This document shows, one piece after another, positions 1-64,000 of a stretch of DNA of 64,000 nucleotides; position 1 is the first letter of the stretch; each line of letters begins with the position of its first letter. Where the stretch lies: the NCBI GenBank assembly GCA_015272515.1, contig JACYLN010000107.1, forward strand, positions 1 to 64,000. The letters run 5' to 3'. Origin of the DNA: Leptolyngbyaceae cyanobacterium C42_A2020_001 (GTDB lineage: Bacteria > Cyanobacteriota > Cyanobacteriia > Leptolyngbyales > Leptolyngbyaceae). Position numbers and translations under genes: made by a program. Under the pieces are notes generated by a model. It made no database searches. It was not told the origin of the DNA and worked only from the letters and a program-made list of their open reading frames with translations.

Positions 1-712
1 AGGAACCATTGCTCGGTCCTGTGACTAAACTGACGGTTAAAGGCGTATTGCCGTCTGGGTCACTGTCATTGGTGAGAACGTTGTTGCTTAGAACCGTATC
101 TTCATTGGTGCCGAAGCTGTCGTTGTTGGCAACAGGAGCCGCATTTGCCACAGCCGTTACGCTCAAACTAACCGTTGCTAATCCAGAATTCAAACTGCCG
201 TCATTCGCTCTGTAAGTGAAACTGTCAGTGCCAGTAAAACCAATGTTGGGCGTGTAGGTGAAGGAACCATTGGGATTGAAGTTCAACACGCCATTGCTGG
301 TGCTGGAGACAAGATTGGCACTGACGTTTGCCATTGGTGTGTCAATATCGGTGTCGTTTGCCAGCACACCAGAAGCCGCTACGTTAAAGGCAGCACCCGT
401 CGCCAGGGTGTAGTTGTCATTCACGGCCACAGGTGCATCATTCACAGCAGTTACACTCAGCACCACGCTGGCAGGGCTGGAGTTGGCTCCCAAACTATCG
501 CGCACAGAATAGGTGAAGGTATCGGTGCCATTGAAGTTGGTGTTGGGGGTGTAGCTGAACGTGCCGTTGGGATTGAGTGACAAGGAACCATTGCTCGGTC
601 CTGTGACTAAACTGACGGTTAAAGGCGTATTGCCGTCTGGGTCACTGTCATTGGTGAGAACGTTGTTGCTTAGAACCGTATCTTCATTGGTGCCGAAGCT
701 GTCGTTGTTGGC
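1..712. repeat. 130-bp perfect direct repeat inside the Ig-like region
   Basis: Bases 1-130 and 583-712 are identical. The offset is 582 bases, or 194 codons, which is two Ig-like modules of about 97 residues. The frame is kept, so this is a module duplication in the coding sequence. The left copy probably continues beyond the window. Confidence 0.95.
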
Positions 713-2905
713 GATTGGGGATTGATTGCCCGTGAACACAAAAACATCCTGAAACCCGTTTGTGTCTGTGCTTACGAGGTTGCTTGCAGCACTGGTAAAT
801 ACAACGACGCTGCCATTTCGGCTCACGATGGCGTAGTTAGAGCCAGCATTAGCGCTGCCGGTACCACCTGAATTTGTGCTGACTAGTGTGGTTGAGTTAC
901 CAACCAGATCGCGCAGAAATACATCCCGTACACCGTTGGTATCGTTTGGTACTAGATTGGATGCTTCGCTGGTAAATGCGACATAGCGACCATCAAAACT
1001 AATGGAAGGAACGGTATTTTCAACGGAGTCGGAAGCGGCATTGCCAAACCCGGTTCCTGTTTGGTTGATGCTTACCAACATTGTTGTGTTGGTTGCCAAA
1101 TTACGGACGTATACGTTTCTGCCTACAGCCCCTCCAAAACTCGCCAGATTTCCGCCGTCGCTGGTGAATGCGACACTGCGCCCATCGCCGCTAATCACGG
1201 CAAAATCCGACCATCCAGTGCTGGGTATACCGCTGTTGTTGATACTCACCAGTTGAGTGGTGTTGTTTACGAGATCGCGCACGTAGGCATGGCGAAAACC
1301 GGGGTCGCTGTTGGCACCTGGAACCAGGTCGGTAGCATAGCTGATAAACGCGACATAACGCCCATCGTCGCTGATGGTGGGGCGAATGGCGCGCTGATTA
1401 CTGTTTCCAGTTCCAGCCACATTCATGTTGACCAGAATAGTTTGATTGGTGTCTAAATCTCGGACGTACACATCGAAGGAGGGGCTATTGTCAGGGTCGG
1501 GGGTGCCATCGTTGTTTAGATCGATCATGTTGGTGGCGCGAGTCGCAAAAACGACATAACGCCCGTTGCCGCTGATCAGGGCTGGATACTCGTTGGCAGA
1601 TTGGTTATTGCCAGCCTGCCCGCTATTGTTGACACTGACTTTAGTGAGAGAGCCATTATCGGGTGTACCTGACCAGGTGTAGGCGTAAACTTGCCAGTCG
1701 TATCCTTCAAATGTGGTTAAGTCGTAACCGAGACTGGAGAAACTCACACGTCGTCCATCTCGACTGATGGAGGGGTACATGGACTGACCATATGTACTAC
1801 GACCGTTGGAATTGCGACGACTGATGAGGGTGGTTTTGCGGGTTTCTCGATCCCAGAGGAATATGTCTGCGGTGTAACCGTTTTCGTCGGCACCACCGCC
1901 AATGAGGTTAGGTGCTTCACTCACAAAGGCGACATAACGACCATCCCCACTGATTACAGGATTGTAGGATTGGGCAAAATCAGTGCGGTTCGTGTTGTTG
2001 TTACCTTGACCGGCGCTGTAAACACCGCTGACCAGGATAGTTTCACCTGTGAGGCGATCGCGCAGAAATACATCCCGTTGATTCCCATTTTGATCATCAA
2101 AGCCCAGATTGGTTGCTGTACTCACAAACACCACATACCGACCGTCGTCACTCATAGACTGGAGCGAACTATTGATCGCATCCCGTGCCCAGTCACCCGT
2201 TGTAGGGTTCGTGTTCCAGGCATCACTGTTTCCTTGCGTTGCACCACTTACCGACACCAACTGGCTGGGCAGAATGAATTGATAACTAGCAAGCACGGAC
2301 GATTGGAAAACAAGGGAAGCGGCAATCTCGCCGGTGTTGACTTCTAGCTCCCAGTCTCCACCCAGCCAAGCATTGCCAGTGAGATCGTTAGAGGCAGCTA
2401 GATCGGCTCCAGTTAAACGGGCAACCTGTTGCAAAAAGGCTTCGCCTAAGGCTCCGGCACCCACATTGCAGCCATACAGCAAAATATCGGCATCCTCTGT
2501 GAGGACCTGCGACCACGCTTGAAGCTGAGCACTGTAGCGATCGAGGGTATTGAGATTTAGCAGGGTGCTGCCTAATTGCAAACTGCCAGCGTTGCCGTGA
2601 GAGAGGATGTGCAGGCTGGAAATACCAGTGTGACGCAGAAGGGTTTGGGTAATCTGGGTCACCGCATCTTGCAGCGGATCGAGCAGATAAACCGCCGTTC
2701 CCGGAGTGATGCCTGCTGCCAAGCTTTGATAGTTCGCTACGGTGGGGTCAATAAAGGCGATCGCTCCAACACCACTGGAACGCTGAGAGAGTTGCCAGGT
2801 AGGTTCTTGTAAGGGAGCGGCGGAAGACCACAGGTAGTTGGCAGAGGCAAATGATACGTCAACAAATTGAGACGATGATTGGATAGATGACCAGGACAAA
2901 TCCAC
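1..2905 (-). CDS. DUF4347 / beta-propeller / tandem Ig-like giant protein, 5' part only
   Basis: An open frame reads leftward without a stop from about 2985 to the window edge, so the C-terminus is missing. No ATG precedes the first domain; I chose the GTG at 2905 because an AGGGGAG ribosome site lies 6 bases before it. The first ~200 residues match the DUF4347 domain (IAFIDPTVANYQ, HILSHG, LLYGCNVG). About eight PD40-type propeller repeats follow, each with a core like SGDGRYVAF. From about position 720 down come Ig/cadherin-like repeats of the VCBS type (NDAPVAVNDNY, TDSFTYRANDG). In this family such proteins are usually very large, exported by type I secretion or surface-bound, with C-terminal calcium-binding repeats; that part lies outside the window. 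No signal peptide is seen. The function (adhesion, matrix) is inferred only. Confidence 0.85.
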   Translation of the reverse strand, partial: MDLSWSSIQSSSQFVDVSFASANYLWSSAAPLQEPTWQLSQRSSGVGAIAFIDPTVANYQSLAAGITPGTAVYLLDPLQDAVTQITQTLLRHTGISSLHILSHGNAGSLQLGSTLLNLNTLDRYSAQLQAWSQVLTEDADILLYGCNVGAGALGEAFLQQVARLTGADLAASNDLTGNAWLGGDWELEVNTGEIAASLVFQSSVLASYQFILPSQLVSVSGATQGNSDAWNTNPTTGDWARDAINSSLQSMSDDGRYVVFVSTATNLGFDDQNGNQRDVFLRDRLTGETILVSGVYSAGQGNNNTNRTDFAQSYNPVISGDGRYVAFVSEAPNLIGGGADENGYTADIFLWDRETRKTTLISRRNSNGRSTYGQSMYPSISRDGRRVSFSSLGYDLTTFEGYDWQVYAYTWSGTPDNGSLTKVSVNNSGQAGNNQSANEYPALISGNGRYVVFATRATNMIDLNNDGTPDPDNSPSFDVYVRDLDTNQTILVNMNVAGTGNSNQRAIRPTISDDGRYVAFISYATDLVPGANSDPGFRHAYVRDLVNNTTQLVSINNSGIPSTGWSDFAVISGDGRSVAFTSDGGNLASFGGAVGRNVYVRNLATNTTMLVSINQTGTGFGNAASDSVENTVPSISFDGRYVAFTSEASNLVPNDTNGVRDVFLRDLVGNSTTLVSTNSGGTGSANAGSNYAIVSRNGSVVVFTSAASNLVSTDTNGFQDVFVFTGNQSPIANNDSFGTNEDTVLSNNVLTNDSDPDGNTPLTVSLVTGPSNGSLSLNPNGTFSYTPNTNFNGTDTFTYSVRDSLGANSSPASVVLSVTAVNDAPVAVNDNYTLATGAAFNVAASGVLANDTDIDTPMANVSANLVSSTSNGVLNFNPNGSFTYTPNIGFTGTDSFTYRANDGSLNSGLATVSLSVTAVANAAPVANNDSFGTNEDTVLSNNVLTNDSDPDGNTPLTVSLVTGPSNGS

Positions 2906-3349
2906 AGGTAACTCCCCTTGATTGGTAGATGATTGACAGGCACCGAACACGCTAGTATCACAGGCTCCAGAGTCAGCAAAGCACTAGGACAAAGAACCCA
3001 TACATAAAAGCATAAAAAGTTACATCTTATACGGATAGAGATGGGTAGCGGTTGCAAAATGATGGGCTGATTTTTCAAGTTTTTTCTTGACAAAGTTTAA
3101 GGGACGCAAAAACAGGTGAATGTCGTGCCAATAAAGCCACCTTTCATCGGGTGCTTCAGCTTTAAAATTCCCTAAACGTGAAGAATTAAAACAGTAGGAT
3201 GGTGAATCTGCATGAGTAGCAGTTACTTAGCACCTGGAGTTAGGCTACGTAAAAATTCGGATTTTATTGCTAGCTCACACCTGCAAACCGTAGGATCACT
3301 CAAGTCTGGAGTTCAACGATTGAAGGTTGTAACAGAAATGGGTGGCGGC
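2906..3349. other. Intergenic region, no gene recognised
   Basis: It lies upstream of the DUF4347 gene and downstream of priA. It should hold the promoter of the DUF4347 gene, but I could not pick out convincing -10/-35 boxes. A 48-codon open frame at 3212 on the + strand has no recognisable product and runs into the priA end. Confidence 0.5.
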
Positions 3350-5995
3350 TCATGCCATTGAGATCGGATCAATATCCACCAGCAAACTCACCGTACTAGG
3401 ACAGAGCGATCGCAGGTGCTCCACCTTGAAAAGATTGGTATCCCCTACAACTGGAAGCTTCAGCAACAACTGCCAGCGATAGCGGTTGGCAATTCGTAAC
3501 ACAGGCGCAGGGGCAGGACCGAGCCGTTCCACCTCGGCAGACAACTGAGCTGCTAAAGCGTCGGCAACTCGCTCTGCCGCAGTTTGCACCGCAACCGGAT
3601 TTGGACTAGCGAACCGCAGCAGAATCAGCCGGCCATAGGGTGGATAGCGCAATGCCTGCCGTTGGTGCAGTTCCCTCGCCGCAAAGGCAGCATAGTCCTG
3701 CCGCTGTACCGCCTGAATCACCGGGTCATCAGGAGAATAGGTTTGTAGAATCACTCGCCCGGCGCGATCGCCCCGTCCACACCGTCCTGCTACTTGGGTC
3801 AGAGTTTGAAACGTGCGTTCACTGGCGCTGTAATCTGAAAAGTGCAGTAAGCCATCCGCCGCCACAATGCCTACCAGCGTTACCTGCGGCAAATCAATTC
3901 CCTTCGTCAACATTTGAGTACCCACTAGCAAATCAGCTTCACCGTGAGCAAAGCGAGTTAGCAGCGCTCGGTGCGCCCCCTTCGTGCGAGTGGTATCACT
4001 GTCAAACCGGATGATGCGAAGACTGGGAAAGAGCGCAGCTAATTCCTGCACCACTCGCTGGGTGCCACTACCAAAGTGCTTGAAATAAGAGGATTCACAA
4101 CTCGGACAGGCTTGCGGCTGGAGTTGGATATGGTTGCAGTAATGGCAGCGCAACGTCGGCATTGCCCCCTCGTGGGGCTGATGATAAGTCAACGACACAT
4201 CACAATGGGGACAGGTAACCACATAACCGCAACTGCGGCAGGAAACAAACGTGCTGTGCCCCCGCCGATTCATAAACAAAATGCCCTGCTGCCCTTCATC
4301 TTGCAACGATCGCAACGCTTGTTGCAGAGCACGGCTAAACATCGAGCGATTGCCGCAATGCAGTTCCTGCCGCATATCCACTACTTCGATCGCTGGTAAC
4401 GGTTGGGCATGTACTCGCGTCGGCAGAGAGAGATAGAGCACAGGGGGGTGGGAGGGTGGGGAAGAGGGGGATGATGGGGAAAGAGGTAGAGATTGAGGAT
4501 TGCAGATTGCAGATTGAGACGTTAGAGCAGGTTGCAGGTTGCAGGTTGCAGGTTGCATTTCTTCGTCACCGTCCCCAGTTCCCTCACCGCCCACCGCCTG
4601 CCTCCTACCTGCTGCTGCCTGACTCCTGATCCAGGTTTCTAAGGATGGAGTCGCCGAGCCCAACACCAACGGGCAATTGTCCAATCTGGCTCGCCATCGT
4701 GCCACCGTCCGAGCGTGGTAGCAAGGCGCAGGCTGCTCTTGCTTCAAGCTACTGTCGTGCTCCTCATCCAGGATGATCAGCCCCAGGTGAGGAAGGGGCG
4801 CAAAAATTGCCGAGCGGGTACCAATCACCACCTGAGCTTCGCCCCGTAGCATCTGCCGCCAGGTATCATAACGCTCCCCTTCTGACAGGGCACTATGATA
4901 CACCTGCACCCGATCGCCAAATCGTGCCCGGAAGCGATCCGTCAGTTGAGGCGTTAGCCCAATCTCCGGCACCAGCACCAGGGTAGACTGCCCCTGCTCC
5001 AGCATTGGAGCGATCGCTTGCAGGTAAACCTCCGTTTTGCCCGACCCCGTCACTCCATGCAGCAGGACTTCCCGAAAGCCTGTAAGGCTTTGAATGGCTG
5101 CTAACGCGGTTGTTTGGGCGGCGGTTAACCGTTTCGCAGCATCGGCTTGAATCGTGCCGGAGTGCCCAGTTCGCAACACCTCCTGCGATCGCATCACCAG
5201 GTAACCTTTCTGGGCTAGCGTTTTGAGAGTTCCCGTACTAGTTTGACACTGCTGCAACAACTCTGCCAGCCAGGCTTCGCCCCCTTGCCGCCGCAATACT
5301 GCAACAATTTCTTGTTGGCGCAGACTAAGCTCAGTATTCACAGGTGGCGTAGCGGTCAGCGTCACAGCTTGCCGCTGTTTAGGACGCACAGGCGATGGGG
5401 GTTCCAGGTAATGTTCTACCCATCCCGCCTGGATCAATTCGTGTAGCCCACGGCTTGCTCCCGCTACCTGGCGTTGCAGATATTGCCAACTATAGTCTCC
5501 AGTTTTACTGGCACGCAGAACGGCGAGTACCTGTTGTGCTGCGGTTGACAGAGCAGCGGCAGACATTGACTCCTGCGATGACGGCAGCAACCGCACCCGA
5601 CGTTGAGATCGTGCCAGTAAACCGGGGGGAAGCGCCACCCGCACAACCTGCATTAGCGGAGTGCAGTAGTAATCGGCCACCTGATTGAGCAATTGCCAAT
5701 AAGTGCGTGGAAAGAATCCGGTTTGAATCACCGCCTCAACCGAACGGATCTGAGCGGCATCTAACTCCCCGGTGAGCTGATCGGTGCAACGAATGGCGAT
5801 CGCCCCCACCTGCTGCGCGCCAAACGGCACACTCAAAATATCGCCAGGCTGCACTACCATTCCCGGCGGCAAGCGATAGGTGAACGCGCCCTGAGCACCC
5901 GGACAATCGACCAGCGCTTCTACCCAGCTTGGTGCAGCATCCGTTATCGCCAGGGCAGGTGAATCAGAAGCACCAGACTCAAGAAACATCGACAA
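3350..5995 (-). CDS. priA: Primosomal replication restart helicase PriA
   Basis: PriA reloads the replicative helicase at stalled forks. The 881-residue product shows the N-terminal DNA-binding region, Walker A GVTGSGKT (about 314-321), a DEEH box (about 411-414), the GSATPSLE motif (about 446-453), the paired-cysteine zinc-binding region (VSCRSCG, CPHCD, CHYC, CPSC, about 585-635) and the C-terminal helicase motifs (VGTQMLTKGID, QVAGRCGRG). It is longer than most bacterial PriA proteins (about 730-830). Part of the excess is a low-complexity stretch at residues ~458-519 that has no counterpart in the family and is made of intergenic-type repeats, described separately. The upstream neighbour on the same strand is aroK, with a ~140-base gap. 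Confidence 0.95.
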   Translation of the reverse strand: MSMFLESGASDSPALAITDAAPSWVEALVDCPGAQGAFTYRLPPGMVVQPGDILSVPFGAQQVGAIAIRCTDQLTGELDAAQIRSVEAVIQTGFFPRTYWQLLNQVADYYCTPLMQVVRVALPPGLLARSQRRVRLLPSSQESMSAAALSTAAQQVLAVLRASKTGDYSWQYLQRQVAGASRGLHELIQAGWVEHYLEPPSPVRPKQRQAVTLTATPPVNTELSLRQQEIVAVLRRQGGEAWLAELLQQCQTSTGTLKTLAQKGYLVMRSQEVLRTGHSGTIQADAAKRLTAAQTTALAAIQSLTGFREVLLHGVTGSGKTEVYLQAIAPMLEQGQSTLVLVPEIGLTPQLTDRFRARFGDRVQVYHSALSEGERYDTWRQMLRGEAQVVIGTRSAIFAPLPHLGLIILDEEHDSSLKQEQPAPCYHARTVARWRARLDNCPLVLGSATPSLETWIRSQAAAGRRQAVGGEGTGDGDEEMQPATCNLQPALTSQSAICNPQSLPLSPSSPSSPPSHPPVLYLSLPTRVHAQPLPAIEVVDMRQELHCGNRSMFSRALQQALRSLQDEGQQGILFMNRRGHSTFVSCRSCGYVVTCPHCDVSLTYHQPHEGAMPTLRCHYCNHIQLQPQACPSCESSYFKHFGSGTQRVVQELAALFPSLRIIRFDSDTTRTKGAHRALLTRFAHGEADLLVGTQMLTKGIDLPQVTLVGIVAADGLLHFSDYSASERTFQTLTQVAGRCGRGDRAGRVILQTYSPDDPVIQAVQRQDYAAFAARELHQRQALRYPPYGRLILLRFASPNPVAVQTAAERVADALAAQLSAEVERLGPAPAPVLRIANRYRWQLLLKLPVVGDTNLFKVEHLRSLCPSTVSLLVDIDPISMA
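4439..4624. repeat. Heptamer-rich filler inserted in frame in priA
   Basis: Within priA, between the GSATPSLE helicase motif and the conserved LSLPTRVHAQPLP segment, about 186 bases consist of simple repeats: four tandem CAGGTTG heptamers (4528-4555), GATTGCA heptamers (4498-4517) and G-rich GGGGATGATGGGG tracts. A 21-base piece (4461-4481) is identical to 8904-8924 in an intergenic region. The encoded residues are Pro/Ser/Gln/Asn-rich. The frame stays open. Boundaries are estimated from where family conservation stops and resumes. Confidence 0.8.
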
Positions 5996-6137
5996 AGTAC
6001 ACGGTAAAGTGTAATTTCAGCATATCAGGAAGTCTAAAGTCTGTCTATTCTAGCGGGCAAGCGGGGTACTGGCTGTCCCAGCAGACTTTCTCAAACATTT
6101 TCGTGCCTAATTGCCCAAATTACCGCATCTGGAGAGT

Positions 6138-6728
6138 TCAGTTGCCATTATCCTCGGTGTTTGGTTCTGGCTTGAGCACTTGCCCCACCTGGAGTAAAAC
6201 ACGCTCGGCGACTTGTTCGGGCGTGTCGCCCGCTTCATACCCCACGTGCACATCTGCCTGAGCATAGAGGGATCGCCGCTGTTCCATGAGGGTTTGCAGC
6301 CGACTTGCCAGGTCACCATTTTGCAGCAACGGACGCGCAGTATCGGCTTGCAACCGTTGTTGGATCTGCTCTAGTGGCACATCTAACCAGGCAATTACCC
6401 CATACCGCAGGTAGCCCCAGTTCTCCTGTCGCAAAATAATCCCTCCACCCGTCGCTACTACTAACCGGGTATAGGTGGAGAGTTCTGCCAACACTCGACT
6501 TTCTAAATCGCGAAATCCAGCTTCTCCCATCTCCACAAACAGTTCAGGAATCGATTGTCCGGCAAGCTGTTCAATCACGGTATCGGTGTCAAAAAATTGA
6601 TACCCCAACCGCTGAGCAACCTGTTTCCCTACCGTTGATTTGCCTGCTCCCATCATGCCAATCAGGTAGATGTTGATGCCCTTTAAGCGATCGCTCACCC
6701 TTGTTTCCACAAACCTGTTCATCTCCAA
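6138..6728 (-). CDS. aroK: Shikimate kinase
   Basis: It phosphorylates shikimate at the 3-hydroxyl with ATP, a late step of chorismate synthesis. Walker A GMMGAGKST (residues 24-32), the substrate-binding FFDTD motif, the ATGGGI motif and the lid arginine in TARPLL are all present. The length of 196 residues is close to the family norm, with a short N-terminal extension before IYLIGMMG; the next in-frame methionine (residue 4) is an alternative start. It is co-directional with priA downstream, but the ~140-base gap makes an operon only possible. Confidence 0.93.
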   Translation of the reverse strand: MEMNRFVETRVSDRLKGINIYLIGMMGAGKSTVGKQVAQRLGYQFFDTDTVIEQLAGQSIPELFVEMGEAGFRDLESRVLAELSTYTRLVVATGGGIILRQENWGYLRYGVIAWLDVPLEQIQQRLQADTARPLLQNGDLASRLQTLMEQRRSLYAQADVHVGYEAGDTPEQVAERVLLQVGQVLKPEPNTEDNGN

Positions 6729-6997
6729 CTAAAACGGATCATCGCTCTATTTTCCGGCAGATTGGCGACAATAATCGGCGGTTCTCGGACAGAGGGTACG
6801 GTTAGAGCAAGCGAATCGCAATTTCTAAGATGCAGGCTGAGAATTAGTCGCGCCCAATACGCGCTTATCGGAACAAGCACGGTAATCTCTGAGTCAGGAT
6901 AGAGGCTAAATCAGACTATTTTTGTCAAAATCAACTCTACCTTTGTGCAATCGCCTTCTCTCACCATTGCCCGTTTAGCCACCTGAGCGCAAAACCT

Positions 6998-7954
6998 ATG
7001 GGAACGACGACTTTTAGGCAGCGATTGATCAACGCTTTTGTTTTTGTTGGAACGGTCGGAGTCAAACTAATCCACGCGTTTGTGCGAAAAATCAAGCTAA
7101 TTTTGCTATATCAGCGGCGAGAAGTCATTGAGTTTCTAGCAGATCCCCAGTCACTTCCTGGGAAACGCCCCCGCGTGATGGTGGCGATCGCTCACATCAC
7201 CACTCCAGAAGAATCAGCAAATCGACAATTTGGTGCCCAAAAGATTGAACGGTTGCGTCACACGATTGATGGACTGCTCACCAGCCTGGCACATTGCGAC
7301 GTTCAGATCGTCATTTGTACCGTTCCTCAACGCCACATCACCCGTTTCTTGCCCGATTACCAGCAAGCCAGTCTCGTTTTGCACGAAGCGATAGACTGCG
7401 ACCCGATGTACATTGGCTTCGTCGCTCAAGATCAGCTTGCAACTCAGGTCACTCAGCATGACTGGTTTGTGTTCATTGAAGACGACATCGTTCTCTCCGA
7501 CAGTTTCTTCCTGGAAAAAATTGAGCAATTTAACCGGGTTTATGGGCACGACAACGCCCTCCTTTTTCCCAATCGCTATGAGATGAGTCAGGGGAAAAAG
7601 AGTTACATTGATCTAACCATTGATCGTGACCTTGCGTGGGATCGGCTCTCCCGTTTTGCCATCGGTAACGTTAAGTTTGCCGAATGTACCAATCCTCATG
7701 CGGGCATTTATTGCCTGTCGCAGGCCCAGATGCGGCGCTGGATCGCCTCTGGACGAAGCTGGAAAAATCGTCCGTTGATGGTAGGACCGCTAGAAAGCGC
7801 AGCAACCTTTTGTTTGCTGGAATGCTTCGCGATCTTCAAACCCCATCCCACCAATCTGAATTATTTGGAAGTGAGGCATTACGACACTAAGTATTCCCGC
7901 CTGTATCCGGGTCCTTCGCCCCACATTTTGTCTGCGGTGTCGAAATTGTCATGA
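6998..7954 (+). CDS. Glycosyltransferase-like protein of unknown substrate
   Basis: This 318-residue protein has a hydrophobic N-terminal stretch (about 10-40) that could anchor it in the membrane. The rest is alpha/beta-like, with a VFIEDDIVLSDSFF segment at about residue 165 that resembles the acidic metal-binding DxD element of GT-A glycosyltransferases; the repeated use of full-length aromatic and basic surfaces also fits. I do not recognise a defined family. It is isolated between aroK and a LapA-like gene, transcribed away from the former and convergent to the latter (18-base gap). The glycosyltransferase reading is an inference from one motif. Confidence 0.6.
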   Translation: MGTTTFRQRLINAFVFVGTVGVKLIHAFVRKIKLILLYQRREVIEFLADPQSLPGKRPRVMVAIAHITTPEESANRQFGAQKIERLRHTIDGLLTSLAHCDVQIVICTVPQRHITRFLPDYQQASLVLHEAIDCDPMYIGFVAQDQLATQVTQHDWFVFIEDDIVLSDSFFLEKIEQFNRVYGHDNALLFPNRYEMSQGKKSYIDLTIDRDLAWDRLSRFAIGNVKFAECTNPHAGIYCLSQAQMRRWIASGRSWKNRPLMVGPLESAATFCLLECFAIFKPHPTNLNYLEVRHYDTKYSRLYPGPSPHILSAVSKLS

Positions 7955-7972
7955 CTGGGTTAATTGGGTGGG

Positions 7973-8791
7973 CTATGGAGTGGGGCGATCGCGGGGGTCA
8001 TCCCCAAACTCATCGGAAGTGTCTTCAAACCAATCATCGGCATTCTCCTCCAGCGGGGGCGGTGGTGGAGGGGGCGAAGGAATCGGTTCATCCAGCGAAC
8101 GGTAGGGCGGCACAATCACGCGATAGTCCGCATCCACGACTTTTTCCTGCTTACCCACCCCTGAATCTTCCGGTTCGCGATAGTTGTAGGAATAGGTAGA
8201 ACCCGATTGCGAAGCCTGGTTGGGAGGCGATTTTGCTTCAAAATTCTTAAGGTCCTCTGGCGCAACGCGATCGCGCGGACTTGATGCTGCCCGATTAGCA
8301 TTTGGAGGTTTACTATCCTCCCAATCGTCGCTGAGTGGGCGTTCCCAATCATCCAACGGTTCCTTTGAGGTTGTTTGACGGCTACCCGCATTTGAAGGGG
8401 TTCTGCGTTCAGCCGCTTCGTACCCGCGCCAATCCTTCCAGGCGGCATCATCATCAGTCTCATTCCGGGTACTACGAGTCGTGGAGCGCGCGGCATCCGC
8501 CGGGGCAGAGGTTCCCGCCGACCAGCGGTTGGCAAAGCCAGTGCCCTGTGGATTGCGTACCCGCGATCGCACGGTTTGCCCAGCAACAAAATTCGACAGC
8601 CCAAACAACACCTGAATTGCCAGCGTCGTTAACCCACCCGCCGCGATCGCGCCCAAGACCCACCAGGAAAGCGGCAATGCCGGAAACCGGATGCCCAGAA
8701 AAACCAGCGGTATGAGCGGAGTCAAGTTTTGCAACGTGAACACCATCAACCCACCCGCGATCGCTAACAGCAGCACAAGACGAAACAACAT
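7973..8791 (-). CDS. LapA-domain-like membrane protein with long acidic tail
   Basis: Two hydrophobic helices at residues ~1-24 and ~40-65 in a LapA/DUF1049-like arrangement (LFRLVLLLAIAGGLMVFTLQN, then WWVLGAIAAGG) are followed by ~200 hydrophilic residues. The tail is rich in Asp, Ser, Arg and Pro, including a run of eight prolines near residue 245 and an acidic end (DDWFEDTSDEFGDD). The tail is probably disordered and cytoplasmic. Proteins with this head and a variable tail are common in cyanobacteria and uncharacterised. It faces the preceding gene convergently and is separated from ubiX upstream by simple-sequence filler. Confidence 0.75.
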   Translation of the reverse strand: MLFRLVLLLAIAGGLMVFTLQNLTPLIPLVFLGIRFPALPLSWWVLGAIAAGGLTTLAIQVLFGLSNFVAGQTVRSRVRNPQGTGFANRWSAGTSAPADAARSTTRSTRNETDDDAAWKDWRGYEAAERRTPSNAGSRQTTSKEPLDDWERPLSDDWEDSKPPNANRAASSPRDRVAPEDLKNFEAKSPPNQASQSGSTYSYNYREPEDSGVGKQEKVVDADYRVIVPPYRSLDEPIPSPPPPPPPLEENADDWFEDTSDEFGDDPRDRPTP

Positions 8792-8829
8792 AGCAATAGC
8801 GCAATCAGTCGCCAGATTCCAGCTTATCT

Positions 8830-9060
8830 CAGAATTTGAGAGTGGAGAGAGAAGAAGATTTGGAGAAGACAGAGGGGAAAGGGGTAATAGGGGAGATGGG
8901 GAAGAAGAGGGGGATGATGGGGAAGGGAGGAGAAGTATAAGGGTAGATGGGTGGATGGGTGGAATTTCATTTACTCACCTCCCTCACCCACCTCCTCCGA
9001 CTCCTAACCTGCAATCTATCAATCTAAAATCTTCCCTCCGCCTTCTGCCCCCCTTCCCAT
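8830..9060. repeat. Simple-sequence intergenic filler reaching into the end of ubiX
   Basis: G-rich GGGGAAG/GGGGATGATGGGG tracts are followed by C-rich CCTCCCTCACCCACCTCC and CTGCAATCTATCAATC pieces. A 21-base segment (8904-8924) also occurs inside priA. The last ~12 codons of ubiX (RWEGGQKAEGRF) are read from this material. Confidence 0.7.
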
Positions 9061-9698
9061 CGCTGCAACGGGACACAATCAATTCCAAGCTGATCCAGCG
9101 TTCTGGCGACAACAAAATCAACTAAATCTTCAATAGATTGGGGAGTGTGATACCAAGCAGGAATCGCCGGCACGATGCGGGCACCCGCTTCTGCCAGCGT
9201 CGTTAAGTTACGTAGATGAATCAAACTGAATGGAGTTTCCCGCGGCACCAACACTAATTTCCGACCTTCTTTGAGTTGCACATCAGCGGCGCGTTCTAGC
9301 AAATCGGAACTCAACCCGGTTGCCAATTTGCCCACGGTGCTCATGCTGCACGGAATTACTACCATGCCTAACGTGCGAAACGAGCCACTGGCAATAGTTG
9401 CTCCCACATCACGCCAGGGATGGCACACCAACTTGCCGCTATTTTCAACGCCTGCCTGTTGTCGCCAAAATTGCTCCTGCTGTACCGAGTCGGCTGGCAT
9501 CCGGATCCCCAGTTCCGACTGCCAGACCATGTAAACCGCTTTGGAAGCAACTAGCTCGATCGCGTAATCTGCTGCCAACAAAAACTTCAATGCCCGAACT
9601 GCATAGATTAAGCCAGAGGCACCTGTCACGCCCAGAATTAAGGGATAGGAAGGACGAGAATCCGAGGAATAGGAATCAGAAACTGAGGACACAACCAA
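9024..9698 (-). CDS. ubiX: Flavin prenyltransferase UbiX
   Basis: It attaches a dimethylallyl group to FMN to make the prenyl-FMN cofactor of UbiD decarboxylases, in quinone synthesis. The family hallmarks GVTGASGLIYAVR (residues ~24-36), the SGSF loop, IPCSMSTVGKLATG and the LVPRETPFS segment are clear. The length of 224 residues includes an extra Ser-rich N-terminus and a C-terminal tail read from repeat filler. A methionine at position 1 is the only good start. The RNase gene lies 80 bases downstream on the + side, transcribed into ubiX's upstream region on the same strand. Confidence 0.93.
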   Translation of the reverse strand: MVVSSVSDSYSSDSRPSYPLILGVTGASGLIYAVRALKFLLAADYAIELVASKAVYMVWQSELGIRMPADSVQQEQFWRQQAGVENSGKLVCHPWRDVGATIASGSFRTLGMVVIPCSMSTVGKLATGLSSDLLERAADVQLKEGRKLVLVPRETPFSLIHLRNLTTLAEAGARIVPAIPAWYHTPQSIEDLVDFVVARTLDQLGIDCVPLQRWEGGQKAEGRF

Positions 9699-9778
9699 CC
9701 AACCAGTAAAAGAACCGAACTAGCAGTTAGCCCAAAAGCCAACCATCCTCTCTTACCCTACACCCGATTCCCCATTCC

Positions 9779-12124
9779 CTATTCTTCATCCTCCTCGCTA
9801 TCAAGTTCATCCTCCACACTATCCGGCACTTCGTCATCCATGTCGCTGCCACCACCCACCGCCAGCAAATCAATTTGTTGACGGTAGTAATCCACGCTCT
9901 TGACTTGAACTTCGATGCGATCGCCCAGACGGTACTGCTTACGGTTTTTTCGCCCCACCAGGGTTTGCTGCCGCGATCGATACTCGTACCAGTCATCCTT
10001 GAGCGAACTGACGTGAACCAACCCTTCCACTAGCAGTTCCTCAATTTCCACAAACAACCCGTAGGACTGAACCCCCGTAATTAACCCGTGGAATATTTCT
10101 CCGGTGCGTTCCCGCATCAGTTCAGCTTTTTTCAGCCCTTCCAGATCTTGCTCAGCCTCCTGGGCGATCCGCTCTCGCTCCGTTAGATGCACGACGATCG
10201 CATGAAACTGGGTTTCTAGCTCTTGATGGATCTCCGGCGGCAACACATTCCAACTAATCTCGCCGTGACAGGAGCTATGGCGCAAATCTACCACTTCCTT
10301 CGCACGCGTCGTTTTGCGATCGCGTCCCAATTCAAACACAGCATGGAACACCCGATGCACGAGTAAATCGGGGTAACGCCGCACCGGAGAGGTGAAATGG
10401 GTGTAGCCCTGTTCTAGCGCCAGTCCAAAGTGAGATTTAGGAGTCGTGCTGTAAAAGGCGGGCTTCAGGGTTTCCAGTAGCAAATAGGTCAACACCCGCT
10501 CCGCATCGGACTCGGCAAATTTCTGGGTGAAGTGTTGATAGTCTTGGGGATGTACCTCGTTCTCCTGTTCCAAATGCAGATCAATCCCCATGCTGCCTGC
10601 CAACTTCATCAATTCCTGCACGTCTTCGGGGTCAGGCGTGGGATGTACTCGATAGATTCCGGGAACACCCAATGCTTGTAGGTGAGCAGCCACCAGTTGA
10701 TTGGCCAGCAGCATAAACTCAGCAATGATGGCATGAGTCGGCGTGGAAGGAGTGACCACCATTGCCCCCAAAGCCCCTTCATCGTCATAGTGGAACTTGG
10801 GGGTAAATAGAGTCCTGTTTGCAGCCTCTGTATCATCGCTGGCAAGGGGTTTTTCTGGTAAATTCAGTTCAAAGGCTCCTCGCTGGCGGCGCTGCTCTTT
10901 CAAGGCGTGACTCACCGTGGATAGATCATCCAGCAACTCAAAAATCGACACGAAATCTTCAAGGTCGGTATCAGTATCATCCTCAGAGCGTTCTAAAATC
11001 GCCTGTGCCTGGTCGTAGCTTAGTTGATAGTCCACCTGCACAACGGTGGGATGAATAGCGTATTCCAGCACTTCGCCGTCATGGTTGAGAGTCACCAATA
11101 CCGACAGCGCCAAACGGTCTTTGCCAACTAAAAATGCACACAGGTTACCACTGAGTTGCGACGGCAGCATGGGGATGACTAAATCTCCCAAGTAAACAGA
11201 GACTCCCCGCTTGTGGGCTTCTCGGTCGATGGGTGAGTCTGGTTCAACATAGTAAGACACATCGGCAATGTGAATTCCTAATCGCCAGTGCCCTTCTTCA
11301 GTTTTTTCCAGCGTGATGGCATCGTCTAGGCTGTCGATCGCGTCCTGATTGCTGGCTTTAATAGTAAGCGTCGTTAAATCACGCAAGTCTACCCGTTTCT
11401 TGATTTCAACTTTACTGATTTTGGTGGGTAAGGCTTTTGCCGCTGGTTGAATTGGATCGGGGAAATCGTGGGGCAAATCGTGTTTGCAACAAACAATATC
11501 CACATCTGCCGCATCCGAATCGCCCCCTAAAATGCGGGCAACTCGTCCTTGAGGGGGGTGCTGCCCTAAGGGATAACGGGTGACCTGGACGTGCACCAAT
11601 TGATCAATGGCTCGTTCCAGGTCAATGCCGTTTTCTTGCAGAGCTAGTTCAAACAAAAGGCGATCGTCTAAGGGAACAGCACGATAACTAGAATCGCTCT
11701 GTTTCACCCGCGCTAAAACCGATGGGTTCGAGCGTTCTAAAATCAGCTTAACTTCTCCCTCAGGGCTGCGGCGGCGGCTACCTTCCTTCGTGACTTTCAC
11801 CAACACGCGATCGCCATTCCAGGCGTTGTTGAGTTGGCTTTCACGGATATAGATGTCATCCGCTCCTTCCACATCCTGAATTGCGAAGCAAAATCCCTTA
11901 CTGGAACAGCGCAGTTTGCCTTCAATGATGCCCTCTTCTTGAATTCGGCGATAACGCCCCCGATCTTTGGCAAGAATCCCGATTTTTTCTAGGGCATCTA
12001 GCGCGATCTGGAGCGATCGCACACTGTCATCATCGTTGCAATCTAGCTTCTTCTCTAATGCTTTAGGAGCAACTAACTTATCATCTGTAAAATTTGCTAA
12101 CAGGGCTGCGATCGAAAATTCCAT
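9779..12124 (-). CDS. rnr: Exoribonuclease of the RNase II/R family
   Basis: A 3'-to-5' hydrolytic exoribonuclease for RNA decay. The order is N-terminal helix-turn-helix-like region, cold-shock domains (about 60-180), the RNB catalytic domain with the Asp-rich active site (DAIDSLDDAI and IHIADVSYYV, about 260-300) and a C-terminal S1 domain (GEIFHGLITGVQSYGLFVEI). The tail is very acidic (DSVEDELDSEEDEE). I chose the ATG at 12124 (MEFSIAALLANF), which matches where cyanobacterial members begin and has AAGGA upstream; a further start at 12181 would add 19 residues. In cyanobacteria this single gene usually stands in for both RNase II and RNase R, so the symbol is only a family label. Confidence 0.9.
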   Translation of the reverse strand: MEFSIAALLANFTDDKLVAPKALEKKLDCNDDDSVRSLQIALDALEKIGILAKDRGRYRRIQEEGIIEGKLRCSSKGFCFAIQDVEGADDIYIRESQLNNAWNGDRVLVKVTKEGSRRRSPEGEVKLILERSNPSVLARVKQSDSSYRAVPLDDRLLFELALQENGIDLERAIDQLVHVQVTRYPLGQHPPQGRVARILGGDSDAADVDIVCCKHDLPHDFPDPIQPAAKALPTKISKVEIKKRVDLRDLTTLTIKASNQDAIDSLDDAITLEKTEEGHWRLGIHIADVSYYVEPDSPIDREAHKRGVSVYLGDLVIPMLPSQLSGNLCAFLVGKDRLALSVLVTLNHDGEVLEYAIHPTVVQVDYQLSYDQAQAILERSEDDTDTDLEDFVSIFELLDDLSTVSHALKEQRRQRGAFELNLPEKPLASDDTEAANRTLFTPKFHYDDEGALGAMVVTPSTPTHAIIAEFMLLANQLVAAHLQALGVPGIYRVHPTPDPEDVQELMKLAGSMGIDLHLEQENEVHPQDYQHFTQKFAESDAERVLTYLLLETLKPAFYSTTPKSHFGLALEQGYTHFTSPVRRYPDLLVHRVFHAVFELGRDRKTTRAKEVVDLRHSSCHGEISWNVLPPEIHQELETQFHAIVVHLTERERIAQEAEQDLEGLKKAELMRERTGEIFHGLITGVQSYGLFVEIEELLVEGLVHVSSLKDDWYEYRSRQQTLVGRKNRKQYRLGDRIEVQVKSVDYYRQQIDLLAVGGGSDMDDEVPDSVEDELDSEEDEE

Positions 12125-12491
12125 GAAGCGACCAATCCTTATTTGCGAGATTGCGTACCCGTGTTGCCATGACTTGGACATTCCAGAGACGCAACTTGGC
12201 TCAGGAAACTCAAGGCTTGTTCCTCAAAATCACCAGAATCAAGCAATCTTCAATATTAAACTCCAACTCTTGACTTTTGAGGACACTAGCCAACCCGGAT
12301 TGTAAGAAACAGCAGAGGAGACATCGCTACCAACCATCATCGTGCTCTGGAATTCAAGCAATTTATACCGTTGCTCGTTAAATGACGGCGACTCCAGCAG
12401 TTCCTCCATCCCTTTCCTACACTTTAATTAATCCTTCCGCATTGCATGGAAACCTGTCAAATTCTTCAGATAAGTTCACCAAATTCAGGCA
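12125..12491. other. Intergenic region, nothing recognised
   Basis: It lies between the apcABC terminator and the start of the RNase gene and should contain the RNase promoter. I see no RNA gene or small open frame with a recognisable product. Confidence 0.5.
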
Positions 12492-12518
12492 ACAAAAAAG
12501 AGGTCAAATCGACCTCCC
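12492..12518 (-). terminator. Rho-independent terminator of apcABC
   Basis: Read on the minus strand, GAGGTC (from 12516) pairs with GACCTC (to 12500) across a 5-base loop, followed directly by six T. It lies about 45 bases after the apcC stop. Confidence 0.85.
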
Positions 12519-12561
12519 ACATTCAACCATCAAAGATCAGGGCTAACTATGATTGAACGCC

Positions 12562-12765
12562 CTAAGCCAAGCCCGTGTTCAAACCAGGCTTACCCGTTGC
12601 GAGTTCAACCTTAACAATCTTGCCGCCCATTTTCTGAATTCGCTGTTGCTCACGGAACCAGTTTTCGTAGGGAACTAGTTTCGTGAAGTAAGTATTTTGA
12701 AGCTCGCGCTGCGTCCGAATACGAGTTTGACTAGGAACGCAGGCGGTAATCTTAAACATACGCAT
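12562..12765 (-). CDS. apcC: Phycobilisome small core linker ApcC
   Basis: This 67-residue protein begins MRMFKITACVPSQ and ends GLNTGLA, as expected for the 7.8-kDa linker that caps allophycocyanin discs in the phycobilisome core. The ATG at 12765 is chosen over longer in-frame options because it gives the family's N-terminus; GGAG lies 11 bases upstream. It is third in apcABC, about 300 bases after apcB, with a hairpin in the spacer that could lower its expression relative to apcAB. Confidence 0.97.
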   Translation of the reverse strand: MRMFKITACVPSQTRIRTQRELQNTYFTKLVPYENWFREQQRIQKMGGKIVKVELATGKPGLNTGLA

Positions 12766-13026
12766 GGGAATCTTTACTCCTGAATGGGCTGAGGAAACGT
12801 TTGGATATGAACGGGAAGAGATGAATGGCAACCGTGTTGACCTCTGTAAATACCCATCATCAACACTTTGCTGCTATCTAAAGCAAGTTCGGAAGTCAAG
12901 AACCAGTCCTAGATCATCAAAACCTAATCCACTCACGTGAGATAAGTCTCTAACGAGCTAGCACTCACTCCAGACTTCCGAAACTTACAAAACGTTAGAA
13001 GTAAAAGGCTCAAAGCAAAACCAATG

Positions 13027-13041
13027 AAAGGGTTTCCCTTT
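13027..13041 (-). promoter_or_regulatory. Hairpin between apcB and apcC
   Basis: AAAGGG and CCCTTT are separated by three bases, 24 bases after the apcB stop. There is no clean T-run, so it may act as a partial terminator or an mRNA-stabilising end. Segmental apcAB and apcABC transcripts are known in other cyanobacteria; a role here is inference. Confidence 0.45.
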
Positions 13042-13064
13042 ATCCTTTTCTTTCACGTTAGCGA

Positions 13065-13550
13065 CTAGCTCAAACCAGAGGAGATGTAGTCGAGGTAGAC
13101 ACCCAACTCTTTACCAGCATCACTACCAACTAAGCCAGCAGCCACTTCTTTGATCGCTTGAATCGCTTGAACAGTTGCAGAGATGGGTACACCCAGAGAA
13201 TTGTAGGTTTCCTTCAAACCATTCAGGACACGCTCATCCAGAATAGAGGGGTCACCAGCCAACATAGCGTAGGTGGCATAACGGAGGTAGTAGTCGAGGT
13301 CGCGGATGCAAGCAGCATAGCGACGAGTGGTGTACATGTTACCACCGGGACGAGTGATATCAGAGTACAGCAGGGACTTGGCAACTGCTTCTTTGACAAT
13401 TGCGGCGGCGTTAGCACTGATGGTGGTTGCAGCACGAACGCGCAGTTCTCCGGTAGAGAAATAGCCTTTGAGCTTTTCTAAGGCAGAAGTGTCCAAGTAC
13501 TTGCCTTGAACATCAGAAGAGTTAATGACAGCGGTAATTGCGTCTTGCAT
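13065..13550 (-). CDS. apcB: Allophycocyanin beta subunit
   Basis: The 161-residue product forms, with ApcA, the trimeric discs of the phycobilisome core that pass energy to the photosystems. The chromophore-binding Cys81 ([12 protein letters not shown]) and the Asn71 that is methylated in this family (PGGNMY) are present. AAGGA lies just upstream of the ATG. It follows apcA with a ~115-base spacer. Confidence 0.97.
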
Positions 13551-13666
13551 GATTGAAATCCTTAAATTGCGTAATCTTACGAAATGTTATGCAAACAATC
13601 CAGGTAATAAGGGGAATGGGCGATCGGTAATTAGTTTTCCGATTCCCGCTTCCTGATTCTCTGGTG

Positions 13667-14152
13667 TTAGCCCATCGCACCAATCACGTAGTCGAAGTAG
13701 CCAGATGCTTCAGCCGCATCTTCAGCAGACATCAAGGAGGTTGCAACGTTCTTCATGGCGCGTACACCTTCAGCAACTGCCTCAATGGGAGTGCCGAGAG
13801 ACTTGTACATTTCACGAACGCCAACGATGCCGATTTCTTCGATGGGGGTGACATCACCAGCCACAACACCATAGGTTACGAGGCGTAGATAGTAGTCCAG
13901 GTCACGCAAGCAGGTTGCGGTCATTTCTTCGCCGTAAGCGTTTCCACCCGGAGAAACAACGTCAGGACGCTTTTGGAACAATTGGTCGCCTGCTTGCTTC
14001 ACGATACGCTCACGGGATTCGCTCAGGGTTTGAGCAATCCGCAGACGCTTTTCACCGGAGCCAACAAAGCTTTTGATCCGATCCAGTTCGCCGGGGCTCA
14101 GGTAACGAGCTTCAGCATCTGCATTCACGATTGACTTCGTGACAATACTCAT
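13667..14152 (-). CDS. apcA: Allophycocyanin alpha subunit
   Basis: The 161-residue product contains the phycocyanobilin attachment Cys81 ([12 protein letters not shown]) and the family C-terminus ([10 protein letters not shown]). A strong ribosome site (TGGAGGAA) is 7-8 bases before the ATG. It is the first gene of apcABC here; the core-membrane linker gene apcE, which precedes apcA in many filamentous cyanobacteria, is not upstream: yraN is. The 261-base upstream gap must carry the strong apc promoter, but I cannot assign its boxes. Confidence 0.97.
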
Positions 14153-14413
14153 TGATGGATTCCTCCAGAAGAATGTAACCGATTATGTTTAAACGGGGAT
14201 TCCCAGATGGGGTTCTAAGTCTGCCTTGATTAGGATTCTCAGTTCAACCACTACAAAACGAGAGTCAAACTGGTACGACGCAAAAACTGGAAACGTATAT
14301 CATCGCCAGCCTTGAGCAGTACAGCACCTTTAGACTCAGTTACCTTCCGAGATTATTGTGCGGCATTGAGTTCACACTCCAAGACTACGCGTAATAGTTT
14401 GTAATATTTCTCC

Positions 14414-14881
14414 TCAGATTTGAGTGAAGGCATCGATGATGTAGTCGCTGAGTGTTAGCCGATAACCAGCGGCGATCGCAGTCATTTCTCCATCCACATT
14501 CGCTAAATCCACAGCCCCTGCCAATTTCTCGCAATTCACTAACGCTACATCAAAGCGGCAGGGAAGTTGCTCACAGGTAGGGTGTTCCATTAGAAACAAT
14601 TGAGCCGTTTTCCAGAGCTTTGCCTGTTTTTGCGCTGTAATTGCTAATTTGCCGTCTTCATCCCAATTGTTGCCACGCCGAGTTTTAACTTCCACAAACG
14701 CGATCGCTACCAGGTCGGCTGACTCAGAATCGAGTTGCCCAATGACCAAATCCAATTCACCCCAGCGACAGTGCCAGCGCCGCTCTAACACCTGCCATCC
14801 CTGACGTTGAAGCCAGCGCGCAACTAGCGCCTCACCAAGTAAGCCAGGGTCAGAATTGGGTGATTTAGTAGGATGAGGCAT
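14414..14881 (-). CDS. YraN family (UPF0102) endonuclease-like protein
   Basis: The fold is that of Holliday-junction-resolvase-type nucleases: the GELDLVI motif and the AFVEVKTRR motif supply the expected acidic and lysine residues. The N-terminus LLGEALVARWLQRQGW matches the family. I start at 14881 (MPHPTKSPNSDPG); an upstream in-frame start at 14986 would add ~35 residues read entirely from simple-sequence filler. The 155-residue product has a family-typical length with a slightly longer middle. The role of the family is not established. Confidence 0.85.
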   Translation of the reverse strand: MPHPTKSPNSDPGLLGEALVARWLQRQGWQVLERRWHCRWGELDLVIGQLDSESADLVAIAFVEVKTRRGNNWDEDGKLAITAQKQAKLWKTAQLFLMEHPTCEQLPCRFDVALVNCEKLAGAVDLANVDGEMTAIAAGYRLTLSDYIIDAFTQI

Positions 14882-15050
14882 GGGGAGGAGGGTAGATGGG
14901 TGGGTGGGTAGGTGAGGTAGCGATTGGAGATTGAGGAGTTGAAAAATTTTGAATTTCTCCCCTACCTTCCCCATCTCCCTCACCACTTCTGACTCTAACC
15001 CTACACCCCATACTCCATACCCGATGCCTCTTCCCTCTCCCCTTTACTTT
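14882..15050. repeat. Simple-sequence filler upstream of yraN
   Basis: It contains GGGTAGATGGGTGGGTGGG, GATTGGAGATTGAGGAG, TTTTGAATTTCTCCCCTA and CCTTCCCCATCTCCCTC pieces. The segment around AATTTTGAATTTCTCCCCTA recurs near 54233-54253. Confidence 0.7.
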
Positions 15051-15257
15051 ATGAGAATTTATGACCGAAGGTGTCGGTGTGTTGCAGTTTGCAGGGCATT
15101 GCAGAGATGGTAGACGGATTCCGCTAGGATCGAGATTGGACAAGTTGCAGACTGTAACGCTGATATAGACGGACGAATGGGTACGAAATACTTCAGCAAT
15201 TTAGAGTTGGGTAAACCTGAATTGGGTAAACCTGAAATCGATAGGGGAAGGTGTGGG

Positions 15258-15758
15258 ATGGTGGCGAAACTTTCCTTGAGGAGAGGGCTACGTAGGATGG
15301 CGATCGCGCTAGTCGGGATCCTAGCCTGGACAATATTGACAATGCCAGCCCTAGCAGATGATTACAACAAGGAATTTTTAGTGGGGGCTGATTTTTCCGG
15401 TCGTGTGTTGACCGATTCCAGCTTCACCAAAGCCAACCTGCGTGAAAGTAAATTCAGCAAAGCCGATTTGCATGGAGTTAGCTTTTTTGGTGCCAATTTA
15501 GAGGGGGCAAACCTGGAAGAAGCCGATCTCCGCAATGCCACCCTGGATACTGCCCGCCTCAGCCGCGCCAACTTAAAAAATGCCAATCTTGAGGGTGCGT
15601 TTGCGTTTAATGCCAAATTTGACGACGCGACAATCGATGGAGCCGATTTTACAGGAGTGGATATGCGTCAGGATGTGCAGGATGCGTTGTGCGATCGCGC
15701 CACAGGTACCAACCCCACCACAAAACGTAGCACTCGCGATACGCTCAACTGCTATTAA
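15258..15758 (+). CDS. Secreted or lumenal pentapeptide-repeat protein
   Basis: A signal peptide (RRGLRRMAIALVGILAW, cleavage after PALA) is followed by ~20 A(D/N)LxX repeats that form a right-handed beta-helix, and a C-terminal segment with two cysteines. Cyanobacteria have several thylakoid-lumen proteins of this build, with unknown function. I chose the ATG at 15258, preceded by AGGGGAAGG; an upstream in-frame ATG at 15177 would add a non-signal extension with a GKPEL duplication. The 3' end is duplicated in the following spacer. Confidence 0.85.
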   Translation: MVAKLSLRRGLRRMAIALVGILAWTILTMPALADDYNKEFLVGADFSGRVLTDSSFTKANLRESKFSKADLHGVSFFGANLEGANLEEADLRNATLDTARLSRANLKNANLEGAFAFNAKFDDATIDGADFTGVDMRQDVQDALCDRATGTNPTTKRSTRDTLNCY

Positions 15759-15849
15759 GTCCTCAAATCTTCCCGAATCATCTGAAGGTTGAACAAATTG
15801 CAGTCGCGATCCTCGCGATACGCTCAACTGCTATTAAGTCCTCAAATCT
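15733..15849. repeat. 38-bp direct repeat at the convergent ends of the pentapeptide gene and dnaG
   Basis: Bases 15733-15770 and 15812-15849 are identical (beginning CTCGCGATACGCTCAACTGC). The first copy contains the stop of the pentapeptide gene; the second contains the TGA stop of dnaG on the other strand. The offset is 79 bases. Confidence 0.95.
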
Positions 15850-17761
15850 CCAACAACGGCACTCGCACCAAATCTTCAAAAATCACCTGCCGTTCGCGCT
15901 CCAAATCTCGAATGCGTTGATCTTCGGCGTAGATCTTTTTCTGATACATCTGCCCCAGGTCGGGAGCAATCTCCCAATCAAGGCTTTGCAGCAGATCCAA
16001 CAAGTGTCGCCGCCGCTTTTCACACATGACTTTTTCCATTGCAGCCACGGCTGTACGGATTACTAATAGCGCGCGCTGGGTGTTGACCTGACGGGTTTCA
16101 TCTAATTGAAACAGGGCATAAACACGCGACGACTCCGTGGAAATTTCAAGCTCTGATTCCTCCAGCAGACTTAATAAATCTACAGAAGCATCGGTCAGGT
16201 CAATACCCTGTTCTCTCAAATGCAGGATTTGTCGCCAGAGAAGGCGATGGTGGGAGAGGCTAAATTCCAAATCCCGCTCTTCCAGCGATGATTCAATCAG
16301 GGCGCGATGCTGAGGTTTATGAATGTAAAGCCGCAGTAGTTGTTCTTCGGATTCTTCTAACAAAGTGCGATCGCTGCGAGTTTGCCATTTCTGCGATCGT
16401 CCATGCCAACGTTCGCCCCGCACTTGCAGGCGCAAATCTTCTTCCAGTTGCAGCATCAGGCGAGAATCTCCCTGGCTGAGCCGCTCCGCACAACGATGAA
16501 TGTAGTGAGTCCGCAGGGTGGCATTCGGCAAATTCCCCAGCAATTTCACAACGGCCTGCACCATTGCCTGAAACTGGTCTGCCTGTTTGGGGTCGCGCCC
16601 GGCGATCGCTCGTTCAATCTGCCAATCTAGCCAGAGCGGGGCTGTCTCAATCAGCACCTGATACTCCTCGGCTAAATGGTTCTTTAAAAACTCATCTGGG
16701 TCTTTACCATCGGGAATGTTGAGCACCCGTAGTTGAATATCTCCCCGGTATGCCAGCATTTCCACTTCGCCAACTGCCCGCTCTGCCGCTTGATTTCCAG
16801 CGTTATCGGCATCAAAGTTGAGCACAATTCGTTTGGATTCGGTGTAGCGCAATAATTGCCGCACCTGAGCCGAACTCAACGCCGTCCCCATGGAAGCCAC
16901 CACATTGGTGATGCCAGCATTATGCAGAGCAATCACATCAAAGTAGCCCTCTACCACCACGGCTTGATCTTGTTTGGCGATCGCGGCCCGGGCTTTATCC
17001 AGGGCAAACAACAGCTTGCCCTTATCAAACAGTTCAGTTTCCGGCGAATTCAAGTATTTGGGCTGTTCATCCGTCAGGGTGCGTCCACCAAAACCCACCA
17101 CGCGCCCCTGCAAGTCATGGATGGGGATCATCAGGCGATCGCGAAAGCGGTCATAAAACCCCCCACCCGTCTTGCGCGGCACCAATAACCCCGCCTTCTC
17201 CACCAGTTCCACCGGGTAGTGCTTCTGCCCCACCAGATAGCCGTACAGCGTCTCCCATCCCGCAGGCGCATAGCCCAACTGAAACTGCTGCATCGTTTCC
17301 CGATTCAGGTGTCGCTGTGTCTGTAAATACGCCAGCGCCGCCTGCCCCGCTGGCTGATACAACGCATGTTCATAAAACTTCGCCGCCACCGCAAGAATCT
17401 CATAAAGCTGATCTCGTAACGAAACTTGACGCTGAAACTCCTGCCGCTCCTCCGGCTTCAACGTCTGCACCGACACCTGATAGCGTCGTGCCAGATCCAG
17501 CACCACCTCGCTAAACGGGCGTTTACCCAGTTCCATCAAAAACTTAATTGCGTTCCCCCCTGCGCCACAGCTAAAGCAGTAGTAGAACTGCTTCCCTGGA
17601 CTCACCGTAAAACTGGGCGACTTGTCATCATGAAACGGGCATAACCCCACAAAATCCTTCCCCTGCTTCCGCAACACCACATGTTCTGACACCACATCCA
17701 CGATGTCCGTTCGTTGCTTGACTTGTTCAATGGTTTCCGGGTGGAGGCGGGGGATGTCCAT
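15842..17761 (-). CDS. dnaG: DNA primase DnaG
   Basis: It makes RNA primers at the replication fork. The CHC2 zinc finger (Cys41, His44, Cys62, Cys65), the RNA-polymerase-type core, the Toprim domain (VVEGYFDVIALHNAG and FDADNAG, about 265-325) and a C-terminal helicase-binding region are present in order. 639 residues is a usual length. The start at 17761 (MDIPRLHPETIEQVKQ) is the family start. The stop codon lies in a 38-bp repeat shared with the convergent pentapeptide gene, so the last residues could be recently altered. Confidence 0.96.
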   Translation of the reverse strand: MDIPRLHPETIEQVKQRTDIVDVVSEHVVLRKQGKDFVGLCPFHDDKSPSFTVSPGKQFYYCFSCGAGGNAIKFLMELGKRPFSEVVLDLARRYQVSVQTLKPEERQEFQRQVSLRDQLYEILAVAAKFYEHALYQPAGQAALAYLQTQRHLNRETMQQFQLGYAPAGWETLYGYLVGQKHYPVELVEKAGLLVPRKTGGGFYDRFRDRLMIPIHDLQGRVVGFGGRTLTDEQPKYLNSPETELFDKGKLLFALDKARAAIAKQDQAVVVEGYFDVIALHNAGITNVVASMGTALSSAQVRQLLRYTESKRIVLNFDADNAGNQAAERAVGEVEMLAYRGDIQLRVLNIPDGKDPDEFLKNHLAEEYQVLIETAPLWLDWQIERAIAGRDPKQADQFQAMVQAVVKLLGNLPNATLRTHYIHRCAERLSQGDSRLMLQLEEDLRLQVRGERWHGRSQKWQTRSDRTLLEESEEQLLRLYIHKPQHRALIESSLEERDLEFSLSHHRLLWRQILHLREQGIDLTDASVDLLSLLEESELEISTESSRVYALFQLDETRQVNTQRALLVIRTAVAAMEKVMCEKRRRHLLDLLQSLDWEIAPDLGQMYQKKIYAEDQRIRDLERERQVIFEDLVRVPLLEI

Positions 17762-18060
17762 GGGGGCGGTAGGGGGTGAGGGGGAATTAGGGAAAGAACG
17801 GATGGAAATCGGAGGCGATCGCAGCTCTATGGTATTTTTGAGCGATTTGGATACTGATTGTAGCGAACGAATCCCCCATCCACCGTTGTTCTTCTCAAAC
17901 TCTTCTGAATAGGCAGGTTTTCCAAGGTTCCGTTGTCACAGCCTTTCCTCACCCCCTTCACCCCCTTTCCTTCCCCTCTCCCCTTCACCCCCTCACCCCC
18001 TCACCCCTCTCCCCATTCCCAACTTTTTGCTCCGATTCCCCGTTCTTGAGCTACAACTGG
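17762..18060. repeat. Intergenic region largely of C-rich filler
   Basis: It lies between the divergent dnaG and amidase-like genes. From about 17945 to 18020 the + strand is built from CACCCCCTTCACCCC and CCCCTCTCCCC units, like the other filler stretches in this window. The left half (17762-17930) should hold the dnaG promoter; I cannot assign it. Confidence 0.7.
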
Positions 18061-18098
18061 CTCTGTAAAGTCCTGTTCTGGGATAAGGGGCTTTGGGC

Positions 18099-19463
18099 AT
18101 GGGACGAATTTTTGTTGCCGCGGGATACAGCAGTTTAGAGAGTCGTCGGCTAGATGGGGTTGGAGCCGCATCGGTAAAAGATGTGGTGACCATTCGAGAC
18201 CTGGTCGTGACCGATCTACGATCGCGCGGTTTTGAGGTGATAGCAGTACCGGATGAGTTAGGAGAAGACCAAACCATTCACTGGATTAATAGCCGCGATC
18301 GCGCCGGAGACATTGCCCTGGACATCTATGCCAGCGCTCACACTAACCCAGTCATGCGGGGAACCGGAGTGTACTACATCGCCAACAACAGCGAACGCAA
18401 GCAGCACGCTGATTTGATTCTGCTGGCATTAACCCGTCACCTGCCGCAACTGTTGATTCGAGGAGCACAGCCCGACACCACTTCCGACTTGGGACAGCTC
18501 AGCTTTTGTCGCCAATTGGTGCCGCCTTCGCTCTACTTACAACTTGGATTTCTCACAAATCTAGACGATCGCACCCTGATTCAGCATCAGCGGCAGGAGA
18601 TTGCTCGTGGGATTGCGGATGGCTTAGCCGCCTGGAGCCGAGTCGTATCAGAGGGAACATCACCGTCCGCGGCAATCGGGCAAACGGCTGTACCACCATC
18701 TACTATCCCAGTTCCCGTGAATATCAATGTCAACGGTCGAATTTATAGCGAACTGGGGGTGATGGTGAACGGCAACGCCTATATTCCGGTAGACCTGGCA
18801 GATCGATTGGGCATGAAATTGACTAGTGCTCGGGAGCAGCGACGCTTGTCTCATGGCAATGTGGTGTATATCAAGGCGATCGAGTTACGCGAGTCTGACA
18901 TATCAGTTACCTGGAACTACGCCACTCGAACTGTCAACATTCGTTCAATCTTGCAAATTTGTCGCCCATTTCGCGAAATCACTGGACGTGGCTACACAAC
19001 CGAAGTGCAAATGCTGATGTTTTTAAAAGCCAACAACGAGATGGGATTGTCCCAGTTTCCGGACGTGGCACGGCTGTATCGAGATGAAGGGGCAAACGAG
19101 GGCATTCGCTATGATGTTGCCTTCGCTCAAATGTGTGTGGAAACGGACTTTCTACGGTTTGGCGGGATGACCAAGCCCAACCAAAATAACTTTGGTGGGC
19201 TGGGAGCGGTGGGCAGCAATCCGGAGGGTGCCAGCTTTCCTAGTGCACGGATTGGGGTACGTGCCCACATTCAACATCTCAAAGCTTACGCAAACAATGA
19301 GCCACTACGGGAGGAGATTGTAGATCCCCGATTTAACTTGGTGACCCGGGGAATTGCCCCCTCCATTGAAGATTTAACAGGACGTTGGTCGGCTGACCCG
19401 AACTACAGCGATCGCATCTTGTCTGTACTACGTCAGCTCTACGAAGCGGCTGGTTTGTTGTAG
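18099..19463 (+). CDS. Cell-wall protein: degenerate Amidase_3 domain fused to glucosaminidase
   Basis: Residues ~1-180 fold like Amidase_3 N-acetylmuramoyl-L-alanine amidases (GRIFVAAGY, YASAHTNP, LGFLTN), residues ~205-285 resemble a copper-amine-oxidase-like peptidoglycan-binding N-domain, and ~290-450 are a mannosyl-glycoprotein endo-beta-N-acetylglucosaminidase-type domain with a conserved glutamate (FAQMCVETDFLRFGG). Usual amidase zinc ligands are missing: the DPGHGG histidine is replaced (AAGYSS) and the EVGFLSN glutamate is Gln (LQLGFLTN). The amidase half may be non-catalytic. No signal peptide is seen. The ATG at 18099, with AAGGGG upstream, is preferred to the TTG at 18093. Confidence 0.8.
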   Translation: MGRIFVAAGYSSLESRRLDGVGAASVKDVVTIRDLVVTDLRSRGFEVIAVPDELGEDQTIHWINSRDRAGDIALDIYASAHTNPVMRGTGVYYIANNSERKQHADLILLALTRHLPQLLIRGAQPDTTSDLGQLSFCRQLVPPSLYLQLGFLTNLDDRTLIQHQRQEIARGIADGLAAWSRVVSEGTSPSAAIGQTAVPPSTIPVPVNINVNGRIYSELGVMVNGNAYIPVDLADRLGMKLTSAREQRRLSHGNVVYIKAIELRESDISVTWNYATRTVNIRSILQICRPFREITGRGYTTEVQMLMFLKANNEMGLSQFPDVARLYRDEGANEGIRYDVAFAQMCVETDFLRFGGMTKPNQNNFGGLGAVGSNPEGASFPSARIGVRAHIQHLKAYANNEPLREEIVDPRFNLVTRGIAPSIEDLTGRWSADPNYSDRILSVLRQLYEAAGLL

Positions 19464-19493
19464 TTGAGGTAAGTTTCACCCCCCTCCAATACC

Positions 19494-20306
19494 TTAAATA
19501 AAGACGCGATGCTGCAAAGAGGGCATTTGACGGCGGACTTGTTCTAAACGCGTGGGTTCAATACTGGCGATCGCCACTCCGGGTTTGTCGCCCGCATCAG
19601 CAAGAACCGTGCCCCAGGGGTCAACGATCATGGCGTGTCCGTGGGTTTGGCGCATGGCGTAGTGATGCCCGGTTTGCGCTGGAGCAATGATGTAGCAAGT
19701 ATTTTCAATCGCTCGTGCCTGGAGCAACACTTGCCAGTGGTCTTTACCTGTAAAGGCAGTGAAAGCAGCCGGAACAAAGAGCACTTCTGCCCCCATTTGA
19801 GATAGGTGACGATAAAGTTCCGGGAAGCGCACATCGTAACAAACCGATAGTCCCAAATTTCCTAACTCTTTGGAGGGATGAATCGGCGGCATTTTCATTC
19901 CTGCCAGCACAGTACCCGATTCGCGATAGGTATTGCCGTCAGGGACATTGACATCAAACAAATGAACTTTTTCATACCGTGCTAAATCGTCTCCATTAGG
20001 ACCAATTAACAACGCCGTGTTGTAAACTTTACCGTTGCTCACCGGAACGGGGAAACCACCCCCCAAAATGGTGACCTGGAAGCGTTGCGCCATTGTCCGC
20101 AAAAACTTTTCACTTTCATGCGCGATCGCCTCAGCTTGCGCTAACTTTTCGTGTTCCTCACCCAGAAACGAAAAATTTTCTGGCAAGCCGATCAGTTCGG
20201 CTCCCTGGCGTACCGCCAGATCAATTAATTCTTCCGCCTGCACCAGATTTTTCTGGAGATCAGGGACACTCGTCATTTGAATGGCAGCCGCCAGGTAAGA
20301 CTTCAT
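19494..20306 (-). CDS. Carbon-nitrogen hydrolase, Nit1/omega-amidase-like
   Basis: A nitrilase-superfamily amidase. The Glu-Lys-Cys triad is Glu43 (GLPENF), Lys113 (YEKVHLFDV) and Cys156 (LSVCYDVRFPELYR). The YDVRFPELYRHL motif and HGHAMIVDPWG are typical of the Nit1/Nit2 branch, which hydrolyses deaminated glutathione or alpha-keto-acid amides (repair or salvage role). 270 residues is full length. It converges on the cell-wall gene with a 30-base gap. Confidence 0.9.
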   Translation of the reverse strand: MKSYLAAAIQMTSVPDLQKNLVQAEELIDLAVRQGAELIGLPENFSFLGEEHEKLAQAEAIAHESEKFLRTMAQRFQVTILGGGFPVPVSNGKVYNTALLIGPNGDDLARYEKVHLFDVNVPDGNTYRESGTVLAGMKMPPIHPSKELGNLGLSVCYDVRFPELYRHLSQMGAEVLFVPAAFTAFTGKDHWQVLLQARAIENTCYIIAPAQTGHHYAMRQTHGHAMIVDPWGTVLADAGDKPGVAIASIEPTRLEQVRRQMPSLQHRVFI

Positions 20307-20719
20307 ACACCGAACCTTAGAACGTGGAAAAATGGGATGGGATAATCACAGGGCTAAGGGTTAAACACTTTCCAGGTGCAGTGTCATCTGTGCCATTTCC
20401 GCGATAGATGACATTGCACATCGCCAAGTCAAGAAACTTTTTTCCATTAAAGCAACTCAGCCTGAAGAATTGACTCGCTGATTACGTTTTTTTCCTGGCT
20501 ATTTCTACATCAGCAGAAACGCCAGTGTAAGTCCTCACAGTCAAAACGCCCTGTTTAGAGCCATAGCCATGTTCAGGGTAGTTAATCTAGGACTGATTAA
20601 AGACAGTTTACTGCGTTGATTGACCCGCCCATTCTCAATCGTTTAGGAATCTTGGGAATGGATCACTCTCGCCACACAGCCACTTTCTACAACAGCGTGG
20701 TTTGCTGGCGCTTACTACC
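20307..20719. other. Intergenic region, nothing recognised
   Basis: 413 bases between the nitrilase gene and a small Cys/His-rich gene. I see no tRNA, no repeat and no supported open frame. It contains the nitrilase promoter region. Confidence 0.5.
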
Positions 20720-21013
20720 TCAACGCGCCTCACACCAATCTGGACAAACGTCACTGGTTTGCCATCCATAGGGATGGAACCCACAAACAAGCGTGGTGCG
20801 ATTCTCGCGCGTGTATCCGTAGGCAACGCCATGATAGTGAGCGCAGCCTTGACACGCTTTGGGGCGAGACAAACTCCGGTCGATGAAACCAAGCTGCGAT
20901 CGCAGAATATGGCGTTTACTCTGCATCCGATGCCACTGAGCGTGATCAGCTTTGCGGAAAAAGTAGTGGATTTTGCCAAACGGATATTGGGCGGCGTTCA
21001 TGGCAGTGTGCAT
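20720..21013 (-). CDS. Small cyanobacterial Cys/His-rich protein
   Basis: 97 residues. The C-terminal half has the pattern CxxCxxYHGxxY, then VCGFHPYG, then CPDW, which I recognise as a recurrent small protein of cyanobacteria with no known role. The three cysteines before and in HPYG plus the CPDW cysteine could bind a metal. The N-terminal half is basic and not conserved-looking, so the true start may be further in. It stands alone, 160 bases downstream of the WD40 kinase stop on the same strand. Confidence 0.7.
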   Translation of the reverse strand: MHTAMNAAQYPFGKIHYFFRKADHAQWHRMQSKRHILRSQLGFIDRSLSRPKACQGCAHYHGVAYGYTRENRTTLVCGFHPYGWQTSDVCPDWCEAR

Positions 21014-21175
21014 AGGGTCTAATTATTAGACTACCCACATTTACTCCCTAAGTTCTTCATCCCTGAAGAATAACTACACAAGACTTATTTTGTTTGAGTT
21101 CAATACATTCTGTTGAATCAGGTGCGGGGGATGGAGTGTGGATTATTCCCTAAACCCTGAACCTTAGACCCTCAA

Positions 21176-23194
21176 TTAAGCAATCTGCCAAATCTTCACG
21201 GTCGTATCGGAACTGGCACTGGCAACCCGTCGCCCATCGGGGCTAATGCTAACAGCATTGACTGAGCTAATGTGGTCTGCTAGCGTTCCTTTTAACTCTC
21301 CTGTTTCCACATTCCAGAGCTTCAGCGTTGTGTCGCTGCTGCCGCTCACCAGGAGTTTGCCATTGCTGTTGAGGGCAATCGCATTCACCGAGTCGGTATG
21401 CCCTGTTAAGGTGCGAATTACTTCGCCTTTGTCGATATTCCAGAGTTTGATGGTTTTATCTTTGCTGGCACTAATCAGGGTGTTACCGTTGGGAGTGATC
21501 GCGATCGCATTTACCGCACTGTAATGACTTTTGGCAAACGTCCGAACCAGCGCTCCCGTTCTTAAACTCCACAGCTTAATCTGATTGTCTAACCCGCCAC
21601 TAGCAAGCATTTGTCCATCCGGGCTAATCGCCACCGCCCGAATCATTCCTGCCAAATTAGAAAACACCTGTAATGGCTCCCCAGTTCCCAATTTCCAGAC
21701 TCTAGCCGTTCGGTCTTCGCCACCGCTTGCCAGCAACTGTCCCCCCGCATGAATGACCACCGCATTTACATCTCGTGAATGACCACTGAGCGTTTGCAGC
21801 AGGGCACCCGTCGCTAAATTCCAGACTTTGAGTGTGTGATCGTCGCTGCCGCTGATCAAAATTTGGCAATCTGGGCTAATCGCTAAACAGTTCACAGGTT
21901 TGGTGTGTCCCTTCAAGGTCAGCAGCAATTCCCCTGTGCCCAAATCCCAAATCTTAATGGCATCATCCAGTCCACCACTGGCAACCCGCTGCCCATCAGG
22001 ACTAATAGCAACCGCCGTCACCCAGCGAGAATGCCCCGTTAATGTTAATAAGCAACGCCGCCCCTGTGACCCCGATAGGGGCGGATTGGAAGGCGGACTG
22101 GAAACTCTGGGTGCAGACAAAAACGGACGACTAGAGCGTGGTGCAGACGAACCCGAGTTGCTTGAACTCTGGGCTGGTGCAGAGGAGGGAGTTGAGGGTT
22201 TGGGTAAGGGAGATGAGGTGGGCTGTCCAATGCGGGGGGATGATAGAGATGGGGGAGCCGCGCTGATGTTTGGAGTGGAAGCTGCCCCTACAGGACGAGA
22301 CAGCGCCAAGCGTAAATCACGCATGACTGCATCCGCCGATTGATACCGCTCATTCACCAGGTCTTTCAGCATTTTGTTCAAAATATGAGCGATCGCATCA
22401 CTAATGGTGCCACCCTGCTGCATCAACCGTTCTCGCCACAGCCAGCAACCCTCCAGCGGATCGTACAGATCATCCGGCTTAGTCTGCGTCAAGAGGTAAA
22501 TACAGGTTGCGCCCAAACTGTAAATGTCACTAGCTGGATACGCCTTGCCGCCTCGCAGTTGCTCCATCGGTGCATAGCCTTCTGTGCCGATTTTGGTACC
22601 TGGTTGGCTGGAAGTTTCAGCAGACAGCAGTTTCGCTACCCCAAAGTCAATCAACACCAGTTTGTTATCGGAGAAGCGGCGAATGATGTTGGAAGGTGTA
22701 ATATCTCGGTGGATCACTTGATGGTCGTGCACAAACTTGAGAACGGGTAGGACTCCCGCCATAATTTCCCGAATCCGTCGCTCACCAAACACCCCATATT
22801 GCGCCAGTTCTTGCAGCAGCGTTTGCCCTTCAATAAATTGTTGGATCAGGTAAAGACGCTGATCGTGCTCAAAATACGCCAGCAGCGTTGGAATTTGGGG
22901 ATGTTCGCCCAATTCGTTGAGCCGTTCGGCTTCTTGTTGAAACAGTTTAACTGCTTTATCAAGGGATTTTGTTCCCTTGACTTGTGGCGAAAATTGCTTG
23001 ATGACACAGCGAGCTGACAGGCGATCCTCATCGACTGACAAGTACGTTCTGCCAAATCCGCCTTGCCCCAAGGGGCGAACCACTCGATAGCGTCCTCGTA
23101 ATAAGTGGGTTAATTTGGAGCCGCAGCTCAGGCAAAATTCGGCATCATCAGGGTTCTGGGGCTGCTGACAATCAGGATTGAGACAACAAGTCAT
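21176..23194 (-). CDS. Ser/Thr protein kinase with zinc ribbon and C-terminal WD40 propeller
   Basis: The 672-residue product begins with a zinc-ribbon-like Cys set (CCLNPDC and CLSC, residues 3-24). A Hanks-type kinase follows: glycine loop GQGGFG (43-48), Lys66, HRDITPSNII, DFG. A Pro/Ser-rich linker (about 290-375) leads to seven WD40 repeats (LLTLTGHSRWVTAVAIS, IKIWDLGTG and so on) that close a propeller. This PknD/WD40 build is common in filamentous cyanobacteria; targets are unknown. I start at the ATG at 23194; a GTG at 23203 is also possible. A 69-bp hairpin element lies ~105 bases upstream. Confidence 0.93.
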   Translation of the reverse strand: MTCCLNPDCQQPQNPDDAEFCLSCGSKLTHLLRGRYRVVRPLGQGGFGRTYLSVDEDRLSARCVIKQFSPQVKGTKSLDKAVKLFQQEAERLNELGEHPQIPTLLAYFEHDQRLYLIQQFIEGQTLLQELAQYGVFGERRIREIMAGVLPVLKFVHDHQVIHRDITPSNIIRRFSDNKLVLIDFGVAKLLSAETSSQPGTKIGTEGYAPMEQLRGGKAYPASDIYSLGATCIYLLTQTKPDDLYDPLEGCWLWRERLMQQGGTISDAIAHILNKMLKDLVNERYQSADAVMRDLRLALSRPVGAASTPNISAAPPSLSSPRIGQPTSSPLPKPSTPSSAPAQSSSNSGSSAPRSSRPFLSAPRVSSPPSNPPLSGSQGRRCLLTLTGHSRWVTAVAISPDGQRVASGGLDDAIKIWDLGTGELLLTLKGHTKPVNCLAISPDCQILISGSDDHTLKVWNLATGALLQTLSGHSRDVNAVVIHAGGQLLASGGEDRTARVWKLGTGEPLQVFSNLAGMIRAVAISPDGQMLASGGLDNQIKLWSLRTGALVRTFAKSHYSAVNAIAITPNGNTLISASKDKTIKLWNIDKGEVIRTLTGHTDSVNAIALNSNGKLLVSGSSDTTLKLWNVETGELKGTLADHISSVNAVSISPDGRRVASASSDTTVKIWQIA

Positions 23195-23298
23195 AATACA
23201 CACGGCACCCAGGCGACGATTACTCTATTTTCACTCAATCACTCAGTTTGAAGCGAGTTTCAGTATAGCCATCGCCGTGTGCAACGTGGCAGAGGCGA

Positions 23299-23367
23299 GT
23301 CAGAAAGCCGACCCAGGCTTAGTATTCGACCAATTTACTTTGTCTTAAACTTTCTGATCAAAGCTAT
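23299..23367. repeat. 69-bp hairpin element, copy A
   Basis: It begins GTCAGAAAGCC and ends CAAAGCTAT, with arms that pair (GTCAGAAAG with CTTTCTGAT, using one G-U wobble). The same length and about 70% identity to copy B at 36091-36159, with both ends nearly identical. It lies upstream of the WD40 kinase gene. Confidence 0.75.
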
Positions 23368-23447
23368 ATTCATCACTTTACAGCGATCGCAGATGCCATA
23401 GATTTCAAATCAGGAGTCGGCATTGGTTCGCCTCAAACTATCGGGCG

Positions 23448-23714
23448 TTAGTACTCCAAAAACAAGGTATTGAAGTTCTCGGTTGAGACAGCGTTTGCAG
23501 ACTGAGTTCTGCTTTTTCCTTGAGGCACCCCTGCTCGAAGCTGATGCGCCGCCTCATCTGCTGCGGCTGTCTGCTGATCGAGCACTTCCAGCCGCTTGAT
23601 GATGCGATCGCGTCGCTGCTCCAACGCCTCCAATTCTTGTTCCAGCCGTTTACGCTCAGTTACCAGCTTGTAGATATCCAAATAGGCTGCTGCCTCCGTT
23701 TTTTGGCGAGGCAT
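23448..23714 (-). CDS. Short coiled-coil protein, function unknown
   Basis: 88 residues from the ATG at 23714 (MPRQKTEAAAYLDIYKL). Residues ~15-50 are a heptad-patterned charged helix (ERKRLEQELEALEQRRDRI). Similar short cyanobacterial proteins with an IYKLxxEKxRLxxEL core are sometimes annotated as gas-vesicle-associated; I cannot confirm this and there are no other gas-vesicle genes here. A longer in-frame start at 23762 is less likely. Confidence 0.55.
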   Translation of the reverse strand: MPRQKTEAAAYLDIYKLVTERKRLEQELEALEQRRDRIIKRLEVLDQQTAAADEAAHQLRAGVPQGKSRTQSANAVSTENFNTLFLEY

Positions 23715-23936
23715 AGTGCTGACTTTTGAACGAATCGGTGGTGAGGAATGGTGGGGGCGCATAAAAAAGCCTTGAATTAGTGAATTTAAAGTTCCCCATT
23801 TTCGGAAAAATCATGCAGAGTTTGAAAAGAGAAAAAAGAGGCAAAGTCGAGAGCAATACACTAATGCCTGCGATCGCGCCTGGTTCCCAGGGAACACTAA
23901 CGATAAAGCCGCTTTCAACCAACAAGGATATTGATC

Positions 23937-25127
23937 ATGGCTCTGAACGTTGCATACCTGTCTCAGGGGAAGTTGTACCTCAAGTTGGGAGATGCCTCAG
24001 TGCAAGAGGTCGAGAGTCAGTTTGGGCAAACGGTACAGGAGAGAGTGTTACAAATCAAAAAGCGGAATAGCTGGAAAGACCAGGGCATGATGGCAGGGCT
24101 GTTTCCGCCCGAAATTCTGCAAGAGATTGAACGGCAGAATTCCAGTGCGCCGCCAATCTCCGTAACTAGCCTGTGTCGTGGCTTGGATAACAAGCTATTT
24201 TACGCTTTAGAAGTAGGAGACGTTGGTGGCATCTTTAAGCTAGATCAGGCAAGCAACCGGGAAGACCGCTTATTTCACAGCAATGACTTTCGCGTTCATT
24301 ATTTGAGCCTCCATCCAGATGGTCAGCAAATTGCCTGCACCACGATTTACAAAACCGGGGTAGCAAATATTGCTGTCATGCCCGTGGATGGCATTCGTCC
24401 TCGCGATATAACCGAAGGCGATTCCTTAGATTTAGCACCACGATGGGTACCGGGTGGGGGACGGGCGATTGTGTTTCAGTCGGCGGGTATTGGGCGCGAT
24501 CGCAACGGGCTTGCCCGCGAACAAGGTCCTTTTTCCATCGAAAAGTTGGATTTTGACAAACAAGATATGGAATGTCTTGCCGCCGACCCCAAATACGACT
24601 TCCTGGGACCCCAAATGACGGCGGATGGCACCTTGTACTACATCCGTCGCCCCTACCGTGCCACCCAGCGACGCATGACTCCCTGGCAAGTGATTAAAGA
24701 TATTGTGCTGATGCCTGTGCGGCTGGTGTATGCCATTTTTCAGTGGCTCAATTTCTTCACCCAGCGCTATACCGGGAAGCCCTTAACGATTGCGGGGATG
24801 CCCAAGTCCGTTGATGCTCAAAAGCTGGTGGAGATCTGGGGCAACGCGATCGATCCGGTCAAAGCTTTGCAAGAGAACCGCAAGTTTGGAGATTTAGATG
24901 CGCCGCCTTTAGTACCGCGATCGTGGCAACTTATGCGTCAACATCCCAACAGTGAAGCTGAAATCATTGCCGAAAGCGTCCTCTCCTACGATTTAACTGC
25001 CGATGGGTTGATTGTTTATACCAACGGCAGCGGCATTTATTCGCTTAAACCGGGAGCCGTCCCTAATCGCATCCACGTTGGCAGCTTAATTGAGCAAGTC
25101 ACCCTGGTTGGCTCAAGCCAGGAGTGA
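23937..25127 (+). CDS. TolB-like/PD40 beta-propeller protein, conserved in cyanobacteria
   Basis: 396 residues from the ATG at 23937, which has AAGGA eight bases upstream. Several PD40-type blades can be seen (VHYLSLHPDGQQIACTTIYK, LAPRWVPGGGRAIVFQSAG, LGPQMTADGTLYYIRR, LSYDLTADGLIVYTNG). A hydrophobic segment near residues 250-275 (PVRLVYAIFQWLNFF) interrupts the propeller and may lie against or in a membrane. No signal peptide. Role unknown. It is divergent from the coiled-coil gene. Confidence 0.75.
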   Translation: MALNVAYLSQGKLYLKLGDASVQEVESQFGQTVQERVLQIKKRNSWKDQGMMAGLFPPEILQEIERQNSSAPPISVTSLCRGLDNKLFYALEVGDVGGIFKLDQASNREDRLFHSNDFRVHYLSLHPDGQQIACTTIYKTGVANIAVMPVDGIRPRDITEGDSLDLAPRWVPGGGRAIVFQSAGIGRDRNGLAREQGPFSIEKLDFDKQDMECLAADPKYDFLGPQMTADGTLYYIRRPYRATQRRMTPWQVIKDIVLMPVRLVYAIFQWLNFFTQRYTGKPLTIAGMPKSVDAQKLVEIWGNAIDPVKALQENRKFGDLDAPPLVPRSWQLMRQHPNSEAEIIAESVLSYDLTADGLIVYTNGSGIYSLKPGAVPNRIHVGSLIEQVTLVGSSQE

Positions 25128-25149
25128 GAAACCAGAAGGATTGTAAATT

Positions 25150-25248
25150 GTTGATATTTGATTGCAGATTCAGCAAAAAAGTCAGGAATTACCAATCACC
25201 CATTAACCCATCCTCAATCTGCAATCCCCAATCTCCAATCTCTGCTTC
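25150..25248. repeat. Simple-sequence filler between convergent genes
   Basis: GATTGCAGATTCAGC, CCATCCTCAATCTGCAATCCC and CAATCTCCAATCTCTGC pieces, the same vocabulary as the filler in priA and near yraN. It fills the gap between the propeller gene and the histidine kinase stop. Confidence 0.65.
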
Positions 25249-27126
25249 CTACAGCAACAAATCCAACCCATCTGTCGCTTGCGTCGTGATCATCACTGGT
25301 TCCTGATATAACGGCACTGTGAACGTCACCGTTGAACCCAGCCCCTCGCCCATACTATAGAAGTTGACTACACCGCCCATTGCCTCTACCAACTTCTGTG
25401 AGATGGCGAGACCTAAGCCGGTGCCCCCATACTGCCGCGTGCGTGATCCATCTACCTGGCTGAACGATTGAAACAGCTTGTCTTGCTTGTCTAAAGAAAC
25501 CCCGATACCAGTATCGGCAACGCGAACTTTAGCAGAACCGGGCAGTTCTTGCCCTTGCACAGTTACCTTTTTCTTGATGATTTCAACGCTGACTGTTACG
25601 CCACCTTCGTGAGTGAACTTGATGGCATTGCCGACTAAATTCAGCATGACTTGCAGCAAGCGCTGATAGTTGCCATAGAGGATGATTTCATCATCGGTTG
25701 GCGGTTTTTGAATCTCAAAGCTGAGATTTTTCTGCCGCACCTGAGTAGTGATGAAATCTTCTACATCGTTGAGCAGTTCACTTAGTTTGACGGGGCTTAG
25801 CTCAATTTGCAGCTTGCCTGCCTCGATCTTGGCAATATCTAGAATGTCGTTGATGATGCTGAGTAGGTGTAGCGCCGAGCGGTATGCCTCGCCGATAAAT
25901 TCTTGCTGCTCTTCGGGGTCGTCTGCCATCCCATCCAGGATCAGCTTGAGAAAGCCGATCATGCCGTTGAGGGGGGTTCGCAATTCGTGAGAAGTGTTGG
26001 CGAGGAATTCGCTTTTCAGGCGAGAGGCTTCTTCTGCCTGCCGTCTGGCTTCTTCTAAATCTCGCTGTTTTTGTAGAAGGTTGCTGTTGGCGCGTTGCAG
26101 TTCGGTGGCAAGGGCTTGGCTGGCCGCAATCAAGTTGGCGTGAGCGATCGCCGTTCCTACCTGGTCAGCCAACTCCTGCACAAACTCCAGTTCAATCTCT
26201 GTCCAGCGGCGAGGTTGGTCATCCTGATAGAGCACGATCAACCCGTTAGGTTGGTCCTGATAACAGGTCGTGACAACCAGCATAGAGTGAACGATCAGGC
26301 TGCGTAGGGTAACTGGTTCATCTAGGGCATCAATATCGGCTTTGCTGCGCTGGCTTCTGACGTTGATTGGCTTGAGGGTGGCGATCGCCGATCGCAGGTC
26401 AGGGTCTTCGGCAACCGAAAACGTCAACCCTACCATCGGGCAAAGCACCCCCCGGCAATATTCTGCTGCCACGTTCACCATCGGTTCATCGGGCTGGTAA
26501 GAGCAGACAATGCAGCGACTGACTCCCAAAACTTCCCCCAACCCCTCTACCGTCTGCTGCCAAATGGTGGGCAAATCCAGGGTACGGCGAATGTTCCAGG
26601 CAATTTGGGTTAGCAGCTTGTGGTGGCGATCGGCACTAATCGACAGTTCCGGCTCTTTCTCGTGCGAAGTTAGCTTGGTAGGCAAAACAGCTTCTTCAGC
26701 CGCAAAACCTCCGCCCTTGTGACGCTTCGGTTTTGGCATGTGCAGTCTACCAGTCACCATCACAGTTGTAGGTACCCGATCTGGCAACAGCACCGGACTC
26801 ATCACCAGATCCAGCGGAATCAGTTGCTCCCCGTAATGAAATTGAGCACTGAACTGCTGAGCCAGACGCGTGGAGAGTACTTCTTGAATTCGAGCCAGGT
26901 AAGGCTTTGGTTCTACCGGGCTAAACACGGCAGCTAGTGGGCTACCAACTATTTTCTCTGACTGGATGTTGTAGCAGTCTGCCGCTTTCCAGAAGAAGGA
27001 GAGGTATTGCCCTTCTGAATTGTGGGTAAAAACGATTTCAGCCGGATAGTCATGAGAGGATGCCAACGTTGCCGTAAGCTCGTTGTTAGTTGACAGAGTT
27101 GATGGATCGTTCACAGGAGGAGTCAT
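25249..27126 (-). CDS. GAF-domain sensor histidine kinase
   Basis: 625 residues from the ATG at 27126; a TTG at 27207 would add 27. The order is a PAS-like N-terminal region (about 20-125), a GAF domain (about 175-325), a short coiled coil, HisKA with the phospho-acceptor His380 (TSHELRTPLNG) and the HATPase_c domain (N box GNAIKFTHEGG, then DTGIGVSL and GGTGLGLAI). No transmembrane helices or receiver domain, so it is a cytoplasmic sensor. No response regulator is adjacent; the input is unknown. Confidence 0.92.
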   Translation of the reverse strand: MTPPVNDPSTLSTNNELTATLASSHDYPAEIVFTHNSEGQYLSFFWKAADCYNIQSEKIVGSPLAAVFSPVEPKPYLARIQEVLSTRLAQQFSAQFHYGEQLIPLDLVMSPVLLPDRVPTTVMVTGRLHMPKPKRHKGGGFAAEEAVLPTKLTSHEKEPELSISADRHHKLLTQIAWNIRRTLDLPTIWQQTVEGLGEVLGVSRCIVCSYQPDEPMVNVAAEYCRGVLCPMVGLTFSVAEDPDLRSAIATLKPINVRSQRSKADIDALDEPVTLRSLIVHSMLVVTTCYQDQPNGLIVLYQDDQPRRWTEIELEFVQELADQVGTAIAHANLIAASQALATELQRANSNLLQKQRDLEEARRQAEEASRLKSEFLANTSHELRTPLNGMIGFLKLILDGMADDPEEQQEFIGEAYRSALHLLSIINDILDIAKIEAGKLQIELSPVKLSELLNDVEDFITTQVRQKNLSFEIQKPPTDDEIILYGNYQRLLQVMLNLVGNAIKFTHEGGVTVSVEIIKKKVTVQGQELPGSAKVRVADTGIGVSLDKQDKLFQSFSQVDGSRTRQYGGTGLGLAISQKLVEAMGGVVNFYSMGEGLGSTVTFTVPLYQEPVMITTQATDGLDLLL

Positions 27127-27255
27127 CCGAGCTTTGACTGAGAACTGTGAGCTAACGAAACATTCGTTGAGCCAATTGGCAGATGGACACCCATACAATA
27201 GAACCAATCTAGCCTTAAAGCAGGCGATCGCAATCTTTTCTCAAGAAGAAAAACT

Positions 27256-27486
27256 CTAATCGTTCCACTCACCCCGTGGCGGGACAGGCGGATTCCGTTG
27301 CAACGTTCGAGTTAGCTCGTCATCTCGCCGCAGTTCATTTCTAAGCCACTGCCGAACCGCCACCTCAATCACCTTGCTGGGATCATTGGTGAGATGTTTG
27401 ATTTGCTCCAACAGGTCTGGGTCAAGCCGAACCGAAAGTTCCACCTTTTCAGAGGGCGCGGGAGAATGGAGAGCAGATTCATTCAT
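27256..27486 (-). CDS. Ribbon-helix-helix-like small protein
   Basis: 76 residues. VELSVRLDPDLLEQIKHL followed by PSKVIEVAVRQWLRNEL is the beta-strand/two-helix pattern of MetJ/Arc-type DNA-binding domains, as in many antitoxins. No toxin gene is visible on either side, so it may be an orphan regulator. The tail (RNPPVPPRGEWND) is Pro-rich. It is the gene immediately upstream of the histidine kinase on the same strand, with a 130-base gap. Confidence 0.7.
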   Translation of the reverse strand: MNESALHSPAPSEKVELSVRLDPDLLEQIKHLTNDPSKVIEVAVRQWLRNELRRDDELTRTLQRNPPVPPRGEWND

Positions 27487-27897
27487 AGATGTTGTGAAAC
27501 CAACGCAGTTGATGAAAAAATCAAGACGATTATGCCAGACCCAGCTAATTGCGACGTGCTCGCCTAAGACAAAGCACCAGTAGCCTCACTCTACGGTACT
27601 ACACCATAACCCTATGTTGGGTCATCCTGGACTTGAGCAAGTAACAAAACAGCAATAGAGCAAAGAGATGTAAGGGCTTGATGACAGCCTCATCTTGTTT
27701 CAGTACACCCTGGCATCTTTGACGTTCTGATTGATAGACCCGTTAAAATACGTTAGAAGAGTACTGTGATGCCTATTTCACACATCGCTTTCACACATCG
27801 CTTCGGTATAAGCATCCTGTGTGGGGTACTTTAGTCTATAGCCTAGATTAAAAAATTCAACGATTTATTTGATTTCATTACTGGCTGAGTAACTGAT
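27487..27897. other. Intergenic region upstream of lepA
   Basis: 411 bases between the divergent RHH gene and lepA. It contains a tandem 13-bp repeat (27778-27803). No RNA gene or supported open frame seen. The promoter of lepA must lie here. Confidence 0.5.
27778..27803. repeat. Tandem 2 x 13-bp repeat upstream of lepA
   Basis: TCACACATCGCTT occurs twice head to tail, about 95 bases before the lepA start. Confidence 0.9.
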
Positions 27898-29706
<1,809 letters not shown>

Positions 29707-29806
29707 TTACTTGATCTGCTTGTTATCCTGCTAGGTTATTCAGTGGGGTGGTACTTTGAACTTTCTGGCAAAGTAACCAGAATCGATATAAATTTCAACT
29801 TCAGTT

Positions 29807-30055
29807 ATGGATGAACACCAAACTGCGAGGATTCTCTCTCAAACTTCTAATAGCGGTATTGTTCAGATGCCGGGGCGGAAGTTTCCGGGAATTGTAATTC
29901 AGGGTAATTCGCTGTTCAATCTGTTGGAACAAGTTCGTTACTGCCTTCAGCAAGCTAAACAGCATCAGGATGAGGAAGCATATTATGAAATCCTCATGCT
30001 AGCTGAGATGCTACAAGGTCAGCTCCTGAATTACGAAATGGTATCCCAATGCTGA
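29807..30055 (+). CDS. DUF6959 family protein
   Basis: 82 residues. The core GIVQMPGRKFPGIVIQGNSL followed by a helical second half (VRYCLQQAKQ, YYEILMLAEMLQGQLLNYE) matches DUF6959, a small family of unknown role. Its stop lies 7 bases into the following brnT remnant, which overlaps it. Confidence 0.75.
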   Translation: MDEHQTARILSQTSNSGIVQMPGRKFPGIVIQGNSLFNLLEQVRYCLQQAKQHQDEEAYYEILMLAEMLQGQLLNYEMVSQC

Positions 30056-30233
30056 TTGAACCTGATGCACGCTTTGATTATGGTGAAGACGCTGGGTCGG
30101 GATCGGCTTCTTGCAGAACGGTGTGGCGGTTGTTGTGTGGACAGAACGGCAAGATAACATCATCCGTATTATTTCAGCACGAAAGGCAAACCGATATGAA
30201 CGTCAACGACTCGAACAATACCTCACGTACTGA
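30049..30233 (+). pseudogene. brnT: BrnT toxin remnant, frameshifted and 5'-truncated
   Basis: Two frames together spell the second half of BrnT: ARFDYGED in one frame, then RWVGIGFLQNGVAVVVWTE and IIRIISARKANRYERQRLEQ in another, ending at TGA 30231-30233. The switch occurs at about 30090, where one base appears to be missing (GAAGACGCTGG would need an extra base to give GEDRW). The N-terminal ~45 residues of BrnT are absent. BrnT is an RNA-cleaving toxin of type II toxin-antitoxin systems; this copy should be inactive. The intact antitoxin gene brnA overlaps its end. Confidence 0.8.
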
Positions 30234-30474
30234 CTGGGCTGCTCTAGATGCGATGACCGATGAAGAAGTCGATTACTCAGATATCCCACCTTTGACCGAA
30301 GCATTCTTCGAGAATGCAACGCTGAGGATTCCGGCAAGCCAAGTTCGCAGCTTGATCCAGTTAGACGAGGAGTTATTGAAGTGGTATCAATCCCAGGAGA
30401 CGGATTATAAAACACTGGTGCGTTCTGTCCTACGCCGTTACATGGATGATAATCGTAATCGGCAAGCAGGCTAA
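30196..30474 (+). CDS. brnA: BrnA-type antitoxin
   Basis: 92 residues. TDWAALDAMTDEEVDYSDIPPLTEAFFENA followed by VRSLIQLDEELLKWYQSQETDYKTLVRSVLRRYM is the BrnA/DUF4415 pattern, with a C-terminal ribbon-helix-helix. The ATG at 30196 sits inside the last codons of the brnT remnant, the normal operon overlap. The family binds BrnT and represses its own promoter. Here its toxin is broken, so it may be a leftover or a free repressor. It converges with ccmO (81-base gap). Confidence 0.85.
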   Translation: MNVNDSNNTSRTDWAALDAMTDEEVDYSDIPPLTEAFFENATLRIPASQVRSLIQLDEELLKWYQSQETDYKTLVRSVLRRYMDDNRNRQAG

Positions 30475-30554
30475 CAACATGGTGGAGTGAACAGTGCGAA
30501 ATCTTCGTGCTCCGTTCTAGTTCTTTCACCGCCGCTCACTCTAGCCGATCTGCT

Positions 30555-31478
30555 TTAGGGTTTGCGGCGATCGCGCCGCCTGTGGCTGGGACGAGCAGGT
30601 TTTGAGGAGGACGGTTCAGAGCTGTCAGATCGATCCTCCGCCTCTACATCCATCTGCACCTCTTCTGGTTGCGGCTGCATTAAAGCAGATTGCTCAATTT
30701 CAAACGGCTTAGCATCAAGCTGAGCAGATTCTGGCAGAGCGCGATCGCCATTTGGTATTGTTAACTCTTTCATTTCCTGGGTCAATTCCGGCAGAGCAAC
30801 GGTTTCTTTCTGAGTCTCCTTGACTGCTAGCGGAATCTTCAACGGCTGCATTTCTTCAATCCAGCAACTCGCCAGCGGTAGAGTTTGATCCAGGTCCTCC
30901 AACGGACGGGGCACCAACATTACCGCGTGCAGTTCGCCAATCCGCTCGGCTTCTACCATACCCACATCCAGCGCCATCGCCACATTAGCTACCGACCCCC
31001 GCACGATCGCCGTACATAGTCCCGCGCCAATCGTTTCGTAGGCTGCCAGCACTACATCTGCAGCTTTCAGCATGGCATCCGCTGCTCCTACCATTGCTGG
31101 AAAGCCACGAGTTTCTAGCAACCCAACCGCTTGATTACTGAGTTTGCTGTGTCCCCGTCCCGTCGCGAGTTGTGCCAACCGATTGCCAATCGGCAACACC
31201 ACTTCCAGATTTGGCATGGGGCGTGGCACCACCAGCGTGGATAACTTTTGGCCAAATTGTTCCGCCCGTTCCGCCCCTTCCTGCACTGCTAACCGCACAT
31301 CTGCCACATTGCCGCGCACGATCGCCGTACAGTGCCCGCCTCCAATTTTTTCGTAGCCCACCAGCGTCACCCCTGAAGACTTCAGCATGTGATCCGCAAT
31401 CCCCACAATCGCAGGGAAGCTTTGGGCAGATACTAACCCCAATGCCATTTCGGTAAAGTCTTCGCGTCGGCTCATCAT
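30555..31478 (-). CDS. ccmO: Carboxysome shell protein CcmO, tandem BMC
   Basis: 307 residues with two bacterial-microcompartment domains in tandem (MALGLVSAQSFPAIVG from ~11 and AVGLLETRGFPAMVGAAD from ~115), giving a trimeric shell tile that mimics a hexamer. After the second domain (~200) comes a ~105-residue hydrophilic tail: acidic in the middle (EEVQMDVEAEDRSDSSEP) and basic at the end (HRRRDRRKP). CcmO is needed to build the beta-carboxysome shell. It is last in ccmK2-K1-L-M-N-O; the start could be the second methionine (31475). Confidence 0.95.
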   Translation of the reverse strand: MMSRREDFTEMALGLVSAQSFPAIVGIADHMLKSSGVTLVGYEKIGGGHCTAIVRGNVADVRLAVQEGAERAEQFGQKLSTLVVPRPMPNLEVVLPIGNRLAQLATGRGHSKLSNQAVGLLETRGFPAMVGAADAMLKAADVVLAAYETIGAGLCTAIVRGSVANVAMALDVGMVEAERIGELHAVMLVPRPLEDLDQTLPLASCWIEEMQPLKIPLAVKETQKETVALPELTQEMKELTIPNGDRALPESAQLDAKPFEIEQSALMQPQPEEVQMDVEAEDRSDSSEPSSSKPARPSHRRRDRRKP

Positions 31479-31524
31479 TCAATCACGTCCGGTGGTAACT
31501 CCTATCCTAACGGGAATTAACAAG

Positions 31525-31552
31525 GAGGGATGCTGGCTTCAACGTCCCTCCC
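31525..31552 (-). promoter_or_regulatory. Hairpin between ccmN and ccmO
   Basis: GGAGGGA and TCCCTCC form a perfect 7-bp stem with a 14-base loop; flanking ATTAA/TTAAT can extend it. It lies 10 bases after the ccmN stop and 46 before ccmO. No T-run, so it is not a classic terminator. The loop contains GATGCTGGCTTCAA, which recurs with two extra bases in the ccmK2-ccmK1 spacer. Confidence 0.6.
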
Positions 31553-31562
31553 AAATTAATCG

Positions 31563-32189
31563 TCAATCGTCCCACGGATCATCTGGGTTGGTAGCATTTT
31601 GGTCAGGCAGGGCAGAGGTGCTACGGGGATGGTGGGGAAACATTTTGACAAACATACGATTCACATAAACCTGACCATAGACGCTCACTCCGGTTTGTGC
31701 CCCCTCATTCTGGGAAGCTAAGTCATTCACTTCTGTCTGAGCAACAGGCTCGGCTGACAACGATGGAATGGGTTGCGCTGTTCCAGATGGGGGGTAAATC
31801 ACCGTATTGATTGCTTTGAGTTCGGTTGGAGGACGGCTGGAATCCCCAATTAAAGAGCCAGGTGGAATAATTTGCCCCCACTCAACGCGAGTGTTGAGAA
31901 TTGTGGAAGCTGCCCCAATGCAAGCGTTTGCACCAACCTGGACGTGCCCAATCAACAGCACTTCTGCCCCAATGTTGGCACCTTCGCCAATCTCCAGTAC
32001 TCCATTGTGAGCATGAAGAATTGCCCCAATTCCTATACAGGCACCTGCCTTGATAACAATCCGACTATCGGGGTCTGCTTGAAGCAACACGCCAGGAGCG
32101 ATCGCAACCCCTGCCTGAATCGTCACATCACCACTGGTGTAATAGTGCGATGTACTGATGGGGCGTAGCTGTAAAGATCGCAAAGACAT
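31563..32189 (-). CDS. ccmN: Carboxysome scaffold protein CcmN
   Basis: 208 residues. The N-terminal ~130 residues are hexapeptide (left-handed beta-helix) repeats that bind CcmM; a linker leads to a C-terminal amphipathic helix (SVYGQVYVNRMFVKMFPHH, about 175-193), the encapsulation peptide that recruits the shell. The ATG at 32189 has GGGGG upstream and gives the family's start; an upstream start at 32252 adds an unrelated stretch. After the peptide there is an additional ~16-residue acidic tail (ALPDQNATNPDDPWDD). Confidence 0.93.
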   Translation of the reverse strand: MSLRSLQLRPISTSHYYTSGDVTIQAGVAIAPGVLLQADPDSRIVIKAGACIGIGAILHAHNGVLEIGEGANIGAEVLLIGHVQVGANACIGAASTILNTRVEWGQIIPPGSLIGDSSRPPTELKAINTVIYPPSGTAQPIPSLSAEPVAQTEVNDLASQNEGAQTGVSVYGQVYVNRMFVKMFPHHPRSTSALPDQNATNPDDPWDD

Positions 32190-32210
32190 TAAACCCCCTC
32201 TAAGAAAGTA

Positions 32211-32230
32211 GAAGGCAAAGGAAGGCAAAG
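32211..32230. repeat. Tandem 2 x 10-bp repeat in the ccmM-ccmN spacer
   Basis: GAAGGCAAAG is repeated twice head to tail in the 165-base gap between ccmM and ccmN. Confidence 0.9.
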
Positions 32231-32354
32231 GCTGATCCAGGTAATAGACCACTCACTGTCAAGGCGAATGGGAAGCAAACACGATTGACCAATCACCAGC
32301 CCTAATGACCCATGACCAAGTTCATACAGACTCGTCAGCCCTTCACCCTCTTTC

Positions 32355-34385
32355 CTACTTCTTCCCTGGCTTTTGAATAATGGTTTCAACTACGCGGCGT
32401 TTCGCTTTTGGATCCGTTCCAACCAGCCGCACGTAATCGCCAGCATGTTCATTGACAAAAGCATTCAGTGCTGCCATCACATCGGCATCTCGATTTGCCT
32501 GAATTGCCCCACCACTTTGCCAGGAACTCGTCTTAAAGCGGCGTTCATCAGCATACTCTGTGCTAATTCGACAACCCTGAGCTAACAACTGCCGCACCTG
32601 GCTAGCAACATCTCCATTCAATCGCCCACTTCCGTTGCTGGTAGGGGCTTTGTAGGCAGGAGCCGCAGTACCACCATAGGAAGTTGATGCGCTTGCTGCC
32701 TTCGTGGCTGGTGCACCACCTTTTCCATTCGGGCGCTGAATAATTACTTCAGCCACACGACGTTTCCCTTTAGGGTCAACTCCCACCAACCGAACGTAAT
32801 CATGGCTGTGTTCACTCAAAAGAGTCTGAACTGCAGCGATCGCCTCAGAATCCCGTCGCGCTTGAATGGCAGGTGCACTCGTCCAGGAGCTAGTCCGAAA
32901 CCGACGCTCATCTGCGTATTCCACCCCGACAGTGTAGCCCTGAGCCATCAATTGACTAATTTGCTGTGCCCACTCAGAACCGCTACTCGCAGGTGCTGCA
33001 TTGCTATAGGACGAATGGCTGGGTGCACTATGAGATACAGATCCACTAACCGCCAAGTGAGGCGATTTACCATTTGGTCGCTGAATAATCATTTCCGCAA
33101 CTCGCCGCTTCGCCTTAGGGTCAATCCCAATCAACCGCACATATTCACCGGGATGTTCTCGCATACATGCATCCAATCCTGCCAGCACATCCGACTCACG
33201 GGTTGATTGAATCGGGGTACAGCTCGTCCAGGAACTGGTTTGGAAGCGGCGAGCATCTGCGTGCTCCATGCCAATTCGCGCTCCTTGAGCCAGTAACTGC
33301 CGCACCTGCGCCACGAGATCCGCTGCCCCACTACCACCAGTCTGACCATTAGAAACCCCATAAGTTGAAGCCTTAGGGGCTGAATAGGTGTAGGAAGGAC
33401 TACCTCCACTGGAAACTGCCTGTCCTGGTTTATCTCCAGGGCGTTGAATAATTGTCTCCAAAACCCGCTTCTTCGCTTTGGTGTCAATCCCAATCAAGCG
33501 CACATATTCACCAGCGTGCTCAGTCAGGCAGCTATTCAACTCTGCCAACACCTGAGACTCATTGCTTGCTTGAATTGGCGCACAGCTTTTCCAGGAACTG
33601 GTTTGAAAGCGGCGCTCATCTGCGTGCTCTGTCCCGATCCGATATCCCTGCGCCAACAATTGCCGTACATGGCTAACCACATTAGAATCCATACTCCCTC
33701 CCTTTGTGAGTTGGCGCTGAGATTCGCCCTCACCTGACAAATTTGCTGTTGTAGATTGTCCAAACTCGTTCGGAATTGCTGAAATCGGAGCTACAGTTTC
33801 AGTCCTGTAATGCCCTGATTGCAGCGCCTTATTAATCCCTGCCACGTGAGCGGCAAACACCCTATCCGACTCCTGCACATCCGGTAAGCGATCGGCTTGC
33901 TGCTGGCTGGTAATCACTGCACCGGATGGAACAAACTTTCCGGGTGGGATTTCCACATCCTGAATCAATGCATGCATCATCACCACGCAACCGTGTCCAA
34001 GTCGAGCGTTGAACACGGTGGAGCGAAACCCAATAAAACAGTCATCCCCAATGTAGGCAGGACCATGAACTAAGGCCATGTGCGTAATCGCAACATTGCT
34101 GCCAATCCAAACGGAATAGGACGAGCCATCATCCCCAACCACGCGGCTTTGCTCAAGTCCATGAACAACAACGCCATCCTGAACAGTAGAGCTGTTACCA
34201 ATATGAAACGGTCCTCCCTCATCCGCCCGGATTGAAGTTCCTGGCGCAATCAATACATTAGAACCAATCCGAACATCCCCAATCACATTTGAGAAGGAGT
34301 GAACGTAAGCGGTTTCGTGTATCTTCGGCTCGGTCAAATTCTTTGACCAGGGGATTGGAGGAGCCGCATGACTACGGACTGCCAT
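32355..34385 (-). CDS. ccmM: Carboxysome scaffold CcmM, gamma-carbonic anhydrase plus four RbcS-like domains
   Basis: 676 residues. Residues 1-200 form a gamma-carbonic-anhydrase-like beta-helix with the three zinc histidines (His75, His102, His107). Four RbcS-like (SSUL) modules follow at ~236-318, 357-439, 473-555 and 593-675, joined by Ser/Ala/Gly-rich linkers; they condense Rubisco. SSUL1 and SSUL2 each hold a cysteine pair 18 residues apart (Cys268/286, Cys389/407); SSUL3 and SSUL4 lack it. The cysteine pair that follows the anhydrase domain in catalytically active CcmM proteins is not seen (residues 188-205). I start at 34385 ([10 protein letters not shown]). A second product probably starts inside at 33692. 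Confidence 0.96.
33692..33706 (-). promoter_or_regulatory. Internal ribosome-binding site for the short CcmM isoform
   Basis: On the minus strand, AAGGGAGGGAGT immediately precedes an in-frame ATG at 33692 (Met232), just before SSUL1. The product would be 445 residues made of the four SSUL modules only. In Synechococcus the short form (M35) arises from such an internal start; here the same layout with four modules is predicted. Confidence 0.75.
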
Positions 34386-34413
34386 AGGGTGAAAATCTCC
34401 AAAGGTCTGCTCA

Positions 34414-34716
34414 CTAGCGATCCTGATCTCGCTTGCTGTAGAGAAGCCGATTCTCAACGCCGACCGTATCAATAATGGCGATTACGGCTGCATCAAGGGG
34501 GCGCTGTTCGCTCCCTGGAACCTGACGAGCGGCACTGCCATGACTGACTAGTACCCACTCGCCAACTCCCGCACCGACATTGTCGGCAGCCACTTCGTAG
34601 CCAGAGAGAGGTTCACCGTCGTCGTCAATGAATTGAACGACTAAGAACTTAGTACCCCTGAGACTTGGCTCCTTTTGTGTACTGGTGACTGTGCCAAGAA
34701 CTCTGGCAATCTGCAT
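34414..34716 (-). CDS. ccmL: Carboxysome pentameric vertex protein CcmL
   Basis: 100 residues. [19 protein letters not shown] and [22 protein letters not shown] are diagnostic of the EutN/CcmL pentamers that cap the shell vertices. The ATG at 34716 gives the family N-terminus; the in-frame start at 34776 adds 20 unrelated residues. It lies between ccmK1 and ccmM, 28 bases upstream of the latter. Confidence 0.96.
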
Positions 34717-34762
34717 TAGACGTTTTCCGAGCAATGGATCATGAATTGGCTTAACGAAGAAG

Positions 34763-34783
34763 ATCCGAAAACACATTTCGGAT
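34763..34783 (-). promoter_or_regulatory. Hairpin between ccmK1 and ccmL
   Basis: ATCCGAAA and TTTCGGAT form a perfect 8-bp stem around ACACA (minus-strand loop TGTGT). It lies about 15 bases after the ccmK1 stop and 46 bases before the ccmL start. No T-run follows. It may stabilise the 3' end of the abundant ccmK message or slow transcription into ccmL. Confidence 0.65.
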
Positions 34784-34797
34784 ACATCAGTTAGCCG

Positions 34798-35139
34798 TTA
34801 GGGGCGGTTCAACGGACGAATGCCGCTGACGCTCTCACGGAATGGCTCAACTGCCTCGGTGTAGCGAATTGGCAGAACGTATTCCAGGTTCTCGTGAGGG
34901 CGAGCGATGATGTGGGTAGACAATACCTGCCCACCGTTGACTCGCTTCACGCTTTCGATACCAGCAGCAACGGATGCTTGCACTTCAGAAACATCACCCC
35001 GAACGATCACGGTGACGCGTCCACTTCCAATCTTCTCGTAACCAACCAATGTTACGCGAGCAGCTTTCACCATTGCGTCGGCTGCTTCGACCACAGCGGG
35101 GAATCCTAAGGTCTCCACCATTCCTACTGCGATTGCCAT
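34798..35139 (-). CDS. ccmK1: Carboxysome hexameric shell protein CcmK1
   Basis: 113 residues with one BMC domain ([20 protein letters not shown], pore loop KIGSG) and a C-terminal extension ([14 protein letters not shown]) that distinguishes it from the shorter CcmK2 beside it. Hexamers tile the shell facets and their pores pass bicarbonate and sugar phosphates. GGGAG lies seven bases before the ATG at 35139. The two CcmK proteins are nearly identical over the first 95 residues. Confidence 0.95.
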
Positions 35140-35245
35140 GTCAATACTCCCTTCCAATCAAATTTTTTAGAGAAAACACAATGCTACAAACTAAGTGATG
35201 CTGGCGCTTCAAGTGTCCTTATTTAAGGAGCGATCGCCCGCCAGG

Positions 35246-35554
35246 TCACATTCGGAATTGATCTACCGCTTCGGTATACCGAATGGGTAGAACATACTCC
35301 AGATTTTCGTGAGGGCGAGCAATAATGTGAGTGGAAATCACTTCACCACCATTGACACGCTTTGCAGATTCAATACCAGCCGCCACCGATGCTTGCACCT
35401 CGGAGACATCACCGCGAACGATCACGGTAACGCGACCACTTCCAATCTTTTCGTAACCAACGAGAGTGACACGAGCGGCTTTCACCATAGCGTCTGCCGC
35501 TTCCACGACAGCGGGAAACCCTCTCGTCTCAATCATTCCGACTGCAATAGGCAT
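35246..35554 (-). CDS. ccmK2: Carboxysome hexameric shell protein CcmK2
   Basis: 102 residues ([20 protein letters not shown], pore loop KIGSG, C-terminal AVDQFRM), the major facet protein. First gene of the ccm operon; the promoter must lie in the ~700-base gap before the divergent ndhF4. The 106-base spacer to ccmK1 contains a short TCCTT/AAGGA hairpin and a GATGCTGGCGCTTCAA segment that recurs in the ccmN-ccmO spacer. Confidence 0.95.
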
Positions 35555-36255
35555 TCTAAGGCTCCTGATAAGTGAAACTAATACTTATGAAAAGGAATGA
35601 AAATTTTGACGGGAAAGCCCATCTTTTCAAGCCTTATCAAGGTTTTCACTATGCTTAGACCAAGCATACGGGGGAGGCTGTCACTTAAGCAATATAAAGT
35701 CCAATGATAGTTGCAAATTTCGAGCATTAACTAGACTTATAGAAGTCACGAAATCTGTCACCTGGGCTAGATATTCAGTCCCTCATGCAATTTTCTATGA
35801 TTTGTACCCTTCGGCTACGCGATCGCAAACTAAGTTTAAGTTGGCGAGAGCCTCAACCAAAGCGAGTTTTAAGGTTAATAAAGAAAATCAAAAAAATAAA
35901 AACAGAAACATCGGATACATACTTTGGCTACAAAGTTCGTAGATTTTGTGCAAGAAAGTTTAGAATTACATTACTTAAATATAAGATATATTTATATATA
36001 GAAGTTCATGGTTGTCCATCATTGTTTTTCTAGATGAAACGTTTTATGGTTGAGGCATTACAAAATCACACTAGAAACAACATTAGTCACGTCAGAAAGC
36101 CTACCTGGCATCGGCATTTGGTTGATTGGCTTCGCTCTAAGCTTTCTGACCAAAGCTATGTCTAACAGGCGATTTGCTCGATCTCCGCACTCATTAAGGT
36201 AGTGGAGATATTTTTACGTATTTTGGGTTGTGGCTTGAACGGGGAAGGGTGGTTA
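35555..36255. other. Divergent ccmK2 / ndhF4 promoter region
   Basis: About 700 bases, clearly richer in A and T than its surroundings between ~35860 and 36010. An 82-codon open frame at 35785 is Lys/Ile-rich and unlike a protein I know, so I do not call it. The right part holds hairpin element B (36091-36159). Regulators of the CO2-concentrating genes (CmpR/CcmR family) probably act here; I cannot assign sites. Confidence 0.6.
36091..36159. repeat. 69-bp hairpin element, copy B
   Basis: It starts GTCAGAAAGCC and ends CAAAGCTAT. Its inner arms, GTCAGAAAGC and GCTTTCTGAC, are perfect inverted repeats, and a second small stem (AAGCC/GGCTT) lies within. Same length as copy A (23299-23367). It is about 97 bases before the ndhF4 start. 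Confidence 0.8.
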
Positions 36256-38109
36256 ATGCAAGAGCTTTTGTTGGAAGCAAGCTGGTTAATTCCGCTTTAT
36301 GGGCTAGTTGGAGCGGTGCTGACATTACCCTGGTCTACAGGGTACATCCGGCGCACAGGACCTCGCCCCGCTGCCTACTTCAACCTGCTGATGACGATCG
36401 CAGCATTGGTGCACGGAGCGATCGCGTTTCGGGCTAGCCTTAGCCTTGCCCCCGACCCCATCGTGATTCATTGGTTTAAGGCAGCCGATCTAGACTTATC
36501 GTTTGCGCTTGATATTTCTCCTGTGAGCCTGGGAGCGGCTGAACTGGTCACAGGTTTGAGTATTTTGGCTCAGTTTTTTTCGTTGGGCTACATGGAGAAG
36601 GATTGGGCACTGGCACGATTCTTCGCGCTTATGGGATTTTTTGAAGGTGCTATGACGGGCCTAGCACTGAGTGATTCACTGTTTTTGTCCTATGCCCTGC
36701 TAGAGATGTTGACACTCTCCACATATCTACTTGTGGGCTTCTGGTACGCTCAGCCATTGGTTGTGACAGCAGCACGTGATGCTTTTCTAACTAAGCGTGT
36801 GGGAGATGTGTTGCTGCTGATGGGAGTTGTGGCATTGGCAACCCTGTCTGGAACTTTAAACTTTCAGGAGCTTTACGACTGGGCTGAGACCGCGACCCTC
36901 ACACCAACAGTGTCTACTTTGTTGGGGTTAGCTTTAATTTCTGGACCCATTGGGAAATGTGCCCAGTTCCCTCTGCATATGTGGTTGGATGAGGCTATGG
37001 AGGGACCTAACCCAGCCTCAATTTTGCGAAACTCGGTTGTGGTCGCCTGCGGAGCGTATATTCTGATTAAGCTACAGCCCATTCTAATTTTGTCACCCAC
37101 CGCATCGATCGCGCTGGTGGTGTTGGGAACAATGACGGCGATTGGAGCGTCCCTGGTGGCGATCGCTCAGATTGATATCAAGCGGGCACTCTCTCACTCC
37201 ACCAGTGCCTACCTGGGTATTGTCTTCATCGCAGTCGGGATGCAGTGGACAAACGTCGCCTTGATGGTGCTGTTTGCTCATGCGATCGCCAAAGCTCTGT
37301 TATTCATGAGCACAGGTTCGATCATCGTCACCACAAGCACCCAAGACATTACAGAAATGGGCGGATTGTGGTCTCGGATGCCAGCAACCACCACAGCTTT
37401 TGTAACCGGGGCTTCAGGGCTAATCGGGTTACTCCCCTTAGGTGGCTTTTGGTCCATGCGAGAGGGAATTAACGCCTTCTGGTACGACGATGTTTGGCTG
37501 GTTGGGGTTTTATTAATCGTCAATGCGTTGACCGCCTTCAACTTAACCCGAGTTTTCCGGCTAGTGTTTTTAGGCTCTCCCAAAGTTAAGACCCGTCGTG
37601 CTCCAGAAGTCCCCTGGACGATGGCGGTTCCAATGGTATCGCTGACAATCATTACCCTGCTCGTTCCTGCCATTCTGAATCGGCTATACCTTCTACCAGA
37701 CTGGGCATATATGAATCAGTCTGCGGTTGTGCTGCTCATGCTGTCTGGATTGATAGGATTTTTGGCAGGCGCATTGGCTCGGTTTAGCGGTGTTTGGACA
37801 CGCTCCGTCCAGATGCCCTTTAAATTTCTACAAGATATGCTTGCCTACGACTTCTATGTCGATCAACTTTATCGAGTGACTGTGATTTGGCTGGTCAACC
37901 TCGTTTCACAGTTTAGTGCCTGGTTCGATCGCTACATCGTTGATGGAGTCGTCAACCTGGTAGGACTGGCATCCATTTTTAGTGGTGAGAGTTTGAAGTA
38001 TAGCGTCTCTGGACAATCTCAGCTCTACCTGCTGACAATTTTGCTGGGCGTGAGCTTTCTGGGGGTATGGCTCACTTATCCTATGTGGAATGCCCTGCTG
38101 AACTACTAG
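36256..38109 (+). CDS. ndhF4: NDH-1 subunit NdhF4 (CO2-uptake type)
   Basis: 617 residues, ~15 transmembrane helices of the NuoL/NdhF proton-antiporter family. In the NDH-1MS' complex it forms, with NdhD4 and CupB, the constitutive CO2-uptake module that converts CO2 to bicarbonate on thylakoid membranes. ATG at 36256 with AAGGGTGG upstream, starting MQELLLEASWLIPLYG. Assignment to F4 rather than F3 rests on the adjacent cupB-like gene, lack of cupS, and the same position beside ccmK as in Nostoc. Confidence 0.88.
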   Translation: MQELLLEASWLIPLYGLVGAVLTLPWSTGYIRRTGPRPAAYFNLLMTIAALVHGAIAFRASLSLAPDPIVIHWFKAADLDLSFALDISPVSLGAAELVTGLSILAQFFSLGYMEKDWALARFFALMGFFEGAMTGLALSDSLFLSYALLEMLTLSTYLLVGFWYAQPLVVTAARDAFLTKRVGDVLLLMGVVALATLSGTLNFQELYDWAETATLTPTVSTLLGLALISGPIGKCAQFPLHMWLDEAMEGPNPASILRNSVVVACGAYILIKLQPILILSPTASIALVVLGTMTAIGASLVAIAQIDIKRALSHSTSAYLGIVFIAVGMQWTNVALMVLFAHAIAKALLFMSTGSIIVTTSTQDITEMGGLWSRMPATTTAFVTGASGLIGLLPLGGFWSMREGINAFWYDDVWLVGVLLIVNALTAFNLTRVFRLVFLGSPKVKTRRAPEVPWTMAVPMVSLTIITLLVPAILNRLYLLPDWAYMNQSAVVLLMLSGLIGFLAGALARFSGVWTRSVQMPFKFLQDMLAYDFYVDQLYRVTVIWLVNLVSQFSAWFDRYIVDGVVNLVGLASIFSGESLKYSVSGQSQLYLLTILLGVSFLGVWLTYPMWNALLNY

Positions 38110-38185
38110 ATCGGCTGGCTTTATCAAACAAACCCCAATTCTCAGCCTGGTCCCTCATTTGGTTTCAATGTTTATCTCCTAACCT

Positions 38186-39733
38186 ATGCTAAGTGTCTTA
38201 GTCTGGATTCCCTTTGTTGCAGCTCTTCTCGTTGGGTTACTGCCCCGTTCTAGCTCAACCAGTGTCATGCGGTGGGTGGCATTAGTAGCGATGGGGGGAA
38301 CTTTCGTGTGGTCGGTTCTGCTGGCAGTCAGATTCGATGCACTTGATGCAAACGCCCAATTTCAAGAGCTTTTGCCCTGGATTGAACCGTTGGGATTGAG
38401 TTATCAGCTTGGTGTGGATGGCCTATCGCTGCCCCTGCTTATCATTAATGGGCTGCTCACTTGGATTGCTATCTACAGTTCAGACGAAGATATTCAGCGT
38501 CCTCGACTTTATTACATCTTGATTCTGTTGCTGAATGGGGGGGTTGCAGGAGCGTTTCTGGCACAAAATCTCTTGCTGTTCTTCTTATTCTACGAGCTAG
38601 AGTTAATTCCTCTGTATTTTCTAATTGCAATTTGGGGAGGAGCGCGCCGAGGGTACGCAGCAACCAAGTTCTTGCTCTACACCGCACTGTCAGGAATTTT
38701 GATTTTGGCAGCCTTTCTAGGTGTTGTATGGCTGAGTCACGCTCCTAGTTTTGAATACGATGCGATCAACACACAACTTTTACCGATCGCGAGTCAGCTC
38801 GTGCTGTTGAGCCTGCTGATTGTTGGTTTTGGTATTAAGATTCCTCTGGTACCACTACATACCTGGCTACCTGATGCTCACGTAGAAGCCTCGACCCCGA
38901 TCTCAGTACTGCTGGCGGGTGTTCTGCTGAAGCTTGGAACCTACGGTTTGCTGCGCTTTGGGTTACAGCTTTTTCCGGAATCATGGACAGTACTAGCGCC
39001 CTATTTGGCAACTTGGGCGGTAGTTAGTGTGCTATACGGAGCGTTTACGGCGATCGCGCAAACAGATATGAAAAAAATGGTGGCGTATAGCTCCATTGGA
39101 CACATGGGTTACATTCTGCTGGCAGCAGCAGCAGCCACCCCATTGAGTATTTTGGGCACCGTGTTTCAAATGGTTAGCCACGGGTTGATCTCGGCAATGT
39201 TGTTTTTGCTAGTTGGCGTGGTTTACAAGAAGACAGGCACTCGCGACATCACAATATTGAGCGGTTTGCTGAATCCCGAGCGAGGCATGCCAATTGTTGG
39301 CTCATTAATGGTGATTGGTGTCATGGGAAGTGCTGGAATCCCCGGAATGATGGGTTTTATCTCCGAATTTCTAATCTTTCGAGGTTGTTTTCCCGTTTTC
39401 CCGGTGCAAACCTTATTTTCGATGATAGGCACAGGCCTAACAGCGGTGTATTTATTACTATTGGTGAATCGCACCTTCTTTGGTCGGCTACCGGAACAGT
39501 TCTCAAATTTGCCAAAAGTCTACTGGTCCGAGCGTCTACCTGCCTTTGGTTTAGCGATTCTGATTGTGTTTCTGGGAATTCAGCCCAATTGGATGGTGCG
39601 CTGGAGTGAAACCACAACCACTGCCATGCTGGCACCGGAAGCCGCGATCGCAACGGTCGCCCCCATTAAAGCTCCAAAAACCCTCACCGCTCCAGCAGTC
39701 ATTCAGTCTTCAAGACCGACCAATACCCTTTAA
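38186..39733 (+). CDS. ndhD4: NDH-1 subunit NdhD4 (CO2-uptake type)
   Basis: 515 residues, NuoM/NdhD family, with the conserved membrane-embedded charged motifs (LLFFLFYELELIPLYFLI, PLHTWLPDAHVEA, MKKMVAYSSIGHMGYI). It follows ndhF4 after 76 bases and precedes cupB by 43, so one transcript is likely. The C-terminus is Ala/Thr/Lys-rich and probably exposed. Confidence 0.9.
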   Translation: MLSVLVWIPFVAALLVGLLPRSSSTSVMRWVALVAMGGTFVWSVLLAVRFDALDANAQFQELLPWIEPLGLSYQLGVDGLSLPLLIINGLLTWIAIYSSDEDIQRPRLYYILILLLNGGVAGAFLAQNLLLFFLFYELELIPLYFLIAIWGGARRGYAATKFLLYTALSGILILAAFLGVVWLSHAPSFEYDAINTQLLPIASQLVLLSLLIVGFGIKIPLVPLHTWLPDAHVEASTPISVLLAGVLLKLGTYGLLRFGLQLFPESWTVLAPYLATWAVVSVLYGAFTAIAQTDMKKMVAYSSIGHMGYILLAAAAATPLSILGTVFQMVSHGLISAMLFLLVGVVYKKTGTRDITILSGLLNPERGMPIVGSLMVIGVMGSAGIPGMMGFISEFLIFRGCFPVFPVQTLFSMIGTGLTAVYLLLLVNRTFFGRLPEQFSNLPKVYWSERLPAFGLAILIVFLGIQPNWMVRWSETTTTAMLAPEAAIATVAPIKAPKTLTAPAVIQSSRPTNTL

Positions 39734-39776
39734 ACCCAACGAGTAACCCAAACTTCTAGTAATTTTCAACAGAATC

Positions 39777-40928
39777 ATGAACATGACTGGCTCTCGCGAC
39801 CTAACAGCACCCCAGCATCCTTTAGAAGACATCATTCTGCGGTTGGAGCAGGGTGGAGCGCTGTTGCCTGACTCTCCAGAAAACGTCATGGAAGTTGTGG
39901 GAATTCTCAAGAGCTACGGTCATGTGCTAGATGCCTACTGGCGCAACTTAATCTACATTTCGGAACAACAATTTTTAGTGTTGTTTCCATTTTTTAAGTA
40001 TTTCAACGGCGAGGTCTCGTTTCAGAAGCTGTTGAAGCACTGGTGGCACGATCGCATCAACTACGAGTTTTCCGAATACTGCATGAAAGCCATGCTGTAT
40101 CACGGTGGTGGCAAGCTGGATGCCTACCTAGACACGCCAGAATTTGTTGACCGGGCACAGCAAGCGATCGCGGCGAAACTGCGTGGTAACCCACTGATGC
40201 AAGGAGTTTCCAAAGCATTTCCTAACTTTTTGCTAGAACAAGTTCGGCAACTGGCTTATTACAGTGCTTTGGGTCAGTTCTGGCGGGTGATGAGTCCGAT
40301 GTTTCTCACCCTGAGCGATCGCTACGATCGCGGCGAAATCCATTCCATCCCAGATGTGGTAGCTCATGTGTTGAACGGCTTGGTGGAGGCTGCCGATAAA
40401 CCCATCACTTATGCAGTCACCATCGAAGATCAAACCTATGACATCATCCCCAAATCCGCCGGACTCACTTTTTTAATGGATACGGCTGTTCCTTACGTAG
40501 AAGCGGTGTTTTTTCGCTCTTTCCCATTCATGGGTACAGTTTCATACAACGCCCAAGCCTGCCAAATTCCGGCTGATATTGAGCGGTTCTCCTATGGAGC
40601 ACTGTACGCAGATCCTTTACCCGTAGGAGGGGCTGGCATTCCACCCACCCTGTTAATGCAGGATATGCGCCATTTTCTGCCCGACTATTTGCACAAATTC
40701 TATCAGCGATCGCTACGAGGCGAGGAAGATATTCGCGTTCACATTTGCGCCACCTTTCAGAAATCCATGTTCTGCGTCACAACCGCCGCCATGCTCGGTC
40801 TGATGCCATATCCACTCAACACCACCGATCCAGATCAACAGAAAAAAAACCACGCCTACCTCGAAGCCTGGATGGATCGCTTTGTAACATCACGGTTACC
40901 CAGTGTGCAAACCTGCGAGGTACAATGA
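39777..40928 (+). CDS. cupB: CO2 hydration protein CupB (ChpX)
   Basis: 383 residues. The ChpX/ChpY family is recognised by KHWWHDRINYEFSEYCMKAM, HGGGKLDAYLDTPEF and the C-terminal FCVTTAAMLGLMPYPLNTTDP. It docks on NdhF4/NdhD4 and acts as the CO2-hydrating, zinc-dependent partner. No membrane helix seen. The pairing with NdhF4/NdhD4 and lack of cupS make it CupB rather than CupA. Confidence 0.9.
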   Translation: MNMTGSRDLTAPQHPLEDIILRLEQGGALLPDSPENVMEVVGILKSYGHVLDAYWRNLIYISEQQFLVLFPFFKYFNGEVSFQKLLKHWWHDRINYEFSEYCMKAMLYHGGGKLDAYLDTPEFVDRAQQAIAAKLRGNPLMQGVSKAFPNFLLEQVRQLAYYSALGQFWRVMSPMFLTLSDRYDRGEIHSIPDVVAHVLNGLVEAADKPITYAVTIEDQTYDIIPKSAGLTFLMDTAVPYVEAVFFRSFPFMGTVSYNAQACQIPADIERFSYGALYADPLPVGGAGIPPTLLMQDMRHFLPDYLHKFYQRSLRGEEDIRVHICATFQKSMFCVTTAAMLGLMPYPLNTTDPDQQKKNHAYLEAWMDRFVTSRLPSVQTCEVQ

Positions 40929-41216
40929 ATCCTCCCATTCAAATTGGGTGGCACGCCACTTGTGATACGGAATTTATTTCTGCAAGAAAAATACATTTTG
41001 CAAGAGAAGGACATTCAGCTTTCAGCGCCTCTTCCAAACAAACTTTGATGAAGTCTCTCAGAATTCCGTTCGCAAAGTAGAGAATAGATTTAATAGATTT
41101 ATTGAGTACTCATTCCCAGATGGGTAGGGTTGTGCCACTGGGAAAAGGGGTTGATCTACACTTGCCTAAATCTGGACTGAAAAGTTAATACTAGTGGGGA
41201 CTGAACATCGAACGCT

Positions 41217-44200
41217 ATGCACCCCAGTCAAAAGAATGGATCAACAAGAGGGGCGATGGAGGCAAATGGTTTTATCAGCAATGAGGTCTTGCATCAGCAA
41301 AGAAACCGCGTAGACGCTGGGCAACACTCGCCTGGTATCCCGGTCGATCCTGCTGCTCCCAGAGCACAGCAAATTTATGAAACATTAGTCAATTCTATCG
41401 ATGGCATTGTTTGGGAAGCAGATGCCACGACGTTTCAGTTTACCTTTGTCAGCCCCCAAGCAGAACGGCTGTTGGGCTACCCAATTGAGCAATGGCTAGA
41501 ACCCAACTTTTGGATAAATCATGTCTACCCGGCTGATTTAGACAACGCCGTAAGAACTTGCCAAGCCGCAACTCAAGCACATCGCAATCACGAATTTGAA
41601 TATCGCATGGTTGCCGCTGATGGACGCTTAGTGTGGTTGAAAGACGTGGTAACCGTTGTTGTTGAAAATTCACAACCCCGGTTTTTACGGGGAGTCATGA
41701 TAGATGTTACTCGCCAAAAGAATATTGAAGCGGGGCTAATAAAGCAGCAGATCCAAATAGAGATGGCAATGGAAGTTGCCCGAATGGGCACCTGGGATTG
41801 GGATCTTTTGAGGGATACTATCCAATATTCAAAGAACGTTGGACAGATTTTTGGATTTCCCACTAGTCATCATTCTTCTCCTCGCCAAAGCTTTCTAGAT
41901 GCAATTCATCCTGAAGATCGGGATCAAGTTCATTCAGCAATCCAGCGATCGCTGAATGAGGATGCCCCCTACAACGTTGAGTTCCGTGTTTTACAAGCAG
42001 ATGAACAGCGATGGGTCAACAGCAGAGGCTCGGTATTCCGAGACAATGGGGGCAATGCTGTGCGAATGATTGGCGTGCTTGTGGATATTACTGAGCGCAA
42101 ACAAGCTGAGGAGACGTTGCGTCAATCTCACAACTTCTTACAGACGGTGCTAGATCATTTACCTGTTGCGGTCAGGGTCAAAGATGGACGCGAAGAAAAC
42201 TTTGGAGCTTATACGTTCTGGAACAAAACGTGTGAGGAACTGTTTGGGTTGACTGCGGAGCAGGCAATTGGCAAAACTGCGTATGATTGTTTTTCCCAAG
42301 AACAAGCTAACTTGTTAGATCAAAGCGATCGCGAAACGTTCAAGCGAGGCATCATCAGAGACGTGATGGAAGCGCCTCACCTAAGTTCCTCATCAGCAGA
42401 GCGGTTATTGCATACAGTCAATGTTCCAATTTTTGACGAGCAACACAACCCTCAGTATTTGCTCTCAATTTCTGAGGACGTAACCCAACAGAAGCAAGCA
42501 GAGGAATCACTGCGTCAACGGACTGAACGAGAAGCACTCGTGGCAGCGATCACCAATAATATTCGCCAATCCCTCGACCTCAAGCAAATCCTGAATACAA
42601 CCGTTGCCCAAGTCCGCCAATTCTTGCAGACGGATCGTGTCCTGATCTTCCGATTTCGCCCCAGTTGGAGCGGCATGGTTTTGGTGGAATCATTGGAAGC
42701 AGGGTGGGAATCGATTCTGGGCAAGGTGTTTCATGATCCCTGTTTTTCTGATTCTTTTGTTGAATTGTATGGGCAAGGACGAATTCGAGCGATTCCCGAT
42801 ACGCTAACAGCCCATCTTCCTGAGTGCTACCTCAACCTCCTGCAAACCCTGCAAGCGAGAGCAGTTTTGGTTGTTCCTATTAAGCAGCAGGAGCGATTGT
42901 GGGGGTTGCTAATTGCTCACCATTGCAGGGGTCCTCGTCTCTGGCAATCCTTTGAAATTGACTTGGTGGAACAATTAGCTGGGCAAGTTGGCATTGCGAT
43001 CGAACAATCTGAGCTATATCAGCAGGTGCAACGCCTCAATTCGGATCTGGAACGGCAGGTGCAGATCCGGACGGCGGAGTTGCAACTAGCTTCAGAATTT
43101 GAGGCAACGTTAAAGCGGATCACAGACCGAGTGCGCGACAGTCTGGATGAGGATCAGATTTTGCAGACAGCAGTACGGGAACTGGCGATCGCGATCGGGG
43201 TTACGGGCTGTAACGCCGCACTCTATGACCTGGAAAATCGCACTTCCAAAGTATCTTATGAGTACACCGATTCGCTCGTGCCGCTCCAGGGGCGAGTGGT
43301 GCAAATGGACAACTTCCCAGAAGGTTATCGCCAACTCATTCAAGGACAACATTTTCAATTCTGCTCCCTGGTTCCCAATCCTTTGCGCGGATACGTTGCC
43401 ATGCTGGCGTGTCCCATTCTGGATGATCAGGGTGTCTTAGGCGATCTGTGGCTCGTTACCCAGAAATACCGAGCCTTTAACGATCAAGATATCCGGCTGG
43501 TGCAACAAGTTGCGAATCACTGCGCGATCGCCATCCGGCAGGCACGGCTCTATCAAAAAGCACAAGCACAAGTCAAAGAACTGGAGAAACTGAATCGGCT
43601 GAAAGATGACTTTCTCAGTACGGTTTCCCATGAATTGCGAACGCCCATGTCCAACATCAAAATGGCGACGCAAATGCTGGAAGTCATGTTATTCAACACC
43701 AAAACCCAGGCTGAGCAAAATGGGAATCCTCGATTAGAGCCATCGTCCCAATCAGCCTCCATGCAAAAAGCAGTCCGCTACTTCCAAATTTTGAAAGATG
43801 AGTGCCAGCGGGAAATTAATTTGATTAATGATCTGCTGGATCTCTCCCGCTTGGAAACTGGGATTGATGTTCCAACCTTAGAAACCATTGACCTTACAGG
43901 TTGGATACAGCAACTGGTACAGCCGTTTATGGAGCGTGCCCGCAATCAGCAGCAGCAACTCCGGTTAGAAGTATCCCTCCTGCCACCCATCACCACTGAT
44001 CCATCCCGATTAGAGCGAATTGTGGGTGAATTGCTAAACAACGCCTGCAAATATACCCCTGCCGGAGAAAGCATTACGGTTTCAGCGGCTCTCATTCCTA
44101 ACTCAACACCGTTGCAGTCGTTGCATCAAACCGCTCTAGAAATCGTCATTGCCAACTCCGGAGTGGAAATTTTGCCAGACGAGCTGACCCGCATTTTTGA

Positions 44201-44408
44201 TAAGTTCTACCGCATTCCCAACAACGACCCCTGGAAACACGGCGGAACTGGGTTAGGCTTGGCGCTGGTGAAAAAACTCCTGGAGCCGTTGAATGGAACA
44301 ATTCAGGCGACCAGCGAAAACGGATCAACCTATTTTCGTATTCAACTACCACTGACAAATAGCGATGGTTCTCATAGAAACAGTTCTACTAACCTGAGAC
44401 GCGTTTAA
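41217..44408 (+). CDS. Large PAS-PAS-PAS-GAF-GAF sensor histidine kinase
   Basis: 1063 residues: three PAS domains (about 55-165, 175-295, 305-425), each with a PAC-type linker (EYRMVAADGRLVWLKDV, EFRVLQADEQRW), two GAF domains (about 440-610 and 640-785), HisKA with His805 (VSHELRTPMSNIKM), then HATPase_c (N box NNACKYTPAGE, GGTGLGLALVKKL). The first GAF domain has the shape of cyanobacterial phytochrome-like GAFs (FRPSWSGMV, PIKQQERLWGLLIAHHC) but I do not see a clear bilin cysteine. No transmembrane helices. An alternative start at Met14 (41256) has a better ribosome site. Confidence 0.92.
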   Translation: MHPSQKNGSTRGAMEANGFISNEVLHQQRNRVDAGQHSPGIPVDPAAPRAQQIYETLVNSIDGIVWEADATTFQFTFVSPQAERLLGYPIEQWLEPNFWINHVYPADLDNAVRTCQAATQAHRNHEFEYRMVAADGRLVWLKDVVTVVVENSQPRFLRGVMIDVTRQKNIEAGLIKQQIQIEMAMEVARMGTWDWDLLRDTIQYSKNVGQIFGFPTSHHSSPRQSFLDAIHPEDRDQVHSAIQRSLNEDAPYNVEFRVLQADEQRWVNSRGSVFRDNGGNAVRMIGVLVDITERKQAEETLRQSHNFLQTVLDHLPVAVRVKDGREENFGAYTFWNKTCEELFGLTAEQAIGKTAYDCFSQEQANLLDQSDRETFKRGIIRDVMEAPHLSSSSAERLLHTVNVPIFDEQHNPQYLLSISEDVTQQKQAEESLRQRTEREALVAAITNNIRQSLDLKQILNTTVAQVRQFLQTDRVLIFRFRPSWSGMVLVESLEAGWESILGKVFHDPCFSDSFVELYGQGRIRAIPDTLTAHLPECYLNLLQTLQARAVLVVPIKQQERLWGLLIAHHCRGPRLWQSFEIDLVEQLAGQVGIAIEQSELYQQVQRLNSDLERQVQIRTAELQLASEFEATLKRITDRVRDSLDEDQILQTAVRELAIAIGVTGCNAALYDLENRTSKVSYEYTDSLVPLQGRVVQMDNFPEGYRQLIQGQHFQFCSLVPNPLRGYVAMLACPILDDQGVLGDLWLVTQKYRAFNDQDIRLVQQVANHCAIAIRQARLYQKAQAQVKELEKLNRLKDDFLSTVSHELRTPMSNIKMATQMLEVMLFNTKTQAEQNGNPRLEPSSQSASMQKAVRYFQILKDECQREINLINDLLDLSRLETGIDVPTLETIDLTGWIQQLVQPFMERARNQQQQLRLEVSLLPPITTDPSRLERIVGELLNNACKYTPAGESITVSAALIPNSTPLQSLHQTALEIVIANSGVEILPDELTRIFDKFYRIPNNDPWKHGGTGLGLALVKKLLEPLNGTIQATSENGSTYFRIQLPLTNSDGSHRNSSTNLRRV

Positions 44409-44503
44409 GATGGATCAGTGGAATAATTCACGTGTCCCTGATTCCGATAGAATGCGACTGAGTCTGAGCAAATTGAGGCGATCGATTCGGATTAATTTTG
44501 TGA

Positions 44504-45133
44504 GTGTTATGCAGTGTGAGTGTAATGCAGTTAAATAGTATCTCTACCCAGCCAGGTACACCCGTCATTTTAGGCAGTTTGCCAAATCCACCGATTCAGG
44601 ATCAAACCTGCCCTCGGCGAGCCACGATCGAGATTGATTTAATGCTGCTGGCGATCGAGGCGTTGGAGCTTGAAGGTTCTGAAGCAATTTTGCAAACTGC
44701 AAAAGAATTAGAGCTGGATGAGATCATCAAAGACCGGGTATCGCTGTGGCGGTTACGCAATACCAACCCTCTACGGCGACACAATCAACGTCGTGGGCTA
44801 ACCCTGACGGAAGCGAAAGCGTTAGTGATTGTAGGATGCTACCTGGCACGACGACTCACCGTGCTGATCCGGCAACTGCTTTTAGCGTATCAGCAGCTTC
44901 GAGAGCAAGGGCTATCGATGGAACACCACTTTCGCCTGAATGATTATCTGGAGCGGTTTCGTGCCCATTTTCGATCGCGCATGAACCCGCGCCGGGCTGC
45001 CGTTGCTGAAAACTACTCTGATGAGAAGCTGAACGAGCTGGCATTAAATCTTCTGACCGAATTATTGTTTTGCACTGGTACTTACGGCATTCAGCGCTTC
45101 TGGTTTAGTTTGTTTGATGGAGAGGTGGCATGA
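44504..45133 (+). CDS. DUF3038 family protein
   Basis: 209 residues, mostly helical (IEIDLMLLAIEALELEGSEAI, VSLWRLRNTNPLRR, LNELALNLLTELLF). Family restricted to cyanobacteria, role unknown. The start may be at 44525 (second methionine). Its stop overlaps the start of the DUF4335 gene by ATGA, so the two are translationally coupled. Confidence 0.8.
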   Translation: MLCSVSVMQLNSISTQPGTPVILGSLPNPPIQDQTCPRRATIEIDLMLLAIEALELEGSEAILQTAKELELDEIIKDRVSLWRLRNTNPLRRHNQRRGLTLTEAKALVIVGCYLARRLTVLIRQLLLAYQQLREQGLSMEHHFRLNDYLERFRAHFRSRMNPRRAAVAENYSDEKLNELALNLLTELLFCTGTYGIQRFWFSLFDGEVA

Positions 45134-46551
45134 CCATTCAACGCTTATACAGTTTGCCGAACTGTACCCTGCTGCTTGAGGGATTAGGAGATGTGATTTC
45201 TCTGGGGCAATCGGATGCTCGACTGCCAATGTCGATGGTGATCAATGCAGAATGCCGTCTTGCAGGGTATGAGAAGCCTCTATCAGGAGGACGCGAGTTT
45301 TTAGACAGCCTGGTCAAAGCGGTGAGTCAATACACCCAAGATTTGTTAAGTGGGCTAAATACCACACGCGCAGCCAATGACCCAGCTCAGCTAGTGCAGA
45401 TTCAGCGCCTCAGCGAAACGATGCATCGTTTACGGGTGCGATCGCAAACAGAAGGCAGTTCAACGCCTTCTCACACCACCGAAATCGACTTAAACACAGT
45501 TCAGTTTTTTGACCTGGTTGAAGCAGTAGATCAACTCCTGGCAGACGCTCAAACCCTGCCCGATCTCACCCTCAACCTTAAGCCCCTATCTCGGCGTGAA
45601 ATTGTGCGGGAGCGGACAACTGGCCAACAAATCGTGCCAGCGGCGATCGGTGTATCGGGGTTAGCAGCCGCAACCGTTTTGCTGTCCCTGCTACCCGTTC
45701 CTAAAGTGGAACCACCCAAAGACCTCTACCCGGTACGCGGACAAACCAGCCAAACCACCAGTACTCCATCGCCCACCACCGCACCCCCATCACCCACCAA
45801 TGCACCTACGGCAGCAGCAACCCCAGCAGCAAACCCTAGTCCTACAACCTCCGCCAGTCCAGATTTAAAGAAGTTGGAAGATACGTTAGCAAAATCTCCT
45901 GAGATTACAGACGGTGCCCAGTTAACAACCTTGAGTCAACAACTGCGAGAGAAGCTTGACCAAAGTTGGACTTCTCGCTCTGCGGTGACCCAAGACTTGA
46001 CCTACCAGGTTGGCGTGAGCGGAGATGGCGCGGTGTTGGGGTACAAGCCTGTGAATCCAGCTTCCCTAGAAAACACAAGCAAAACCCCATTGCTCAATCT
46101 GGTTCCGCGCCAGGTAGGAACCGCATCCGCGCCGCTGGCATTATTCAAGGTGGTGTTTACTGGCAGCGGTAATGTAGAAGTAGCTCCCTGGCGGCAGGTG
46201 ATGACCTCTCCTATCAGCGGCATTAGCGAAATCACCGAAACCAACCGGCTTGAAGCGATCCTACCAAAGTTAACCAGTCAAATTAATCAGAACTGGTCGA
46301 AGGATCCGATGTTTCAGGAAGAACTGATTTTCAAGGTACGGGTGAAACAGGATGGCACCGTTGTGGACTACAGCCCAGAAAATGACGCGGCTGCGCGATA
46401 CGCCCAGGACACTCCACTGCCAAAGCTCGGTAAACCGATCGCGAATGGCAACACTGCCCCCATCGAAGAACCGATCGCGCTATTCAAAGTAGTGATCAAG
46501 CCTCCGAGCGGTGCACTTGAGATTAGCCCCTGGCGGGGATGGCAAAACTAG
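45130..46551 (+). CDS. DUF4335 family protein
   Basis: 473 residues. An N-terminal domain (about 1-155) is followed by a transmembrane helix (IGVSGLAAATVLLSLLPVP, near 175-193), a Thr/Pro/Ala-rich linker (about 205-240) and two similar domains with TSRSAVTQDLTYQVGVSGDG and SKDPMFQEELIFKVRVKQDG cores. The two domains look like an internal duplication. Coupled to the DUF3038 gene. Function unknown; the pair is consistently adjacent in cyanobacteria. Confidence 0.82.
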   Translation: MTIQRLYSLPNCTLLLEGLGDVISLGQSDARLPMSMVINAECRLAGYEKPLSGGREFLDSLVKAVSQYTQDLLSGLNTTRAANDPAQLVQIQRLSETMHRLRVRSQTEGSSTPSHTTEIDLNTVQFFDLVEAVDQLLADAQTLPDLTLNLKPLSRREIVRERTTGQQIVPAAIGVSGLAAATVLLSLLPVPKVEPPKDLYPVRGQTSQTTSTPSPTTAPPSPTNAPTAAATPAANPSPTTSASPDLKKLEDTLAKSPEITDGAQLTTLSQQLREKLDQSWTSRSAVTQDLTYQVGVSGDGAVLGYKPVNPASLENTSKTPLLNLVPRQVGTASAPLALFKVVFTGSGNVEVAPWRQVMTSPISGISEITETNRLEAILPKLTSQINQNWSKDPMFQEELIFKVRVKQDGTVVDYSPENDAAARYAQDTPLPKLGKPIANGNTAPIEEPIALFKVVIKPPSGALEISPWRGWQN

Positions 46552-46559
46552 ATACATGG

Positions 46560-47252
46560 CTATTGCTGATTTTGCATCTGGGGTCCTGTCCAAATGCTGT
46601 TAATCGCTTGACCAAACAGCACAGTGCGATCGCCGCGTGCTAGCGCCGTGTTCCCATTCATATCTACTGTCCACTGTTGCCAGTGCTCATCCCCCATCAT
46701 ACCGGCCCGAAATAGCACCTTATCTGGGTTAAGTTGACTCCACCCCAACAACACCGCATTGGTATAGCGAATTCGGGTTGGGGTGATCGTGTAAACGCGG
46801 TTCCGCTGACGATCCGCAATCACTGCATAATCGGAAGCGATATCCGAACCAAAAAGCGATTCAAATTCGCGTGCTAACAAGCGATCGCCCGATTCTGACC
46901 ACGACACTGGAATCACAATTGAAATTCTTCCTGCCAGATCAGTACCCGTATTCAGAAAAGGGTTATCTGCCAGCGGCGACTTGGGAGTGATCGCTTGTAA
47001 ATCCCCAGTCCGCAAGTTTTCCAAAAACAATACACTCGTCACATGACTCCGAAAATACTCAGACTCAACCTGCATCTGAATGCGACTATACGCGGCATAC
47101 TCGCGATCTGGCGAAATCAACGACTGACTGCGATAACAATAAGTCCCCGATAAACTGCTGGAATGACTTGCGTTAATGGTTGCCAGCACCCAACTCCACG
47201 GAATTGGATGGGGGCTATCCAGGGGATCGATTTGCGTAGATTGGTAGGACAT
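46560..47252 (-). CDS. Conserved cyanobacterial hypothetical protein
   Basis: 230 residues. It contains propeller-like segments: SPDREYAAYSRIQM, VSWSESGDRLLARE, DEHWQQWTVDMNGNTALARG. No signal peptide or membrane helix. I cannot name a family. It converges with the DUF4335 gene with 8 bases between stops. The only start is the ATG at 47252, without a clear ribosome site. Confidence 0.7.
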   Translation of the reverse strand: MSYQSTQIDPLDSPHPIPWSWVLATINASHSSSLSGTYCYRSQSLISPDREYAAYSRIQMQVESEYFRSHVTSVLFLENLRTGDLQAITPKSPLADNPFLNTGTDLAGRISIVIPVSWSESGDRLLAREFESLFGSDIASDYAVIADRQRNRVYTITPTRIRYTNAVLLGWSQLNPDKVLFRAGMMGDEHWQQWTVDMNGNTALARGDRTVLFGQAINSIWTGPQMQNQQ

Positions 47253-47262
47253 AGCAAACCCC

Positions 47263-47298
47263 TAATCGTGCGAGGAACGATAATCGTGCGAGGAACGA
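47263..47298. repeat. Tandem 2 x 18-bp repeat
   Basis: TAATCGTGCGAGGAACGA occurs twice head to tail, 11 bases upstream of the start of the minus-strand hypothetical gene. Confidence 0.9.
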
Positions 47299-47524
47299 AA
47301 ATGCAAAGCAGCCTCTGGCTATCTATCAACCAGAAGCATCGGGAACACCAAAGAACGAGAAAAAGCTAAAAGCGGCTGAGCAGGCTGCATCACCACCGCC
47401 CCTCAGAAACACCTCCACGTCTAGACCTGTTGTTTTTCTATAAAATCTCCAGGTTCCTAACTAGGCGTAGCTGGCATCGCTAAACTTAAGAATTTCAGAT
47501 CGAATAACGAATCTTATGCTAGGA

Positions 47525-47544
47525 GTTGGACTCCAACGCTTTTT
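47525..47544 (+). terminator. Possible orphan Rho-independent terminator
   Basis: GTTGG-ACT-CCAAC followed by GCTTTTT. The stem is short (5 bp). It could end a small RNA transcribed from the region to its left. Confidence 0.35.
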
Positions 47545-47718
47545 CTCAAAGGATGCTTATTTAGAAGACTGGAGTTACCTTCATGTATAGCAGCCATTCT
47601 ACGGAAAGGACGCTTTATTTCATTAAGTTTCCAGGAGATTTAAGCTTTTTGAGGAATAGCAACAGCAGCCTCACCCCCCACAGTTCAACCCATTTAGCTT
47701 GATTTTTCACACGTTGGC

Positions 47719-48753
47719 ATGAATATCGTTTTTTTTGGAACGCCTGACTTTGCAGTGCCCAGTTTGGAGCGGTTGATTATTCAACCAGCATTCAACGTTT
47801 TGGCCGTCGTGACCCAACCAGACAAGCGGCGGGGAAGAGGCAATCAACTTGTTCCATCCCCTGTAAAGGCAACTGCACTGGCCCATCACATCCCTGTTTG
47901 GCAGCCCAAAAGTGTCAAAAAAGACCCAGACACCCTCAACCAGTTACAAGCCTCTCAAGCAGATGTTTTTGTAGTCGTTGCTTACGGACAAATTCTGTCG
48001 TCAAGCATTTTGGAGATGCCCAAGCTGGGATGCATCAATGCTCATGGGTCGATTTTGCCTAAGTATCGGGGAGCCGCACCGATTCAATGGAGCCTTTACC
48101 ACGGCGATCGCGAAACTGGCATCACAACTATGCAGATGGATGCAGGTATGGACACGGGACCCATACTGTTAGAGGTTCGGACTTCGGTCAGTTTATTAGA
48201 GAATTTTTATGACCTGGCAGCCCGCCTGGCTAATTTATCCGCCGATCTCCTGGTGGAAACGGTACTAAAGCTGGAGCAAGGAACGATTCAACCCATTCCC
48301 CAAGACAATGACCAGGCAACCTACGCCCCTTTAATTAAAAAATCTGACTATGAACTGGATTGGTCACGAGCGGCGATCGCGTTACACAACCAGGTGCGAG
48401 GATTTTACCCCAATTGCACCACCCAGTTTCGCGGGGAAGCTATGAAGTTAACTGCAACTCTGCCATTGGGAGCAGCGTATTGGAGCGAGTTGCCAGAAGA
48501 TTATCGTGCCCTTGAACAGGATTGGGCAACCTTACGAAAACAATCTGGAACGCCTGGGGAAATTGTGGCGATCGCTAAAGGTTTAGGACCAATCGTGCAA
48601 ACCGGAGAGGGGCTTTTACTGATACGAGAAGTGCAACTGGCTGGCAAACGCCCCCAACTCGGAGGAGACTTTGCCAATGGTTCTCGATTGGTTGTGGGCG
48701 ATCGCTTTACTTTTCATAGAAACGGCATCCACCACACGGTCCAGTTGGATTAA
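47719..48753 (+). CDS. fmt: Methionyl-tRNA formyltransferase
   Basis: 344 residues. It formylates the initiator Met-tRNA. N-terminal formyl-transfer domain with [16 protein letters not shown] and the catalytic [11 protein letters not shown] segment; C-terminal tRNA-binding domain ([21 protein letters not shown]). Its last 47 bases overlap the 3' end of a DUF6464 gene on the opposite strand. Confidence 0.95.
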
Positions 48754-49057
48754 CAGCACACCGAACCAGTTCCGAGCGAGCATTGAACTGGCAACTGGCA
48801 TCACCCAACACCCAGCGTCCATCGACCTGGCTTTTCTCAAACGGATGCTGAACTGATTGCACGAGAAGCGATACCTTGTGCAGCCGATACCGTCCAGCGT
48901 TGAACTGATAGTAGTGGCGGCGCTCCAGAACCGTATAGGTCTTCCCTTCTAAATCGAAGGATGAACCTGGTTGGGGCATCCAATCCAGTTGAACCTTACC
49001 GAGTGAGCGTTCAGGGTGAGCCAGAATCACCTCAGTCAAGAGTGTGGGTGCTTCCAT
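48707..49057 (-). CDS. DUF6464 family protein
   Basis: 116 residues from the ATG at 49057 ([10 protein letters not shown]). The core [22 protein letters not shown] and the C-terminal [18 protein letters not shown] are typical; the three closing cysteines may bind metal. Found only in cyanobacteria, role unknown. Overlaps the fmt 3' end by 47 bases in the convergent direction. Confidence 0.85.
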
Positions 49058-49402
49058 AACCAATGTGGATGGGTGACACTTTGTTTGATACTACCGCACT
49101 CGTGGGTTTGACTTTGCTTCGGCAAAATTTGTGGTACTGGGATGAGTCTGTGTGCCGATATACTGCCCCCTGAGTGTGGTATACATAGTGAGGTTTTGTT
49201 GCGGTTCTTTAAGAGAGGACGTTACTGTGAACTCGTCTCTACACCGCACAAAATCTGCAGGCATCCAACCACTTGCATGGCTCCCAGGTGGCGATCGCTT
49301 TAGCAATCGTGACAGTCTTTGGCCCGTCCGAATGCTGATAATGATCCAGCTTTGACTATGTAAGATCTGTGCCTGTCGCCTCCCTTTCACTCACAAATCT
49401 TC
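49058..49402. other. Divergent DUF6464 / desA promoter region
   Basis: 345 bases. I find no open frame I would defend and no RNA gene. Both promoters must lie here. Confidence 0.5.
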
Positions 49403-50446
49403 ATGACGCTGACCTTTCCTTCTAAAACCATCACTTCTATTCAGTCTGACTCTGACTTTCGGCTCAAAGACATCCTGAAAACGCTGCCCAAAGAGTGCTT
49501 TCAAAAAAATATGTGGAAAGCCTGGACGGGGTTGTTCATTAACGTTTGCATGGTTGCATTGGGATATTTAGGCATAGCCTATGCTCCCTGGTATTTGCTG
49601 CCCATCGCCTGGATCTTTACCGGAACAGCGCTGACTGGTTTCTTTGTGATTGCTCACGATTGCGGTCATCGGTCATTCGCCAAACGCCGTTGGGTCAATG
49701 ACCTCATCGGGCACATCTTCATGCTGCCATTAATCTATCCATTCCATTGCTGGCGCATTCTCCACAATCAGCATCACGCTCACACCAACAAAATGGATGT
49801 AGACAATGCGTGGCAACCGTTTAGACCAGAGATTTTCGACTCGTTTAATGCTCCACTACAAGTGGGCTATCAAGGAATGCGTGGTTGGTTCTGGTGGCTA
49901 GCGTCTATCATTCACTGGGCAGGGTTGCACTTCAACCTGGCAAACTTTGCTGCGAAAGACCGGGGTAAAGTAACGTTATCGATCGCCGTTGTTGTTATTG
50001 CGGCTGCGATCGGCTTTCCAGTTTTAGTTAGCACCATTGGCGTTTGGGGATTTGTGAAGTTCTGGCTCTTGCCGTGGTTGGTATACCACTTCTGGATGAG
50101 CACCTTTACCCTGGTGCATCATACCGCTCCTCACATTCCATTTAGCGAACCAGAAGATTGGAATGCCGCCAAAGCCCAGCTCGCTGGCACAGTTCATTGT
50201 GAGTATCCAGCCTGGGTCGAGTTTTTGTGTCACCACATCAACGTCCACATTCCACACCACATTTCAACCGCAATCCCGTCCTACAACTTGCGGATGGCTC
50301 ACAATAGCCTCAAGCAAAATTGGGGAGAATACTTAACCGAATCTCGCTTCTCCTGGTCGTTGATGCAAACGATCGTTGCTGAGTGCCACTTGTACGACGA
50401 TCGCGGTGGATACTTCTCTTTTCAGGAGTTTTACCGGAAGCGGTGA
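49403..50446 (+). CDS. desA: Delta-12 acyl-lipid desaturase DesA
   Basis: 347 residues, integral membrane. The three histidine boxes HDCGH (85-89), HNQHH (121-125) and HIPHH (near 286) bind the di-iron centre. Sequence close to Synechocystis DesA over its length ([38 protein letters not shown]). It puts the second double bond in oleoyl groups of membrane lipids, using ferredoxin; cyanobacterial desA genes are usually cold-induced. Confidence 0.95.
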
Positions 50447-50674
50447 GCCAGGTAGATGCAATAAAGTGCCAACGCATGACGTTAAGAAAGTTGCCCATTG
50501 CGTTAAGGTGACAAATTTTGTGGGATGGGCATCTCGCCCGTTCCACAGCTAGCAGCAATGAAATAGTGTTTGGTTGACATCAAACCGTCCTAATTCCTAA
50601 AACTAAATGCGCCACATTTGTAAATTGAGGCTATCCTGGGGCTAGTTTGAAGGTACTAGGCAGGAGTTGCAACA

Positions 50675-51385
50675 ATGAAAGGGCAGTTGTGGCTTGGTTT
50701 TCTGGGGGTTGTTTGCCTCCTCTTTGGCTGTTCTGGCGGCTCTAGCGAGACTGCATCACAATCACCAACAACTTCACCAACCGTTGGAGCGTTTCCAGCG
50801 CCGGATTTCGCAACTCCGTTAGTGAAGCCATCTTACAAGGCAGGTACCGCATCGGCAGTTCCTGGTTTATTGCAACCAACGAATGTAAAAGCTCGCACTA
50901 ACAGCATTGTTACTGGGCGGCGTGATCCGTTTGCGGCGATTCCCAGTTCAACGGTGCCGCTTGTGGTGTCTGCTAGTCGTAAACTGCCAACGGTTTCGCC
51001 GTTGCCAACCGGAAGCGCGATCGCAGCACCGAAATTACCATCGATCACATTACCACCGATCGCCTCCGCTCCACAGGCACTGCCTCTACCCAGTCTGCCA
51101 TCCAGTTCAGCCTTGCCCCCCGTTGGTGTAACTTCCATTCCTGTTGCCCCTCCATCTCCTACCTCTCTGGCAGAAGCAGTCGAGGTGAACGGGGTTGTGC
51201 AGGTTGCCGGGAAGTGGAGCGTGATTGTCAAGGAACCCACTGCTTCAAGTAGCCGTTATGTTGCAGTGGGAGAGTATTTGGAAAACGGAAAGGTATTGGT
51301 GAAGAAGATTGTTTCACCAGGAAGCACTGATCCGGTTGTGGTTTTACAGCAGAATGGGGTTGAGATCCGAAAGTCTCTGGTTTAG
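50675..51385 (+). CDS. Putative lipoprotein with Pro/Ser-rich linker
   Basis: 236 residues. A signal peptide ends in a lipobox (LLFGCSGG, Cys near residue 19), so it should be lipid-anchored. A long Pro/Ala/Ser/Thr-rich linker with GRRDPFAAIP (near 87) leads to a C-terminal domain (NGVVQVAGKWSVIVKEP, VAVGEYLENGKVLVKKI). That combination recalls PilP-type pilus-assembly lipoproteins (RDPF then a small beta domain), but no pilus genes are adjacent and I do not assert it. Confidence 0.7.
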   Translation: MKGQLWLGFLGVVCLLFGCSGGSSETASQSPTTSPTVGAFPAPDFATPLVKPSYKAGTASAVPGLLQPTNVKARTNSIVTGRRDPFAAIPSSTVPLVVSASRKLPTVSPLPTGSAIAAPKLPSITLPPIASAPQALPLPSLPSSSALPPVGVTSIPVAPPSPTSLAEAVEVNGVVQVAGKWSVIVKEPTASSSRYVAVGEYLENGKVLVKKIVSPGSTDPVVVLQQNGVEIRKSLV

Positions 51386-51433
51386 GCTGAGTTAGAGTGA
51401 AGCATCCCCTTAGGTGATGGAGCCAACTGTGCG

Positions 51434-51937
51434 ATGAGCGATCGCAAACAGCTTCCCCTTACAATAGAGCGCCGTTCTCTCAACTATGAAGAAATGTATC
51501 TGTGCCCGGTATGTCGGCATGGGCAGATTTCATCGCTTGCACTGATGGATGCGTTTGCCTGCAATTTTTGCCGTCATATTTTTACCGCTGATTTGCGCGA
51601 TCAATCCATTCGAGTCGAAGATAGTTCACAGCCGATGACTTGGCGCTGGAATGGGCATACATGGCAGGGGTTACACCAGACCGATGTTGATTTGACCTTG
51701 GTGATCTGGCTCATTGGGGTAGCATTGGTACTGTTGCCACCAAGTCTGATTTGGATCTCATCTCACACCTTCCCACCTGTTGAAGGTGAGGGCTGGTACT
51801 GGTTCCCCACGGTTTGGGTTAGCCTGGCGTTTTTTCTGCATCTCACGTTTGTTTCCTGGCTTCTTGCCGAACATTATCAGTTACCGATTTATGTGGCGTT
51901 TAAAGTTCGGCTCCAAATGTTGCTGGGCAGAAGGTAG
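51434..51937 (+). CDS. Zinc-ribbon membrane protein, conserved in cyanobacteria
   Basis: 167 residues. Cys24/Cys27 and Cys43/Cys46 (CPVC, CNFC) form a zinc ribbon; two transmembrane helices follow (about 90-110, 125-145). No known role. Its 3' end overlaps that of the next gene (opposite strand) by 57 bases. Confidence 0.75.
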   Translation: MSDRKQLPLTIERRSLNYEEMYLCPVCRHGQISSLALMDAFACNFCRHIFTADLRDQSIRVEDSSQPMTWRWNGHTWQGLHQTDVDLTLVIWLIGVALVLLPPSLIWISSHTFPPVEGEGWYWFPTVWVSLAFFLHLTFVSWLLAEHYQLPIYVAFKVRLQMLLGRR

Positions 51938-53407
51938 ACCTGGAAAGTTGGGGTCTAGGCGCTGGGTAAAAGTTTGGATGTAGGCCATGTCTTGAGCCGA
52001 TGTATTGGGGAGCTTTTTCAACCAGGCGATCGCGGCTGTTGGAGTTTGTTGTGCGGTCATCAGCAAAGCTCCCCAAATTTTTACTTCCATCTTGTTAGGA
52101 TTCACTCGTAAAGATGCTTTGATGCGATTTTCTAAGCGTCCTCTATCAGTCTTTAACAGCTCGATCGCTTCTTGACTGGCTTCAGCGGAAGATTTAAATA
52201 CTGTCAACGCTCGTTCCCAACGCCCATCAATCATGTTGGCGAGAATTTGCTGACCGGGACTTGCCCAAGAACCCTCTGCTTGATTTTGGGTAGTCTGCGC
52301 GTGCCACCGAATCAAGTCCATCTGGGCTTGCACAGTAGGTGACCAATGGTTCGGCGATCGCTGCTTCAAAGATTGCAGCCACAGCAAACTGGTAGACCAC
52401 AATCGGCTACGAGCAAGCAATAAAGCACTATCGTACTGCGAGTCATTAAGGGCAGGTTCTGCGATTGAAATTGGTTCTAGCTGAACTGGGCTATGAATGA
52501 AGTTGTGAGACTTAACCTGATAAATTTCAAACTGAGGTTCCATGCCAATGGTTTGATTCACAATCAACTCCGGCGTGTCTGCGCCAGTCACCTCCTTCCA
52601 AATCGGCTCTTCTCCAGTAGGGCTAGTCCATTGCAACTTGGCACTAAGGTGCTGAGTATGAGGATGGTAGTAAAGAATCTGTCCATAGGCGATCGCTTCA
52701 TCACCCCGAGTGCGAGTGCCGCTGAGATTTAACCAAATACCCCGTTTGGGAACGGTTCCTTCATAACGGCTGAGTTGAGTCAGTGGTAAAGCGCGACTTG
52801 AACCTTGATTCTCCGAATTCGCTTCAACGAGGGGGGCGATCGCAAATGATTCTTCTAGTCCAGGAGTTGCCAGTTGACTCACCAGGTAATATCTCTCCTT
52901 TGTAGTCAGCGATCGTCCTGGATTGGTTGCCGTCTGATACACCCGTAGCTCCACAATGCGATCGCAGTTCGTTAAGCAGTTCGGGGCTGGTTGTATCACT
53001 GGCAGCAGCCAATCAGCAGTAGGAGTCCTTCCATCCAGAAAACTGAGGTTTTTACCCAGCGCCAAAAATTCTCCAGATAACTTGCCCTGTTGACGAAGTT
53101 CCGCTCGAATTTCCTGCAACGATTTAGCCAATTGATGGTTCTCTTTGGCAACGTTCCACCCCGGAACCCACTGATTCACCCAGCGAACCGACTGCGGATT
53201 AATAATGAGCTGGCTACCTACCCAACCCAATCCCACAACGCCCCCTGCTGCACATCCCATCAGCGCGATCGCCCACACTAAATTCCAGTGCGATCCACGA
53301 ACTCGGCTTGTCGCGGGCGAGGCAACTCGGCTAATTGGTCCGGGTCTTGCAGTGACGGCTGGCAGTTTAGGGCGTTTAGGCAACGGTTTGGGAGGAATGC
53401 TTCCCAT
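51881..53407 (-). CDS. Conserved cyanobacterial protein with one membrane anchor
   Basis: 508 residues. A basic Pro-rich N-terminus (KPLPKRPKLP) precedes a single membrane helix (WAIALMGCAAGGVVGLGWVG, about 45-67); the remainder is soluble and probably periplasmic or lumenal. A helical C-terminal part (about 345-495) looks like a TPR-type solenoid. I do not recognise a family. Convergent 57-base overlap with the zinc-ribbon gene. Confidence 0.75.
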   Translation of the reverse strand: MGSIPPKPLPKRPKLPAVTARPGPISRVASPATSRVRGSHWNLVWAIALMGCAAGGVVGLGWVGSQLIINPQSVRWVNQWVPGWNVAKENHQLAKSLQEIRAELRQQGKLSGEFLALGKNLSFLDGRTPTADWLLPVIQPAPNCLTNCDRIVELRVYQTATNPGRSLTTKERYYLVSQLATPGLEESFAIAPLVEANSENQGSSRALPLTQLSRYEGTVPKRGIWLNLSGTRTRGDEAIAYGQILYYHPHTQHLSAKLQWTSPTGEEPIWKEVTGADTPELIVNQTIGMEPQFEIYQVKSHNFIHSPVQLEPISIAEPALNDSQYDSALLLARSRLWSTSLLWLQSLKQRSPNHWSPTVQAQMDLIRWHAQTTQNQAEGSWASPGQQILANMIDGRWERALTVFKSSAEASQEAIELLKTDRGRLENRIKASLRVNPNKMEVKIWGALLMTAQQTPTAAIAWLKKLPNTSAQDMAYIQTFTQRLDPNFPGLPSAQQHLEPNFKRHINR

Positions 53408-53741
53408 GCAATATCAAACAGTGACGATGTGAATGCGCCCTACTGTACCTGCAATTAGCGCGAATAACACAAGAATCACAAAATGTTAGATTTTGGCGCA
53501 GGGGCGCAGGGAAACGGGGAGAGGGGATAAAATTTACAGCCGTTTTTCGTCAGCCGCAGTACAAGCATCTTGCTTATGTTAGTGAGTAGGACGCTCGTAG
53601 GATAGTGGCTTACTCAAACAGAAGCCGCTGTAAGATTGAGGCTGGGGCATTAGCCATACAAGTTTTTTGCTTTTACTTCAGTAGGGCTGTTGCCCGATAC
53701 CCGATACCCCATACTTATCCTCATACCCTATTCCCCCTCTT
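53408..53741. repeat. Intergenic region, partly filler
   Basis: GGGAAACGGGGAGAGGGGAT (near 53510) and CCCGATACCCGATACCCCAT/CATACCCTATTCCCCC (53693-53735) are of the same simple type as the other filler. No gene seen. It includes the start region of the next gene. Confidence 0.6.
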
Positions 53742-54164
53742 ATGGAACGTGGTCTGCTTTGGTTACCGCTACTGGTATTTTTTATGTGGCTAGCATGGAC
53801 AGGATGGCGCGAATACCAGAAAGTAGAAGCTTACCAGCAGTGGGCAGAGGCATTTGATCGCGCCAAATACGACATCTACTCGGTGTTGGGGCAGAAAGAT
53901 GATTCGTTGACGTGGGGAATACCCACCCGCCAGGGTCCCATCAATCTGGAAACAGTTTCGTTACAAGGGGTGCAGTCGGTTCAGTTATTCGTCAATGGAA
54001 AACCGATCGCACTTGACAATCCACCCAGCAAGGGAAGAGCAGAATTGCAGCTTACCCTAAGCGATCGCTCCACTCCAATTCGGATTCCTTTTACAGAACC
54101 CTCTCTCGCCAGCCGATGGGGAGAGCATTTGCAAAAAGAAATTCTACGGCTAGAAAGGGGATAG
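53742..54164 (+). CDS. Membrane-anchored conserved hypothetical protein
   Basis: 140 residues. One N-terminal membrane helix (LLWLPLLVFFMWLAWTGW) and a soluble domain with SLQGVQSVQLFVNGKPIAL. Found in cyanobacteria, role unknown. The C-terminus (RLERG) ends just before simple-sequence filler. Confidence 0.7.
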   Translation: MERGLLWLPLLVFFMWLAWTGWREYQKVEAYQQWAEAFDRAKYDIYSVLGQKDDSLTWGIPTRQGPINLETVSLQGVQSVQLFVNGKPIALDNPPSKGRAELQLTLSDRSTPIRIPFTEPSLASRWGEHLQKEILRLERG

Positions 54165-54300
54165 GAAGACGGGATAGGGGGTGGGGGTTAGGGGATAAGG
54201 AAAGAATTGGAGGTTGCAGCTTGCAGATTGAGAATTTTGAATTTCTCCCCTATCTCCGTCACCTGCTGCCTTCTGCCTTCTTAACCATCTGCAACATATC
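54165..54300. repeat. Simple-sequence filler upstream of the S8 protease gene
   Basis: GGGATAGGGGGTGGGGGTTAG, GGAGGTTGCAGCTTGCAGATTG, AATTTTGAATTTCTCCCCTA, GCTGCCTTCTGCC. The AATTTTGAATTTCTCCCCTA piece also occurs near yraN (14942-14965). Confidence 0.7.
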
Positions 54301-54365
54301 AACACTCCACACTTACAGCATGGGTAGGTTATGGTGGTAAGCAATCTCGACCGTGGGCAGATGTG

Positions 54366-56150
54366 ATGAAAAGGTTTTTGCTGCTGGTGTTGTTTTTGGT
54401 AGGGCTGGGTTGGGCACTAACCAACTATCAAGGGTTAGCAACTCAAGGCACTTATAATTCAATCATCCTGGACTTTCGTGAAGATGTGGGAGCTGCCCAG
54501 ATTGAGAGTCAGATTGAGGCGATCGCTCAGCAATTTCAAATAGCGCCCCGCTATAACAGTGAGTTTTCGTTGGAAGATCACATCTTTGTAGTCAGCGGTG
54601 ATCCAGCTTTTTTGAATAAGTTAAAACACTCTGAGCTTCGTAAATACACTGAATACATCGAACCCAACTACATCTACTCCAAGTACGCTGTCCCCAATGA
54701 TCCGGAGTACGGCAAACAGTGGAATATGCGGAGTATCAACGTTGAACAAGCCTGGGATGAAACAAAGGGCAAAGACATTACCGTTGCCGTCATTGACACG
54801 GGCATCAGTCCAGTTCCAGATTTGGAGGCAACCAAGTTTGCGGCTGGTTATGACTTCGTGAATGACCAATCTGAAGCAAAGGATGATAATGGGCACGGTA
54901 CCCACGTTGCAGGCACGATCGCACAATCTACAAACAACAACTTTGGCGTTGCTGGCATTGCTTACGAAGCCACTCTCATGCCGCTCAAAGTTCTCAGCGC
55001 TGATGGTGGGGGAACTGTCGCTGACATTGCTGAAGCTATTCGATTTGCAGCCGATCACGGAGCAGACGTAATCAATATGAGCTTGGGTGGCGGCGGCGAA
55101 AGCAGTTTGATGAAGGAAGCGATCGCCTACGCTCATAGTAAAAATGTCGTTGTCGTGGCAGCGGCAGGGAATTCAGGACGGAATGCGGCAGAATATCCCG
55201 CTCGCTATCCCTATGTAATTGGCGTTTCAGCCCTGGATGCCAGTGGAACCAAAACCCCTTACTCCAACTTTGGTGCAGGCATTGATATTTCTGCTCCAGG
55301 TGGACTAATCAACGGTGAAGATAAGCTTGGCGGTATTCTGCAAAACACAGTGAATCCACAAACAGGGGAGTCGGTGTTTGAAGCCTATCAGGGAACCAGC
55401 ATGGCATCACCCCACGTGGCAGGGGTGGCCGCTTTAGTGAAAGCAATGGGTGTGGAAAATCCTGACGAAGTAGAAGATGTCTTGAAGCAATCAGCCCTTG
55501 CTATAGAAGACGACCCACTTAACCACTATGGAGCCGGAAAACTAAACGCGGCAGAAGCTGTGAAATTGGCAGGGCGAGGCAAGTTCTCCTTCCGCGATTT
55601 CTTCCGCTGGCTACGAGACAACGGCTATCTCAATCCTCGCTTCTGGTTTGATGGTGGTGTGATTGCACTCTGGCCCAAAATTCTCATGGTGCTGGGTTCT
55701 TATCTGGTGGCATGGTTCCTCAAGCACTACTTCCCCTTCGCCTGGACGTGGTCACTTTCGACTGGGCTAGTCATGGGGAGTTCGGGTCTATTCTTCCTGC
55801 GGGGGTTGTACCTGTATGATGCACCGCAGTGGCCTTTCCGGCTCATGGGTAGCTCAATTCCCGAAATGGGGAGTGTAGTACAAGCAAATGGGCTATTAAA
55901 TCCATTTTTTGCCAGTGTGCTCATCCCGCTCGTCTTAGTCGTGCTGTTGTTGGGGCACGCTTCCTGGAAGTGGTTTGCGGTGGGCACAACGATTGGGGTG
56001 GCAGTATGCCTAGCAGTCAGTGCTGTGAATGCGCCAGGGTTGATGTGGTTGGGTGAGGGCGCGATCGCGCGTGTCTTTCTCGCCGCCAATGCTCTCCTCT
56101 GTTTTGCCCTGGTTCGTCTTGTTCTTAAACCGGAGACCCGTACCTCATGA
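54366..56150 (+). CDS. S8 subtilisin-like protease with C-terminal membrane domain
   Basis: 594 residues. Signal-type N-terminal helix, a propeptide-like segment (25-105), then the S8 catalytic domain with Asp144 (AVIDTG), His177 (NGHGTHVAG), oxyanion Asn269 (AAGNSG) and Ser345 (GTSMASPHVAG). After about residue 415 come ~5 predicted transmembrane helices (WPKILMVLGSYLVAWFL, ASVLIPLVLVVLLLGH and so on). This combination of secreted protease and membrane anchor is unusual for subtilases. ATG at 54366 (a GTG at 54363 is also in frame). Confidence 0.88.
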   Translation: MKRFLLLVLFLVGLGWALTNYQGLATQGTYNSIILDFREDVGAAQIESQIEAIAQQFQIAPRYNSEFSLEDHIFVVSGDPAFLNKLKHSELRKYTEYIEPNYIYSKYAVPNDPEYGKQWNMRSINVEQAWDETKGKDITVAVIDTGISPVPDLEATKFAAGYDFVNDQSEAKDDNGHGTHVAGTIAQSTNNNFGVAGIAYEATLMPLKVLSADGGGTVADIAEAIRFAADHGADVINMSLGGGGESSLMKEAIAYAHSKNVVVVAAAGNSGRNAAEYPARYPYVIGVSALDASGTKTPYSNFGAGIDISAPGGLINGEDKLGGILQNTVNPQTGESVFEAYQGTSMASPHVAGVAALVKAMGVENPDEVEDVLKQSALAIEDDPLNHYGAGKLNAAEAVKLAGRGKFSFRDFFRWLRDNGYLNPRFWFDGGVIALWPKILMVLGSYLVAWFLKHYFPFAWTWSLSTGLVMGSSGLFFLRGLYLYDAPQWPFRLMGSSIPEMGSVVQANGLLNPFFASVLIPLVLVVLLLGHASWKWFAVGTTIGVAVCLAVSAVNAPGLMWLGEGAIARVFLAANALLCFALVRLVLKPETRTS

Positions 56151-56374
56151 GTATTCAAGTTGAAGGCACCATTGAACGCAAAGGATTTGGTCCAGGCACC
56201 TGGGCGCTAGTGAGCACGAGTGGAGACACCTACGAACTGCGTAAAGCTCCAGCGGATCTGCAAAAAGAGGGTTTGAAGGTAAAGGTAAATGGGGAAATTC
56301 GGGAAGACGTGATGACCTTTGCCATGATCGGTCCTGTATTGGAAGTAGACCGATTTGAGATTATCAACCATTAA
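56147..56374 (+). CDS. Small beta-barrel-like protein coupled to the protease
   Basis: 75 residues, no helices obvious, beta-rich (VEGTIERKGFGPGTWALVS, YELRKAPADLQ, VKVNGEIREDVMTFAMIGPVLEV). The pattern resembles an OB-like barrel of the type called DUF5818 or similar, but I am not sure. Its start overlaps the protease stop (ATGA), so they are translationally coupled. It could modulate or bind the protease; inference only. Confidence 0.65.
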   Translation: MSIQVEGTIERKGFGPGTWALVSTSGDTYELRKAPADLQKEGLKVKVNGEIREDVMTFAMIGPVLEVDRFEIINH

Positions 56375-56405
56375 AACCAACCGCCAAAACCAATTGTTTA
56401 GATGC

Positions 56406-56436
56406 AAAAAGAGAGAGCGATCGCCCTCTCTTTTCT
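56406..56436 (+). terminator. Terminator after the protease operon
   Basis: AAAAAGAGAG and CTCTCTTTT flank a loop containing GCGATCGC; a T-rich run follows on both strands. It may serve both the protease operon and the convergent DUF4870 gene. Confidence 0.8.
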
Positions 56437-56466
56437 CTTCTGGTGTCCTGTTTCCTTTCTAGAAAC

Positions 56467-56814
56467 CTAAAACGGACGGAAAATGAATGGGTAACGGAAT
56501 GGTTGATCGGGAACGTTGATACAATGAGCGATCGCCCAGATCGTCAACCCCCAATGCACCAACCACCAAATCCCACCTGCTAACCCAAACGTAATAAAAG
56601 ACAATGGAACTAAAATAATCCCGTAAAACCAGACGTTGAAGTGAAAGTTGATGGCTTCCTTAGCGTTATCCTTCACAACCGAATCATCTGTGATAAACAG
56701 CAGCGCAATTGGAATTCCGATGGAAATGAACAACCCACTGAAAAAGATCGAGGAATGAGCCAGGGAAGACAAGAATTTGCGCTTATCGGTTTCATACGTT
56801 TCAGGAGTTTGCAT
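56467..56814 (-). CDS. DUF4870 domain membrane protein
   Basis: 115 residues from the ATG at 56814. Three hydrophobic helices (IFFSGLFISIGIPIALLFI, VWFYGIILVPLSFITFGLAG, WWLVHWGLTIWAIAHC) with the DNAKEAINFHFN signature between the first and second. Role unknown. Confidence 0.85.
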   Translation of the reverse strand: MQTPETYETDKRKFLSSLAHSSIFFSGLFISIGIPIALLFITDDSVVKDNAKEAINFHFNVWFYGIILVPLSFITFGLAGGIWWLVHWGLTIWAIAHCINVPDQPFRYPFIFRPF

Positions 56815-56937
56815 CTCCACACCATCCAACTGAAGCTCGACTACATTGATACTATATCGCCAGCCTACGAGAAAAATGTTAGGGAGAACATCCCTCCGGA
56901 TGCAGGGATTCCCGAATGAAGTTTGTGAGAGTCGCAG

Positions 56938-57861
56938 CTACTTTGCAATCTTTTGGGTTAGCCAGCTTAAATCTTGCCGAAGCTCTGCATACAATGCCCG
57001 AACCCATTGGCTTCCTGTGGTTGGAAACACATGCTCATAGGGATGGAAAATCCTGGCACCGATCTTTGTGCTGAGGTGCCGATAGATCGGAATTAGAGAA
57101 ATTTCACGTTTTGCAGGATTCAGCGGATTTGGATCTAGTTTCAAACGCAGTGAATTCACAGCTCGCTGCAATGGGTTCTTGACCTGAAAAACTGGATCAA
57201 CGTCAACCCACCAGGCATTAAACCCATGATCCTGACAAAAAGGAACGCCAAAAATTTGAGCATATATCGGAATCCGATATTCAATGAAGCCTAACTCTGG
57301 TTCCGCTATTGCAGAATATTGCTCCAGGAAAACTTTTGGGAAACATACCACAATAAACAAACAACCGAGAGGATCATTTTTGTAGTCATAGATTTGGGTA
57401 ACGTACTCCAAAAACTCAAGGTACCGTTGTCTCCGCTCTGGCACCTTTGGACTCACCCACTCCCAGTCATTTTCAACTTCCTTGATGGGTCTTAACCCAG
57501 ACAACAAAATCTGATCCGGTTTCAGGGTTGGAAAAAGCTGCTCAATGGCTCCAAACATCAACATATCCCACTGCGCGATCGCGATCGTATCCCAATCAAG
57601 ATACTTCCCCCGCTCCCGATACCAGTGGGTAATCATCAAATCTCCTTGCAACCATTTCCAAAGAGCGTCCTTCTCCTCTCGAAACACATAAAAATCATCC
57701 AGGTATTGACCCAAGCAGGACTGGTATTGATCTGCCACCGCTGGATCACCGCCATACAAGCCATAGATAGGTACCGTAGGATTGTGCCGACGCAAAAGCT
57801 CAAGGCGATTTTTGCAAACCTCTGGCTCCTTGTAAAACCAAAACAAAATAGCCAACTTCAT
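56938..57861 (-). CDS. Glycosyltransferase-like protein of the glycan cluster
   Basis: 307 residues. The N-terminus MKLAILFWFYKEPEVCKNRLELLRRHNPTVPIYGLYGG and WDTIAIAQWDMLMFGA fit a GT-A-like nucleotide-sugar fold. I recognise no assigned family. It is the right-most of three minus-strand genes; the PhyH-like and GT4 genes follow at 58-60 kb on the same strand. Confidence 0.65.
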   Translation of the reverse strand: MKLAILFWFYKEPEVCKNRLELLRRHNPTVPIYGLYGGDPAVADQYQSCLGQYLDDFYVFREEKDALWKWLQGDLMITHWYRERGKYLDWDTIAIAQWDMLMFGAIEQLFPTLKPDQILLSGLRPIKEVENDWEWVSPKVPERRQRYLEFLEYVTQIYDYKNDPLGCLFIVVCFPKVFLEQYSAIAEPELGFIEYRIPIYAQIFGVPFCQDHGFNAWWVDVDPVFQVKNPLQRAVNSLRLKLDPNPLNPAKREISLIPIYRHLSTKIGARIFHPYEHVFPTTGSQWVRALYAELRQDLSWLTQKIAK

Positions 57862-58047
57862 GTAAAAGTCACCTCAAAATCTCCAGAAACTAGCACTTAT
57901 TCCTACTCGTAACTAGTTCTTCGCATATCGTAATCGGGACCTTTTCCTCTGACATAATTCGCCAACGCTCTTACATAATGCGTGACATTAGAGCGATAGG
58001 TTTCAAACTCACTACCTAAAATCGAAACAGCCGGATTCACAGTCTTT

Positions 58048-58812
58048 CTAACCATTGGTGGCGTACATTGGTTTTAAGTGCGCTGGATAGTAATGAGCCG
58101 TCAAAGATTTGCGGCTAAAACGTGGATCACAATTGTTGTAAGCCCCATGAATGGTGTAAGGATGCCAGAAAAGCACGTCCCTTTTACTAAGGGGAAAACT
58201 TCGATATTTGTACCCACCTTCGTTGATTAAAGCATTAATGGATTTTACGAAAGTATCATGGTCAGAAAAATTGGATGCATTATCTCGCTCAATCACTTTC
58301 CCTTGATGGCTGCCAGGAAGCACAAAAAAGCAGCCAGCATCTTCATGAATATCTTCAAGGGCATACCAAACAGCAACCATCTTACCGGGTGGATTAGAAT
58401 CCAAATAATAATGATCCTGGTGTTCAATAGTTCCGGTTGACTTATCGAAGAACATATTTTGCATCATGATGTGGTTAGAGCCTCCTGACAGAAAACTCAG
58501 CACATCAATCACGTTTTCATCGACTAAACAATTCTCAACTGATTGAGAGAACCCTCGCCAAAGTTTCAAACTAGCAGGGTTTAACATGGAATTCTCAATG
58601 AATCCCTCTGGCGTTAATTTTGGACGAATGGGAAGGTGGGTATCTTGACTGAAAAATATAAAAAGATTGGAATGCTTAATTTTTTCGTAGGACGCAAGCA
58701 GCGCCTGAATTTTAGTGTAATTTAGTAAGTTTTGAACGACTACATACCCGTAGGTGTCGTAGTAATTTTTGATTGCTTCTTTTTCATGTGCTGCAAATTT
58801 TGTTAGAGTCAT
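58048..58812 (-). CDS. Phytanoyl-CoA dioxygenase-like (PhyH) 2-oxoglutarate enzyme
   Basis: 254 residues. Fe(II) ligands His131 and Asp133 (EHQDHYYLD) and His222 (YTIHG), with Arg234 (RFSRKSL) placed to bind 2-oxoglutarate. Double-stranded beta-helix typical of the family, whose members hydroxylate diverse substrates. Its position between glycosyltransferase genes suggests a modification of a sugar or lipid of the surface glycan. It ends 40 bases before the next GT gene's stop. Confidence 0.88.
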   Translation of the reverse strand: MTLTKFAAHEKEAIKNYYDTYGYVVVQNLLNYTKIQALLASYEKIKHSNLFIFFSQDTHLPIRPKLTPEGFIENSMLNPASLKLWRGFSQSVENCLVDENVIDVLSFLSGGSNHIMMQNMFFDKSTGTIEHQDHYYLDSNPPGKMVAVWYALEDIHEDAGCFFVLPGSHQGKVIERDNASNFSDHDTFVKSINALINEGGYKYRSFPLSKRDVLFWHPYTIHGAYNNCDPRFSRKSLTAHYYPAHLKPMYATNG

Positions 58813-58852
58813 CGTTTTAATACCAGAAATTTTTTAGATTTACTCGCATTGG

Positions 58853-59959
58853 CTAAGCAATGCCCAAGACTTCTAAATACCGTTGAGTTGCTGTTTCCAA
58901 CCCGAATTGGTCTAGCCAAGCAGGTTCAAGTGGCTTGGGGTTACCCGACAATACTTCGAGGATGGCATCTGCGAGGGCATCGCTATCCCCAACGGGTGTT
59001 AAGTACCCGTACTTCCCGTTGGCAAGAATTTCTGAAGGCCCACTCTCACAATCCGTAGATACTACGGGAGTGCCCAATGCCATTGCTTCAATTAAAACGG
59101 TTGGTAACCCTTCCCAGGCTGAAGATAAGACAAAAGTAGAAGCACGAGCCATATAGGCATAGGGATTTTGTACGTATCCTGGCAGGTCCACCTCATCCTG
59201 TAACCCCAGTTCTTTAACTAGGGCTTCGAGTTCTGGGCGATCGGGTCCCCAACCTAAAATCACCAATCGAGCTGGCTTGGATTGACGCACCTTTGCAAAA
59301 GCGTGGATCAGATTCGGAAAATCTTTTTGAGGTTCCAGTTTTCCGACCCCTAAAATGACTGGAATTTCAGATGAAGCAAACCACGGATGCTCCACTGGCT
59401 CCTTTGCGTTCGCAAGCATTTCGGAATTGATTACGGGGTTGTAAATGGTCTGGATGCGATCGCGCGGGAGTGATGCAGTTTGTGCGAGATCTTCAGCCAC
59501 TCCATGAGAAACGGCAATAATTCCGTCTGCCCAAGGGTACAAAAGCCGCGCCGCAATGGGAGCAATCCGCCCCTTTAACTTGCTGGCATTGCGAGTCGTT
59601 TTAGAAAGTTGATTGTGTTCTGCCACGATCGCCCGCGTTGGCACTCCAGCAAGACGTTTTGCGAGCAACGCAATTTCGTTCAGATAATGATCGGCTGACA
59701 GCATTGCAAAAGGTCGTTCTTGCTGCAAATACCGAACCAACCCTGGCAAACTCATCGACAAGCGAGGTGCTTTCAGATCAATGATTCGCGTTTCGGGGGG
59801 CATACGCCACAGGTGAGGGCTACCTCCCTTATCTAACACCATGTCAATTCCAATTCCCAGCTTGACAAAACTGTGAGCCAAATGAGCGGTTATGCGCTCG
59901 ATTCCGCCACCACCAAAACATCCAATGAAAAATGCGATGCGAGGGCTGATTTCAGACAT
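58853..59959 (-). CDS. GT4 glycosyltransferase
   Basis: 368 residues, GT-B fold. N-terminal acceptor domain (FFIGCFGGGGIERITAHLAH), linker, C-terminal nucleotide-sugar domain with GVGKLEPQKDFPNLIHAFA and the EX7E motif in WEGLPTVLIEAMALGTPVV. Substrate unknown. First gene of the minus-strand part of the glycan cluster, divergent from the GT4 gene at 60.5 kb. Confidence 0.92.
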   Translation of the reverse strand: MSEISPRIAFFIGCFGGGGIERITAHLAHSFVKLGIGIDMVLDKGGSPHLWRMPPETRIIDLKAPRLSMSLPGLVRYLQQERPFAMLSADHYLNEIALLAKRLAGVPTRAIVAEHNQLSKTTRNASKLKGRIAPIAARLLYPWADGIIAVSHGVAEDLAQTASLPRDRIQTIYNPVINSEMLANAKEPVEHPWFASSEIPVILGVGKLEPQKDFPNLIHAFAKVRQSKPARLVILGWGPDRPELEALVKELGLQDEVDLPGYVQNPYAYMARASTFVLSSAWEGLPTVLIEAMALGTPVVSTDCESGPSEILANGKYGYLTPVGDSDALADAILEVLSGNPKPLEPAWLDQFGLETATQRYLEVLGIA

Positions 59960-60521
59960 ACTGCCTTGCCATCTGTAAGGTTAACAGTTACGCATTTCAG
60001 CAGCTAGCACTGCTTATCGAGTATCGTGATCCCAAAAAACAACAAAACGAAGCAACCCTGTTTCCATCAACAAGCAATCGAACACACATTTAAGTAATGG
60101 AAAGAAGTAAGGGAAACTCGCACTCTTAAAATGGCTAATTCCAGGAACGGGTAATTCAAATACTTCTTCGTTTTTGTAACAGACGGCAAAATACTTCACA
60201 AGTAAAAATACCAAAACCTGTTGAGATCTCTCTAAGAATCCCTTCTACGCTTTATCAAAACTTTATAAATAAGCTTTATCAAAACTTTATAAAGAAGGTT
60301 GACGGCTTATTTTTCCTGAGAACAGCGAATCCAACGCTTTGCGATCGCGGTTTTGGTAATACTGCCGACAGGACTTTTGACGAAGCTCAGTTTATTGTGA
60401 GTTTTCAGCAAAGTCTTTGTCGCGTCATCTCAGTTATTCCGCTTATATCTTATTATCTGCGTAAGGATTTCTTAGGCTTGCCTGTTTCGAGGTTGTGTGA
60501 GCAGAAGGATGCGTACTATCC
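59960..60521. other. Divergent promoter region of the glycan cluster
   Basis: 562 bases between two GT4 genes. It contains a tandem 24-bp repeat (60249-60296). A 66-codon frame on the minus strand at 60014-60214 has no recognisable content. No RNA gene seen. Confidence 0.5.
60249..60296. repeat. Tandem 2 x 24-bp AT-rich repeat
   Basis: GCTTTATCAAAACTTTATAA plus four bases, twice head to tail with one mismatch. It lies ~225 bases before the GT4 start at 60522. Confidence 0.9.
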
Positions 60522-61661
60522 ATGAGTGATCTCCGTATTGCATGGCTTTTGCCTGTGGCATGGTTTTACTGGCAGCCTGCTTTGAGCAAATTTGCTCAGT
60601 TTTTTCCAGAAACAACCGTCTACACCGGATTGTTTCCCGGCTTTGCCAAAGGACTGGAAGGGAAACTTCGGGTAGAAGTGGTCGGAAAGTTTCGAGTCAT
60701 TGAAATTAACCGCAACGACGATAGCTACGGTGACAACTTCACCTACCTGTCTCCAAAGATTGTGGGATACTTGTTGCGGCTCAGACCTCACGTGATTTTT
60801 TCTAGCTCTTTTGGGATCTGGACGATTCTGGCACTGATGCTGAAGCCGCTAATGGGGTGGCGTGTGGTGATTGCTTACGAAGGCAGTTCGCCCGGTGTGG
60901 ACTACCGCAATTCAGCTCTACGTCTATTCGTTCGGCGATTGATGGTATGGCTAGCCGATGCCTGCCTCACGAACAGTCAAGCTGGAAAAACGTATTTAAT
61001 TGACTGGCTTAGAGCCAAGCAAGATCGCGTTTTTGTGCAACCCTACGAAATCCCAGATGAAAGTACGTTGCCTGGTGGCTCAGGCGGCATTGAAGATCGA
61101 TTTCCAGCTTTGCAGCGTCCCATCTTTTTGTTTGTAGGGCATGTCATTCCTCGTAAAGGTCTTCCGTTACTCCTAGATGCCTGCACTATCCTGAAAGCAC
61201 GGGGCTACGAGAACTACACCTTATTAGTAGTGGGTGATGGTACGCAACGGGAGGAACTGAACACGTTTTGTCAGCAGCAGGGGTTGGGCGATCGCATCCA
61301 GTGGGCTGGGCGCATCCCCTATGACCAGATTGGTAATTATTTTCGGAGTGCGGACGTGTTTGTCTTTCCAACTCTAGAAGATACGTGGGGAGTGGTAACT
61401 TTGGAAGCAATGCTTCTGGGCAAGCCAATTCTGTGCTCTCAGGGAGCCGGAACATCCGAGCTTGTGGTAGATGGGCACAACGGCTATGTTTTTGCGCCCG
61501 ATGATTCTGAAACGCTCGCTGATTTGATGCAAAAGTTCCTGGACAATCCTCATGTGATTTCCGAAATGGGCGAACACTCTAAACAGATCATGGCGCAATA
61601 CACGCCCCTTGCAGCAGCAAAGTGTTTAGTGCAAATCACCGAACTGGTGATGACTGCATAA
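60522..61661 (+). CDS. GT4 glycosyltransferase
   Basis: 379 residues, GT-B fold. C-terminal domain with PIFLFVGHVIPRKGLPLLLDA, the phosphate-binding KGLP loop and EDTWGVVTLEAMLLGKPILC (EX7E). Followed by a second GT4 gene after ~45 bases and probably co-transcribed. Confidence 0.92.
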   Translation: MSDLRIAWLLPVAWFYWQPALSKFAQFFPETTVYTGLFPGFAKGLEGKLRVEVVGKFRVIEINRNDDSYGDNFTYLSPKIVGYLLRLRPHVIFSSSFGIWTILALMLKPLMGWRVVIAYEGSSPGVDYRNSALRLFVRRLMVWLADACLTNSQAGKTYLIDWLRAKQDRVFVQPYEIPDESTLPGGSGGIEDRFPALQRPIFLFVGHVIPRKGLPLLLDACTILKARGYENYTLLVVGDGTQREELNTFCQQQGLGDRIQWAGRIPYDQIGNYFRSADVFVFPTLEDTWGVVTLEAMLLGKPILCSQGAGTSELVVDGHNGYVFAPDDSETLADLMQKFLDNPHVISEMGEHSKQIMAQYTPLAAAKCLVQITELVMTA

Positions 61662-61707
61662 CCAGATTTTCTACACTGCTAACTTGCGGCATACCTTACT
61701 TAAACCC

Positions 61708-62859
61708 ATGAAAGCACCCAGCATTTCAATCCTCACTCATGATATCAGCGGAGGCACATTTACCAATCTCTGCACCGCCTTAGTTCGAGGTTTTCGGGAG
61801 CTTGGAGTGGAGTGCAACCTGGTTGTTCTGGATGCGACCGATGAAGAGTTATCTCAGTTTTCGGATGTGCCCATTGTGACGCTCGGTGTGAAGCGAACTG
61901 CCTTTTCGTTACCTGCAACTATTCGCTACTTAAGGGAGTATCAACCTGATGTACTTTTACCCATGCCCTGGTATTTCAACATTGTTGGAGTGTGGGCGCG
62001 TTATTTGGCAAACGTTAATACCAAAGTAGTGCTGGGGGAACACAATATTATTAGTTTAGAAGCTGAAATTGAGCACCGGGATAAAGTCCATCTCAGGTTT
62101 TTACCAGTTTTAATGCGGTATGTATATCCTCACAGTGATGGATTGATTGCAGTCTCTAAAGACACAATTACGGATCTGGTTGAAACACTCCACATTGCAG
62201 CCAATATTCCAATGCAAGTGATTCTCAATCCAATTAATGTCAAGCGGGTTGAACAACTGTCGAAGGTATCGATTGACCATCCCTGGTTTCAGAATCACGA
62301 TATTCCTGTCATTGTCACAGCGGCTCGTTTGGCAAAGCAGAAGCAGTTGGATAGCTTACTCCAGGCATTTGCCCAAATTACCAACGATTTTCCTGCGCGA
62401 CTACTGATTTTAGGGGAAGGCCCATTGCGAACTGAATTGGAAACGTTGTGTCAGACGTTGGGGATTGCGGAATCGGTATGGATGCCAGGATATGATGCCA
62501 ATCCTTATCGGTACATGGCAGCGTGTGATGTATTTGTGTTGGCTTCAGCTTGGGAAGGTTGCCCGATCGCGCTGCAAGAGGCAATGGCCTGTGGAGCCGC
62601 TGTTGTCGTAACCGATGCACCAGGTGGCATGAAAGATATTGTGGAGTATGGCAAGTACGGCATGATGGTGCCCACGGGAGACGTAAACGCTTTAGCAACC
62701 GGACTCAAGCAAGTTTTAGCTCAGCCAGAGTTGAAGCAGCATTACCGAGCACAAGCTCGCCAGCGATCGCACGATTTTCATTACTTAAACACCAGTCGGC
62801 AGTACTTAGAGTTCTGTCAAAGCATTTTGTCCTCCCCCAATCCTCAGGAGGCATTCTAA
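61708..62859 (+). CDS. GT4 glycosyltransferase
   Basis: 383 residues. N-terminal ISILTHDISGGTFTNLCTALV and C-terminal ARLAKQKQLDSLLQAFAQI, then WEGCPIALQEAMACGAAVV (EX7E). The ATG at 61708 is chosen over a TTG at 61684. It resembles the gene on the minus strand at 58.9 kb, perhaps by paralogy. The next gene follows with CAGGAGG in the overlap. Confidence 0.92.
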   Translation: MKAPSISILTHDISGGTFTNLCTALVRGFRELGVECNLVVLDATDEELSQFSDVPIVTLGVKRTAFSLPATIRYLREYQPDVLLPMPWYFNIVGVWARYLANVNTKVVLGEHNIISLEAEIEHRDKVHLRFLPVLMRYVYPHSDGLIAVSKDTITDLVETLHIAANIPMQVILNPINVKRVEQLSKVSIDHPWFQNHDIPVIVTAARLAKQKQLDSLLQAFAQITNDFPARLLILGEGPLRTELETLCQTLGIAESVWMPGYDANPYRYMAACDVFVLASAWEGCPIALQEAMACGAAVVVTDAPGGMKDIVEYGKYGMMVPTGDVNALATGLKQVLAQPELKQHYRAQARQRSHDFHYLNTSRQYLEFCQSILSSPNPQEAF

Positions 62860-62861
62860 TC

Positions 62862-64000
62862 ATGAAAGTGTTGTTATCGGCGTATGCTTGCGAACCTGGA
62901 CGGGGAACGGAGTTAGGCGTTGGCTGGAATACAGTGCGAGAGGTTGCCCGATATCACGAAGTTTGGGTGCTCACACGCCCGGACGATGGACGAGAGGCGA
63001 TCGAGGCAGAACTGATGTGCAATCCAGTGCCCAATTTGCACTTCGTTTACTTTACATTGCCAATTTGGGGTAGCGGCTGGAAATGGGGGCAAGGCGCATT
63101 TCAAATTCACTACTATTTGTGGCAAATTCAAGCCTACTTTGTCGCCCGTAGATTGCATCGTGACATTGGTTTTGACTTGGTGCATCATGTCACCTTCGTC
63201 AAATATTCCACGCCCAGCTTTTTATCATTGCTACCAGTTCCATTTATTTTCGGTCCGGTAGGCGGCGGCGAAGTTGCTCCCAAACCGTTTTATCGAGATT
63301 TCAACCTTAAAGCCAAAATTTACGAATTTTTGCGAGATCTGACCCGCTGGCTCGGTGAGATCGATCCATTCACTCGGTTAACAGTACGGCGTAGCATCCT
63401 GGCGTGGGCAACCACTGACGATACTGCAAAACGGCTGACCGCAATGGGCGGCAACAATGTTCAGGTTCTTTCTCAAGTTGGCTTATTGCCTGAAGAGGTA
63501 ACCCAACTGGAGCAGTTTTCCTTATCAGATAACGTGCCTTTGCGGTTTATTAGTGTTGGGCGCTTCTTGCACTGGAAGGGGTTTCATTTAGGGTTGCGGG
63601 CATTTGCTCAGGCAGAACTCCCCCCGGAAGCGGAATATTGGCTGATTGGTAAAGGCCCAGAAGAAGCAAAGCTGCAAGCATTAGCAACCGATCTGGGAAT
63701 CGCTTCTCAGGTCAAGTTTTTGAGTGAAATGCCACGGCTAGACCTGATGCACAAACTGGGTACCTGTCTTGCATTGGTTCATCCCAGCTTGCACGATTCT
63801 GGCGCATTTGTTTGCCTGGAAGCGATGGCAGCCGCGCGGCCTGTGATTTGTTTGGATCTGGGTGGACCAGCAGTTCAGGTAACAGAAGAGACGGGATTCA
63901 AAATTCCGGCACATAATCCCGATCAGGCAGTGGCGGCTATGGCTGCTGCAATGACTCAGTTAGCCAAAGATGCAGACCTGCGATCGCAACTCGGCAAAGC
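62862..64000 (+). CDS. GT4 glycosyltransferase, cut by the window edge
   Basis: About 379 residues visible. N-terminus MKVLLSAYACEPGRGTELGVGW is typical of GT4 enzymes of exopolysaccharide clusters. LRFISVGRFLHWKGFHLGLRAF and DSGAFVCLEAMAAARPVIC (EX7E region) identify the C-terminal domain. The start ATG follows two bases after the preceding stop, with CAGGAGG 12 bases upstream, so it is in an operon with it. The end lies outside the window. Confidence 0.9.
   Translation, partial: MKVLLSAYACEPGRGTELGVGWNTVREVARYHEVWVLTRPDDGREAIEAELMCNPVPNLHFVYFTLPIWGSGWKWGQGAFQIHYYLWQIQAYFVARRLHRDIGFDLVHHVTFVKYSTPSFLSLLPVPFIFGPVGGGEVAPKPFYRDFNLKAKIYEFLRDLTRWLGEIDPFTRLTVRRSILAWATTDDTAKRLTAMGGNNVQVLSQVGLLPEEVTQLEQFSLSDNVPLRFISVGRFLHWKGFHLGLRAFAQAELPPEAEYWLIGKGPEEAKLQALATDLGIASQVKFLSEMPRLDLMHKLGTCLALVHPSLHDSGAFVCLEAMAAARPVICLDLGGPAVQVTEETGFKIPAHNPDQAVAAMAAAMTQLAKDADLRSQLGK

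Follow-up and report, generated by a model that had tools for sequence, protein, structure and literature searches.

Filler of intergenic type in a predicted disordered loop of cyanobacterial PriA

The replication restart helicase PriA encoded in the window (the whole stretch of 64,000 nucleotides analysed here, from Leptolyngbyaceae cyanobacterium C42_A2020_001) carries in its helicase core an insert that we read as the genome's own intergenic low-complexity filler, of the heptamer or STRR type, placed in frame in a disordered loop. We give this reading a probability of about 0.8. The filler inside priA matches filler elsewhere in the same genome, filler recurs at the same site in related proteins, its frame is open, the loop is predicted to be disordered, the filler has a polarity and it turns over fast. 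The best reading of the wider pattern is that dispersed STRR-type filler recurrently enters a few tolerant loops and is presumably translated there, and we infer that the PriA loop is both translated and functionally neutral.

The insert in the helicase core

In the window, priA is an uninterrupted open reading frame (ORF) of 881 codons on the minus strand (positions 3350-5995). Its product scores 1073.9 bits against the PriA equivalog profile NF004066 (cut-off 813), its domains follow the PriA order (3'BD, DEAD, Zn ribbon, helicase C, PriA_C), with helicase domains flanking the insert on both sides, and solved PriA structures are its best structural relatives in a Foldseek search. To this intact 881-residue protein the insert adds 58-66 residues. 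The TIGR00595 profile runs unbroken across the site, from model position 151 to 154, and the window gene adds 58 codons to it (4436-4609). Among solved PriA chains the best match is 8fak_H, in which 14 residues take the place of the 71 found in the window protein.

An earlier note on this DNA, made from the sequence alone, had proposed that heptamer filler lies in frame inside priA, and the filler is real: the gene remains open through the insert, and the period-7 autocorrelation over 4439-4624 is 0.54, compared with at most 0.35 among 200 dinucleotide-preserving shuffles. The repeat is present within those bounds, which the note had given for the insert, but alignments place the variable linker, delimited by the conserved W455 and the motif LSLPTR, slightly wider, at residues 456-521 (4433-4630, 198 nt, minus strand). 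Read on the plus strand, the filler that makes up this linker comprises a G-rich purine arm (4443-4489), a heptamer core of AGATTGC and AGGTTGC units, detected by TRF as a period-7 block (4490-4557), and a C-rich pyrimidine arm (4558-4627); on the minus strand these encode PLSPSSPSSPPSHPP, QPATCNLQPALTSQSAICNPQ and RSQAAAGRRQAVGGEGTGDGDEE, respectively. An AlphaFold2 model calculated from a 55-sequence alignment (mean pLDDT 82.2, pTM 0.81) predicts a coil for the insert, and pLDDT is less than 50 at residues 473-475 and 477-513. The loop joins the helix after motif III (residues 452-468) to the next β-strand (519-524), and in the model it is of a disordered, surface type, in line with the surface loop that had been suggested.

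The insert is built from the filler vocabulary of its own genome, as BLAST searches and k-mer counts both bear out. Used as a query against the window genome, it gives hits at 39 further places at E≤1, with a lowest E value of 4.6e-11, and at E≤1e-5 it finds nine other places in its own genome versus none or one in each of eight relatives. The matches are piecemeal, the filler being a patchwork of short units. A 21-base identity reported earlier is exact, the sequence GAAGAGGGGGATGATGGGGAA occurring at both 4461-4481 and 8904-8924; in control searches no match longer than 16 bases turned up for 200 shuffled inserts, and a match of at least 21 was obtained for just 1 of 200 random pieces of the window. 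A 19-mer is found at nine places in the window genome with no more than one mismatch. The second copy of the 21 bases lies in filler with the same architecture as the insert, G-rich and then C-rich on the plus strand (8860-9060), most of which falls in the spacer at 8791-9023. The same vocabulary had been listed at other sites, of which those at 18.0, 25.2 and 54.2 kb lie between ORFs and that at 14.9 kb lies in the over-extended start of an ORF. The longest ORF of this YraN-like gene (14414-14986, minus strand) begins inside filler, at about 14.9 kb, upstream of a likely true start at MPHPTKSPNSD.

In other genomes, too, an insert resembles the intergenic filler of the genome that carries it. 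In seven genomes sampled at about 200 kb, the 12-mers of an insert recur as often as 4.1 times each, compared with 0.02-0.12 for the neighbouring priA coding sequence, and the own genome ranks top in five of the seven, the exceptions being G015 and G029, for which another genome's sample matches the insert better. The own-genome signal is strong in G005 and G007; enrichment is modest in the 195-kb sample of the window genome (0.13 versus 0.05 per k-mer). For the G005 insert, 850 first-look candidates were found in its own genome versus 28-86 in G000 and G002 and 18 in G013, all such genome-wide counts referring to samples of about 190-400 kb per genome.

Recurrence at one site of PriA

Linkers are found at exactly the same place in PriA proteins of the same family, and 80 named loci extend the site to Nostoc, Calothrix, Okeania, Symploca, Planktothrix and others. 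Over 89 PriAs the linker varies from 6 residues (LERSTY) to 132, is as short as 6-8 residues in many lineages, and is by far the most variable site of the helicase core; a second, smaller variable site is the inter-domain linker near residue 140. On a tree of 91 sequences from which the linker was left out, the long and short states imply at least 23 changes, counted irrespective of direction. PriA cores that are 93-97% identical can carry unrelated linkers, for example VSVGGMREQGEMGEMREQYPPHPPHPPHPPHPPHPSHY and VSVKRQEAEARNYY. In Okeania sp. SIO2F4 (L051) the linker consists of four near-identical 30-residue units (KPDLSEKIDSLNEGENQPSFLVDKNASLTG), which is tandem expansion of another kind at this site.

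The insert had been thought a recent expansion peculiar to this lineage. That framing needs to be widened, because the same loop varies in about 90 cyanobacterial PriAs, with different filler across the family and the phylum, and these same-site linkers in relatives rule out a lineage-specific origin for the insert as a whole. What appears specific to the lineage is the heptamer core alone: the 81-nt linker of the nearest relative in the genus (G002, in an alignment with L017) lacks this core, implying that 4490-4557 is probably the young part of the insert. Alignment of the relatives' PriA thus reveals a shared site with non-conserved sequence, and not the one insertion, conserved everywhere, that the earlier note had set against its own proposal.

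No in-frame stop codon occurs in the 54 linkers of at least 20 residues (6810 nt), compared with 96 ± 9 in shuffled sequences; the alternative frames contain 92-102 on the sense strand and 85-142 when all five are considered. Since the linkers were gathered by demanding an open frame between the anchors, this absence is partly conditional. In the single exception, Chlorogloeopsis fritschii PCC 6912 (L088, around 3813-4009), the anchors are in different frames, pointing to a frameshift within the linker filler that is either real or an error of the draft.

Filler in other genes and its polarity

Is this behaviour confined to PriA? Filler within ORFs was sought by BLAST of ORFs against the spacers of their own genome and with a detector of G and C blocks; a k-mer screen was too insensitive, missing priA itself. 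By the ORF-against-spacer comparison, internal filler is present in 5 of 7 priA genes versus 18 of 950 other ORFs (Fisher p about 1e-7). The hosts named by NCBIfam are RecJ, an ECF-type sigma factor, homogentisate phytyltransferase, an ABC-transporter ATPase, IleRS, RlmN, DnaX, Mfd and a glycolate-oxidase-like protein, to which the block detector adds CobB, ThiL and an ArsA-family ATPase. Several hosts again have filler at a single site. In RecJ relatives it lies between PTILL and ARGSARS, and the RecJ insert (residues 432-481) is likewise predicted to be disordered (AlphaFold2 pLDDT below 50). In RlmN it lies between VGIPT and RLTVCVSS in five genes, most RlmN genes having two residues there, and in Mfd it directly precedes AIVTTERALQPHLPPVSA in two genomes (L162, residues about 107-172; L185, residues about 110-153). 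Filler may also extend the ends of genes. In the window, the filler at 8860-9060 reaches the 3' end of a UbiX-like ORF (9024-9698, minus strand), whose C-terminal tail, GGQKAEGRF, reads as though it were filler-encoded.

Linker length in PriA covaries with that in RecJ (rho 0.73, n=20) and in RlmN (rho 0.54), both being raw correlations that ignore kinship, and the covariation with RecJ points to a genome-wide cause. Genome size is not the driver (rho 0.08). PriA and RecJ linkers from one genome also share more 9-mers than permuted pairs (p=0.004).

The filler has a marked polarity. The first half of the PriA linkers is purine-rich (purine fraction 0.66) and the second half pyrimidine-rich (0.40), and GC skew falls between the halves in 47 of 54 linkers (p about 1e-8). 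The order is again G to C in 14 of 14 RecJ and 5 of 5 RlmN inserts. Among spacers that combine a strict G block with a strict C block, the G block comes first in 30 of 30, in all four orientations of the flanking genes; these are the window spacers 8791-9023, 17761-18092 and 53407-53741, together with 27 in fetched loci. Filler inside genes thus keeps the architecture of intergenic filler. Coding pieces identified at lax thresholds have an order near 50:50. Avoidance of stop codons should not set the order, since purine and pyrimidine tracts are both stop-poor. PMC4692102 implies the same polarity for heptamers of Nostoc and Xanthomonas: past a stop codon the sense strand is the G-rich one, and ahead of a start it is the antisense strand.

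Origin and significance of the filler

How, then, does filler come to lie in these loops? Selection for a PriA-specific functional linker, such as a regulatory or partner-binding disordered segment whose low complexity is incidental, would fit the constancy of the site and the recurrence of a first half that is charged and rich in G, E and R and a second half rich in P and S. Such a linker is nevertheless unlikely when the loop shrinks to a few residues in many lineages, its sequence is swapped between closely similar PriAs, its polarity and vocabulary are shared by spacers, RecJ and RlmN, and its length covaries with that of RecJ. Ordinary low-complexity drift in a disordered linker, unrelated to the intergenic repeats, is less likely again. 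Disordered linkers often gain repeats, low-complexity DNA matches other low-complexity DNA, and the k-mer excess in the window genome sample is small; but the highly significant own-genome matches missing in relatives, the exact 21-mer, the strong signals in G005 and G007 and a polarity common to spacers all speak against it.

Insertion of a mobile element of the MITE, REPIN or RPE type, autonomous or not, is comparably improbable, even though the filler is dispersed, 11 of 36 linkers are hairpin-like (z below -2), Y1-type transposase matches occur in the window genome and palindromic elements insert in frame in Rickettsia (PMC10969869). A non-exhaustive comparison showed neither a fixed consensus nor a constant length nor defined ends. 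The window linker does not fold more stably than shuffled sequences (z -0.42), which eliminates a simple hairpin element, and its filler is assembled from short units. The earlier description of the insert as mobile-like is not borne out, no element with fixed ends having been found. Nothing connects the Y1_Tnp matches, one divergent and four IS200-like, to the filler; the IS200-like copies (G000 C129, C17, C134 and C140) have equal scores, and each contains an internal TGA. That the insert is an assembly artefact, as the earlier note had allowed, or a non-translated interruption (pseudogene, intron or intein) is scarcely credible. Repeats do break assemblies: a contig of the Leptolyngbyaceae RU_5_1 MAG (L035, L039) loses its PriA match just upstream of the linker filler, probably through a mis-join or break at the repeat, and the draft L088 has the frameshift described above. 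In the window, however, no stop interrupts the ORF, the full set of helicase domains flanks the insert, and in-frame linkers at the same site in many independent assemblies, single-contig genomes included, exclude an assembly artefact. A Pfam scan of the whole window PriA found only PriA and helicase domains, with no Hint/intein or intron family, and 58-66 residues are far too few for an intein.

The preferred reading, own-genome filler in a tolerant loop, places the insert close to known repeats. STRR heptamers of filamentous cyanobacteria occur in promoters and spacers (PMC2670836), and STRR sequence is also recorded inside the RNase P RNA gene, rnpB, of heterocystous species (Vioque 1997, as cited in PMC2858038). 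The insert resembles STRRs in its tandem 7-base units, its dispersed own-genome families and its occurrence in filamentous cyanobacteria, and also, as far as the cited account goes, in having entered a functional gene at a dispensable part. It differs in lying inside priA, although related copies are mostly between genes, and more generally in its in-frame position in protein-coding housekeeping genes, its recurrence in one loop, and its mixture of G-rich, heptamer and C-rich segments. The G-rich heptamers GGGGA(C/T)T and GGGAATC of Nostoc and Xanthomonas are, according to the passages available from PMC4692102, 68% intergenic in Nostoc with a remarkably high intragenic share. They resemble the filler in being mainly intergenic and in having a G-rich strand where an ORF is left and a C-rich strand where one is approached; those passages deal with counts and G-quadruplex formation and do not include recurrent in-frame insertion into a loop. 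The RPEs (Ogata 2000 and 2002, as relayed in PMC10969869) are described there as about 150 bp long, with a family consensus and a conserved encoded peptide. Like the filler they are dispersed repeats found in frame in unrelated housekeeping genes whose proteins tolerate them. In contrast, the filler differs from genome to genome, has no fixed consensus, palindrome or conserved peptide, and gives linkers that range over 6-132 residues and are unalignable; it thus works like RPEs without being one. Small dispersed repeats and REPINs form a further class of very small dispersed repeats in cyanobacteria, for example in Nostoc punctiforme (PMC3116915), REPINs having REP ends and a RAYT transposase, neither of which was found attached to the filler. 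No description of recurrent in-frame filler in PriA of cyanobacteria came to light in the open-access literature searched, and priority is uncertain. Elhai reportedly treated small dispersed repeats in 2008.

We envisage that filler turns over continually, as copies pass between dispersed genomic sites and are reshaped, and that it spreads by slippage or template switching rather than through a transposase. Copies that land in genes would survive only when they keep the frame, introduce no stop and lie in a loop able to tolerate a long disordered segment. If the PriA helicase core has one such loop, then it is this loop, after motif III, that would have gained, lost and regained filler many times in cyanobacteria, and likewise single loops in RecJ, RlmN and probably Mfd. 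A more speculative origin, which we consider doubtful, is that filler is a telomere-like scar of end extension, in which both 3' ends of a break were extended with G-rich, often heptameric repeats and then rejoined. The idea arises because every strand that leaves unique DNA and enters filler is G-rich. With no reverse transcriptase (RVT_1) in the window genome, synthesis of filler by such an enzyme is set aside, as is Ku-dependent joining, Ku being found neither there nor in 10 relatives (11 genomes); any end-extending enzyme would thus be of another kind. Were this origin correct, the insertions in the PriA, RecJ, RlmN and Mfd loops would be healed chromosome breaks.

We conclude that what seemed a single odd insertion belongs to a general, testable pattern in filamentous cyanobacteria that takes in PriA, RecJ, RlmN, Mfd and others. 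Any model for the origin of filler has to account for the strict G-to-C polarity. In practical terms, filler loops disturb annotation, alignments and assemblies, and they mark permissive sites for tags. The repeated entry of filler into the same loops amounts to a set of natural, replicated insertion experiments, in which a route from non-coding repeat to disordered protein segment becomes visible in bacteria, and filler in enzyme loops would be a continuing natural source of new disordered segments.
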